From assembly GCA_951640195.1 (NCBI GenBank), contig OX621163.1, positions 3,100,001 to 3,164,000 on the forward strand: a stretch of DNA of 64,000 nucleotides, read 5' to 3'. Below, in pieces: positions 1 to 64,000 of this stretch; the first letter of the stretch is position 1; each line of letters starts with the position of its first letter. The translations under genes and the position numbers were made by a program. A model generated the notes under the pieces. The model was not told the DNA's origin. It searched no databases and saw only the letters and a program-made list of their open reading frames with translations. The DNA comes from Porpolomopsis calyptriformis (taxonomy: Eukaryota; Basidiomycota; Agaricomycetes; Agaricales; Hygrophoraceae).

Positions 1-86
1 ATTGCCAAACATAAAGCTTTTTGGTACAGTCTTGGGAGTCCACCCTCGCATTCTCGCTCTCGCGTGAATTCGGTTCACCCGGCCTA

Positions 87-890
87 TCAAAATATACAAC
101 TGCTATTGTCACGAGTGATTCCCTCATTCAAGAACTTCAATAACCCTTCCATGCATTCGAGTTGGGGGTATTCCGGTCCAAAATAGCTCGGTAAGTGGAT
201 TTCCGCCGCGGAAAAGGTGAAAGGGAGGATATCGGCCATCCCATATTCAGCGTTGTTCAACATGACGCCTAATCCGTACGTCATTCCTGAACCTCTCCTT
301 CCTGACTTTCTCCCCTCCTCCGCACTTGTCTTCAAGTGATTGACTATGTCCCGACACTGAACGTTGCCACCCAATTTCTTAATGTGTACCTCGGTCGCTT
401 GAAACATTTTTTCCACATGGGTCGGCGCCGGGCGTAGCTTTAGATGGATACAAAGAGCCTCTCTGTACCCTCGTTCGGGATCATCGTCGATGTCGAGGGC
501 TTCCAAAGCAACAGCTTGGATCATCGCTAGATGTTTGGTGGCAAACGCACGCATGGCTGCGATAACCATCTGACCCGAGTCATGTAGAGAAAGGCTGGGT
601 AGGTCAATGCGTGAACACTCTCGTTTGTGCGTCGATTTCCAAGCCTTATTTTGGCATTCGACGCTCTGCAACCGGCTTGATGAGCCATGGCCAAGGTGGA
701 ATTAGAGGTTTCCACGTACGCAATACATGAATATTTTACATGCTGAACATCTCTGAAGTTTGACGCCCTCGCCCTGAGGCTTGTGGCAATGTTGGCACTC
801 TGTAAGAAGGTGGATGGTGGGATGTACATCGGGCCGTTTGCTCATAAGCGCCGAGGATACGTGGTAAGCGGGGTGAGTTTCAGTGTCCAT
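87..890 (-). CDS. MYND-type zinc-finger protein
   Basis: Two exons on the minus strand, separated by a 54-nt intron (719-666, donor GTACGT, acceptor TTGCAG). Splicing joins CSACKIFMYC to SVECQNKAWKSTHKREC and so completes a MYND finger: CxxC in CQHCHK, CxxC in CSAC, then the Cys and His-Lys-x-x-Cys ligands across the junction. MYND fingers bind zinc and usually mediate protein-protein contacts. The finger lies near the N-terminus, followed by about 175 residues I cannot assign. The start is uncertain: I chose the ATG at 890, but in-frame ATGs also occur at 983 (upstream) and 845 (just before the finger). The partner or target of this protein cannot be read from the sequence. Confidence 0.7.
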
Positions 891-1162
891 GGGATGTTGT
901 GTGAAGCTGAGATGACGGGACAAGCACGAAAGGGTAGATGAGGGCAAGGTTAAGTCGTGGGTGAATCCATGTGCCAAGACCAAAATGTGAAGAACGTTTA
1001 GTCACTGGCATCGTGCATCATCGCTTGTTGGGATGAAAGAGGAGGAAAGCAGAATTTTTTAGAACCACTCACACAGTGGTAAGAGAAATTTGTTACTGAG
1101 ATTCCGTACTCTCGATCGCAAAGAATATTATGAAGCGCGATAAATTACGCAGGGGGGGTACC

Positions 1163-2475
1163 CTAGGGAAAGAAGCCTTTCGATTGGAGGTGCTCCTTAT
1201 GCTCACGACAATGCGCAACCACCTTTTTGTCAACACTCCGACGCCAAATGGGCATAGCAATCTGAATGACAAAAAGACAAGTGTCATTCTCAGTCACATA
1301 AAAATACCGTTCGAGAGAGGACGCACAAAAGCGATACTATCCAAGAAAGCGTCGACGAACCAATTATTATACGGCGCCGCCCCACGAGTTGAAGATCGGA
1401 AGAGACTTGTGATAAAGTCGGCAGTGATATGAACGTCACCTCTTTCGACACCTAAACAGTTATATCATTAAGCACATCCCGAGACGAAAAGAAAGTACGT
1501 GACGGACTTGCCTTTGAAAAGTCCAAGCGCTGCCTGGTCAGCAGTGAGACCATCGTCAGTTTCTTCGATCTCTAACGTGACTTTGGGTTTCGTCTTATTC
1601 TCTTCCTCATATCCTGGCGTAAACATCGTAGGCGGGAAGAAGATATGGACATCGATGCCATAGAGCATGAGCTCCGACTGCAAAGTGTCGGCGAGGCCTT
1701 TGAGTTATGAGACGTCAGTAGCAGGGGGGTGGAAGGTGAATCAGTTCACGAACCTCTAAGAGCATGTTTGGCGGGCGAATAAGACGCGTATCCGATGAAT
1801 GATATGAAGCCTAACGTTGAGGAAACCAACACGATTTTGCCCTTGCGCTGTTCGCGAGCCATTCGCTTTGCTGCAGCCTAACACCAGCCCCCCAGCCCAA
1901 GTCAGTGTGTCGTACGAAACTCGGAAAATGTGCGCGCAAAAAAAAAAAAAAAAAAAAATTCACAAAAGCTGTCCACGCCTGTACCCAATATCCATTAACC
2001 ATCCCTTCCCTCAAGTCTTCCTCACCCATCTCGACAAAAAACATCGGCTTTGAGGAACCGGCGCAGGCAAATACAGCATCCGGGGCACGTTCCTGGTGCG
2101 GTTTGCATGCAGCGTCGAGAGCGGCAGCGGAGGTTTCGGCAGTGTCGAGAGCATAAGAATAAGCCTTCAAGATTTGCTCGCTATTTTTGCGGGATTCCTA
2201 GCGAATGAAGGGAGTGTTAAAAGATGTGTGTACGGGCTAGGGGTAATTTACCTCGAGCTGTGTCAGCGCTTTATTCAACCTATCCTGGTTGCGGGCGACG
2301 ATGGAGACGTGAGCGCCTTTTTGGGTGAGCAAGGTTGCGAGAGAAAGGCCAAGGCCAGTACTACCGCCTGTGATGTATACATGCTAGCGAGAGAGAGATG
2401 AGTTATGTGAAGCTGGAGGATATTTTACTGTAAATTTACCAAGCCTTCAGGATTCCACTTTTTTTGGAAGAACAT
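1163..2475 (-). CDS. TSC10: 3-ketodihydrosphingosine reductase (3-dehydrosphinganine reductase)
   Basis: Short-chain dehydrogenase that reduces 3-ketodihydrosphingosine to dihydrosphingosine with NADPH on the ER membrane, the second step of sphingolipid synthesis. I read seven exons giving 311 codons: 2475-2440, 2383-2252, 2197-1964, 1877-1754, 1697-1512, 1451-1327, 1261-1163. Visible marks are the cofactor loop TGGSTGLGLSLA near residue 17, a cytosolic NAG-equivalent ACAGSS, the catalytic stretch with Ser in VLVSSTLGF and YxxxK in YASYSPAKHALRG, and the family-typical TPGYEEENKTKP. The C-terminus contains PIWRRSVDKK. The intron after 1512 has a GC donor (AAAG then GCAAGT) instead of GT. The intron after 1964 opens with a run of about 19 T. 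The upstream phosphotransferase gene ends only 44 bp before this start codon on the same strand. Confidence 0.93.
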
Positions 2476-2519
2476 ATTCGGAGTAGTTTTCGGGGGTCTG
2501 ATTATTGAATTCTATTTTA

Positions 2520-3493
2520 TCAAATTATGCACCCAGTCGCTTCATATTGGTTGAATGCCTCTAATTGTTCACTGTACGGTGGAACAAACATATCAATGTG
2601 ATCTTTCCAATCATCAGCTTTCGTCCAATCCACTGTCCAAAATGCCTTAATGGATTCCCAAAACTCGGGATACCACCCACTTTGCTGCCAGTCAATGACT
2701 CCCAAAACCTCGTCGCTTGTGGCAGAGATCATGATGTTGCCAGGGTGTAAGTCAGCATGCGTGAAGATGATCGAGGTCGCGGCTGAGAACGCGGTGCGGA
2801 GAGTTTGGAAAAATAGATGGTCCGGATATCCTGGAATATTTTTACCGAGCGCCAACAACGCGTCGTTAAACGCTTCAACGGAGCTGAACGGGCCAAGAGG
2901 GTCGTCTCGACCGTCCCACACGTGTTCGTATACCCGTCCACGATGGATACCGCCTAATAACGATGGTCAGGAAATATAAGGGTAGTGTGTGATCGAGGCT
3001 GACCAATATACACATTTGCAGGATCCTGTTTCATGTGTCTCATCGACTCAACCATGAGATTCAACTGGTTTACTACCGCCAGTTTCTCGGGAGGGGCGAG
3101 CGAAGGCCATCGCGTCTTTAATGTGACGCCTTTGATGTATTCCATGTAGATGAACCTCTCGCCATCGTTCACGCACCAGCCATATACTTTCGGAACCCGC
3201 ATGCTCGTCGCGCGGGAGAGCAGCCAAAGCGTCTGCCCCTCCGAGACAGGCGTGCTAGAAGTATTGCCATATTTGACGACGAGGTCAAGTGCTGGGAACC
3301 ATACAACACGCTGCGTCCCCCAACTGTTCTCCTTGAGAACGACGATGTGGTCCGCCCGGGCTTGGCGGATTTCGGCAGGGGAAGGCAGAGGTTTAGTTTG
3401 AGTCCAATTGTCGAAAAATTCAGTGGCACCGTTTGGAATGGAGGATTCGTCAACAACGTCGTTTGGACACGCCGCGGAGAGTATGAATGACAT
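2520..3493 (-). CDS. Aminoglycoside-phosphotransferase-family (APH) kinase-like protein
   Basis: Two exons (3493-3004 and 2953-2520; donor GTCAGC, acceptor TTAG). The protein has the APH/choline-kinase fold signature: a Brenner-type catalytic loop FTHADLHPGNIM, with the catalytic Asp and metal-binding Asn, followed by a DFG-equivalent in GVIDWQQSGWYPEFWE. An N-lobe Lys lies in LVVKYGN. This family is large in agaricomycetes and its small-molecule substrates are mostly unknown, so no substrate is assigned. Antibiotic resistance should not be inferred from the family name. The gene is followed closely (44 bp) by the TSC10 homologue on the same strand. Confidence 0.85.
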
Positions 3494-3579
3494 ATTTAGT
3501 CGGAGAATGAATTGAGAGTGCCGAGTTTGGGCTCTATCACACAGGGGTATGAGTGCTTAAACTGGTATATGGGACTCAA

Positions 3580-5932
3580 TTACTCTTCTACAGTAACCAC
3601 TTTACCCTCCCTTTCCACACCTATTCCTGTAAAACCCAGCCCCACTGCTGAGCTACTCACCTGTTCTTTCTTCCTCTCCTTCTCTCCATCACTTTCATCC
3701 TTCTCATCTCGCTTCCTCCCCTTCCTCCTCCTCCTCTCCGTCTTCCTCCCCCTTCTTTCAGCGGCGGCATCCTTTCTGGTTCTAAGCTCTCTCACATCCC
3801 TCAAGCTCACACCATTCAAACCAAGCCGCACCCCAGCACCCATTTCCCTCTCCCTCTCCCTTCCCCCAAGTTCTGCGCCATATTTCCTCAACGTGTTCAC
3901 GATCATCGCAAAGTACACCATCCCGAGACCAAAGAGCGCCGTGATGGTGATCCGCACGGCGAGCGCGGCGTCGGGTGACAAAGGAGGGCGGCCGGGCGGG
4001 TCAGGAGGATCGTGGGTCGAACCTGTACGCCAGACAAATGAGAGGATGGAAACGATGAAGAAAATCATGGACCTGAATCAAATGCTACAGCGTTAGTCTG
4101 TACTCTAGCAAATATAGAAAGATGGATGGTATCACCAGGCTAGCCATACCGCAGGCATTGCCAAGAGCACCCAGACGTTCCACAGCATCGACGCGTTTCC
4201 TTTCCTTGCCTCCTGGATAATGTAGTTAATTCATCTACCTTTATTTCGTTTATAAAAACAAATCCGTACCTCGGCCCATCTGGACGCCTTGTACATGCTC
4301 CTCATCGTTCCGAATCTCACAATATAAATACATCCATACGACAAACTCATCAAAGCACATATCAGGGAAACCAATGCAGAACTACGCGTGAGGGGGTCGT
4401 CAACGGCCGTCGGGACTTGCAACATGGTAAGGATCGCACTGTCATAAGTTGTCAATCTTCCCAAGGATGCTCGTCGACTAGAATACTACTCACGACAACA
4501 GCAAAGCCGAAACGAGATTTAGTGTCTTCCACTCCCTTAATAAACTGTCTATGAACATCTCCCACGAGTTCTTGAACCGCGCCAGAGCAGGGGACACGGC
4601 TGGCGGGTTCCAGTTTTCCGGGAAGGGAAGCACAGCAAGGGGTGCGCCTGATCCCTGCATCTCAGACCCGACTGTCGAGCCGTTGGCGAAACTGTTTGAA
4701 TATATCCCCATCCCTGTACCCCCGGTGACATGAGTAGGCACATAGTCCATGAACACACCCATCGAACACGCGTCGATCATCTTCTGAATATCAGGGCGGC
4801 TAACCTCTGCATCTTCGAATATACGAGCGACACGCGAGAAGTAGAGTGATGGGAGACGGAGGAGGACGTGCAGGTAAACTTGGCTGGGGAGGATGTCGGT
4901 TAAGAAATGGCTACACGAAGTGAACATGGAGCGTAGAGACCAAGAAGGCAAGGAGAGGGAGACGGGGAGTGGGAGGCAAATCATTGTATTTCCAGAGGGA
5001 CTTGGTGCTTGGGTTAAGTCCTGATTTAGGAGTGCGGGCTCAGGGACGTCGTGTTTTTTGGACAAAAAAGGAAAAGGAAAATGTAGCTTGAAAGGGTTTA
5101 TGGGCACAAATGGTTCTTCCCGGTAATGGCCCCGATAGAAACCGGCGGATAGTTGCTGAAGAAAACGCATTGGGGAGGGACCGCGGGATGGAGAGCGGGA
5201 TTGAGATGGAAGAGAATCTACGCTATCTCTGTATGACCTATCGAGGGTCGCATGGAGTCCAGATGAACGGGTTGCGGAATCGCTCCTCCTGTGGATGCGC
5301 GAAAGTGCTACGAGCGCGATAAGGTCGTTAGTCCCCCCTTTGTTTTGTCGGTGGTTGGAATACACACCATTTCGGACACCGCGAAGGGCGGGAAGGGAAA
5401 GCCGGTCACTTTCGCCTGGGGTTTCCGTACCGAATGTACCATCCGATGCGTTTGCGCGTGGATAGTTATTAATAATATTGCCAGTGATGGAGTTGGGTCG
5501 TGTGCGGAATCGGTTCGGGCTGGGGGAGTGAGAATCGGGTATGGATGGCATCGTTTCAAGACTGCGACGTGTGGTTTGTCGCATGGGAGGGGAAGAGGGT
5601 GGAAGGGCGGAGAGCTTGTCTGAACTTGTCAAATCAGATGCAGCGGTTACTTGTGAGTCTTGAGAGTGAGATGGACAATGAGGGTATTATTTATACTGAT
5701 ATTGCAACAAAAACTCTGATATGAAAGCAAACATACGCGTACCTGGGCTGGATTTCAAGAGTTCCTCGGGTGAGGCAGGGAATGGCAGAGAATTCAGACC
5801 GGGAGAGGCTAGGGGGGGATCACCCGATTGAATATTAGGGTGACTACCCATTGAGTGGCCAGGAATTGACATTTCAGAGTCGTAACGGTCGGGCATGAGG
5901 AAGAGCAGTAGCGATCGCGCCAAGTTGCCCAT
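3580..5932 (-). CDS. Conserved multi-span membrane protein of unknown function
   Basis: Five exons by splice-phase reading: 5932-5743, 5649-4494, 4438-4270, 4212-4136, 4072-3580. The first two exons encode a Ser/Pro-rich N-terminus of over 350 residues, probably cytosolic. The core has hydrophobic segments near LNLVSALLLSAILTM, ALVSLICALMSLSYGCIYIV, WVLLAMPAVWLAWSMIFFIV and ITALFGLGMVYFAMIV. The tail is strongly basic and charged (RRGRKTERRRRKGRKR). I recognise the core as a protein conserved in agaricomycetes, but no function is known to me. The start is the first ATG of the open frame (5932); MPDRYDSEM a few codons downstream is an alternative. It is divergent from the YTA7 homologue. Confidence 0.75.
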
Positions 5933-6456
5933 ATGGGATTACATCACGTGACATGTGTGACAAGGTTACGTCGGCTGTTGCCGAAAGGCTCTTCCCAACG
6001 ATGGCGAGGATTATTTAGAAAAAAAAAATAGAAAGCGATGAAAAAAAAGGCGAAGGAGAATCCTCGTTTTTGAACTTCGACCATCACAATCACCCCCTGC
6101 AAATTGCAGTCACACTTTTTGCACTGGAAATTCTGGAAACTAAACCTCCTGGGCAGTTCATCCAGGTAGTTCAATGAATCTCTCACATCCAGTTCAGCGA
6201 CTCGGACGATTCCAAGTTGGTTGTGTTGCATGCCATGGGTCGATGGGTGTAACCGAAAATGAAACCTTGGCGGAGGAAGCCACCCTTTTGAAAGACCTCC
6301 AACCAAACACAGACAAACAAAGGAGCAGCTAAACCATAGCCACAGCATCCACTTGCTCATCGTCGAGCATGTCCTGGACGGACTCTCCATAAAAAAAAAT
6401 ATCCCAATTATCTCTGGGGGTAGTGTGCCGTTCGCAAGACCCGTCAACTCTATTCT
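5933..6456. promoter_or_regulatory. Shared intergenic region between two divergent genes
   Basis: About 520 bp separating the start codons of the membrane protein (minus) and the YTA7 homologue (plus). It should hold both promoters. It contains a minus-strand open frame starting at 6516 that overlaps the YTA7 start, which I regard as spurious. No convincing TATA box or known operator was found. Confidence 0.4.
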
Positions 6457-11236
<4,780 letters not shown>

Positions 11237-11536
11237 GGAACACCTCTGGACCTCCCTTTCGATGTCTGTATTACTACTGACAATCTACCTTGTAACTGTA
11301 ATTCCCGTAATGTTCAATTTTTATTTTTATCTTGCGTTATAGCGTGGATCCTGCAGAAGTGCCTCCACTTTGACAAAAATCTACATTGTGAGCACTGTAT
11401 CTAAGTACGCTACCCAATTCGACTTGGATGCTCAGTACTCCGTGCTCGACTGGTGCCATTAGGGCAGTAAGCCCATTGAGACCAAGTCTTATTTGTTACA
11501 TATGTGCTTGGTGCCAAAGACGGTTGAGTTCTGGCA
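11237..11536. other. Convergent intergenic region
   Basis: The 300 bp between the 3' ends of the YTA7 homologue (plus) and the RNA14 homologue (minus). It should hold both 3' UTRs; AT-rich stretches near 11,310-11,340 are the only notable feature. No gene seen. Confidence 0.5.
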
Positions 11537-14500
11537 CTAGTATCGCCTGGCTCCACGCCCACCTCCAGGTCCTTGATAGGGCCCGTAATCTGGCGGTGGC
11601 CGACCTAACACGAAAAAAAGACCGTCAAGAGAGTACTAGTTTTAAGTCCAAAAAGTCTTGCTTACCTCCTCGAGGCGCCACAGGAGGTGGGGATTTCGGT
11701 CTGACACCGCTGCTGCTTGGGATCACCGCGCTTCGCAAAAGGATCATCAAATCATCAGTCCGAAATACGGGGCCTGCACAACAAAAAAGTTTCCAGGTAG
11801 GTAACCCACATGAACACCCCCACGAGAGGACCGCTCACTCACCATCAAAAACAGAAGACGACGGAAGCTGCCCAACAAACCACGAGATGACGGCAGGTAT
11901 CGCAGGTACTTTCTCCTCGTCCTTGTCCCTCTCCATTCTGCGCGGTGGAGGCGGTCCATCCCGGTCTCGCTCGCGTTCCCAGGGAGATGGGGGACTCACG
12001 AACCGACGTCGGGGAGGTCCATCCCACCTGTCTCTATGACTATCTCTCATGGGTGACATTGGGCGGGGGCGTTTATGCGGAGGCCCGTAATCGCCACCTG
12101 ACCGAGACTCCTCACGTTTTCTATGTTCTGGGGACGGCGGTCTCTTCGTCATCGTCATCGGGGGAGTAGGCTGGCTGCTATTGATCAAGAGGGAGTTCTG
12201 TGTGTCGGTGCGTACGAGAGCCCCTCCGTTAGTTTGGCCTGGGGACGAAGAGTGGCGGGCCATTGCAAAGCCCAGATCTCGTGCTGCGATAGCATCCGTG
12301 CCCAAATAGGTGTGACGTTGTGCAAACCGTTTGATGGGTGGTTCTATAAAATGGAGAAATGCCCTGAGTGAGATATGTTTGATTAAGTGAATGCTACAAA
12401 CCGGAAGGATATGCTTCTGCAATGCGCTTTTCCAACTTTTGCGAAGCCTCCAAGTCTCCGTATTGGTACTCGTATCGGGCCCATCGCTCCCACAAGGGGC
12501 GGCCACGGTCAGGAGGGAAGGTGGTGATTACGCGCTCAAAGAGTGCCCGGGCATCTGACACATGTTTTAAATTAGCGAGCGTTGTCAAATGTAAGGCCAG
12601 ACCACCCACTATTCTCGTCATTAACAGAAATCAAGAAAGCCAGGTAGCGTAAAACATAATCAACTTCGTCGTTGAATATCTCCATCCCCTTCTCAAAGAT
12701 TCGACCAGCAACATCTGTCGATTTCGTGCAATGATACTCAAGCAATGCTAAAATCGCCGGTAAGTCTGCAGTCAAAAGCTGCAAGTGGTTTGGCGTTTTC
12801 ATACCTGCTGCCTCGTAAATCTCCCAAGTAATATATCGATCCCTTCGTCCCTTGGCAAACAGTATTCGGGATGACTGGAGGCCTTCCGCTCGCATACCAA
12901 AACGAAGATACATAATCCACACAAGAGTATATTCAGTCTTTCGTTCCGTAAGTTCTTTTGTCTTTGGCGCCTTGTCGTCGGATGATTGTGTCGCAAATGA
13001 AGAGTTATTTGAGTTCACACCAGTTTCAGTCGTGGGTGGTGCCACAGGCGTGGTGGTATTTGTGACCGCTGTGGTGACACCGGATGCAAGGGTTGAGAGG
13101 GACGACTGGGCTGATTGGATTCGTTTTTCCCGTGCTTCGAGATCGGCGCGAAGGCCAGAAAGGAAGTTTTCATAAGTCGCGTGAACATCGGCATAGTCCT
13201 TCTTGGCTTCCTGATGTTCCGCATACGCAAAATTAAGAAGGAAACTGAGAGACAAGGAATAAGAACAGATTCAGACTACCGGGTTGGAACATGCCTCAAC
13301 GGATTTGCCTCTATTCCTGCTTTGAGAATTGCAAAAGCTTCGTCTTGTTTTCCGACGCTCTGGGTCCATACGTAAGCCATATACCTGTTGAAGATGAATG
13401 GCTGGGTTTCGGGAAGAAGGATCGAATTCACCATATCTCTCCATAGAACCTCATTCGAACAAGGGCTTTGCGGTAAACTCCTTGCACTCTGGAAACGAGC
13501 GAAGCCTTGTCCTTCTCCTCGATCTCAAGGGGATTGCTCTCCTCCCACTTGAGGTATGTCTTCCATGCACCAACAAGGGCCCTCTCGGGTGGGTTGAAGG
13601 TCGGTAGGGAGGGCAAGAACAAGAATGGTCGAGTAGTTGACGACTGTGGGAGGGGAGGGAAGAGCGGGCCAAGGTGTTTCTGCAGCTGACGGAGGACTGT
13701 TCGCGCTTGCATGTACGCGGGTGAAAGGTCGGCCATGAACTTTTTCGCCTGTAAGCAGGTATTAGTGACGCTACCCACAGACACAAGCTAGATTACTTGC
13801 CGTAATTTTGTTCAGACCAGTTTCGAATGCCTCGAGCTCCTGCCACAACCTCTCCACGTTCTCCAATGGGATTTGAACAGCACGGTGATACGCTTTACGG
13901 ATTGCATCCATCTTCTGTTGTTCTTCCCATGTGTTCGAGCACTAGGGAGAGGATGATTTAAAAGTATGATTGAAGTTGATTGCGCATAAGAATTGATTGA
14001 CAAGAGAAGCATACCTCTCCGGCTTTCAAGAATTGAATGTAATCATTCCATATATCTCCACTGTCCTTATCTTGACTTATACGATTCAAAGCAAACTCGT
14101 ATGCCTGGCGCACCGTATCGCGTGCTATGGGCCCGTAATTCACGCGTCTGCTGCGGGTTAAATAAGGTCGACAAGCAATGACCTGAACTCACTGACCTGA
14201 CGTACGTGAGATAGAACTTCCACAGGTCAACAGAATGTGACGTCCTGAAAAACCGATGGAACAACGATTCCGCAAACTTGAAGGATCCGGGGTTCAACAA
14301 ATGGGTTAGATACGCAATCTGCGCCGAAGACTGCAAGGTACAACGTAGTATGTCAGAAAGGAAGTACTAGAGCGGTTGACCCCATACTGTGTTGGGATAC
14401 ATTGCAAGGAGTGCTTCATATGTATCCTTTATTCTATCAATCAAGCCACTGTTTTCGGCCATTTCGACCAGTCTTCTCCAACCGTCTGGGTCATGCGGAT

Positions 14501-14702
14501 GTTCTTTCAGCTGGATTCGTAGCAAGTCCCACTCTGACGGCGGCTCTTGAGCTTCCTCTTGAGGTTCTTTTGTGTCGGTCTGTTGCGAGGCGTTGAGTTG
14601 TTGGAGAGCATTTAGGATTTCTTCAGTCGGTACAGTTTTCTCTTCAATCACTTCGGCAGGATTTTCAGAAGGTTCTGGTGGTGGTTGTGGTGGTTCGGAC
14701 AT
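11537..14702 (-). CDS. RNA14: mRNA 3'-end-processing protein Rna14/CstF77 (HAT repeats)
   Basis: Scaffold of cleavage factor IA/CstF in pre-mRNA cleavage and polyadenylation, nuclear. It begins with an acidic Pro/Gln-rich segment ([15 protein letters not shown]) and then a chain of HAT half-repeats, e.g. [52 protein letters not shown] and [15 protein letters not shown], interrupted by many short introns (first exon 14702-14388, second from 14330). The C-terminal part has [20 protein letters not shown] followed by an Arg/Asp/Pro-rich tail ([16 protein letters not shown]), the conserved monkeytail-like segment [16 protein letters not shown], and a Gly/Arg end ([11 protein letters not shown]). 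The last exon begins after TGTTAG near 11,608 and stops at 11,537. It shares a 118-bp divergent promoter region with the ENGase gene. An HRP1 homologue, another 3'-processing factor, lies 3 kb away. Confidence 0.92.
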
Positions 14703-14820
14703 GAGAATCGCTCGTTCTGTTCAAATCCGCAATGGTCAACGTTGAAGATGGTCACGGTCTTGTTGAAGGCTTTTGGACTGTTCCCACGCGCTTACCCCAG
14801 CGAATATCGTCAGGAGCAGA
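14703..14820. promoter_or_regulatory. Short divergent promoter region RNA14/ENGase
   Basis: Only 118 bp separate the two start codons (14702 minus, 14821 plus), so the genes probably share a bidirectional promoter. No TATA box was recognised. If the ENGase start is the upstream in-frame ATG at 14773 the gap shrinks to 70 bp. Confidence 0.45.
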
Positions 14821-17430
14821 ATGCCTTTGTCTACTGGCTCAAGATTAAGGCCCGACGATGTTCGTTACTTTGATTCGTTGGACGAACTTGATCATTGGGC
14901 AGCCACCCCATCGGCAAAGTTGAGAGGAATCTTGGAATACCGCCCTCGTCATCCAGTACACATTCTAAAGAATGGTCAACAGGGAAAGCTTTTGGTAAGG
15001 GTACACGAGCTTTCGAGGTTTCTTTTTAATAACCATCCCGCAAAAGGTATGCCACGACTATAAGGTACATCGTGCCTAAATGATTAACGAAGATCCGTCG
15101 CCAAATGACTCCGACTGACTCGACCAGGGTGGTTACACGGAAAACCCGTTCGGCCTATCGTATACCTTCAATTTTTGGTCATTGACCGACACGTTCGTTT
15201 AGTACGTTACGTGCTAAATTTATCGTCGATTTTTTTTACATCACATCTTGCATTAGCTTTTCTCACCATCGTGTTACAATCCCTCCGCCCGGATGGATCA
15301 CAGCTGCTCACCGACAGGGAACCAGAGTATTGGGAACTTTGTGTGCATGCTTCTACCGCCATATGTTGCAATTCTCTGACCCAGTTTGTCTAAGAATATT
15401 CGAAGACTCCGGAAAGATGGATTGCCTTCGCCTACTTGTTGGCAAACTTCCAAAGTCAAAGACTGGGCCAGCATTGCCCTCTTCCCGACAGTCCATCCCG
15501 CTCTCTTCGCACTACGCACGTTTATTAGCCGATCTTGCTCATCTACGTGGCTTCGATGGATATCTGCTAAATTTTGAATGTCAACTCGACGGAGGAATGA
15601 GTCAGACTAAAGCCCTGGCTGGATGGATCACGCTACTACAGTCAGAACTGCTGGAAAAAGTGGGCCCCCACGCTCAGGCTATCTGGTTTGGCTCATAACC
15701 AAGTGCGCGGCCAACGACCTAAACTTCCGTTCTGTAGGTACGACAGCGTGATTTTTACAGGAATGCTGCAATGGCAAGATCGGCTTGACAGTTACAATTT
15801 ACCATTCTTTTTGGCTTCCTCAGCCTTCTTCACCAATTATACCGTAAGCATCAAAGTTCTTCCCTTTCACCTCCAACATCAATCTTTCAACCAGTGGCCC
15901 CGTCATTATCCCTCCCTTGTTGCTCAATATTTCCTCAGTTTAGACCCAAGAATCATTGGTGGTGATTCGAGAACAAACGGAAAGTCTCTCAGCGACATCT
16001 TTATGGGCGTCGATGTATGGGGACGTGGCTCTCACGGCGGTGGCGGCTTTGGCTCATACCAGGCCATCGAACACGTCGCTCCAGATTCTTCGGGGCTTAG
16101 TGTAGCCCTTTTTGGACAGGGTTGGACTTGGGAAAGCGAGCAAGATAAGCCAGGGTGGACATGGGAAGAATGGTGGGATTATGAGAGAAAATTATGGGTA
16201 GGATCGACGTCGGAGCCGATCCATGTTCCCGACGCTCCCCGACGCGTCGGAGAGCCAGAGTGTATTCATGGACCCTTCATGCCTATCAGCGCATTCTTCC
16301 CAGGACACCCTCCCCCTAATCCGGCAGATCTCTCATTTTACACCACGTTTTGCATGGGGGTTGGACGAGCGTGGTTTGTGGATGGTGTAAAGGTAATGCA
16401 AAGCGAGAATGGGTGGACCGATCTAGATAAGCAGTGTTCGATCGGTGATATGGCGTGGCCGCGTCCAAGTCTGACATGCGAAGAGGGAGACATCTGGCCT
16501 GAGGATCTCCCTGATACATCCGCTGCAATTTATCTAGCTGACGCGTGGAATGGAGGGTGTTCTTTGCGACTGGGTATTTCCAGCGTTGGATTCCGGGATG
16601 AGGATGCGGTGTTCCGATGCTTCTGGTTGCCCATACAGTCATTAAGTATCACGGTACAGCAGCCATATGAAGCTAGCGCCATCTTCAAACTAGACCCGAG
16701 CGTTCAGATTGACATTGAGGTCGGTCTATCCGTCAAAGTGCTTTCTGGAGTTCCTGGTCAAACTATCAATGTGGCCGACGTAACCCACGACACCCTTCCA
16801 GGAGGATGGACCCGGTTATCTATCCGATTCTCCTTGTCTGCCGAGTGGTCTGATCTCAGTGACGTCGGTGTAGATGCCTTGGCAGCTATTGGGCTTATCG
16901 TGGGCTTCGCACTCGAAGCACCCACCCAACCATTCAATTTCTCAATCCTTCTGGGCCAGCTCAATGTCTTTGCGGCTTCCCCACCACAAGCCACTGCTTA
17001 TGATCCCATAATTGTTTGGGCAGATTTTCAACCGCCGTCGGGCGACCCTACCCCCGGCAGAATTTCTGGCATCTTAACATGGGATACGGCGGTCGTTTTA
17101 GCGACTTCAGCAACAGTCACCGTTACTTCACCAGATGACCCTATTCCCGTATGGACGGTGGACACATCTGAGCGGTGGTTCCCGAAGTATCTCTATTTCA
17201 ATATTTACGCTCAAGCCCACTCGTCCGACATCCACGTTTCTACTCCAGAAGAAGCGACATGGATTGGCACGACTGGGTGGGAAGGCGAAGGTAATATGTT
17301 TGTATTTGATGTTCCTCTTCCGCAAGAGGCAACAGAGGCAAAGTCAATTCGATTTTTCATCCAGGGTGTCACCGACCACGGTGTGGTTTTGCCGTGGCAA
17401 CAATGCATCTTCGTCGATACCAGCATGTAG
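14821..17430 (+). CDS. ENGASE: Cytosolic endo-beta-N-acetylglucosaminidase, GH85
   Basis: Cleaves the chitobiose core of N-glycans, releasing oligosaccharide and leaving one GlcNAc; it normally acts in the cytosol on glycans from misfolded glycoproteins. Seven exons join in phase to 760 residues: 14821-14994, 15047-15064 (an 18-nt exon), 15128-15201, 15257-15340, 15395-15685, 15738-15843, 15895-17430. Family marks are GGYTENPFGLSYTFNFW, FSHHRVTIPPPGW, the catalytic N-x-E pair in FDGYLLNFE, WYDSVIFTGMLQWQ, and FFTNYT followed by SLDPRIIGG. The C-terminal half is beta-rich, as in the family. No signal peptide is visible, which agrees with a cytosolic enzyme. The ATG at 14821 was preferred to 14773 because homologues begin shortly before the YFDSLDELDHW segment. 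Confidence 0.93.
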
Positions 17431-17625
17431 AGGCATGTAGATTATTCGTAAAAAAAAAACGAACTGACATATAAATTTGCGACCGGTATATTGTATCATA
17501 CCAGCTCACGAGAACAAAACTGGCGGGAACAAACTGGTACGAAATCGCGAAACCTCATGAGCCATTACTTTCTTTTTTACACCGCCGCACAAGTTACTTC
17601 TTTCCGTCGCGCACCCAGGTAGCGC

Positions 17626-19588
17626 TTAACGCGCGTAAGGATGGTAGTTGTGCTGCCCCCTCTGACCAGCTCGTTGAGGACCAACCCCCGCATTACCCAT
17701 TCCACCAGCACCACCAGGAGCACCTCGCGGTCCTCTGGGAATATTCGGATTCATCGCACCTGGCATCATACCAGGTCCTGTGCCCCTGCCCATTCCGCCC
17801 ATCACAGCTCCGCCACCCATCCCGACACCCATCCCCATTCCAGCATTCATCCCCATCCCGGGACGCATCCCACCAAACCCGCCGGCACCCATTCCCCCCA
17901 TCATCGGATTGACAGCCATCCCACCACCCATGGTTGCTCCCATCATCGGGTTCAACTGCCCGGCGCCGGTCATTTGGAACATACGCGTGTATAACGCCGC
18001 AAGCGCTTGCGGGTCGAACGGTGTGCTCCCGCCTGTGCCCGGCCCCATTGGAGTTGGAGCGAATCCGCCTTGCTGACCTCCGAATCCGCTTTGCCCTCGG
18101 CTGAAGTCTTGGCCTCCCTCGCGCTCATTGGGGTAATTGTCTCTTTGATAGCGTGGCTGCGCAAGTTTAACATCGATCTAGGGAAGAGAATTTAATTTTA
18201 GATCCAATTGGCTGATTATGGGTTCCTCCCCACACATACCACTTTCCCGTCGATTTCGAGATTGCCAAATCCAAGGAATGGCTGCACATTGGTGTCTTCA
18301 AACGAAACGAAGCCAAACCCCTTGCTTCGGCCGGTTTCGCGGTCCAACATCACTGTGGAGTCAATGACCTTGCCAAACTGACTGAAAAACTCGCGCATGG
18401 ATTCGGAAGTGACGCTTCCAGCCAGACCACCGATAAATAACTTTGTTGCTCGCTGGTGCTCTTGACGAGGAATGGCCCGTTTAGGGTCAATCTAGAATAA
18501 CAATAGGAGAAAGTGAGTGCACTGACGGAAATCAGGGTCAAGAGGTTATCTCACGATTTTGCCGTCAAGGAAATGTTCGCGAACCATGACAGAATTCACA
18601 CTCGCAGGATCCTCGAACGTCAGGAATGCGAAACACCGCGAGCGACCGGCAGCGTCGCGCATGATGGTACATGCGTCGACTTTGCCAAACTGCGAAAAGT
18701 AATTCCGGAGGGACTCTACGGTGGTTCTAATTCAGTACTACGCAGGACAGGCAAAACGACGTATCAAAAGTACCATCTGTTGTGTCCCAGTTCAGACCGC
18801 CGATGAACATTTTGCTGTGGGCAGCATGGGAAGGCAGGGAAAAAAACAGTGTTATTAGTATCTAGACAGCAATGTCACGATGAGTAGAAAGAGATGGAGT
18901 GGACTCTACTGTGTGTGTGGTGCTAGATGTGCAGTGGTAGACTAGCGTAGACGTAGAGGGAAGCCAGGTACGCTAGACCTAGCCTAGTCGACAGTTCCGT
19001 AGCTAGGGCGAAGACGACGATGAACTGACTACGCTCGGGCGACTGGAGTCATCTACAGAAGCATGTCGTATTGCCACATGCACGTAGCGCTAGATTCCGA
19101 GTAGAGGAAATTAGGGATGGTGCCGCGGTCAACTCACCCTTCATCCTTCATTTCAGATGGTCTAATTGTCCGTTCAGGTACAGGGATAGTTTGATATCCA
19201 TCGTGTCGAGGAGGGGGCGGTTCTCGATAATCAGTTGATTGAGGTTGCTCGTAGGTGGGAATTTGTTGGGTAACCGGCGGGGGGACAAATGACGAAGCTG
19301 AAGGGATTTCCGTTATTAAAGAATTTGTAGAAGGATGAGGCGTCGTATCAACAGCGGCGGAACTTGAAGACTTGGCGGCTGTGTTGGAAGGTGGTTTTGC
19401 ATCAGGTGACGTTTCGGTTGGGGCTGATTCTGGGGGTGATGAGGTGTCCGGTTTTTCCTCTTGAACATGGTCGGTAAAGTCAGTTTCGTCATTTCCGTAT
19501 AGGTCTGCGGCCAAAACATGGATAAATTTCCTGTGAGTGAGAAAAAAGAGAGCCCACCGCCGTAGAGATCTGTGTCGAGGTCAGACAT
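17626..19588 (-). CDS. HRP1: Two-RRM RNA-binding protein, Hrp1/Nab4-like
   Basis: hnRNP-type protein; in yeast Hrp1 is cleavage factor IB, binds the polyadenylation efficiency element and contacts Rna14. It starts MSDLDTDLYG (19588); the first intron (donor GTGGGC, acceptor CCGCAG) duplicates a DLYG motif across the junction. A Pro/Ser/Thr-rich leader precedes RRM1 (KMFIGGLNWD; RNP1 GRSRCFAFLTFE) and RRM2 (KLFIGGL; RNP1 GRSKGFGFVSFE). The tail is Gly/Met-rich low complexity (repeated GMGMG and PMMGG units) ending in HNYHPYAR. The intron before RRM1 (19138-18815) is 324 nt, about six times the local norm, and very rich in CTAG. The family could also be read as DAZAP1/Musashi-like; Hrp1 is favoured by the order of domains and the Gly/Met tail. 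Confidence 0.85.
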
Positions 19589-19806
19589 GATGGTAGTTGC
19601 GGACAAGGAGATTTGAACCTGAAAAAGTGGGGTTTAGGATGTGACAAGGGGAGATGTCACATAAATATGTCACGCCAGCACAGCACAGATTTTTTCAAGA
19701 AAAATGAATGACAGTGAACGCGGACGGACTCGGAACCAGGCTACCATGACGGCGCTTGTGCATCCTTTTTAACAGCAACCTGAGCCATAACCATCTCTGT
19801 ATCATC
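19589..19806. promoter_or_regulatory. Divergent promoter region HRP1/PDX2
   Basis: 218 bp between two divergent start codons. It holds two TGTCAC hexamers flanking ATAAATA (about 19,654-19,673), the only symmetric element seen. Probably shared promoter sequence. Confidence 0.4.
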
Positions 19807-20690
19807 ATGGATTCAGCTCGCAGCATCCATATCGGAATTCTAGGTTGGCATTTCGTCGTCGTTGCCGCCTGGGTGCGGCTCACATATTATTCTAGCTCTC
19901 CAGGGCGACTTTTCGGAGCATCAAGCCAAGTTGAAAAAGCTTCCTTTCCAGAGGCAAATCATCGTTATCTTAGTGCGCACCCCCGAGGACTTATCATTGT
20001 GTGACGCACTTATCATACCTGGAGGAGGTTCGTATATCACCTTCGCAGAAAGTAAACTCATTACGATTCTATTTTCACCAGAATCTACATCCATAGCTTT
20101 GCTCGCGCAATTCTCTGGACTGCTTGATCCCCTTCGGGAGTTTGTGAAGAAAAAGCCAGTCTGGGGGACATGTGCTGGAGCCATTCTGCTTGCTCAAGCA
20201 GTACAGGGCGCGAAAAAAGGAGGCCAGGAATTGTTGGGTTGCATCTCCATCACCATCGAACGCAATGGTTGGGGTTCCCAGGTACAGTATCCTCCGCCAA
20301 ATCACTTTCCAACCCCTCTGATGTCGTCTACAGGTGGAATCATTCGAGGCTGAACTAGGTGTGGAAGGCCTTCGCAATCCGGATCATCCATTCAACGGTG
20401 TCTTCATCCGCGCTCCAGTATGCTTATTCATCTCTTTATTTCTCTTTCCTCACGAAGAACAGGTTATTCTCAATCTTATGCCCTCGGCCAAAGATCACCC
20501 CATACAAGTCATCGCTCGCTTACCACCGAACCTTCTGCCCCATACACAGGTCTCCCCTTCAGATGTAGAAACTATCACCGCACTTCGACAAGGGCATCAC
20601 TTCCTCACGACCTTCCATCCCGAGTTGACTGCAGATAACCGTTTCCACGATTATTTTGTTAGGGAATGCGTTCTCCCCTCTCTTGCCTGA
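19807..20690 (+). CDS. PDX2: Pyridoxal 5'-phosphate synthase glutaminase subunit (Pdx2/Sno)
   Basis: Class I glutamine amidotransferase that supplies ammonia to the Pdx1/Snz synthase for vitamin B6 synthesis. Five exons. Splicing gives GILALQGDFSEH at the start, PGGESTSIALLAQF (intron donor GTTCGT, acceptor CACCAG), the nucleophile Cys in VWGTCAGAILLA, WGSQVESFEAEL, APVILN and the His-Glu pair in TTFHPELT. These are the complete catalytic triad and oxyanion loop. The first exon is 37 nt (19807-19843). No PDX1 gene lies in the window. The neighbouring HRP1 homologue is divergent and functionally unrelated. Confidence 0.93.
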
Positions 20691-21837
20691 TCTTTCGAAC
20701 TGTACGGTGTACGATGCGAAAATTACGGTACTTTATATTGTTATTCCTCCAATTAGGCAAAAGTGACATGAATTGAAATTGATAGAATGACCACGTACGG
20801 GTAACCAACTGAACCGCCGGTTTTTGAGAGTTTACCGGTTTTGCCGAATATCTTCAAGATGCCCATTCTTCTCGGTCGTGTTACGTGGAAAGTTCGTGGT
20901 TCAATCCAAGATACGGGATGAAGGAGCCGTTTGGCGCAACCACCATGTTGCCTTCGCTTGTCGTCTTCTTTCTAGCCATTTGTGCCTCCTTCACGGATGG
21001 AAATTATTCGCGCAAGAAAGGCCTTAATATGCGGCAACTTGAAGCCACGAAGCCATGACACAACCATGTCGACTGCAAGAAAACAGGGGTGCAGAACATG
21101 ACCTTTTCAAACCCCTAAACCTTCGCGTTCGTGATTGGTTTCTTTCATCTGACGGGGAGCGGTGGACAACTGATAGATTTTTTTGTTGACAGAGAGATGA
21201 TCCCTGGGGTCGACTTTGATGTTGGTCCGAGTGGGTCTGGTTTGCTTCCGATTAGTGGCGACGTTAACGACTCAAGCATTGAATTTGTGCCAAGTTTGCA
21301 ACGCATTTCAGACACCGGTCTACAACTACACCCACCACAGGACTGTCCTCAAACGACATCCCTTTCGATCAGAGTGTAATTATCACAGTGGCGAATATCC
21401 AACCCCTGGAAGAGCTCGCTGACGCTGGCCGAATGGCTGGGGTCCAACTATCTGAAGTCGTCACAGGCGGAATGCCTCCGTTCACGCCTAGGGACTTCCT
21501 AAATTGAAGCTCCCAAAGGATATTGAATATCGCCATCACTTCGGCGAATTCAAGTAGGCCGGCCCATGTCAACATGAATATCAGGACCTCCGCCTCAGAC
21601 ACCCTGACACGTACTGCAATGGGGCTCACCCCTGGGGAAGTTGCGGCAAGCGCCAACCTCATCATATCCCAGGCTGGAAAACAGCTTTGAACCTTCAAGG
21701 CCGTCACGCCGTCGGCATAGGGGATCGGGGGTTGAGTTTCTAAACACAAAAACAAGGGCAAGACGGTGGTCCAAGCCGAACGTGGAGTACAAGCCCCCGT
21801 TATAGGGATTAGCAGTCAATGGCCCAATTCACCGACA
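20691..21837. other. Gene-poor stretch before the MTAP remnant
   Basis: About 1.1 kb without a gene I can support. Short open frames occur on both strands (e.g. minus 21761-21369, plus 21118-21379), none with a recognisable domain or convincing splice structure. A plus-strand reading near 21,380-21,490 (VANIQPLEELADAGRM) looks protein-like and could be a remnant of an unidentified gene. Confidence 0.4.
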
Positions 21838-22485
21838 TTCGGTGCATCCTCGTATTGCCTTCCTAGTCCACTATGGTGCATGCCACATCATTCTTCCCTC
21901 AGCCAATCCCTCCCCGCGCGAACATTGCCGCTCTCAAATCACTCGGAGTCCGTGCCATCCTCGCCTTTTCCGCCGTCGGCTCGCTTCGCGAAGAGATCAC
22001 CCCGGGGCTCGTTTGTGCTACCCGCCCAGATTATCGATCGCACGAAGGGGGTTCGCCCGGCGAGTTTCTTCGAAGGCACGAGTGCAGTCGCGCATGCGGC
22101 GTTTGGTGATCCCTTCAGTCTGAAACTTGTGGAATGCGTTGGAAGCTGAAGGGAAGGGTGTGCGTGTGTTCACTGAGAAGTGTATACGGAAGGACCCCAA
22201 TTTTCGACGAGAGCGGAGAGCGTAATGTATCGATAGCGGGGCGGTGACTTGATCAATATGAGCGTCTTCCCTGAAGCCAAGTTGGCGAGGAAGCAGAGCT
22301 TAGGTGTGTTTTGGTCATTTGTACTATGTTCTCATTTAACGGAGGCTAAATGCTTCCCTAGCGCAGTTACGCTCTCATTGCCACAGCAACTCTTGACGTC
22401 CCCATTCCAGTTCCGTCACCGTCACAGACGTTTTCGACACTCTCAAGGTGGATACCTAATCTCGTCACAGTCGCATTTGTGTTAG
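21838..22485 (+). pseudogene. Broken second copy of methylthioadenosine phosphorylase
   Basis: A degenerate direct copy of the MTAP gene at 26,023-27,166. The nucleotide similarity is obvious from the segment that in the intact gene encodes [12 protein letters not shown] through [13 protein letters not shown]. The copy has one-base insertions (near 21,915 and after CCCCGGGG near 22,006), a roughly 22-bp deletion after GAAACTTGTGGAATG (near 22,137), an in-frame TAG where the intact gene has CAG (near 22,234), and it lacks the 5' exons and most of the last exon. At one site it keeps a better family match than the intact gene (TKGVRP versus TKGGSRP). It lies 280 bp upstream of the Crinkler gene. 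Confidence 0.85.
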
Positions 22486-22762
22486 CCGCCATATGTTAGC
22501 CACCAGCATAATATATAGTTGGTTGGTTGTCGTACCGCTTCCCCAACGTTTGAAGACAACAATGCTGTTCCAACTCCCACAACAGCCTCGGGATCACTTG
22601 ATTACCCTTCCAACCCCTCCACATGATCCACCAATGCTGATGGATTTATACAAGGTGATAAAATATACATCCTTTGTGCAAAAGGCTGTAATTGGTACAA
22701 ATAGTTCCAAATATGTCGGCTTTTCACTAGTCTGAAACTCCGATATTCTTACCTCGAACACT

Positions 22763-25700
22763 ATGCTCGAACTCAACTGCTTGCGTATTGGTGATTCCCC
22801 AAAGCGAACCTTCCCTGTCAAGATTTACGAGGGGAAGACCGTCGGTCATTTGAAAAAAATGATCAAAGAAGAGAACAAACATGCATTCGCCCACCTTGAT
22901 GCTCCCGAGCTCAAGCTTTTCTTGGTGAGCGGTCTTGACTTTGGCGGATTCCATATGCTTATGGTCGCCCGACAGGTATCCATCCCTTACGATGATATTG
23001 AAGCGAGTCTACGAGATGTTAAAGGTCCGACGGGAATCCCGGGGACTCAGCTAATCCGTCCCTTTGACAAACTGAATGAGTACTTTCCTCAACAACCCGA
23101 GTATCGCTACATTCACATCCTTGTGTGGGCGCCTGAATTTGGTACTTTGCTCTCCATTCTTTCCCATGTTGACGATCACTGATGCCCTTGTCTTTCACCT
23201 CACCCCAATCTAATCGTGTTATTTTTCCTGTGTACTTTGCATCATTGTCCCTGTGGTTCACTTTCTGGACCCTTGTCTTTCATGTTACCCCCGTTCCCTT
23301 CATCCATTCCGACGTTAAGCCAACATCACACCGAGGGGTCATACCTTCGATATCGAGATGATTGACCAGCGGGTCAAAAAGGAGCTCGAATCGCTTCGCG
23401 TGGTGGTTGAGACATTTCTGAAAAGTCCCGAGCCAGCCACCTGGGTTCCTCCGGACTATGCTACGCCCGGTAACCGCGAATTTCTTGCAAGTCTTCGAAT
23501 ACCATCTTATCGCAAGGGCAACCCAAGCCTTTTATTTCATGATCTCCATGTGTGCGATAGTGATAAAATCAAGAAGACATTTGGAAATGCTAAACACCTG
23601 TATGTAGTGATTACGTGTGCTTTGAACCCTTCTCACCGGCTGTAGGTGCCTTTGCAACACGTCTGGATCGGGGAAAACACGGCGCATGTTAGAAAGCCTC
23701 ACGATATACTGGGGATTCTACCTTGTCGCAGCTCCAGATATCAACGGCGTTGGCGTCACAGATTTGCAGGACGCCTTGGCCGGAGTTCATGAATATTGTG
23801 AATGGGTACCCGACCTTCATAAACTACCTTCCGAGGAACGCGCTGGTCAAAGCGAAACCAATGGTCTGATTGCATCTAAGCTCCTTAAGAAAGTCCTGGC
23901 TGCGCGGATAGTGGTTTTCCAACTGTTCCTAGAGCTCGCGATCAAGGTCGATGGGGAATTGCTAGAGAAGCATAAGCGCATTTGGTTGCTGTTCCAGTTG
24001 TCCGATGAACTTCCTCAAGCCACAACCTTGCATCCATTTGTTCGGATTATGAGGAATTGTTTTCGCCAGGCCTCCACTGAAGCTCTTGACATATTGATTG
24101 AACGCCTTGGTACCACTCGTCAGAAATATATGCCTCTCACGCACTTCATAATTGGGCTGGACGAAGCACAGCAGGCCATCAGATCATATTCCTATTCCTT
24201 CGTATCATCTATGAACGACGAAGTAACTCAGTCAATCCTCCGCGAAATAGTTAAAGTCTTCACCAAAATGCCGATCAAGCTTGTTGTGTCAGGTACAGGC
24301 GTGTCGCTGGAGGATCTATATGAAGGTATGGCCTCTGGGGTGTCAAAACCTTTTGGAGAGGTTGAATTCTTCCACAAGCTTGGGATGTTCGATACCTGGC
24401 CCAAATTGAAACCCTTCCTCGAACGTTACCTTCCTGCTTCCTTTTTTGAAACACCTTCTGGGTATCTCCTGCAAGCACGGATCCGGGAATATCTTGTGGG
24501 CCGGTGAGCCAGACTCTTTCATTTTAACTGACAGTCTGTCTGACTGAGAGCAGATATGGCTTCTCCGTATCCTTTCTGGAGTTCTTCTTGAGGAATGGGC
24601 TGGAATCACCGCACAAATTGCTGAATGCATATATCGAAGCACATACGGATTGCCCCCCAGGCAACTCTGGTCTTCAATTTACTTCGAATGAGCCTGAGCT
24701 CCGCGTCATAGTCGATATGAGTGGTTTTGATTGGGGTAGACTCCAGAAGGGTAAGCTTGTCCTTCAGCCTCCATTTCCTCCTTTGACGTACCTCAGATCC
24801 GGTCGCACTTCAAGAAGCAGCGCAGATTATACAATCTCACTTGACTAAGGGGGAATCTCCGACATTTGGGCCTGTCACTGCCCGACTTGTTGAGTATGGG
24901 CTGGCTTGTCTCCGCGATAGACACCAGGGTCAAATAGTCGAACCACTTGCATTTCTGTCACTGATGAAGTGGCTCCAGAACCACCCCAATCTCAATCTGG
25001 AAGCAAATATGCGATCACGACTTGCTTCTCAGCCTTCACGTGGAGCTGCTTACGAGGAGCTGGTCATTCTGTACCTGCTTCGGGCACTGTGCTCCCCAGT
25101 CCCCTTTAGCACAATTTTCAAATTTCACGGTACCGTTCCTCCGTGGGCTGACGAAGTGACCCAGATCGTTGGACGCCTCGATGGGACCGCTGTACCTGTG
25201 GACGTTCTAGGAAAGGCCCCACAGAACCCGGGTGTCTGCGTGGTGCATTACGCGGCCAATATTAACGATGTTTTACAGTGGATTGAAAACCCGATCACCA
25301 TGCCGGCGGTCCTTGTTCCCCAGCACCTCTTTGGCCCGGACGTTATGGTACGGTGTGGGGATGTCCTTTTGATGGGCCAACTCAAGTCTTACACGGAGGG
25401 TAACAAACAAGACCTCGATGCAAAAACGACCAGCGATGCTCTCACTTCTCTGCATCCAGACCACTGGTTTAAGAGTTCGGTACGTCCATTGGTTTCATCC
25501 TTGTGCCCAGCTGTTGTACTCAGCTCGATCTGAATCTTGTGACAGCCACCTCATCTACGTCAGAAACTCATCCATGCCATAGAGCGGCATCGTGTCCTCC
25601 GCTTCGTGGGTGGCTACCCACTTCCCCCCAACCTCAGCTTAAGGGCCGATTCTGTCAAAAAGGCTCTTGCTGCACTCGGAAAAGACGTTGTGTTAGCCAC

Positions 25701-25824
25701 CATCCATTTGGATGCCTTCAGAGCCCACTTCATCACAGAGGATCAGGCCAGGGATGTCCTTGGACCAATGGAGCATGCTCTTAACAAGAAGCGAAAAGCA
25801 GATGAGATGGATAGCGGAAATTGA
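22763..25824 (+). CDS. Crinkler-type (CRN/CR) protein: header + P-loop NTPase + PD-(D/E)XK-like nuclease
   Basis: Intact, about 874 residues. The header (22763-23141) is ubiquitin-like: MLELNCLRIGD, VGHLKKMIKEENKHAF, DAPELKLFL, ending YIHILVWAP. I infer a 51-nt stopless intron at 22925-22975 (GTGAGC...GACAG); removing it gives LFLVSIPYDD, like the LWKVSIP of CRN headers. The other introns are 23142-23319, 23600-23645, 24504-24553, 24751-24796, 25480-25545. The NTPase has Walker A NTSGSGKTRRM and Walker B HFIIGLDEAQQA. The C-terminal part has the nuclease-like helix GAAYEELVILYLLRAL, then GPDVMVR and LLMGQLKSY (Asp and Q-x-K). The end is basic (NKKRKADEMD), a possible nuclear signal. Relatives are nuclear effectors or conflict proteins; the role here is inferred. 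No secretion signal is visible. Confidence 0.85.
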
Positions 25825-26022
25825 TAACAAAAATTCTCACTTTCGCTCAACTAGTGTTATTAAGGACGAAAATATATTTTTACTACTAAATTCCAAGCTT
25901 TCAGAGCCTATGCCAGCGGTAGCCTTTTTAACCATAGATAACAGCCTTGGAACACGCCTCCTTCAAGCTCAAGCGCCGTCAACCAAACACGATTGCAACT
26001 GACTCTCTACCGGAAACCAATA

Positions 26023-27166
26023 ATGACTGAAAATGGTGGGGTGAAACTTTGACAAGCCCACAAGCTGACGTTTTACTCCAAGTTCTTGTCGGTGTCATTG
26101 GCGGAAGCGGGTTATACCACTTGGACAACCTCACATTCGTGTAAGCACACCACTCTTAACATCCCGCTCCAATTCTCATCCGCCCCAGTAAACATGTAAA
26201 CCCTGAAACGGTGGGCTTATTCGCCATCATGCACACCATTCCAGTCATTTCACATCAGTAAAATAGCCTTGGGGACACCCCAGCTCTCCGATAACCATCT
26301 CCTCCCTTCCTTCCGGTACTCGTATCGCCTTTCTAGCCCGCCATGGTGCAGGCCACGTCATCCCCCCCTCAGCCATCCCCTCCCGCGCGAACATTGCCGC
26401 TCTCAAATCACTCGGAGTCCGTGCCATCCTCGCCTTTTCCGCCGTCGGCTCACTTCGCGAGGATATCACGCCCGGATCGTTTGTGCTGCCCACCCAGATT
26501 ATCGATCGCACCAAGGGGGGTTCGCGCCCGGCGAGTTTCTTCGAAGGCACAAGTGTAGTCGCGCATGCGGCGTTTGGCGATCCCTTCAGTCTGAAACTTG
26601 TCGAATGGTTAGAAGGGAGAGTGAGCAAGGCGTTAGAAGCTGAAGGGAGGGGCGTGCGCCTGTTCACTGAGAAGTGTATCGTGTGTATGGAAGGACCCCA
26701 ATTTTCGACGAGGGCGGAGAGCAAGATGTATCGACAGTGGGGCGGCGACTTGATCAATATGAGCGTCCTCCCTGAAGCCAAATTGGCGAGGGAAGCAGAG
26801 CTTAGGTGATGTTTTTGGTCGTTTGTACTATGTTCTCATTTAACGAACGCTCTTTGGCGCAGTTACGCTCTCATTGCCACAGCAACCGACTATGACTCTT
26901 GGCGTCCCCATTCTAGTTCCGTCACCGTCACAGACGTTTTAAATACTCTCAAGGCGAATGCAGACACGTCTCGTCACGTCGCAGCCACCATCCTAGACGA
27001 GCTTGTCGAGGCGGTAGCTGATGACAAGGGTAACGCCGTTGCGGAACTGCTTTCTGAAGAGGTCGGGTCGATGGAGCTCTCTATCATGCCTCGTTCAGAC
27101 AAGCAGAACCCGGAAGATAGGAAAAAGCTCAGTTTCATTTTACCCGAGTATTTTAGAGAGTACTAG
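26023..27166 (+). CDS. MEU1: S-methyl-5'-thioadenosine phosphorylase (MTAP)
   Basis: Phosphorolyses methylthioadenosine to adenine and methylthioribose-1-phosphate (methionine salvage, polyamine by-product recycling). Five exons join in phase to 311 residues: 26023-26035 (13 nt), 26083-26140, 26189-26210 (22 nt), 26267-26805, 26863-27166. Motifs: [10 protein letters not shown] (phosphate loop), KHVNPET joined to [71 protein letters not shown]. The tiny first exon (MTEN then G) was chosen because no in-frame ATG exists directly upstream of VLVGVIGG and the GTGGGG/CCAAG splice restores it. One residue is inserted in TKGGSRP relative to the usual TKG(I/V)RP. A decayed copy lies 4.4 kb upstream. 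Confidence 0.9.
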
Positions 27167-27705
27167 TGCACATGGAGACGATGAACAATATGCTACCAGT
27201 CTCAAGGGTGTTTGCGTATGCAAGACTGCAATATGCTAGTCCTTAGCATCGTACCACTGTGCCAATGTTTGAAGACAACAATGCCGTGGCTTTATTCCAC
27301 GCGAAGAGATACACACGACAGGCAGATGTGGGATTACACTGCGATTACGGTACGCACCCAGATGATGTTGCTCAGGCAATCATTCGTCCATGCAGCGGAT
27401 GGAAAGAATGACGCGCCACGGATGCCCGTTTGAAGCCTTCATTCTTAGCTTGAGTTGAACTAATAGGTAACTACGACGCACCTATCAGTTCCAGCACAAG
27501 ACTTGATGTGGAACGGATGCACACGAACTTGGAGAGGGAAAGAATCTTTGACGGACGTTTTTGTAACCTACTTATTGCTTGGAGGGCTTCACTCGTCCAT
27601 TCTTGATAAGATGGTGGTACCACGATACTTTTCACGAATGAACTCTTCCTGGTTCAGTCGGTCCTATGAATCGTCTGATGAAGAAACAAGGCAGTTTACC
27701 GTGTT
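27167..27705. other. Intergenic region with remnant of the MTAP duplication
   Basis: About 540 bp with no gene I can support. Near 27,250-27,290 it matches the sequence downstream of the MTAP pseudogene (22,530-22,570; both read TTTGAAGACAACAATGC), showing that the duplicated block extended past the MTAP stop codon. Confidence 0.6.
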
Positions 27706-28551
27706 TCACAGCAGTGCTATAGTAGGGTCATCTATACTGTGTATGACTCTTGTAGGGTCCAGTACGTTATCAAGAATAAAATGGCCATCTGTTTGAGAAA
27801 TCATCTTTCAGTTTCCAAAAATTTGACGGACAAACTTACTTGGTACATCATTATTCTCCGCTCTCCATACGGCTTCATCCAGGTCCTTTGCAACTCCACT
27901 TGCAATGTGTCTCTTGACTAGCCTCTCTTTAGCCCTCTCGAGATCGACTTTAATCAGCCATCTTTCATGTAGTAATTCAGTGGCTGCACACCAAGGGTGG
28001 ATAGATAAAAGGGTGTATAGTCCCTCGATGAGTATGATTCGGTGGTGGGGGTGAATGTTGATAGCATTTGGGGTGGGATCTTTGAGGGAATGATCAAAAG
28101 AGGGCGCGGCAATAGTTGGGGTGTTTGCGTTTATGGCTTTCCGTAAGAGTTGCACAAAGTCAATGTAGGCGGTCGCATCGAATGTCCAATGAGCACCACG
28201 TCTATTCAAAGCATGAATAAAAAAGCGAATTGTGGTCGAGTGCTCACCTACCTATCGTGAGCAAGCTGAGGGTCCTGGAATGAGTCTAGCTGAGAACGGG
28301 TGAGGTGCCAACCATCCAGACCGATGAGGACAGCGCGATTGCCGAGTATGTCGTTGGTGTTACGAACTATGAGTTCTGCGAGGGACGATTTTCCAGATGC
28401 AGGTATTCCAGAGAGACCAACCAGCACTCGTTCAGATGGAGGTGCCCTGATCAATCGCATCTCAGTTGTTAGAACTTGAGATGCGGACTGAGACGTACGT
28501 TTGAAGGGAATTCACGAGAAATTTGGCTAATTCCTTGGCTTCGGTTTCCAT
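27706..28551 (-). CDS. P-loop kinase of the uridine kinase/pantothenate kinase-like group (Yfh7-type)
   Basis: Four exons. The start METEAKELAKFLVNSLQT (28551) splices over an intron (donor GTACGT, acceptor GATCAG) to APPSERVLVGLSG. Walker A is GIPASGKSSLAE, a typical uridine-kinase/phosphoribulokinase-family loop; IGLDGWH carries the Asp-Gly-x-His following strand 2. RRGAHWTFDA and IILIEGLYTLL (Walker B-like Glu) follow. The last intron (GTAAGT...AACAG) leads to NGHFILDNVLDP and a stop at 27706. Overall it resembles yeast Yfh7, whose substrate is unsettled, so no reaction is assigned. The start codon lies only 19 bp from the start I assign to the divergent gene at 28571. Confidence 0.85.
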
Positions 28552-28570
28552 GAGATGCGTCGCTTCTTGA

Positions 28571-29800
28571 ATGCAAACCACGAAGGCGGTCAACAATCCC
28601 AAGGGTAACAATCAATATCCAGACTGTCGTACGCAAGCGACTACTCCCCAACCTCTCGTATGATCTGACTACCGTTCCTAACAGCCTCACCAGACAGTCC
28701 TCACATCACCCAACTCCTCAGAGGGTACCACCACCGGGGAATCCTCAACTCCCAGACCATCAGCGATCTTCTTCATTCTGAACATGGCATCAAAATGAGG
28801 TACAGGCAGACCGTTATAAAACAGTCATCGATCGTTTATGGATGATTTTATAAAGCCGGGCGACAGTGGTCAGGAGACGTCGAAAGCTCGGGCTTAGAGC
28901 AAGCAGGGCGAGCACGCGTCAGTTGTCGCCTCAGATGAAACGGAAACTCGTCCTCGATCAGATGGCGAAGGACATGGGGAGAAAGTGTGGGCCGCGGACG
29001 ATTAAAGAGTGGATATTTCGTGATACAGGTATTCATCTCACCAGGTGCGTTCTTTCATTTCATCCAATTTAATAATCGTATTGATATTTTTTTTTTTGGG
29101 GAGGGATTGGATAGCGAACGAGATGCGTATGATCGATCCTGATGGGTACGCATCGAGGGGACCGAAACATAATAAAGGAAGAAGGCCACCTCCAACGAAT
29201 GCAATGCCAGCTGCCCAGGGGGAGTCAGAGCCGTGGAACAATACACACGAATCAGGCGCTGACAGTCATCTCCCAGAGCTCGACGACTTCGAAACGATTG
29301 CACAGCAACAGCACCACCAACAATAACAACAACCTTACCTACCTCCACCTCCCCCGCTACCACCATCCGCCCAGCCCCCCTCGTTCTCAACCACATTCGC
29401 TCCCTCTTACTCACCGGCGGCAGGGGCCCCATTCACCGTCTTCGGTTCACATCAAGCCGACCCTCTTCCTCTTCACGATGAGGACGAAGACGAAGACGAA
29501 GACGACGACGACGACAACTTTACTCCTCACGATGATTATCACTCACCACACCCCATTCGCTCCCCCCAGCGCCAGCGACGTACCCGCCGCTCTCACCTCC
29601 AAACTCCCGAATCTACGCTGGCCGCGCCTCACTCAGGCGCCGCAAAAAACGTAGCGGTAGTCAGCACTTTGGAACGCATCCTCCCTGACCTTGCTGCTAT
29701 CCGCATTGCGATCCGGGGATGGAAACCTTGTGATGAGCGAGAACGGTCGATTTTGATTGGGTTTAGGAGAGAGGTGGAAGAGTTGTTGGGGGATTTGTAA
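28571..29800 (+). pseudogene. Gene derived from a fungal integrase N-terminal module, with one in-frame stop
   Basis: Exons 28571-28604, 28685-28799, 28856-29044 and 29104 onward join in phase. The product contains LLRGYHHRGILNSQTISDL, GIKMSRATVVRRRRKLGL, LVLDQMAKDM, GPRTIKEWIF and TGIHLTRDWIANEMRMID. I recognise this helix-turn-helix-like N-terminus from agaricomycete integrase/transposase proteins; the catalytic core is absent. The last exon hits TAA at 29324-29326 within a Gln run (CAA-rich), yet the same frame stays open to 29800. That stretch encodes a Pro-rich part, an acidic run (DEDEDEDEDDDDDN) and a helix-rich end (STLERILPDLAAIRIAI). Either the stop is a recent nonsense change, or an unseen intron removes it (a possible acceptor is GCCCAG near 29,369). 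If the stop is used the protein ends at 29326. Confidence 0.6.
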
Positions 29801-30321
29801 AGGTGTTGAAGTCTTTTTTTTTCTTTCCTGGGTATTATATAGATGCTATATTACTATGCGCTCTACTACTCGTGTCCCTCCGTAATTTATGAATAAATTC
29901 GATGGGTACGACATGGGTGAGATACGACCTCTGTAGTTTAGAGCAGCATGATCATTTCTGTCCTCGGGGAGAGCTGTGAAGATGGCAGTTACGAAGCCGA
30001 GATAGTACTGAAAAAAAAACATAAGCGGGTTAGGTGCAGGAAAGAAAGGGTGGTCTTACGGGGAACCTGTTCAACTGTAGTAACGGAAGTGGAAATATAA
30101 GAAGGTTGCATGCTTGAAGAGAGGGGCGGGCATGACTTCGAGTGTGATGATGAGATACAGTTTATGCAAAATAAACTCGATTATCAGCACCGAAAGCCAT
30201 AATGAAACGCCGTCAATTGAAGTTTGGTGGTGGGTAATCTGGTCTACTCTCGGTAGGAGAATTACCTTCAATTAAGCTACCTTTTCCATACCGTCGTTGA
30301 CTGAAGACGATCGGTGTTGAT
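29801..30321. other. Intergenic region
   Basis: About 520 bp with short open frames on both strands but no recognisable gene. It includes a poly-A run near 30,012. Confidence 0.5.
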
Positions 30322-30361
30322 CACGTGCTATAGCTATTGATTTACTCACGTGATATAAATA
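30322..30361 (+). promoter_or_regulatory. Core promoter of the DnaJ gene: two CACGTG boxes and a TATA box
   Basis: CACGTG palindromes (E-box, bHLH-type sites) at 30322-30327 and 30347-30352, followed directly by TATAAATA at 30354-30361. The start codon is at 30415, 54 bp after the TATA box. The arrangement is compact and correctly oriented for the ER co-chaperone gene. Which bHLH factor binds is not shown by the sequence. Confidence 0.6.
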
Positions 30362-30414
30362 GTCGTGGGAAAAGCGACGTGTCTGCGCACTCAAGTTCAA
30401 CTTTCGTTTCAACC

Positions 30415-32475
30415 ATGCGCCTCTTCGCGCTATCCCTCCTCTTCGTCGTTGCCAACGGCGTTCGCGGCGATTCATCTGGCTTATACCCTCCCGGACTACG
30501 TCCCTTGATCGACCGGGCAAATGCACTCCTTTCTTCTGGTCAATTTAACGAAGCTACCAAAGCCTATTCAGAAGCCATAGGTACGCGCTCTGCCCTCCCT
30601 CTCCAGATTCGTCAAAAAACATCTTGCCTTAAACTCTCTGCCTGTCAAAATCTTGTTTCTGGATTAACAGAGACCTCGTCTCTACTTCCTGACAATTTCT
30701 TTCTGCTTCACAACGGCTATCTCTGACTACCATCCCATTTCCTATCAGAACAATCCCCCGCAGACTATCTGCTTTACTATAAACGCGCTACGGCTTACCT
30801 TTCCCTAAGCCGACACCCAAACGCCCTCGACGATTTTGAAAAAGTTTTGTCACTAACATCCAACTCGTTCGACAATGCCCTCCTCATGAAAGCAAAGATT
30901 TACACCAAGGACGGGCGCTGGGAAGAAGCGCGCAACGCTCTCAAGACATATTCAGCAACAGTAAAGAACGACCAAACCGCAGACGCCTTGTTGTCTTCTA
31001 TCACCGAAGGTGAGACAGCCGCAAAGAAGGCCGTCCAGGCGCAAAAGGCACACCTTTGGACAGCGTGTGTGGAGGCTACGACCCAAGCCCTGAACACCGC
31101 TTCCCACTCCCTAGACATCAGGCAACAACGGGCTGAATGTGCCCTTGCCTCCGGGGATCTCGAAGGTGCAGTAGTAGATCTAACGCAAGTTTGAATTTTT
31201 TTAAGAAAAAATGATCGAAACATAAATACTCATCTTTCTGTCTTGCAGTCGTCTCACACACCTCTCCTCGCCCTCCACTCACGCTCTTATGCGCATCTTC
31301 CGTCTTTCCTACTTCTTCCTTCCTGCATCCTCCCCCCCACCTTCACAATCCCCCGCCCTTTCCATCCTAAAACAATGCCTCCATTTGGACCCGGACTCGA
31401 AGCCCTGTCTATCAGCACATCGCCTCGTCAAAAAACTGGACAAATCGTTCGTGGAGCTCGAAAACCTCGTTTCCAAGGAGGATTGGCGCGGGGTCGTCAA
31501 TCTCGTCGTTGGGATCGGAAAGGGCAGGGGCAAGGCATTCGCACACCAATTTGACGAAGCCATGGAGTCTAACACCTCCAGAGAACAGCTCCTCAACGCC
31601 GACTCTTCCCCGAAGATTCCCCTGCCTGATCCTGCAAAGTCGAGTCCGCGACGACAAGACATTGTTCGTGCCGCTTGCCGTGCATATGTCCATCTCGGAG
31701 AGGGGAGGAATGCTGAAAAGTGGTGTGTGAATCTGCTTGGGATGGATGGGGCCGAGAACGACGAAATTGGGTTGGTTGGGAAGGGGGAGGGATTGTTGTT
31801 GAAGGAAGAGTGGGATGAGGCTGTCAGAGTATTTGAGAAGGCCTTTGATGCCAGCGGGCGATCGAGTCGGGATGTGCGTTTTTTTTTTCTTTGTTGCGAT
31901 TAGATTATCTCTCATTCTCGCACTTTTGTAGGTCCACCAACGGCTACAGAAAGCTCAGAAGCTTTTGAAACAGTCACGGCAGAAGGATTATTACAAGGTT
32001 CTTGGTGTTGCTAGAGATGCGGATGCTCGGACAATTAAGAAGGCTTTGTACGTGCTTTTCTCGAGGTTGGAGACTACAGACTACCCTGACACATTGCTCC
32101 TTTCTCTTTCACATCAGCCGACGAGCAGCCATGACCGCTCATCCAGACAAAGGCGGTAGCGAAGCCAAGATGGCAGTTGTGAACGAAGCTTATGAAGTAT
32201 TGTCCAATCCAGGTAAGATTTTTTCCGGATATCAATCTTCATACATTCGTTGACTCTTCCCGCCCCCCCCCCCCCTCCTCCTGCGTATGTTAGAACTGCG
32301 ACAACGATTTGACAACGGCGATGACCCGAACGATCCAATGACTCAACAGGGCGGGCATCCTTTCACCGGTGGTTTCGGTCCCGGACATCCGTTTGCGAAG
32401 TTCTTCGAGCAACATAGTGCTGCTGGGAATCCTGGAGGCTTCCAGTTCCATTTCGGTCATGGAAGAGGACATTAA
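30415..32475 (+). CDS. ER TPR-DnaJ co-chaperone (DNAJC3/P58IPK type)
   Basis: Begins with a signal peptide (MRLFALSLLFVVANGVRG) and continues with TPR repeats such as LIDRANALLSSGQFNEATKA, YYKRATAYLSLSRHPNALDD and NALLMKAKIYTKDGRWEEAR. A C-terminal J domain follows: KDYYKVLGVARDADARTIKK, then the Hsp70-stimulating motif AHPDKGG. The tail is Gly/Phe/His-rich (GHPFTGGFGPGHPFAKFFEQ...) and has no ER retention signal I can recognise. Introns are short except the second (donor GTACGC at 30581), about 165 nt; the last lies in a C-rich stretch near 32,262. The protein should bind unfolded clients and pass them to the ER Hsp70 BiP. It is convergent with the secreted GH92 gene. Confidence 0.9.
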
Positions 32476-32694
32476 ACGGATTATTCGACGGATGGGCTTT
32501 TTGCATCCGCTCCAGTGATGTTATTGGGGACATCTTGGTATTGAATATATACATTTATGCCCCAGGACTTCCTCCCCGAGAAGTGATTGTAGATTGACGG
32601 GTATTCCTTAATTGATATAATATTTGTATTTCTGCAAGGGAGCAAAAAATGTACCGGTGGGGGGGGGGGAAAGTACCTCTATCATTCAAAAAGA

Positions 32695-35600
32695 TTAAAG
32701 CTCATCGTGGCTGAAAGATTCTTGCGTTTTCTCTCCTACTGGTCCTTCAGTCTGAATGATATCAGGTCAACCAATTACGACAACAGGATGATCGCAAGCA
32801 GCTCACCACTCCATCGGTAACGGCGTTCGCCCACAGTTGAGGTTTCCCGCTCATCTCGAACGTTATCTCACCGCCACGAGCGATCTGCTCGTGCCTGATG
32901 ATAGGCCCCCGCACAGCCTGCCGCCCGTTGATCGTCAGTGATTTCACGTAGATGTCCGTTGGCGCCCGACGTGATGAGATCACGAGGGGATTAGTCGCCC
33001 CTGGGAGGTCGATCGTGACCTTGTCGTAAAACGGTCTAACAACGGCGTTGAGGAACAAACACCAAAGTCGAGAAGATACATGAGTATGTGTATGAACGAT
33101 GGGGGAGTGAGTTGGATACTCGCGACCCGACGACGTATTCTCCCGACACGGGATTTACGGGATAGAATCCGAGTGCGCTGAAAAGGTACCACGCACTCAT
33201 CTGGCCGCAATCTTCGTTCTGCGAGGGGGGGGCGGTAGGTTGGTCTCGCCATCATCGAGGGAAATAAATACTCACCCCAGACAGGCCGTTGACGGTGTGG
33301 TTGTAGTGAAATTTGGCAATCTCTCGCACGCGCTCTTGGGTTTTTGATGCCGCACCGGCAAGAGCGTAGAGATAGGGAATGTGATGAGAAGGCTTTGTGT
33401 GGAAGAAATCGACTAGTCAGATCGATGCTTCAGTTATTACATTCAATCCTGAACCCTCACCTCGTTCGTATGATCATTGTGACCTGATTATCAATATCAC
33501 TAAGACACAACATCCCTTTCTTACTTACCTCCATTAAAATGCGCGTCCAGCGACCTTACGAAGCTTGCATTTCCGCCTCTTTTCTCTATCAGCTGAGGAA
33601 TGTCGTGAACAACATCAAACGAATAACACCACATGTCGCCCTCGGTCCATCCAACCTCCTGTCCTGCCCACGACCCATCCATGTTCCGGGCTTCCATGAA
33701 CCCAGTTTCCGGGTTGAATAGAGTGAATGCACTTGTTGTGGCACGACGGCGGAAGAACTCTGCCTGGGCTGACTTGTTCAAGGCAGCAGCAAGAACTGAA
33801 ACGGCGTTGTCGTCATCTGTGGACGGAGTCAGTTTTGGGTGTGGTGGAGGGAATAAATTAGGCTGGCATACAAGCATAGTCTAATGTTCGAGATGCAGCT
33901 TCGGAGTGAATATCTGCCGCAACCCATCCTTTTTCAGCGTATACCGATGATAAACCTGCCCGTACTTCATAATCGACGCCCTACCCGTAGGAGAATTAAA
34001 ACATGCGATATCCCAAAAGACTGAGGGACCGACCTCCTCTCGGTCATCGTAACTACTTGGGTCATAAAAGAGACATACGGATAGTAGGAAGTCACTCACG
34101 AAGTAGTCAGATCGTTCTTTGGTGGGACGGTAGCATCCTTAAGCACGGCTTCATAAGCCAGGCCCAGATCAAAGCCAGTAACATCTTTGACGATAGCTTC
34201 AGCGATGAGAGAGTCGGCGTGTGTTCCCACCTAGGCAGATACATTTGACTTCATCTGGGAGAGGCACAAGTAAATGTACCATAATGTTTGTTTCTGCAAT
34301 CGAGAAATCTGGATGGCTGTGTGGAGCTTTTTCATGTTGCAAACCCACCGATAATATTTTTCCACATAGGAAGCCATCCTCCCTACATTCACATGGCGTG
34401 ATGAAACAAAAAGCAAGAGTTCTTATGCTGCACGACACGTACCTCGGTGTAATCTTGCAGCATGCTTTGAATCATGTCAGGTACCCTTTCTGGTGCGAAA
34501 AGAATCATCCAGGCCCATTGAGCACGGTAGGTGTCCTAGAATTATGGTCAACCCTTAAAGGAAGATGGGCTCAAAGGACGGGCTTACCCAGATAGAGTAG
34601 CCAGTATATGAGATACCCTGGTGAACAGTTTGATCATAACCGGAGTAGTACGTCCTATCTTCGCTTTGTTCATTTGGGTACTGCATATTCCTCGTCAGGA
34701 GTGAACGAACTAGGGCAGAGGTGTTTCACCTGCAATGTGTGGAAGAAAGCGGTATAAAACGTTTGCATTTCTTCATCACTAGCACCTTCAATCTGGATTC
34801 GGTCCAGCTTCTCCGCCCATAGTTTCCTTGTCGAGCTCGCTGTTTCTTCCAAAGTGACCCCATCGGGTATCTCACTATCTAAATTCTTCCTCGCCTGCTC
34901 CACAGAAATGAACGACACGCCGATCCTCACATTGACCGTCAATTGGTCCTGCGACCCAAATGTCACATATCCTGAGAGCATTGTACCGTTCCCTTCTGTC
35001 TGCCCAGCATGCAGCGTTCCGTTGTTCGCCGTTCCCCAAGACACGAAGGGTGCATCAAACCGAGCACAAAAGTATCCACTGAACCCAGAAGCTGGTGTGG
35101 AGGTGGGTTGGATTATGAAATCTTGGCGCTCGGGGTTGCTCCCTGTGATTTCGCGGGCAGTAGGATCAATAGAGAGGGTTCCAAAAGGGAGTGTAAAGTT
35201 AGAAGGGTCGGAGGAACCAATGACAGAAGGTCGGGTAGCCTGAACGAGAACATACGGCATGGGTGTGTTGGAGAATGTGAAGCGGAAGTGACCAACGCGA
35301 GAAGCTGCAGTACACTCAAACAGTCAGTCTGGAACAGGTCTAAGAGAAGGGTGTTATACTTACTGGCGGTTTGTTCAGCGAGAATAGTCCCTCCTTCGAT
35401 TGCATCCAACACAACACTGTAGTAACTGGCACTAACGTGTTCCGCCTCATGACTGAAATGCAACCCTCTTTGTTCAAAGAGGTCCCTCACTTTGCCAGAC
35501 CCGGGGACTACGGCTACGCTCGCGCTTTCTCCCATCCAGATAGCTGGTTGGTGGGTCCCGAGGAATCCGTGAATAGAGGTGTCAGTATAGTTATAAGGTG

Positions 35601-35857
35601 TGACAGAAACGTAGTTCTGGCGGGTCTGAGCAACCCAACGGGTCATTGCGAACGGGGGAGCAGTTGATGGTATCATACCACCGGAATCGTTTGGAGAGTC
35701 TCCGCCATTGCCGATAAGACTTTTTGGTTGTGAAATATTGAGTCAAGTCAACAGAAATAATGGTATTCACGTACGGATTAACGTAGTCGACCGCCTCTTT
35801 GGTAAATGCAGTCGAAAACAAGAGTGAAAGGATGCAAACAAAAGATGATCGAGACAT
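32695..35857 (-). CDS. Secreted GH92 alpha-mannosidase
   Basis: Family GH92 exo-alpha-mannosidases are calcium-dependent and act on N- and O-mannans. The signal peptide is MSRSSFVCILSLLFSTAFT; the first splice joins VDYVNP to LIGNGGDSPNDSGGMIPS. Further marks are PPFAMTRWVAQTRQNY, YSGYDQTVHQGISYTGY, WDTYRAQWAWM, VGTHADSLIAEA, GHNDHTNE joined to PSHHIPYLY, and the catalytic-region segment GNEDCGQMSAWYLFSALGF. The last exon starts after CATTCAG near 32,755 and ends SFSHDEL at 32695. More than ten short introns interrupt the gene. The enzyme is extracellular or vacuolar; ENGase in this window also handles mannose glycans but in the cytosol. Confidence 0.92.
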
Positions 35858-36033
35858 GCTGTGAATAGGTTGGACTTGTAATTGTCACGCAAAATGATCG
35901 TCCTGATCCTTGCAATCTCGGAGATGTTGCAGACAGAGAGTGAATAGCCAGTATGGACAAATACAAAGCATGTAGACTCGAGTATAAGTTTCAAGTAAAT
36001 CCATTACTTAATAAATCCAGAGACAGCAGTCAC

Positions 36034-37949
36034 TCAACTTGAGCTAGTGCTAGTCGCTGCTCTATCTAGAATCGTCCTGAGCCATGTCGCAGTAAGCTTC
36101 AGTAAAGTAGGGGGACTTGTTTTAGGTCCTGTGGTTATCAGCAACGAAGTTGGCGTCAACTCTGCAGATGGTCTCCATTTCTCTGGGTGGTCTGTCGGAT
36201 CCTGTCCTGTCGGTCGCTCCCCCAAAGCACCGTCTGACATCGCAAATTCGGTTGGCTGCATCAAGGTCGTGACATAACAAGGTGGGTCTGTAGATGTCCT
36301 GTACATCTTCCATTTCTTCTGCGATCCTGCAATCTCGTCTTGAAATGCAAGACGAACATCTTTCCTGCGGGTGGATGGCCACGTGAAGCTGATGTCGGCA
36401 TAGAATGTGTTGGAAGAGGAGCAGCCGAGACAATAGGCAGTCGTTGTAGAGGGGCGGGAACGTTTGATCGTTCTCTGCCGTGCTTCCATGACCTTGAGGA
36501 GATAATCCCACCCGATACGATCAGCATCTTGCAGCGAAATCGCTTTACCCAGTTGCGCATATTGGTTGAGAGAAGGAAGAAACCATTCGATAACATGGTA
36601 GTCTCTTGAGAGAACAAATCGCTCGATGGCATCTATTCGAAGCCTTGACATATCGTTGATGGCGATTCTGCGAAGTTCCCCAAATTCCCACATAGTTAGG
36701 AGTCTGAGAATCGACGTCCATTCTGGGAGGGAAAATGTTTTCCTTCGTTTGAATCTGAGTGTTATTGGCATATTGCTTTTCTTAGAACTGAATTGCTTTG
36801 TATCACTAACCTTGGATCCATGAAATTCAAAAGAGAAATGAAATCACCCTTCTGTATTCCTTCCAGACGAAGAGGCTGATCCTTGCTGGATCCATCAGGC
36901 ACAGCATCATTTGCAACAGGGAGGCTAAACATGTCACGAAAAATTCGTGAATCGTCGAAAAAGGAGCGATCGGCCTCAAAAAGATGGTTTTCGATCTGAG
37001 AGTAACTCTTTTCATTAATTCCGTTACGAACAAGGTGAGGCAACTCACAAGGAAAATCAACTTGCCAGAATGAATTCGGCTGACCCGGGAGGTCGATTCG
37101 GCGGAACGGCTTTTGTCGTGATCGTCCTTATTTAATCCTTCTAGCTGTTCCATTTCTACCCGAAAGATCGATTGGAGATTACGAAGACAGTCGTTTATCT
37201 CAGGCCTGTTGAGACCAGCATCAAGCCTGCTGGGGGGTGGTAGTTTAATGTGCTTGTGGTGACAAGAGCTGCATCTGTACGCTTTGGGAACCATACCCTC
37301 CCGTATTTCGATAATCTTGAGAAAACAATCCAAACCCAGCACATTCATATCTTCTGCATATATCCGTTGCCGTCGTGCATATAGATGGAGTGAATCAAGC
37401 AGCTTCTCGGGAATACCGTGGTCTCTTGCCAGCTGTATCTTCGTGAGCAAATCGACTTGAAGTTTGTGAAAGATTTGCATTATCGCGTGACCCTGTACTC
37501 TCCGAAACCTCCACATGGATGATAATTTGAGTATTGATATCCATTCAGGAAGGGTAAAACTCCCAGCCCGTCCATATCTGTGCTACATTAGCAACAACAG
37601 TGTTACTCTTCTTATGATACTGCTGACCTCAAAGCCATGAATCTGAGAAGTTGTCCGAAATCGTTGTGGTTGATTCCGCTGAGGCGAAATGGCTGTTTCT
37701 CGCTACTGCCATCGGATGTTGCTTGTTCAGCCATTGGGAGCCGAAACGTCTCACGGAATATTGGTGAATCCTCAAACCATTGACGTGGTGCTTTGAAGAG
37801 ACAACCATCAACCTATATATTAATGGATCAAGATTATGAAAAGAGTCCACTGAACGTGAATGCTCACTTCGAAAATTATGTCGGCTAGATGCATAGAGTC
37901 ATTGTCCTTGAATGTAAGTAGTGATTGAGGGTCTGTCATGTCTGTCATG
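36034..37949 (-). CDS. Double BTB/POZ-domain protein (tandem duplicate)
   Basis: Two BTB units in one reading frame. Unit 1: MTDMTDPQ..., SMHLADIIFE joined to VDGCLFKAPRQWFEDSPIF, RLSGINHNDFGQLLRFM, then TLPEWISILKLSSMW. Unit 2: SGKLIFL joined to IENHLFEADRSFFDDSRIF, RLEGIQKGDFISLLNFMDP, then SLPEWTSILRLLTMW. Both units have introns at the same two places and phases (after IIFE/LIFL, phase 0; after ALR/DPR, phase 2), so unit 2 arose by tandem duplication. The last exon of unit 1 (37516 to about 37,049) runs without a stop into the first exon of unit 2. Either the two are fused, or unit 2 starts at an internal Met (MEQLEGLNKDD). This BTB type is expanded in agaricomycetes with no assigned role. 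Confidence 0.72.
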
Positions 37950-38170
37950 AGCCTCAGTCCCCTCAAGGTAAAGGGTAGCTCGAGAATAAGCCAGTCAAGC
38001 CTTTTTGGGAATAGATAAGATATGTAAGATAAGATTGCAAAGGCTATGCGAATTGTGAAATGTGATTTCTGACTGAGACAAGTGAAGTGACAGACCAATA
38101 TGCATATGTAGAATATCCATCCAGAGCTAGTGACCTTAGTATCAGAAAGCGATAACAGTGCACTGCCAGG

Positions 38171-38625
38171 TTAGACGGCAGATGCCCCAATCCTCTCCAA
38201 CATATCCTCAACTCGTAGTAATACTTTTGGCGACACGAAGGTAGTTTTATAATGCAGTTTTACCCTCGTCGCATTCTCTTTGCTTGATCTTGAATCGACC
38301 AATCTCAGTGCTTTCATCCCGAATTAAGAGATAGGTTCTCCATCTCCTGGTCCAGAGCCAACAAGGTTTCAAGGCCTTCCGCTAATTGCATGCACCTGGG
38401 CAAGATGGTCAGCGAGAAGCGCAGGAAGAGGACGGAGTTGGTATAGCAGATCATCCACCCTAATTTAAAGCGACGGGAGATCTGCACGACGCTCTGAGAA
38501 GCCGATAATGCGGTTCTCATCCTGTTTGACTCAATCGAGGTAAATCTTAAGCAGAGGGAGATCAAGGCGTACGTGAATATCAACTCCGATGTGGTACGTG
38601 TCCCACAGCCAATGAATTTCTGCAC
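38171..38625 (-). CDS. Uncharacterised coding stretch, possibly the end of a helical protein
   Basis: Minus-strand open frame 38625-38314 ends GLETLLALDQEMENLSLNSG. A short downstream frame encodes SPKVLLRVEDMLERIGASAV and stops at 38171-38173. Both pieces look like amphipathic helices and could be joined by an intron between about 38,310 and 38,240. I do not recognise a family. It may be a remnant or the 3' end of a gene whose 5' exons I could not see. Confidence 0.3.
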
Positions 38626-39770
38626 ACAGTGGGATCATATCTGGCAGTACCCAGTATTACAATCTCCCTCGGTCCGCGATCCATACAGTGTCCATAGACC
38701 TCCCAACACCGTTGAAGAGCCCTGCTTGCCTTGTAAGAAGTTACTAATAAGGAAGGGGATCAATGTTTAGCCAGACGCTCACCCGAACCCGATTCTGTGG
38801 GAGGGGGGGATGTGAATCCTATCAACGTGACAGGCAACACCCTCACCACGTTCCTCTACTTTTGAGGAACCAGGCCCCTGGGACAATCTTCAGCCGCAGC
38901 CAACCAGCATAAGGAAGGATTGATACCACGGATCGCGCGGCGGATAGGTAGGCCTCTTCCGTGGCAGTGGTCCTGGCACCTCCTTCGAGTGTCTGTCAAT
39001 CCAAGCAGGTTTTAACCTGTGGTTTAGCTGGCGCGAACCTGAGGGGACACGTTTCCTGTTGTGGAGGATCCAGGTGGATGACGGGAGGGAGTCACCGGCC
39101 GTGCGGAGGCCTCAGATGGAGTGCCGCGAGGTGTGTTGTCAGAACTTTTGACTTGTGGTCGAGGTTGGATAGGTATGTTCCATCGTCGTGGGTGATGTGG
39201 AGCCTCACCCTGGAGTGAGACTGGAAAAAAAAGAGAAACCGTCATACATTTTGCAATCCTCACAAGGTTCTCTCGTCTGCAAGTGCCATTCAATTACCTC
39301 GCCTTTCGAGCTTGAAGGACGTGTCGGACAGAAAACAGGACGGTAACCCTCAGCGATATTTATGAGCTACATAAGTGACTTCGGCGGGTGATTGATAGTG
39401 AAGATGATGAGCGCTCTCACCAAAGATCGTTTTATTACATAACCCCTCCGGAATCGCACACTTACTCACCTCGATGTCTTTCTAGAACTCAGAACTGCAC
39501 TCACTCGTGCTCTCGCAAGGTCGGCGCGACACCCGCACACTGAGGTTCCTTAGAAGAAGCTTCCCCGTCGGTCCGGGTCAACTGACACACCTTGGGGGAA
39601 GGACGGGTCTCTAATGGCCTAAACCGTGAGCTTAAAGCCGTACGTACCATCGAAAACGCCCAGCTGTCGTCGACCCGGTAAATTAAAATAATCGGTCTAA
39701 TGGTGCAATATCACATCATTCCTTCGATCCGCAAAACTCATTCACTCCAACCAAACCATCGTCATTTCGA
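38626..39770. other. No gene recognised
   Basis: About 1.1 kb with small open frames on both strands (e.g. plus 38961-39218, minus 39293-39024), none with a recognisable domain or good splice structure. The composition is not unusual. Confidence 0.4.
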
Positions 39771-40519
39771 TGGAGTCAACAATCATTTTTCTTTCGCCGA
39801 TCATGGAACGGCAACCCTCCACGCATTTTACCATTACCAATCTCTCGCGTCTTGCTTCAGCCAACCTTGATGCTCAAGTCCACGCCTCCCTCTCTTTAAG
39901 CAATCAATTCAATCCTGAACTTTGCCAAAGGCTGTATTAATTCGCGACCGGACCGGACACACGCATTTTTTTCATTCTTCTCGAATAATCCTCTCTTCTC
40001 CGGTTGAACTGGCAGGGATCATGGAAATGTTTTATATCTATCATCCCCAAACGCTTTACGGAAACGCCGTGGATTCTCAGACCTCGGCTTTTCCTAATGG
40101 TCGGGTGCAACAGGTGGTATTACCGCCGACACCGGTCAATTATGAATGTGAGAAAGGCCAAGAGGATGTGTGGGTGAGTGGATGATCTGGAATGGCGCCA
40201 TATCCCTCCACTAGAGGAAAGTATACAGGCCGTTGCTGAATTTTGGTGCACGAGAAAAAACGACCGTACCAACCTCTTGGTGGTGGGGGTCACACACCGT
40301 ATCGATCAACGAGCCCTTCTTCCATACCCGGATCCTGGATATGTGTATTACCCTCTCAACAACACGTGTCGCTTTTTTTTCTTCCACTCATCTTCTCACA
40401 TCGGACAATCTGCCACCCAACTCATGATTGCCGTCAACGATGCTGTCCGATCACGATTCGATCAGAAGAAAAAAGCTGATGGAGTTTGGCAGGGACATGA
40501 CCTTTTTGCCAGCTGGTGA
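39771..40519 (+). CDS. Uncharacterised coding stretch
   Basis: A short open frame from ATG 39771 (MESTIIFLSPIMERQ, Ser/Leu-rich) is followed by frames at 39922-40185 and 40178-40519 in other phases. The last one encodes MDDLEWRHIPPLEESIQAVA, LLVVGVTHRIDQRALLPYPD and a Phe-rich stretch, and reads like real protein. Introns could connect them but I could not fix the junctions. No family recognised; it could be a remnant. Confidence 0.3.
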
Positions 40520-41101
40520 TCGGGTGAATCGACTGGTGGCGTAACCCAATCGTCAAGCTTATTCGCGGGTCGAAGTATTAAGAGGAGTGTGACGGCAGTC
40601 ATCGCCGAATCGATTGAGGAGATGGACAGACGCCCCACTGAGTTCCGAATGTTCCGGTGCATGTACGATGGAAACTTTTCGGCCGAAACCCTGGGCGTGT
40701 GTACAGCAGAAGTTTCGTTCGTCGATCCCTTCATGCGCCCTGGGACTGTCTAGATGCTGTACATATGCCACGGTGTCTCTTCAGAATTCTGTTTTTTTTG
40801 TTGTCGAAATACAAAGTCCCGAGTCGTACACCGATCACGTACATATTACCAGACACGAGGGAGTCTGGAGCAGGTACAACATCAAAGGTGGTACAGCAAT
40901 CAAAGGAGAAAGGGACTAGTCGCAGATGGTCTGACGGTGATGACAGCGCGATGGCTCTGTTGCTGTGTGAGATTAAGAATGCGGACTGGAAGACGTGAAG
41001 ACGTGAAGGGTAGGTGGACGACGAGAGCCGTAAGGGAGACCTCCGAAAGAAAAAGAAAAGAAAAAAAAAACGTCCGGAGGAGAAAATAAAATAAATCAAA
41101 A
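40520..41101. other. No gene recognised
   Basis: About 580 bp downstream of the NF-YC gene with overlapping short frames on both strands. An A-rich purine stretch lies near 41,040-41,080. Nothing supportable. Confidence 0.4.
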
Positions 41102-41957
41102 TCAAGGGGAAGGCGGAGGGTATGGGTTGTCTCTTCGAAAATAAGATGATGAGCCTAAACTCGTCGTTCTTGGTCCTACATCTTCACTGGTCGACTCCGA
41201 CTCCATCATTCCTCCCTCCATAATTTCGCGTCCGTCTGGGGCTGATACCGAGGCGGAGCCACCAGAGGCAGTAGAATCGGGACTAGGGGTGGGGACCACT
41301 GCCATTGCCATTGCTGCTGCCGCCGCCGTCGAGGTTGAGGCAGCGGAGAAGGGGACTTCGTCCCTAGGGACAACGTCGATGAGGAAGTCGAATTGGTCGG
41401 ATTTTCCGAGAGCTTTGGCGATGTCGGCACGGGATAGGGTGCGTCGCTTGTTAGTATCGGCGATGACGAATGCGCGGGCGGTTATTTCTGAGATGAATAC
41501 TGTACGAAGGTTTGAGTGTTCCTGTTCGTTTTGTGTCAGGGTTAGAATAGCGCACTTTCGCAAGCTTTGCAGAAAAGGATGGGAGCTGTGGAAAGAATGA
41601 TAGGTGAGTTGTCGAGCGTTAGAGGGCTGCTGCTCACCATCAGCTGCAATCATCTGCCAAAGTGGCATTTCAACCCAACAGGTGTATCAAGAAATTTCAC
41701 AAAAATGTATCGCGGAGTGGTCATTCATGAGAAGGAGAAACAAAAGGGAGTTTCGTCAGGGATGGTTAAAAGGAGGGAGACCTGTCGTTTACTTTAACAT
41801 CAGGGTCACTTTTCATGACCTTCTTGATCCTCGCGAGTGGCAAAGGAGGATGTCGATAGTCGAGCGTTTCGCGTTCCGCAGCATCGGCCTGTCGCTGCCA
41901 GAAGGAACCCAAGAAGTCGTTTAAAGGCTCTCCGGACTGGATGTATGGCTTCGTCAT
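41102..41957 (-). CDS. HAP5: CCAAT-binding factor subunit NF-YC/Hap5
   Basis: Histone-fold subunit of the heterotrimeric CCAAT factor (with Hap2 and Hap3). Four exons join in phase to 202 residues: 41957-41793, 41653-41638 (16 nt), 41585-41556 (30 nt), 41499-41102. Splicing gives [47 protein letters not shown], then [13 protein letters not shown] and [12 protein letters not shown]. This is a complete histone fold with the Hap2-contact and alpha-C regions. The start is ATG 41957 ([20 protein letters not shown]). The tail is Ala/Ser/Pro-rich. Two microexons cut through the core of the fold, so unaided ORF calling would miss it. The DUF6593 gene lies 69 bp upstream on the same strand. Confidence 0.93.
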
Positions 41958-42026
41958 TTCTCACAAGCCAGATGGTGACCCTAACCCGAAACGTGTAAAT
42001 CTATGTATAGTATTCAAGTAGTGCTT

Positions 42027-42762
42027 TTACAAATTGTGTTCTGCAATATGGCGCATGATGGTAAGAGACGCAAGCAGTTCTGATCAACCGAGAGGCGTTA
42101 GTTTGAGAGGTATATTCGCGTCAAGGGGAGGATCAACTCACCGATAGACAAGTATGCAGACGATTCTGAGATGTTCAGTACATTCCCCGAGACGCCGTAG
42201 GCACGGATACCTGGGGGCCTGAGATCGTAATGGGCGACGAGATTATTTTCTTCGCCAACACACTGCGGAGGGGGTCAACGGATGGTGACAAACATAAAGA
42301 CATGCGACGCGACTCACAGACCACTCTTGTCCAGGGATGCTCTTGTAACTCCATCTATACTCACGTCCGTCAGATGCAATGAATTTTCTCGACAGGGACC
42401 TGATAACCAGACAGGAAAGTAAGGAAATTTTTTTTTTTTAAAACAAAAAAAAAACAGACCGACCCTGCAAATAACGATGTCCTGCGAAGATACTGGCTCA
42501 TGGGTATCGTCAACTGTCCCACGTACGAGATGTTCCCCAGGGTGGCTCTCGGGCCGAACTCGAGTACGACAGAGGGACGCGACTGGAGGGGAAGGGACGC
42601 CCTGCGACGGGACGCTCGTTGCGTCATTTTGTATATCACCCTCGTAAATGGAGAACCCCTAGGCTGTTTGAGGCTTAAGAAGACTCGGTCGTAGATATCG
42701 TCAAAATCCGTGTCGGTTAGATCGCCGGTGCGGTCTTCGAGGATGAAGGGGAGTTGTAGCAT
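42027..42762 (-). CDS. DUF6593-like protein
   Basis: Starts MLQLPFILEDRTGDLTDTDF (42762). The first exon encodes TRVIYKMTQ and SVVLEFGPRATLG, then splices (donor GTCGGT, acceptor TTATCAG) to SLSRKFIASDGREYRWSYK, EENNLVAHYDLRPP and a C-terminal ELLASLTIMRHIAEHNL after an intron ending TTGATCAG. The layout (a lipocalin-like beta pattern with F-x-x-x-x-G-R-E-Y-x-W in the middle and a helix at the end) matches the DUF6593 family, which is common in agaricomycetes and has no known function. The family name is my recognition from pattern, not a search. Confidence 0.65.
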
Positions 42763-43069
42763 TGGTGGGGAAGGTAAGGTAGGTGGATTGTCGATGTTTT
42801 TTTGGAAAAGATAGGGGATGCGGAGGGGGATGCAGGGTATTCGGGAGATGGGAAGTGGGAGGGTTATTGGGGAGACCAGTTAACCTTATAAATGAATTCC
42901 GGTTTGGATTAGAAAATGGAGATTTCGAAAGAAAGAAAGAGAATGACATAGTAGAGAAGCCATCCTCGAAAATGAACTAAATCGCGATCGTGAGGCTAAT
43001 GCATATGCAGCACGGTTTGTAAGTTGTGCTAGAGGGGCTCCCCACGGCAACGAGGCTGCTTCATTGGTT

Positions 43070-44540
43070 CTAAGATGTTTCTGGAAAGGATGCGGCAGGA
43101 ATGTTACGGCACTGCTTGGTGGCGGCGACTAAGAAAGATTTGGGGATCAAATCTTGTTCTTCCTGGGTCACAGATCCTTTACTGGATTCTTCAGGATTTG
43201 AATGCGCGTTGCAGAAAGCACATAGAACGGCAGTCATCATTCTGGCCGGGGTTCGGGAATGGGTATATTCCGGTACGGCTGGCCGGTGCTGTGGTTTATG
43301 CGTAAAGGGTCCTTCCAATGCTGCTGACCAGGGATCCGATGTTTGAGGAAAGAGCGGCCCAGGGATCAGGAGAGTGGCCTAAACACACCGACAGACACAC
43401 ATGTAAAGAAGAACTACTAAGCTTACTCACCAGTCGCTCATGGCACTGATCTACCGGGCGAAGTGAAGAACCTGCATTCTCGCAAGGATCAGGCATGACC
43501 CACACGGAAAGACCTTCTGCGGACAGCCCCAAGGCGCCTAACTTGGGCTCAGAACGAACGGCCCACGGTCTTTTCCTTTTTTCGGGTTTTCCTCTTAGCA
43601 TCGTTCACCTGACACCAGTCTCGTGAGTGGATACCAAGCGCATCGATATTCCATACTAGTAAGAATCCGTTTAATTTATGACGTCGCCACAACCAAGGCA
43701 CACACACCTTTCCAGAGGACCCAGTCGGAAATCCGGGACAAACTTCATGGTCGAGGTGAACGATTGCGTTCCACCACCACCACCATCAGTTGATACCGGC
43801 CACATGATAGCAGTCACGGGGCGCTAGTAGAGAGCTAGGAAGGATATTGATGTGTTTGGCGAAATGAGGCCACCTCGCGCGTTTTGAGACAAAAAGGCTA
43901 ATCCAGTTCGACCGACTATGGAGCTGCGAGCTCTGTACAATATCCTCGAGTTAATGGTACCGACTTCTCCAAGCGTCTGTCTCTTGAGGTAAGGGCCGGC
44001 CACGATGGAGCGGCATCTAACCGACGAAATGTAAAACACTCCTGGGTCTTGTGTGAATACCGGTGAAGGTGGGATATAATGCGACTTGGCTCCCTTTACA
44101 TATTCTAAGTGTTATGATTGGCTGGTAGTCCGACGACTGGCTTACGCTGGCACCCTGACGATAGATCTTCACGTCGCCGTCGGCCTTTGGAATGAGGTTG
44201 ACGATATCGCGGTGTGTCTCATCGAGTTGGACGTGAACATTTGCGTGAATGGAAGGTTGTAACAAGACACCCAGAACTATCGACTGAGAGGACGGTTTGA
44301 AAAGTAGGCTGAATGGTTGCGATAGGTAGCAAACGTCGGGTGGTGGACATCATCAAGGAGTCGGCAGTAACTGAAAATTGAAGGCGACGCATTCTATAAG
44401 CTGCTCGATGTTTGGCCGAAATCTGGTCGTAACTCTGCCCTGCGACCCAAGCATGCAGGTCGCCCCTGAACCTGCCTATTCTCGGTGTAAGGATCTGTTC
44501 ATCCAGCGACGTAAAGATTTCAAGGCTAGCTACAAACATG
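43070..44540 (-). CDS. Uncharacterised multi-exon coding region
   Basis: Several minus-strand stretches read like protein and are bounded by plausible splice sites. They include MFVASLEIFTSLDEQILTP and FRGDLHAWVAGQSYDQISAK (44540-44300), SIHANVHVQLDETHRDIVNL and IPKADGDVKIYRQGAS then GTAAGC (about 44,260-44,150), STMKFVPDFRLGPLE then GTGTGT (about 43,800-43,710), LGALGLSAEGLSVWVMPDPC (about 43,540), and CAFCNAHSNPEESSK (about 43,210). I could not assemble one continuous frame and recognise no domain. It may be one gene, two genes or a decaying gene. Confidence 0.3.
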
Positions 44541-44610
44541 ATGTTGACGTATTCGGAAAGCTCACGGCCACTCCAAGACCTATTCCCTACGGTAGCGAGG
44601 AATAAAATGA

Positions 44611-46762
44611 TCAGTAATGGGATGATTGATATGATTTAATCTTGTGCAATGCCTCTCGTGCGGAGGGTGCTGCTGAATCCTGCATCCACTTCCCCAGATT
44701 TTGCAACTCTGATGAAACACCCACTACTCGAGACTGGGCAATCAGCTCTCCAGCACCCCACATATCCACCTCTGCACCGTGCCCATCAGCAAAAATGTGA
44801 GGGGAATGACTTCTCTTAGTAAAGTGAGGTAGAGCCTTCGTAGGAGGGGCTGCTGCATCTTCCCAGTCAATGAGAAACCATCCACGTGGATCGTCGAGGC
44901 GTCGGATGACATTGGGCCAACAAATATCTCTGTGAAAAAGTGGAGGTGCTTGATGGAGAACCTGCTGCAAGTCAATAATTTATTCCTGAAATTCACCACC
45001 TACGCACCTCGAGTGCCTCTAAGACACATATTAGGGCTTCTAACAGTTCTTGCTCGGTTCCCGGCAGCTTGGCAATTCCTCGTGGGTCAAGGACAAGTGT
45101 CGTATCGAATTGATCCATGAGCGAATCAACATGTGGAACATTCTTTTTCGCAAGAAAACGATATATGTTCTGTAGGTGTACAACACGCTGAACCTTGTCC
45201 GGGCTAGTGTAGGTTTTGACAACACAATGACCTGCGATCTCAACATCACTGTTATCCCTAGTATGGATATAGAGATCAGACTTTGAAAAGCTTGAAAGAA
45301 ACAGTGAAAGAACCGTGTTGATATTTCAAACTCGGCATCAGAGGGCCGGACAAGGTCGGCCAGAGATTGGAAGAGTCCTGAAAGGTTAATCAAGCGGCGG
45401 ATGTTCCTGATTCGGTCTCTTCGGAGGCTTAAATTTGCGTACGCTATGTTATGCACGACTGGGCGAAATCGTTGTGGTGGCGGAGGGCTAATTGCTACTA
45501 GTGTCAGGTTTGGTCCTTTGGCACAGTAACCTATCAATGTAGCAACCAGAAGATACTATCAGAGAAACCTAGCCATCTAGCCATTATCAACTTACCAAGA
45601 ACATAAGGGGCGGGCGTATATGCCCACGCAAGTTTATCTGCAAGTTCTGACTTTGGATTATCTAAGCTCCCAGGTGCTTTCTCCTCCCCTCGGAATGGGC
45701 AAAGCTTGCTTAAGAGGAAAGCATAAGCTGGACGCAAGGACTCCGTAGCAGTGTGGTTGCTGCTATTACGTATGCTCGCCCCAGAGGGAATAATGAACTC
45801 TAAGACTTTGCGAATGTTTTCATCCCAGAAGTAATGGAAGGACTCTTTAGTTCCATCTCTCGGGGGTCTCTGCACCACAGTCGAGTAAAATTGGAAGAAT
45901 CTTGGGTCATGATGGCCTTCGCGGAACAAAATCTTAACATCGTCGGAGGTACAGATATCGTAGGTTTCAAGAGCGGAGGAGACAAGCGCTTGCATGTGTT
46001 CGGCTGGGATGGGTATTTTCTCGTCATCCGAAAGCGGAAGATCTACAAGTCTGGCGAGTTCGGCTATCGTTGGTAGTTCTGACTGGATGTGGTTGGACCT
46101 CCATCGTTCAATTACAAGAGAACCATCATCTAAAGTTTTTTTAAATGAGCGGAATGCAAAGACAAAGCAAATGGGAAAAAGAGCTACCACTGATTCGGAT
46201 CCGTTTTGATGGTCGCTCTACAGGGACAGATTATGCGAGTCCGGAAGAGAACATTGAGGTTGGAAAGTGAACCACAGGGACAATGATGCAAAGTACACAG
46301 GAAAAATAACAGAATTAGATTGGGGTGAGGTGAAAGACAGGGGTATCAGTGATCATCAACATGGGAAGAAATGGAGAGCAAAGTACCAGGTTCAGCCATA
46401 GGGGGCGTCTCCACCAGGATATGTAGGTAGCAATACTCGGGCTGTTGAGGAAAGTACTCATTCAGCCTATCCAAAGGATCCATTGGCCGGGGCTCAAATT
46501 GGGTCAGGTCTTGGAGTGGCGCTTTGATATGGTCGCGAGGGATGGACACCTGTCGGGCAACCATAAGCATATGGAACCAGCCAAAGTCAAGACCGCTCAC
46601 CAGGGAAACCCGGATTGAGGGAGCATCAAGGTGGGCGAATGCATGTTTGTTCTCTTCTTTGATCATGTTTTTCAAATGACCGACAGTCTCCCCCTGGTCA
46701 ATCTTGACAGGGAAGGCTCGCTTTAGGGGATCGCCGAGGCGCAAGCAGTTGAGTTCGAGCAT
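44611..46762 (-). CDS. Crinkler-type protein: header + protein kinase domain
   Basis: Header MLELNCLRLGD...VGHLKNMIKEENKHAF...YLHILVETPP (46762-46387) resembles the header of the Crinkler at 22,763, including a likely 51-nt stopless intron (46600-46550). Intron 46386-46218 follows. Then come PSKRIRIS (basic, possible nuclear signal), a helical domain (IQSELPTIAELARLVDLPLS; FYSTVVQRPPRDGTKESFHY) and a C-terminal kinase. The kinase has CVVKTY (ATP-site Lys), catalytic loop LFHRDICWPNVIR, DFG-equivalent WFLIDWEDAA and HGAEVDMWGAGELI, ending at 44611. Catalytic Asp and Asn are present, so the kinase could be active. CRN-kinase fusions are known in fungi and oomycetes; whether this one acts on host, rival or self is not shown. 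At least five introns. Confidence 0.8.
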
Positions 46763-46804
46763 GATGGTGTTTGAGGTCGAATTAAGACGCTGACATAATC
46801 AGTA

Positions 46805-47430
46805 GTGCCGGTTTCACAACTGGACGACCTTCCACATAGTGTTGCCGCGGTCCGGTGCGGTCCAGGTTGCAAACTTGATTCACTCCTTGCACCCGACTAT
46901 TTTCCCACATGCAAAATCTTATGCAGAATAGTCAGTAGCCTGTTAAAATTTTGTGAAAAATTTTGTCTATTGAAATTTTTTTCATTCTGCTTTGTGCAAA
47001 ATCGGTCTTAAATGTTCAATGTCACTCAAATTTTGCTCTTTGTAAATTGTTTTGTTTCGCATTCTTGCAAAAAGATGGGAAAATGTAGCATTTTATTATA
47101 ATTTTACATTTCTGGAAAACAAAAAGTTCTACAGCGTGCAATTTTCTGCGAATATTGAAACTTTTCAAACATGAAATATTATAAATATTGTACAAACATT
47201 TTGCATGGTGCAAAATTGGCGGGAAATCTAAGATTTTGTACACAACAAGATCGATTGCGCACTACAGCATGCGATGTCTGGAACGATAGGCGTGCAAGCA
47301 AGCGCGCGCAGATTTTCTTATCAATGACGATCACAACATATACCAATTGAAAGAACATTAAGTAGGCCATAGTCCAGCCAAATTTACACAGCTGAACTGT
47401 AAAATTTAGTAGACAATACAAGTAGACTAC
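46805..47430. other. AT-rich island
   Basis: A stretch of markedly lower GC than its surroundings, densest at about 46,930-47,230. It is full of short words such as AAATTTTG, GCAAAATT and their complements (for example TTTTGCATGGTGCAAAAT at 47,199-47,216, a near-perfect hairpin). There is no convincing coding frame. It lies between the kinase Crinkler and the CACTA transposase gene and may be remnant transposon sequence. Confidence 0.5.
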
Positions 47431-50142
47431 TCCTGCTCAATATATCTGAATGAGATGTGTCTGTTAGCCTCATGTTAGACTCACAATGGACGACTGATAC
47501 CCCAAATATCAAGTGGATAACTGAGGATGGGCCGACCTTGCCCATCCGACTACTCTTATATACATGATACGGTACCCTATACCCTAATGACTAATCAGAG
47601 ACCGTAAGTAGTACTGACTACACGGTTAAACGGAGCTGGCTAAGCTATCACAAATCGAGATTACATGATCTGATAAATCTAGGCAAAGAAACGAGATAAG
47701 AGAAGGATGACCAACTATGACCAAATAGAGTACGTCTGCGGACCAGGTGACCAGTCCCGGACACGTATGGCACGGAATGCGATCGTAACACCTCAGGCAT
47801 TGAAGCACAAGGATATACTTACCCACGACAATGATATCACCACGGTTACCGCTACCTCTTCCCATGAGAGGTGAGAAGCAGCAAAATGTGAGTTGATCAC
47901 ATTTGTGGTTATGATCTCGATCTCTTTGAGTCGAGTGCTCCACATCCTAGTCCGAAGTATGGGGTATCGAAGGAATGGGTCACAAGCGACTTGAGCATGT
48001 TCATAACGCCGGACAGCAATTAGTGTTTTGACGGTATTCGCGGCACGCAACTGCAAGATGTAATCAATTTGGGCAGGGACAGGCATCTCACTTTCGTCCA
48101 AGGCAATCAGAACTTGACTATTCCCAAGGTGCTTCGATGATATTGCATATGTGATACCGTCAATGGTCAAATGAGATAGGAAATTAGTGTGGCGTGGCGG
48201 GGTGACTCTGAGGAAGGTAGCCAGGGCCTGATGTATGCTCTGAGGCATTGGGTGCGAGTTGTATTCATTGGAATCATTCGCAGCTTCATCTTCTGTGTCC
48301 TGCGCTACAGCAGATAAACTAAGGATATCAGTGATGAGCGTGTTGCGGACTTGTGGGTCCAGGAGTTTCTGGAACATCGGCTGGCAGTGTTTCATTGCCT
48401 GCGGACAACTAGACTTTGATAAAATGCCCTGCAGATTGGTAGATCTGGTGAAGGAGTGAGACATGGTCTCTTCAAATTCTCCTGGTCTATAATTGGTAGT
48501 GATCCGCTGTAGTACACCAATGAGCCTCTCAAAGGGAAAGGTCCACCATGCATGAACAGGGCCAAAGAGGAGTAAATATTTGTGGAGGTGGAGCACCATA
48601 TGATGATTAGGATGGAATTTATAATTGGGGAAAATCATCTTGATACCTGCAAGGTACGCTTGCATGTGTTGCAGGTACAAATCAGCGTGCGCAGGTGAAG
48701 TGACACGAGAAGAGGCAACAACTACTGCAGAAAGGAGTGCCATTGTAACATCCAATATTTTACCACACCTATCTAACTGGTTATTGCCCAACTCCACCTT
48801 AGCCCAGAGCTGGACCAGGGAGATGGGAAGATACATGGTACCAAGGACACGCCACTGGTCTGCCTTGAGCTTTCCATGGCTCGGGGAGCCCAGGTTTATG
48901 GGCACTGATGTCAACCATGAGGGAGTCACCATAGCATCAATGTCAGACTGCAATTGTTGCAACTCCTTGACTGTGAGAACATGGCCATGCCTCACCAAAT
49001 GAGTCTCCTGTTCCTGTTGAGCAACACGCTATAAATACTGATTAGTCTTAGAAATGCGAAAGGATCATTCAAAAGTCATACCCAAGTGATGAGTGCGTCA
49101 ACCAGGTCAGCCTTTCTCAGCCTGGTTTTCCGTGATTGCCCTGCAATTGAGGGTTCGCAACGCAGTTCAGAGCAAGCGAAACTGAGTACTCGTTAATGTA
49201 ATGTCAGAAACTTTTTCTTCCATTCTAGACGACCTGAATTTGTGGCGAGGCTGGCACTGAGGGGTGACCGGAGCCATTTGAGCAGTTTTTTTGTACTCTT
49301 CTATTCATTCTTCGAGAATGCTTCCCAGCTATCGGAAAAGGAGATTTGTAATACAGTTTTCTCCTCCTCCTCCTTGTCAAGGCGGATTCCAAGGATGCCG
49401 TCAAAATGTTCCTTGATCAGACCCAAGAAGAGATTGTGCATCGCATCAAGAACGACGAAGCGCGTAGGGTCGAAGTAAGGTAGACAAAGTAGTTCTGACC
49501 AGCGCACACCAGACTCAGTGAATGCCATCAACTGTTCTTTGGCGTCTGATGCATTCTGGTATTTTTTGGCAGCAGCATAGCAATCTTCTCTTGTACGTCG
49601 TCTCCATGTATGATATTCAGTATTTCCATAGCCATGTTTGCGTCTAGTACAGTGATATATAGAACAAAAGTGATTGTGAGAACAGGCCGCGAAGCCAGCA
49701 GTTTTACGAGCGGCAGGTAGGTCGCAAACGAGTGCAACAAGGGCGCAGCGGACCAATCTTCCATCCCAGCATTGCTGTGTTTGCGAGAATCGTACGCCCG
49801 GCTGCCAGAACTCTAAGAGGTCATCGACGAGGGGGGTGAGGTAATGATTGAGGGCATCCAAAGGGGGTTCACGTGGACCTGGGACGACACCAGCTAGGAA
49901 CATGTTTTCAGGTTTGTACCTGATATCTGGTGGGAGATTCAGGCAGAGCAAGGAGATCATGCCCACCAACATTTTCTGACCTCCTTGTTTGTTGGTCAGA
50001 GGGTTGAAGAAGTCGACGCATAACGAGAAAGTGTAGCGAGCTTCATCGCCGCCCAAGCTGAAGGGTGTCTTGTCATCGGGACCTTTGAAATTCTGAAGGA
50101 CATTCCCATCAAATATATCATGCATCTTCAACCCGTCGCCCG

Positions 50143-50147
50143 GGTTC
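50143..50147. repeat. Target-site duplication, left (GGTTC)
   Basis: GGTTC immediately before the 5' LTR; an identical GGTTC follows the 3' LTR at 57114-57118. A 5-bp duplication is normal for Ty3-type integrases. Confidence 0.9.
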
Positions 50148-50305
50148 TGTCAGAGATATATTTTTTCTTTTTCCTTTGCTTGTCTGTTCCTATTTACATC
50201 AGATAGTTTACATCAATAGCCGCTTAGCCACCCAAGCTCCGCTTAGTAATAGAAGGTGACCAAGCCATATCTATATTTAGTCTACCATCACTCTCCTTAT
50301 CTACA

Positions 50306-50371
50306 TGACTCATCCATAGTCGTTACGACTCACACGTAGTCAGTATGACTCATACTTAGCTAGTATATAAA
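50306..50371 (+). promoter_or_regulatory. LTR promoter: Gcn4/AP-1-type sites and TATA box
   Basis: TGACTCA occurs at 50306-50312 and 50346-50352, with a variant CGACTCA at 50326-50332, spaced 20 bp apart (about two helical turns). TATATAAA lies at 50364-50371. TGACTCA is the consensus of Gcn4/AP-1 bZIP factors. The 3' LTR carries the same three sites. Confidence 0.6.
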
Positions 50372-50395
50372 GCTAGCAGTAGATAGACTTAGGAT

Positions 50396-50407
50396 AAGTC
50401 TGTTTCT
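50396..50407 (+). promoter_or_regulatory. Predicted mRNA 5' end that serves as self-primer
   Basis: AAGTCTGTTTCT, 32 bp after the start of the TATA box. It is the exact reverse complement of the 12 nt directly after the 5' LTR (50507-50518). In Tf1-type elements the first nucleotides of the mRNA fold back, are cleaved and prime minus-strand synthesis; the position here fits that model. Confidence 0.75.
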
Positions 50408-50506
50408 TTCGTTAACACCCCAATCAGTAGTCTTCCAACCCTTTAAAACCCTACACCCAGAGCCTGAAGTAAAACCTTGCGATCAACCCTAGACTGCCGT
50501 CTAACA

Positions 50507-50518
50507 AGAAACAGACTT
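50507..50518 (+). promoter_or_regulatory. Primer-binding site of the self-priming type
   Basis: AGAAACAGACTT begins at the first base after the 5' LTR. It does not begin with TGG, as a tRNA 3'-end complement would, but pairs perfectly with 50396-50407 in the R region. Confidence 0.75.
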
Positions 50519-50686
50519 CCTTCTTGCTCACTCCACGCTATACAACCCCTACTCTGTCTGGCCAGTGCTGAAGGTCTTCACCCACGAGATCAATTTCACC
50601 ACCCAGACATTAACATCGATTAGGCTTGCTCTCTCCCCTTGTATTCCCGTCAAGCCCCCCAATATCCAACTGCCACCGTTCCACTA

Positions 50687-52090
50687 ATGGTTTTGACTCG
50701 TTCATCATCCACTATCCCTCACCCTGCTATCCCTCTCTCCCAGGAAGGCTCTCTCCCTCCTGCCCCAGCTCCCATCCTCGACGAGACGGTTGACCCTGCC
50801 CAAGAAGAAGAAGAAGAAGAACAAGAAGAACAAGCGGGTCCCTCTCACTCAAAAGGGAAAGGTCGAGCTGAGGACAATGATGAGGATGAAGAAGAAGATC
50901 CACGCGTAGCCTTTGAGATCATGAAGCAGGATTATCAACAATTGCTGCAGGTCCAACAAGACCAAGCGCAAGCGAGTCATAGAATTGAACAACAACTTCA
51001 AGTATTGATGGCCAACCTCATAGGCCCCCAACCTGTCCCTGCCCCTCTTGGGCCATTTCCCCAACCCTTCCAAGCACCCCCAGTATTCCCCCAACCTGTC
51101 CCTGCCCCTGCCCCTGCCCCCGCCAAGATCAAAATGAACCCTCCTGACAAATTCTCTGGTGATCCCACCAAGCTTTGCAATTTCCTGTGTCAAGTGAAGC
51201 TGAACCATTTGGGACGACCAGGAATCTCAGAGGCTGACAAGATTATCTATGCCTTGTCGTTTATGATCGGAGGAAATGCAGAACCATGGGCTGAGCGTCA
51301 AGTAGACGCTTACACAACGTTGAACTGGGTTGGTGCCGATTGGGCTGTCTTTGAACAAGCCCTCGCCTGAGACTTTGGAGACTTGGACCCCAAGTCAACT
51401 GCTCAACTGAAGATCAAGGACGTCAAGCAGTTCAACAAGAGCGCAGAGGAGTATAACATCAATTTCAATCGATGGGCCTATGATACTGGATACGGACAAG
51501 AAGCTTCGACGACTTTATATAAAGATGGACTCAACCCCTCCCTTTTGTGACAGATCTACCTCTCAGATCGTCAACCCACCACCCTCTTTGAATGGCAGTC
51601 TCGTGCTGCTGAACTTGACAGACGACATCGAGAATTTCTGGCTAGAACATCTTCTAAGCCCCAGACTCGCAACACTCGCATCACCAACACCCCCTACTGA
51701 CAAGGACCACCTGCTGGTCCCTCCACCTATTCCAACCCTGCTGCCCCCAGAATCAAACAAGAAGAAAAGCCTGCTTCACTAGGAGGAATTCCCAAAGGAG
51801 CATGTTTCAACTATAGACGATTTGGCCACTTTGCCAGTTCTTGTCCCAATGCTCCTAGGACGAGTACTTCTGGTTCTGGAAGCCGCCCCTTTACCCCAGC
51901 AGCTAGAGGTCGTGGAGGAAAGAAACCTGGTCGAGGAAGAAACATTCGAGTTCTGGAGACCTCAGCCTCGATTGAGGAGGTCAACTCCAATGAAGATTCT
52001 CGTCAAGACTTCGAGAAGTGTGGTATCGTCAACTGGGAGCCTAAGAGGAAAGAAGAGCTGAAGAGAGCTTTGGAGAAACAGGGTTTTTGA
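50687..52090 (+). pseudogene. gag of the chromovirus (three in-frame TGA)
   Basis: Starts MVLTRSSSTIPHPAIP (ATG 50687). An acidic Glu run, a Pro/Gln linker and the capsid region follow (KMNPPDKFSGDPTKLCNFL, NAEPWAE, DFGDLDPKSTAQLKIK, EWQSRAAELDR), then a zinc knuckle and an Arg/Gly-rich end. The knuckle reads CFNYRRFGHFASSC: the second Cys ligand is Tyr (TAT for TGT), so it is probably dead. TGA stops at 51368, 51548 and 51698 each fit an original CGA Arg codon by context. The frame ends at TGA 52088 directly after a frameshift heptamer. Full length would be 467 residues. Confidence 0.9.
52081..52087 (+). promoter_or_regulatory. Programmed -1 frameshift heptamer between gag and pol
   Basis: GGGTTTT read in the gag frame as G-GGT-TTT, exactly the X-XXY-YYZ pattern, directly followed by the gag stop TGA. 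A one-base backward slip continues as GGG TTT TTG AAC, which is the pol frame. Confidence 0.7.
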
Positions 52091-55000
52091 ACAGTCCGGA
52101 CAATAGCTCGTGCGTTGCGGACTCCTTTTCTATGTGTACCACTACCCCTATGCAATCTATTTCCCAAATTCTTGGTGCACTTGATTCGAGCGAAGAAGCT
52201 TTAACCATACCCCTTTGGTTGGAAACCACAGACACTGGTAGACGAATTGCCGCCAGTGCATTGATAGACTCTGGCGCCTCTGGATGCTTTATAAACTGGA
52301 ATTTCGTGCAGGAGCGCGATATCCCTTTTTATCGATTGGAAGGACCAATCCCCATGCGGAACGCAGATGGGACAGACAACCGAGGAGGTCCCATCGAATA
52401 TGCTGTAGACCTGTGGATGGAGATGCCAGATTTTCCTAGGGAACGAACCCATTTGGAAGTGACAAATTTAGGAGATATGATACAGGTTATCCTTGGCTAC
52501 CCGTGGCTCAAACGTAACGATCCCCTGGTTGACTGGAAGGCTGGAACACTGACTTCACGTCAGACTGTGGCCCCAACCAAGACTTCTCAGGCTGGAGTGA
52601 TAGTGTCACGAGTAGGCTCTATGTTGAATGGCGACTCCTACGCCAAGATTATCAGATTGGTCTCACTGGGAGACCATGCAAGACCCACTACCGTGGAGGA
52701 AGATATGAAGAAGTATGTGCCGAAAAAATACTGGAGGCACTGGAAGGTGTTTATGAAGACCACCTTTGATGAACTTCCCCCACGACGACCAGAATTTGAC
52801 CATGCGATCGATCTCGAACCTACCTTTAGGCCCAAGATCGGAAAGGTGTACAAACTCACTGAGTACGAACAGGGAAAGCTGAATGAATTCCTGGAGGAAC
52901 AACTTGCAAGTGGACGAATACAACAATCAAACTCCAAACAAGCTGCCTCGTTCTTCTTTGCTGCCAAAGGTGAAGAAGTTAATGCCCAAGGACAAGATGC
53001 TGGACTACGTCCAATCCAAGACTATCGCTATCTGAATACTCACACAATCCCAGACGCCTATCCCTTACCTCTCATCTCTGAGATTATTCAACAGACCAAG
53101 TTATCAGAAGCGGAACTGTTCACAGTCATGGATATCCGATGGGGCTTTAACAATATTCGTATCAAAGAAGGAGACGAATGGAAAGGAGCCTTCAACACTC
53201 GATGAGGGCTGTTCGAGCCCACCGTTATGTTCTTTGGAATGCGAAACTCGCCTGCCTCCTTCCAACGAATGATCGACGTTCTCTTCAAAGAGGTTATCGA
53301 TTCCAAGCAGGTCCATATCTATATTGACGATATCCTGATCATGGGAAAGGACCTTACTGAACTCACCTATTGGATGGAACGAACTCTAGAGATCATGGAG
53401 AAGAATCAATTGTCCTGCAAACCTGTCAAGTGCTAGTTCGAGAAAAAGGAAGTGATTTATCTGGGAATGATGATCTCTAAAGGCCACATTGCCATTAACC
53501 CCAAGAAGGTTGAGGCAATCAGAACCTGGCCTATCCCCCAGAAGAAATGAGATCTCCAATCCTTCCTTGGCACTGCCAACTTTTGGCGAAGGTTTATCAA
53601 GGATTACTCCCTGATTGCTCGTCCTCTTAATGAGCTCCTACGAAAGGATCAAGAATGGATTTGGACTCCTAGGAAACAACGTGCTTTTGATACCCTCAAG
53701 AATGCGCTTACCTCTGCTCCTGTTTTGAGAACCCCGAAGCCAGACCTTCCTTACCTTCTGGAGACGGATGCCTCTGGTGTTGCACTGGGTGCAGTCTTGA
53801 CCCAGAAAGAGAATGACGAAGAGGATTGGCATCCCATTGGTTTCTACTCCAAGACCCTCCTCCCAGCTGAACGAAATTACCCCACCTATGACCAAGAGCT
53901 TTTAGCTATCATATCTGCCTTGAATGAATGGAGATACCTCCTGCAAGGGACATGGCAACCCATTATGATCAAAACTGACAACCAGTCCCTCCAATACTTC
54001 ATGACTAGTCATCAGCTCTCCAGACGCCAGGCTAGATGGTCTGAGTTTTTAGCTCGCTTTTGGTTCAGAATCAGCTACCAGCCTAGAATCAAGAATAAGG
54101 CTGATGGACTCTCCAAGCGTCCAGATCATTACCCAGAGTCTTATGAGGAGGTGGAGGACAAGGTCCTTCTGCCAAAAGAACTTTTTGTCAATGCGCTTTT
54201 CATCAATGCGATTATCAGTTTATCGTCCCCCAACTTTTTATCCAAGCTTTGTTTTCATTCCCCCCTACCTCTCGAGATCATGGCCAAAATTGAAGATCCC
54301 TCTTCCAGATACACCCACGTAGATGGCATTGTGCGCGATGCTGGAGATCGTATAGTTGTGCCAAAGGACGTATCTTTGCGCACAGAAATTATTCGATTGA
54401 CCCACGACACACCCACTGGTGGTCATCCTGGCATTGAGAAGACGAAGGAACTGCTCCTCCGTAATTATACATGGGAAGGTGCCCCACAAGATATCACCAA
54501 TTACGTGAAGTCCTGCCTTGCTTGTCAACAGACCAAGGTTTACCCACAGAAACCCACTGGACTTCTCCAACCGTTACCCCCTCCTACTAAACCGTGGCAA
54601 CAGATCACTGCTGATCTAATCATGGAACTCCCCAATTCAAAAGGATTTGACGCTATTCTAGTTGTGGTGGACAGATTCACCAAACGGGCTCACTTCATCC
54701 CAACAACCGGAAACCTGTCTGCTAAAGGAACTGCTGCGCTATTTCAAGAACATGTCTGGAAGCACCATGGATGGCCAGAGAAGATCATTACTGATCGAGG
54801 AACCCAATTCTCATTGAAGTTTGCTACGTTATTGAATGAACTCCTAGGAACCACTTCTGGGCTTTCTACCGCCTATCACCCCCAAACAGATGGACAAACC
54901 GAACGAACCAATCAAGAGTTAGAGCAGTACGTATGGCTCTACACTAACTTCATGCAAGACGATTGGAAAGATTGGTTAGCTCCGGCGGAGTTCGCTTATA

Positions 55001-55668
55001 ACAACCGAGAACATTCCTCCACTTACCAATCCCCCTTCTGGCTTGAATATGGCTGACACCCTGACACCCCCTTATCAGTTCCAACCCAAACCTCAAATCC
55101 CGATGCCAACGAGTTTTACGTGCAGCTTACTAGAGCTAGAGAGAACGCTGAAGAGTCTCTTCAAAAGACCGCTAACTCAATGAAGCTCTATGCCGATCGA
55201 AAACGTCAAAAGGAACCCACGTTTTACGAAGGACAAAGGGTCTGGCTTGATGCCAAGAATTTGAAAACTGGCTGGCCCGCAAAGAAACTGGATGTCCGCC
55301 GGCTCGGACCTTTTATAATTCTAAAACAAGTATCGCCTGTGGCTTACCGACTAAAGCTACCGCTGTCATGGAGGATTCATCCCGTGTTTCACGTTTCGCT
55401 ACTCAAGGCTCTAGAAGAGAATCTCGATCTCCACCCCCCGATCGGAGAAGATGACAATCTCCGACCACCTCTAGATGTGATCGAAGGAGAGCCCGAGTAT
55501 GAAGTGGAACGTATCTTAAATCACACCCCAGGAAAACGAAACCGACAATATCTAATCAAGTGGAAAGGCTACCTGATAGAGGCAGCCACCTGGGAACCAC
55601 GATGGAACCTCAAGCACGCAAAAGACCTCTTAATGAATTATGAAAAGTCTATTCAAGCGGCGATTTAA
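52087..55668 (+). pseudogene. pol of the chromovirus: protease, RT, RNase H, integrase, chromodomain (four in-frame stops)
   Basis: One frame over about 1,190 codons. Protease active site ALIDSGASGCFINW; RT with PIQDYRYLN, GLFEPTVMFFGMRNSP and YIDDILIMGKD; RNase H with LETDASGVALGAVL; integrase with the His/Cys zinc region (TGGHPGIEKTK...SCLACQQTK) and the DDE triad (ITADLIME, IITDRGTQFS, QTERTNQELEQ). A C-terminal chromodomain (EYEVERILNHTP, RQYLIKWKGY, ATWEPRWNL) marks a chromovirus. Stops at 53203 (TGA), 53434 (TAG), 53548 (TGA) and 55054 (TGA) sit in otherwise conserved stretches; Arg is the expected residue at the three TGA positions. It is entered by a -1 shift from gag. Confidence 0.93.
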
Positions 55669-55782
55669 CTCTCTTTTACGAATACTACCGACATCACGAT
55701 CGTTGAATCTCCTTTTCTCCTTTTCAATCTCCGACAATTATAAGGACTTCCCCTTTCCAACAATCATCAAAAGAAGCACGAA

Positions 55783-56475
55783 ATGCCCCGTGAAGTTCGT
55801 TACGCCCGCAAGTCGACTGGGAGGCGTCCACCCCGAGGGAACCCCACCGCTTCTACCTCCAACCTCCCCCCCGATTCTTCTTCCTCCTCTTCCTCGTCCA
55901 ACAGTGTCTTGGTTACCCGACGGTTCAAGAAGCCGAAGCGACGTACCGATACTATCGACAAGCCGGGACGAAACCGTAACTATTGAGGGCTCCCCTTTGC
56001 CAAGGTTGAGCACCTATCTGGGTGTCCTGAAACCTACGTCCCATTTATTTCTGGAGCACGTTGATGCAAACTTAACTACGACTGTCACTGGTACACGTTC
56101 GACAAGGACAGCGACTTTGACGATAAGAAGAATCAACTTGAAGATTGGCTGGAGGCGTACCAAGTTGGGCGCCAACTTTTGATGGTTATACCGGACCAGG
56201 ACAAATCCGACGTCACCACCCCCACTATCCCCGAAGACCCCATCTCGCACCGCATCCATCGCGTCGCCGACCGACTCTATGCTGCCCGAAACAGGTACCG
56301 CTCAATGATGGATGCCAAGTACGAAAGGATCCTTGACCTGGAGGAGAATGCTGTGATGTGTAGGGAGCTGGCTGAAACTTGGTTGCGACGTGCCCGGGAG
56401 TTGGATGGCTGTTACCACTGGTTTGACCCAGATGGACACCTGCTTCAACCCCCAGTTTATGATGGCGCGACCTAG
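55783..56475 (+). pseudogene. Third ORF of the chromovirus, unknown function (two in-frame TGA)
   Basis: Begins MPREVRYARKSTGRRPPRGN and runs in one frame to 56475 (231 codons), broken only by TGA at 55984 and 56062. The N-terminus is basic and Ser-rich (SSSSSSSSNS, RRFKKPKRRTD). The middle is acidic and aromatic (CHWYTFDKDSDFDDKK, LEDWLEAYQVG). The C-terminal part is helical with likely coiled-coil character (IHRVADRLYAARNRYRSMMD, ERILDLEENAVMCRELAETW). It lies 115 bp after the pol stop and 280 bp before the 3' LTR, where envelope-like genes sit in some elements. There is no signal peptide or membrane segment, so an envelope role is unlikely. No family recognised. Confidence 0.75.
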
Positions 56476-56743
56476 GGACCGGATGCTGTTTCCGAACGAA
56501 CAGTATTCCTTACGCCTCCCTTCTGGATGTGTGGTTAGAGAAGGTGATATCTACTGGAGAGTTGAGGAAAAATATACCTAGTGGATAGTCTTTGATCCGA
56601 CAACTATCCACTCATCCCTCCTCTTCATCGCTCACCCATCTCATCACCCCTCTACCCACCTCTACCATCCCTTTACACCTCCCCTTGACACCCTTCCTTC
56701 GCTTCGAAGGGTCTCCTCAAAATTCAGGACGAATTTCCTTTTT

Positions 56744-56754
56744 GTGGAGGTGAA
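56744..56754 (+). promoter_or_regulatory. Probable polypurine tract
   Basis: GTGGAGGTGAA directly before the 3' LTR, mostly purine. It is the expected place for the plus-strand primer but is short and interrupted by T. Confidence 0.45.
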
Positions 56755-57113
56755 TGTCAGAGATATATTTTTTCTTTTTCCTTTGCTCGTCTGTTCCTAT
56801 TTACATCAGACAGTTTACATCAATAGCTGCTTAGCCACCCAAGCTCCGCTTAGTAATAGAAGGTGACCAAGCCATATCTATATTTAGTCTACCATCACTC
56901 TCCTTATCTACATGACTCATCCATAGTCGTTACGACTCACACGTAGTCAGTATGACTCATACTTAGCTAGTATATAAAGCTAGCAGTAGATAGACTTAGG
57001 ATAAGTCTGTTTCTTTCGTTAACACCCCAATCAGTAGTCTTCCAACCCTTTAAAACCCTACACCCAGAGCCTGAAGTAAAACCTTGCGATCAACCCTAGA
57101 CTGCCGTCTAACA
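56755..57113 (+). repeat. 3' LTR
   Basis: 359 bp, identical in length to the 5' LTR and differing at 56788, 56811 and 56828 (all C/T changes). Followed by the right GGTTC target duplication at 57114-57118. Confidence 0.96.
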
Positions 57114-58498
57114 GGTTCTTGGTGTCCCAAGCAGAATCCATCATCTTTTCGTAACCCGGCCGAGATAACAGGCTGCCAATCCAGTCTTTGAAGTCCCAGT
57201 ATACAAATGTCTTGATTGGTACTTGAATTTCGACACCTGATATGATCCGTGGCCGAAGAAGTTGCATCTTACAACACTTACCGCCGCGAAATTGTTTATG
57301 AGTGCAGCAAGTTGGATAGGATGGGATTGGAGAGTTGTCTTGGAAGGTTGGCACGTACGTTCGATGACATTTTGGGTCTGGACAAACAGCATATATAGTG
57401 CTTTTGCCATCCAGGTGAAGATGTTCTGATGCGGAACGGATATCAACTGGAAAATCACTGAGGAGCTTCTGATCTCGAGGCGACAACTTAGTGGTGTTTC
57501 GCATCAGGCTAAGTTGGATAATATATTGCAGCATAGAGAAGATAAATCTGCACCCTCGGGCTCCAATATCCAGTATAGTGCTGCATGCTACAACCATGAA
57601 AATTGATATCTGAAGCACTGGATCAATGCCCCTCAGCAAGGGCTGGAAGTGATAGCCTACAAAAAGCAAATTAATTAGTATCATCCTCTTGGTTCACAGC
57701 GAAGCCAATAGGCTCACTGGTATTGTATTTAATGCCAGGCTGCAAAGCTTGACTTTGGTCCTTGCAATGCTTCCACTTGCGGTTGGATAGCTCGAGGGCA
57801 TTCATGGAATCGTGAAGCCATTCGTAGATAGAATGTTTCATCTCCGTCACCGATGCCTCCTTGCTCACAATCGAATCAAGATCGCTTTCGAGGGAGAGGC
57901 CGCTTTGGTGAAGGCCGTTGAGCGGGTAGGCTGCATCTGTCGAAGGATATTCCAAGTGGTCCAAAGCGGTGGTTGTCTCATCCACGAAGGCCTTTACAAG
58001 TGAGTCAAGACTTGACAAACGCCAAAGCAGATCTGCTACGCGGCTCCTACAGGAATCAGGAACGCGTTTGCATGCATTATGGGGAGTGCCGGAATTTTCG
58101 ACAGTATCCTGTGGATACGACGAGGAAGACTGCTGGGAAGAGGATGGGATATTGTGATTGTTGAAGGCACTTTGTATATCCTGGAGATCAGGCTTCACTT
58201 TGGCCCATATGCGGCCAGGACCTTGGGAAGCACTGGAGACTTTATCTGCGAGGGTGACCAAAGAAAGGTAGGAAGCGATATTATCCAGTTCTGCAGCGAT
58301 GGCATGATCTGAGGCAACACGGGCCTTGTGTGCAAGGGCTGCTTGATCTTCAAGCTGGTGAAGCTTAAGTGTACGAGCGTCTACAGGGGTGCCAAGAGAT
58401 TGATTTGTTACAGGATCAGTTCCCCGTTCGGCGCATCCAAATGATGTGCAGAAGCAATTTGGCATCATGAGATAAGCGGGGTTGGGCAGGCTGGGAGG

Positions 58499-59099
58499 TG
58501 TCTGGGCCACCCAAAACACTGGGAACAAGCGGGAAGATAAGGAGTTGGGTAGTGCGTGTCTGGGTCACCCAAAACACAGGAAAGGAATGAGGGGTATGAT
58601 AGATAGGTGATGCAAATGCATTTTGGCAGTCCATTTATGCTAGGAGAGTACAAGGTCGCGAGGGAAACGATATACAAAGCAACAAACGCACAGAAAAGGA
58701 TATGAAGGCATCTCTGGATTATCCAAAAGATGCAGAGGAAGAGACGTCTCTGGGAATCCCAAAAGACGATGGTGGTGAGTTGTTTTGATGCGCAAACTGA
58801 CTTTGTTTGACACTGCTTTGTTGTTGTAAGTTGTTTGACGCTGCTTTATTGTGTGACCAAACTTTGTTGATGCTGCTTTGGCATGACAACTCATGTTCTC
58901 GATCACTCTTACCACCACCATCGTGTTCTGGATTATCCAGACACGATCCCCCTCTCTCTCCCTCTCCCACCATGTTTTGGATTATCCAGACACACCTCTT
59001 CTCTCACTGTGTTTTGGATTATCCAGACACCTCTTCTTGCCCATGCTTGGCTACTCACATGCTCCTGTCCCACTGTGTTTTGGGTCCCCCAGACACAAC
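58499..59099. repeat. Subterminal repeat cluster A of a CACTA element
   Basis: At least eight copies of a roughly 20-bp imperfect palindrome in two flavours. One has the core GGATTATCC (e.g. GTTTTGGATTATCCAGAC at 58,973-58,990 and 59,012-59,029; also 58,710 and 58,925). The other has a GGG-N3-CCC core (TCTGGGCCACCCAAAACA at 58,501; also 58,559, 58,749 and 59,080). The flavours occur in both orientations and often in pairs. The cluster lies between the accessory gene and the transposase start. Such arrays are binding sites for the element's own DNA-binding protein in plant CACTA elements; that role here is inferred. Confidence 0.75.
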
Positions 59100-59148
59100 T
59101 TTTCTCGCTGAATTCACGTAGGCATTCAAGTCCGCATACAGGAGTACT

Positions 59149-61706
59149 CTACACATCTGCCTCAGTTATATCAGGAAGATCTACCGGATCTTTTGCAGCG
59201 AGGTCCCTCTTCTGCCTGTTGGTGAGTCCGGAATACCAATCTTCATCATAAAAATTTATGGGGAGCTCCGTAGGGGGGTCGCGGACACTCTTAGTATTGC
59301 TGGAATGTCGAAGCCTTGTGCGCGGCGGATTACCCAATCGAATATTCCCGTAAGCATTTGTTTTGTTGTGATCGCGGTCCACTAACGTCAAGTAGCGAGT
59401 TAGTGCCTTACTTCGCCAGACTCGTTTCTTGACATTGTAAATTGGCCTATTTCTCTTGTCGGTATCACTTTCATCGGAGCTCATCCCCATGAGCGTTAAG
59501 GTGTTGACTATGTTGAAAAGCTCGTCCCAGGCTTCATCAACCGTCCCATGCGGAGCCACCCTGTTTGCCAGGGCTATCTCTTTCCTCGTTATGAACAACT
59601 GTAACTTTGTGAGTGACCTAGTTTATGTTGATTTAGTGCAGACTGACCTGACCACGTCGCGTGTTAGGTCTTTTTCTCTTCAGTTCCCCTTTTTTCTCCC
59701 TCAGCATGCGTTCTCTGTAGTCCTCGATGGTCTCGTCAGATTCCCTACTTGTTGAAGCAAGTTGATGGTGAAGGCGTTTCAAGCGATCCTCGAACATCGC
59801 TTCAAGCTCAGAGTGGTCATCGGCTGTAAGCGTTAGCTGATGTTCATCCTGAAATCTGTCCACGAACAATTCTGCCAGCCATTGATTCCATTGGTATTTC
59901 ATTGGCTTTTTTGTGAAATACGGTCTCATTGGTTTCAAACTGGGACCTTGACTACTATCCGTTTCATACTCCATTATTGTGTCGATCGAGGGCCTTGTAA
60001 TCATCACTATATCCTTGTCTCTCGCGATCCCTAGGAGGTTGTTCATCATTTCATGCACCAGTCCCTACATCCAATGTAATTTGACCCGAATATCATGGTT
60101 GATTGCGATGGGCTCACCAGTTTCTCTGTCCTTTCTCGATCACGTCCTCTGGTTGGAGCTCTTCGGAAGGAAAGGGGTAGCCGCCTCTTGGGTGTATCTT
60201 CATTTATTGGCCTCTGGTTTACCAGTGCAGCAACCGTAGAACTCAGTTGCTGGATAGAGCCAAACATCATCCCCAACTTTGCATCTAAGTTGAGTTCTTC
60301 ATAGTTTCGATCAGGCCTGTGGGAGCCTTGATTGAATCCCGCTGGCTGGGGGTTTTCATCAGGTTCTTCGGCAAGTCCTGAGACTTGGGGTTGCTTGGAC
60401 TTTACAGTCAGAGCATGACCTGCACCGCCTCGTGGTCTTTCGAATGTCATCGGTGGCAGCACACTGATATCCCTTTGGCTATCCTGTTGTATAGCTATCA
60501 GTTCCTTATCCCGCAAATTCGCATTTATCACACCTCGTCACTCTCAGACTCCAGCATTGCTCTCTGCTTTCCATGCTTGACTGTGTTGAGGTGTCGTATG
60601 GACTTCCCCCGTTTCCCAACCTCGCTAGCACCAATATCATCCCCGCCAACCATCATTTCATCATCTTGTTTGTGTGTTCTACTATCGATGTTCCAGTGAT
60701 GTGTAGCCCTGGATCCTGATGCATGCCCATCCACTGCCGCTTCACGAAGTCACATCAGTTCTGCTGACTGGGTTATTCCTTTTTGCTCACCTTTCGCCTC
60801 AAGTGTATTTGTCCGATTCTCTGCAATAATCAATTGTTCGCGCATGCGAGCTCGCTCTTTATCCAGGAATTGGGCAGCTTGAAAAGCTAGTCAGCTGCTT
60901 GCAAACTCAGCCCTTCTCTGCACTAACCTTCAGCCTCTATTCTTGCTTGATGAATCATCACCTGTTCGGACAGGGTTGCGAATTCATTCACAACTCACTC
61001 ATCAGCTTGTCGAGTCACCGCTTCCATCTGCTGCCGAAGCGCTTCCATTGACTCCTTGTAGGCTCCAACCTATCACATTGTAAGTTTCGTGGTTTCCTGC
61101 AAGGGTGATTTGCCTACCTCTTGTTCTAATGCTTTAATTTGCTCCACCTGGCCTTGTACTACCAGTTTGGTCTTCATACTCTCCTGCTCAACCAATTGAA
61201 CCTTTCTCACACCTTGCCCCTGTCATATTCAATGGTGTGTTAGCCAGTCCGAGTCCTGAGTCCATTACACTTACTGGTGTTCGATGAGTAATGATGCGGG
61301 GGGTAGATTCAGCGCGTGCGATTTCTTCAGTGTCTGGGGTAAGTTCTTCGCCTCCATGTCGTTTCTGAGATCTGATCAAGGAATTACTGAAGACTGAAGA
61401 TGACGAAGACACAGATCGTGAGATAGGGTTTTTAACTCGAGCCATCAAATTGTCAGATTGATGAGATGCGGGTTGGGCTGTAGAATTATCAACTGCGCTA
61501 TCCTCCGTTGTACTTGCAGTTACCTCTGGAGTAGAACGCAATGCCTGATCGCAGATTCCCTGACCAAGTAGAGATCGAAACATAATCGGAATGTGTCTGA
61601 GGACAGTGACGGCCAGGTCTGATGGACTATAAGTACTCATTCCTAGCATGACACTTTTGTCTGACGAATCTAAGGTGATGCTTTTGTCCTGGCATCTCCT
61701 AAGCAA
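59149..61706 (-). CDS. CACTA accessory protein (agaricomycete transposon-associated ORF)
   Basis: Multi-exon minus-strand gene from MLRRCQDKSITLDSS (61706) to 59149. N-terminal third: Ser/Thr-rich. Middle: coiled-coil-like segments in separate exons (KTKLVVQGQVEQIKALEQE; YKESMEALRQQMEAVTRQAD; ARIEAEG; AENRTNTLEAKGE). C-terminal half: MNNLLGIARDKDIV, PYFTKKPMKYQWNQWLAELF, RESDETIEDYRERMLREKK, then GMSSDESDTDK, KKRVWRSKALTRYLTLVDRD, NAYGNIRLGNPPRTRL and LPINFYDEDWYSGLTNRQKR. The GMSSDESD / RVWRS / GNPPRTR series is one I recognise from proteins encoded beside Tnp2-type transposases in mushrooms. Function unknown; possibly the repeat-binding partner. Exact exon borders between 61,200 and 60,730 are not fixed. 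Confidence 0.65.
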
Positions 61707-61842
61707 CCAAGTTAAACGACCAAGTTAAGTGACAAAGTTATTATGACGTAGGCATATTATTGTGTCTCGTAGTATATATAATATACTGGCATAAACAGAG
61801 CACATAGAATACAGAATAACATACTCAATACTCATACCGCAG
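61707..61842. promoter_or_regulatory. Divergent promoter region between two transposon-type genes
   Basis: 136 bp between divergent start codons, with TATATATAATATA at about 61,775-61,788, 55-68 bp before the plus-strand ATG. Confidence 0.45.
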
Positions 61843-62301
61843 ATGCCATCTTCATGCAAGCCCATTCCCCCCTCTCAAAAGGTATGCTGTTTCATATGGT
61901 ATCATCAAGTACTGAACTCTCAAAAGGCTAGGTACCTTACCATTCGTGGGCGTAGATATTCAGCATCATTGAAGCGACCAAGATATGTCCACATCCAGGC
62001 ACACGATAGCGGACCAACTTGGTTTCCCCTCTTGGAAGGCCTGCTGGCCAATGTGCGTACACAGCCCTATATCCATGACTGCGTTGTTATCATCCACGAG
62101 GGCAATGAAGTGAACACGTTCCGAGTGTTCTACAAGAACCACTACAGGCTTCCGATCAATAAGGTTGCTGTTGAGAAGGGGAGACACATACTCTGGCGTG
62201 GCGATGTTATTGTCATGCAAGCTAGAAAAAGGCAGCTGAGGTTAGTTGTAAACATGCACAGAAGAGATTCCAGCATAGCAGACTTCATTGTCAGGGAGTG
62301 A
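61843..62301 (+). CDS. Small uncharacterised protein beside the CACTA genes
   Basis: Open from ATG 61843 to 62301. A 45-nt in-frame, stop-free intron is likely at 61882-61926 (AAG then GTATGC; acceptor CAAAAG). Removing it joins MPSSCKPIPPSQK to ARYLTIRGRRYSASL. The rest reads KRPRYVHIQAHDSG, YIHDCVVIIHEGNEV, RVFYKNHYRLPINK and HILWRGDVIVMQARK. The pattern of a small beta-rich domain ending in WRGDVIVM is familiar from transposon-linked ORFs of agaricomycetes, but no function is known to me. It lies between the accessory gene and repeat cluster B. Confidence 0.55.
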   Translation: MPSSCKPIPPSQKVCCFIWYHQVLNSQKARYLTIRGRRYSASLKRPRYVHIQAHDSGPTWFPLLEGLLANVRTQPYIHDCVVIIHEGNEVNTFRVFYKNHYRLPINKVAVEKGRHILWRGDVIVMQARKRQLRLVVNMHRRDSSIADFIVRE

Positions 62302-62424
62302 GTGGTTCGTTGAGTAACAGGGCTAGTACTGACAAGGCCCAGATTTGTGAAGCGCGTCAAACAGCGCACCCCTTTTAGGTTCCCAAAAGCATTGGTATTC
62401 CATAGATCATAGTGCATGTTGTAA

Positions 62425-63416
62425 TAAGAGATCTCTGGATTATCCAAAAGACCTAGACAACCAAAAGAAGGAGTGTGTTGTGCAATTGTCAGGTAACCAG
62501 TGGTAGCTCTGGTAGTTGGAGGCAAGAGACTGAACTGGGATGGAGTCTGGATCTTGGTACTGTGCGAACAAAGGCTGGAACCACAAAACACCTGAGTGAA
62601 CAAGGCAGCTAAGCGAATAAAAAGCGAACAACATACCTAAGTGAATAAAACAGAAAGCGAACAGAACAGAACAGAACAGCGAACAAACAGAATAGCAAAC
62701 GAAAGCTGAAAGGCAACGATGACAGCTGCAAAGTGAAAACGAGGGTTAGAGCAAAGGTATGGAAGAGGGATAAATCTGCAAAACGAGGATAGGAAGCGTA
62801 CGTACTTATTCCTCTCACCATCCCATCCCTGGATCCCTATCATCGTGGTTTGGATTATCCACACACGACTCTTCCTCTCCATGTTTGGGTCTCCAAGGTA
62901 CAAGTAGTGAATCCAAAGATGTATGTCTCTGGGAAACCCAAAAGATGGCATTGGCAGTGTGTTGCACACGCTTCATTGAGTATCAGGGCTATTACTGACA
63001 GAGGCCCTGATTTGTGAAGCGTGTCAGGGCACGCATCCTTTCAGGTTCCCTGAGAGCATCTCTGGATTATCCAAAAGATGCAATGTGAGAATTGTCTCTG
63101 GGAAACCCAAAAGACATGGTGGTAAGAGACTTGGCGCGAGTTTGTATTTGTGCACGCTTTACCAAAGTGAGCGTGCACGTGCCAACTTTGATATGCAAAG
63201 ACATCGTGTTTGCTCGCCTCCTGTTTGCCTTCGTGTTTTGGATTATCCAGACACGGCACTTCCTCTGTGTTTTGAGTCTCCCAGACATGCTTGCGCATGC
63301 TATACCATAGTGAGTGTGTGCATAGGAACTTTATGCTTTGCGCTATCTTTGCCTTTGTGTTTTGGATTATCCAGACATGGCACTTCCTCTCTGTGTTTTG
63401 GGTCTCCCAGACATGG
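62425..63416. repeat. Subterminal repeat cluster B of a CACTA element
   Basis: The same two repeat flavours as cluster A. GGATTATCC-core copies lie near 62,432, 62,851, 63,061, 63,236 and 63,359. GGG-N3-CCC-core copies lie near 62,929, 63,094 and 63,398, with degenerate ones near 62,880 and 63,272. From 63,055 on, three pairs follow one another, each a GGATTATCC unit followed by a GGG...CCC unit. No recognised gene lies inside the cluster. A stretch near 62,660-62,690 is made of repeated GAACA/ACAGC words. Confidence 0.7.
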
Positions 63417-63467
63417 TAATGAATCCATAAAGTCCTATACCCATACTCAGTACTCTATCTTTCTACC

Positions 63468-64000
63468 TCACTCGGATTCCGACTCCATCCCCGTGTCCTG
63501 CGATTCTGTACCCTGTGATTCCTTACCGCTCTCGCTTGCGGCAATCCACCTTTTGCGCAAGACAGTCTTCTTGGCTACCTGTAATGCGAATATAATTAAA
63601 GCGGCACCACATTACAATCTGGAACATACCTTCTCAAGTTTCCGTGTTATTTTTTTTGATTTGGCACGCCGCGCGGTCTCTGCTGTATATTTCAGGTGGA
63701 GTTTAAGCATGTTGCACACTGGCCAGCAGTTCGCATATCTCCTCAGTTCTGGGAATGCCTTTTCTTGCTCTTGGCAGATCTGAGTTATTAGTGGACGTCT
63801 CTGCTTGCTGAAACTCGCTTTGGTGTCAAGGTATTTTTTTGCCTGTGCATGAGTACCTTTCTGGTCTTGGGTGAGCGTTATTCTACTCCCTTGTATCCCT
63901 GAACTCACCAGTACTGCTTCATACATGTTCTTAGGTAAACCCGTAGATTCCTCAAGGTTGTATCCCCCGCTACCTGGATGTCCAGGTTCCCCTGGTGGTT
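63468..64000 (-). CDS. C-terminal part of a transposon-type ORF, cut by the window end
   Basis: Minus-strand coding enters from beyond 64,000 (GHPGSGGYNLEESTGLPKNM) and continues with HAQAKKYLDTKASFSKQ, QEQEKAFPELRRYANCWPV and MLKLHLKYTAETARRAKSKK. It splices over an intron near 63,626-63,578 (acceptor CAG before GTAGCCAAG) to KKTVLRKRWIAASESGKESQ and stops at 63468. The FPEL+xYxNxWPV and KYTxxxAR patterns occur in agaricomycete transposon-linked proteins. Its start is outside the window, and repeat cluster B follows it. Function unknown. Confidence 0.55.

Follow-up and report, generated by a model that had tools for sequence, protein, structure and literature searches.

The window analysed here is a 64,000-nucleotide stretch of the Porpolomopsis calyptriformis genome (C1:3100001-3164000; 33.5 Mb in 17 contigs, one assembly), and it contains two Crinkler-type genes, one starting at 22763 on the forward strand (WA) and the other starting at 46762 on the reverse strand (WB); +n below is counted from the A of the start codon. 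Both genes carry the header domain by which Crinkler-type (CR) proteins are recognised, with PF20147 matching WA at 74.6 bits (E=1.2e-20, at 22763-23140) and WB at 64.7 bits (E=1.5e-17), against a cutoff of 24.6. The LxLFLAK motif of strict oomycete CRN proteins is absent: inspection by eye showed LKLFL ahead of intron 1 in WA and no LxLFLAK-like motif in WB. CRN N-termini without LxLFLAK have been found in surveys, according to PMC5289972. Compared with the HVLVxxP motif, exon 2 of the header ends in HILVWAP in WA, in HILVETP in WB, and in HVLVQAS in L015. A header search of a large protein set returned three candidates, none of them significant. Within the genome, 43 header matches were listed by the search and 27 header loci were aligned. 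Four of the aligned headers (L012, L014, L020, and L034) contain stop codons or frame changes within their exons, and these loci are therefore probably broken genes.

The header had been read as a single exon in the original prediction; instead, it appears in both genes as two exons around a 51-nt intron. In WA, on the forward strand, exon 1 (22763-22924, 162 nt, ending in phase 0, based on the PF20147 match and on lengths across the 27 loci) is followed by intron 1 (22925-22975, GTGAGC...CGACAG) and by exon 2 (22976-23141, 166 nt, phase 1), which ends just past the HILV-AP motif. The corresponding features of WB, all on the reverse strand, are exon 1 at 46601-46762 (again from the PF20147 match and exon lengths), intron 1 at 46550-46600 (51 nt), and exon 2 at 46387-46549 (163 nt, phase 1). 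We take the stretch at +163..213 as intron 1 because its length varies out of frame among the 27 aligned loci (49, 51, 52, or 60 nt, not a multiple of three in 11 of them), because the exons flanking it keep the frame in 25 of the 27 (the exceptions are L014 and L034), and because it begins with GTGAG or GTAAG and has AG at its end in every one. As deduced from exon lengths, intron 1 would be in phase 0 and intron 2 in phase 1, with splicing predicted from the DNA. That both window genes join their modules in phase 1, as had been proposed, agrees with the exon lengths and reading frames. The inner bases of intron 1 differ by a mean of 0.148, vs. 0.335 at synonymous sites of the adjoining exons, and they are the less different in 242 of 253 pairs from 23 loci.

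Intron 2 of WA consists of a 5' part (23142-23265), common to 46386-46263 of WB and to other loci (16 genome matches including itself), and a 3' part (23266-23319) that is absent from WB and whose acceptor was placed by eye. The C-terminal module behind it, N2 (23320-25837, forward strand), is NTPase-like, with a Walker A GSGKT recognised by eye, and includes a nuclease-like part recognised by eye only. In WB, the part of intron 2 that pairwise alignment assigns as shared with WA (46263-46386) is followed by a remainder (46218-46262) common to L012 and the N1 genes but not to WA, and then by a putative mini-exon 3 of 30 nt (46188-46217), placed by eye, the sequence of which also occurs in L012, in L024, and in exon 3 of the N1 genes. 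WB may contain a predicted 30-nt mini-exon inside a stretch that had been taken as a single intron. Its C-terminal module, K (44284-46129, reverse strand), is kinase-like by an HRD...DWE pattern read by eye and is common to L012.

Module families were grouped from the open frames behind 22 headers, with later loci added afterwards. Module K is found in WB, L012, L024, L021, L016, and L027; N1 in L015, L017, L018, L023, and L019; N2 in WA and L025; F3 in L009 and L010; F4 in L013 and L022; F5 in L011 and L028, with L029, L031, and L032 matching it at 52-55% in part; and G in L026 and L030. The remaining modules are singles, and no related module was found behind the headers of L014 and L020. 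The module pieces of WA and WB gave no Pfam match, their NTPase-like and kinase-like motifs being read by eye, and L024, a relative in the K family, gave a weak Pkinase match of 16.0 bits, under the cutoff. The WA piece had no match among solved structures. The best 120 of 193 relatives of the WA module include proteins of Amanita muscaria, Amanita rubescens, and Piloderma croceum, and one N2 relative of P. croceum (P0099) bears PF20147. Distant N2-like copies are spaced about 49.3 kb apart on C16; others sit close to the contig ends of C4, C9, C12, and C13, and those on C1 fall within its first 260 kb, a pattern resembling that of subtelomeric repeats.

Several other elements lie in and around these loci. 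An LTR element at 50148-57113 of the window, with 359-bp ends that differ at three positions, is flanked by a 5-bp repeat, GGTTC (50143-50147 and 57114-57118). Its LTR end has at least 40 matches in the genome (the best 40 of 355 candidates scored), and at C12:1360626-1367608 (L042, L039) an N1 module without a recognised header in the flank examined is split by a further copy of this LTR pair. Two 83% copies of a putatively nucleoside-phosphorylase-like gene part flank WA in the same direction (21849-22475 and 26319-26983). Upstream of WB, a 318-bp piece (47472-47789) is shared with L012 and had raised a segmental duplication of these two loci as a candidate; the piece is a dispersed repeat, with 44 genome matches listed including itself, and it was therefore dropped as evidence and the duplication rejected.

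The resemblance between the two window genes in intron 2 was reproduced as originally described: 23142-23265 (+) and 46386-46263 (-) align without gaps over 124 bp from the donor GTACTTTG, with seven differences (alignment positions 18, 19, 32, 43, 47, 74, and 75; E=3.3e-49 in the genome search). The match indeed closes with an identical tail, although this is 49 bp long rather than the 44 bp given previously, and the abrupt halt of similarity inside the intron is also borne out, since the following 134 bp agree at 43/134 positions, about what is expected by chance. Within the shared half of the intron, WA and WB differ by 5.9%, compared with 13.0% in exon 1 and 29.4% in exon 2. The intron half is thus far more alike than the exons that precede it, so exons and intron are without a common history. 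The same half of WA's intron is 5.2% from L023 and 7.0% from L012. Over both header exons, the nearest relative of WB is L009 (87.0%) and that of WA is L019 (80.6%), with WB a close second for WA (exon 1 87%, exon 2 71%); for exon 1 taken by itself, the two window genes are mutually nearest, at 87%, among the 22 loci compared. These last two points speak for the proposed swap. On balance, a swap between WA and WB is not supported by these distances, given that the WA intron is equally near L023 and that the nearest headers belong to other loci; we instead read the pair as a family-wide element combined with a seam of WA's own. The first 24-26 nt after that seam resemble intron 2 of another type, present in L011 and L029, with local scores of 33 and 32, respectively, against a shuffle maximum of 24 each (400 single-base shuffles per target, 29 targets), which suggests an out-of-register join of two introns.

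Across the family, the point at which header homology with genes that bear other modules stops was placed in 26 loci: it lies inside intron 2 in 15 of them, 0-154 nt after the donor, on the exon 2/intron 2 border in two, in exon 2 in one (L028), and beyond the intron in eight. In this tally, acceptors were read by eye in few genes, L034 gave no value, and some placements were made by judgement (L024 via 14 partners ending at the donor, and L031 and L032 without their L036 match). For WA, six partners place the seam 120-124 nt past the donor; in L009 and L010, it is at 62-69 nt (90-99 nt with L020), in the F4 genes at 40 and 61 nt, and in the G genes at the exon 2/intron 2 border. WB, L012, L016, L015, L017, L018, and L023 share sequence to 195-204 nt past the donor, and the start of exon 3 is also common to them. 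A breakpoint in the intron behind the header, as originally suggested, is thus recovered in many genes, with the other loci placing it at the border, in exon 2, or beyond; a single breakpoint common to the genes is not supported, and 23265/46263 marks WA's own seam. Between close module mates (L009/L010, L012/WB, L015/L017/L018/L023, L013/L022, L026/L030, and L031/L032), homology runs continuously through intron 2, so that these introns are alignable, whereas distant members of one module family, such as L024 and WB, have no continuous intron-2 homology.

Individual recombinants were located by three-locus switch tests, with the triples picked from identity tables. L012 is L017-like at 79/79 informative sites up to +371 and WB-like at 75/82 from +373 (0/5000 permutations), so that the switch falls at the exon 2/intron 2 border and is followed by a WB-like intron 2 and module. 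It is the cleanest recombinant, yet it is probably a broken gene, because of a stop codon in exon 2 and stops in the module frame. L022 is like L024 at 60/66 sites and then like L013 at 195/235 (switch at +371-373), and L030 is like L019 at 60/76 and then like L026 at 385/405 (switch at +375-386). Less clean triples are WB/L009/L012 (63/82 and 118/125, switch at +425-447), L018/L026/L015 (25/40 and 469/471), and L016/L015/L024 (25/32 and 88/146, 3/5000).

Other loci carry one module behind different upstream parts. From L024 +381, which lies some 7 nt inside intron 2, L024 and L038 are 95.8% identical for 1.6 kb, module included, and their Crinkler headers have no DNA match to each other; the first piece of L038 matches PF20147 at 26.7 bits, and the L024 header is 95.3% identical to that of L022. 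Their join sites in intron 2 differ, the shared part of L038 beginning at the equivalent of L015 +455 and that of L024 at the equivalent of +474. The WA module recurs in L037 at 88% DNA identity from WA +580 (23342), behind upstream pieces that are SAM-like (PF07647 at 23.0 bits, with a cutoff of 20.5, and at 14.5 bits, under the cutoff), and L037 is predicted from its DNA to be a SAM-N2 fusion. In L035, an intron-2 piece that is L023-like (96%) is joined to an F4 module 90% like that of L013, and no header match was found in the 400 bp preceding the intron-2 piece. As in exon shuffling, joins lie at or in a phase-matched intron, intron 2, in L012, L022, L024, L030, L035, and WA, with splicing predicted; they are not confined to introns, as switches also fall within exons and the seam of L028 lies in exon 2.

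In bacterial toxin arrays, orphan modules are stacked behind genes. Pieces of a different module, without a header of their own, lie behind the Crinkler gene at L015 (+3286..3558) and at L035, but such stacking is not general here, L015 being the only one of 22 long-flank loci with a downstream foreign-module fragment. L024 has an inverted K piece upstream.

The predicted intron 1 is a second seam. Loci L015, L017, and L018 differ at 0 to 13 positions in a module of about 1,800 bp, whereas their first exons are 15-22% apart. Between L017 and L018, the module has 0/1800 differences, and the divergence is 21.6% in exon 1, 4.1% in intron 1, and 3.1% in exon 2. The upstream flanks of the three loci match only from about -45, and differences among them grow sparse after +162-169, i.e., at the exon 1/intron 1 border. 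In exon 1, L017 and L012 are 99% identical.

Headers are nearly uncoupled from the C-terminal modules behind them. Of 24 loci (L034 omitted; L014 and L020 have no mate), 6 have their nearest header in front of the same module. With L017, L018, and L032 dropped, header identity is 76.7% within modules vs. 75.1% between them, a difference reached by 678/5000 shuffles; for all 26 loci, the values are 77.6 and 75.4, reached by 197/5000 shuffles, so that a weak association of header and module remains. Of nine same-module pairs, selected for being alignable, seven show significantly higher divergence in the header exons than in the module, the exceptions being L031/L032 and L013/L022; the seven are not independent, since four of them lie among L015, L017, L018, and L023. 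The headers are themselves mosaics. The PHI statistic is 0.524 vs. 0.644±0.009 under permutation (0/2000 permutations; 21 of the 27 loci, 193 sites), and 25 of the 27 loci surpass all 40 column shuffles in the mosaic test (L027 and L029 do not). The intron is not supported as the sole site of exchange: the 119 header switch points fall 53 in exon 1, 12 in intron 1, 39 in exon 2, and 15 in intron 2. The 27/119 in the two introns compare with about 26 expected by length, i.e., there is no intron enrichment. Switch points that follow length indicate that conversion acts across the whole header, and that introns matter for the joining of non-homologous parts. Diversifying selection on the headers was also considered and rejected: mean pN (0.217) is below mean pS (0.335) over 253 pairs (L012, L014, L020, and L034 dropped), and there is accordingly no general excess of amino-acid change, with pN above pS in 5/253 pairs and, for exon 2 alone, in 62/253. 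The sharing of sequence, the switches, and the uncoupling are direct observations.

We consider it likely that the Crinkler genes of this genome form a combinatorial set, in which ectopic recombination between dispersed copies would re-join the first header exon, the second header exon, and the C-terminal modules. Header and module would mostly be joined at or in intron 2 (phase 1), right after the HVLV-like motif, and in one set of cases a recent replacement of exon 1 would stop at intron 1 (phase 0), where splicing would conceal the seam. The initial joins in intron 2 look illegitimate: by eye, L024 and L038 are joined at differing positions with scant sequence in common. Each join would take its donor site from the header parent and its acceptor from the module parent. 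Header and intron pieces would later be mixed by homologous gene conversion, exons included. WA and WB would be the outcome of these events, having in common an intron-2 element that WA leaves at +503. Splicing, the recombination route, and the direction and order of events are the parts that this explanation would supply to the observed pattern.

In one alternative, gene conversion would do nothing more than homogenise headers, with header-module pairs being old and fixed and converted headers looking alike up to each fixed seam. Such conversion would account for the dense mosaic within exons and for switches without intron enrichment, and the WA-WB pair fits it well, the WA intron half being about equally like WB, L012, and L023. 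As the whole explanation it is nevertheless rather unlikely, because the same module stands under different headers in L024/L038 and in WA/L037, and because the intron piece of L035 is joined to a module without a header; header conversion cannot make such joins. Selection for a function of intron 2 (and intron 1) itself, e.g., in splicing control, would make their similarity uninformative on exchange, and the low divergence of intron 1 relative to synonymous sites is in line with it. We find this improbable, however, as intron-2 similarity stops at family-specific places and continues under a closely related shared module, and the divergence of L012 from L015 rises from 4.9% in exon 2 to 22.8% in intron 2.

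Little probability, about as much as for intron function, attaches to gene duplication followed by capture of adjoining DNA behind the header, with no exchange between Crinkler genes: L014 and L020, where no related module was found, could have arisen in this way, but each of modules K, N1, N2, F3, F4, F5, and G is found repeatedly, and the headers in front of them are mostly nearest to headers that bear other modules, and sharing is reciprocal among L012, L017, and WB. Assembly chimeras or haplotype copies might be suspected from the small contig that holds L015 (111,872 bp) and from the identity of L017 and L018 across 1,800 bp, but many loci on large contigs have such joins, which lie at splice sites or keep the frame, and an artefact of this kind is very improbable. 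The combinatorial explanation can also be carried further, to introns 1 and 2 acting as recombination hinges and to exon 1, exon 2, and the modules being diverse pools that are re-dealt, even from Crinkler to SAM. In this extension, introns 1 and 2 would be more uniform than the synonymous sites of the adjoining exons, and we regard it as possible but doubtful. If it were true, this would be a fungal effector-like family with an intron-built assortment system.

In the work of Zhang and colleagues in NAR in 2016, as cited in PMC5289972, Crinkler-type effectors reportedly combine a ubiquitin-like header with enzymatic (toxin) modules. The genes described here would follow the same plan, with a Crinkler header and putative enzymatic modules recognised by eye. 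In oomycete CRN genes, header and C-terminus recombine at HVLVVVP (Haas et al., 2009, as cited in PMC3726527 and PMC5289972). Recombination at the end of the header is common to both systems, exon 2 of the fungal header also ending just past an HVLV-like motif, but the breakpoint lies at a coding motif in the oomycetes, as these sources describe it, and at an intron seam in the fungus; the word intron is absent from the main text of PMC3726527. In Phytophthora sojae (Shen et al., 2013, PMC3726527), one header is reported with unrelated C-termini and different headers with one C-terminus, and recombinants of both kinds, with short exchanged fragments, are described. The same kinds of exchange are found in the fungal genes, which differ from the P. 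sojae genes as presented there in belonging to a fungus, in having joins mapped to intron borders, and in the exchange of header exon 1 alone. Crinkler and SAM both serve as N-terminal domains of fungal NLR proteins, as reported in PMC9815663; here, one module (88% DNA identity) follows a Crinkler header in WA and SAM-like pieces in L037, within a single genome.

In a search of open-licence PMC papers, we met no account of an intronic seam in Crinkler genes. Header-module swapping is already known in oomycetes, and the intronic seam in a fungus is a variant of it, with the seam visible at base level at the introns. A seam in an intron allows the fusion to stay in frame without an exact breakpoint. 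In the very recent cases, with 0/1,800 module differences and exon 1 replaced, the rate and the route of exchange would be measurable in sister strains.
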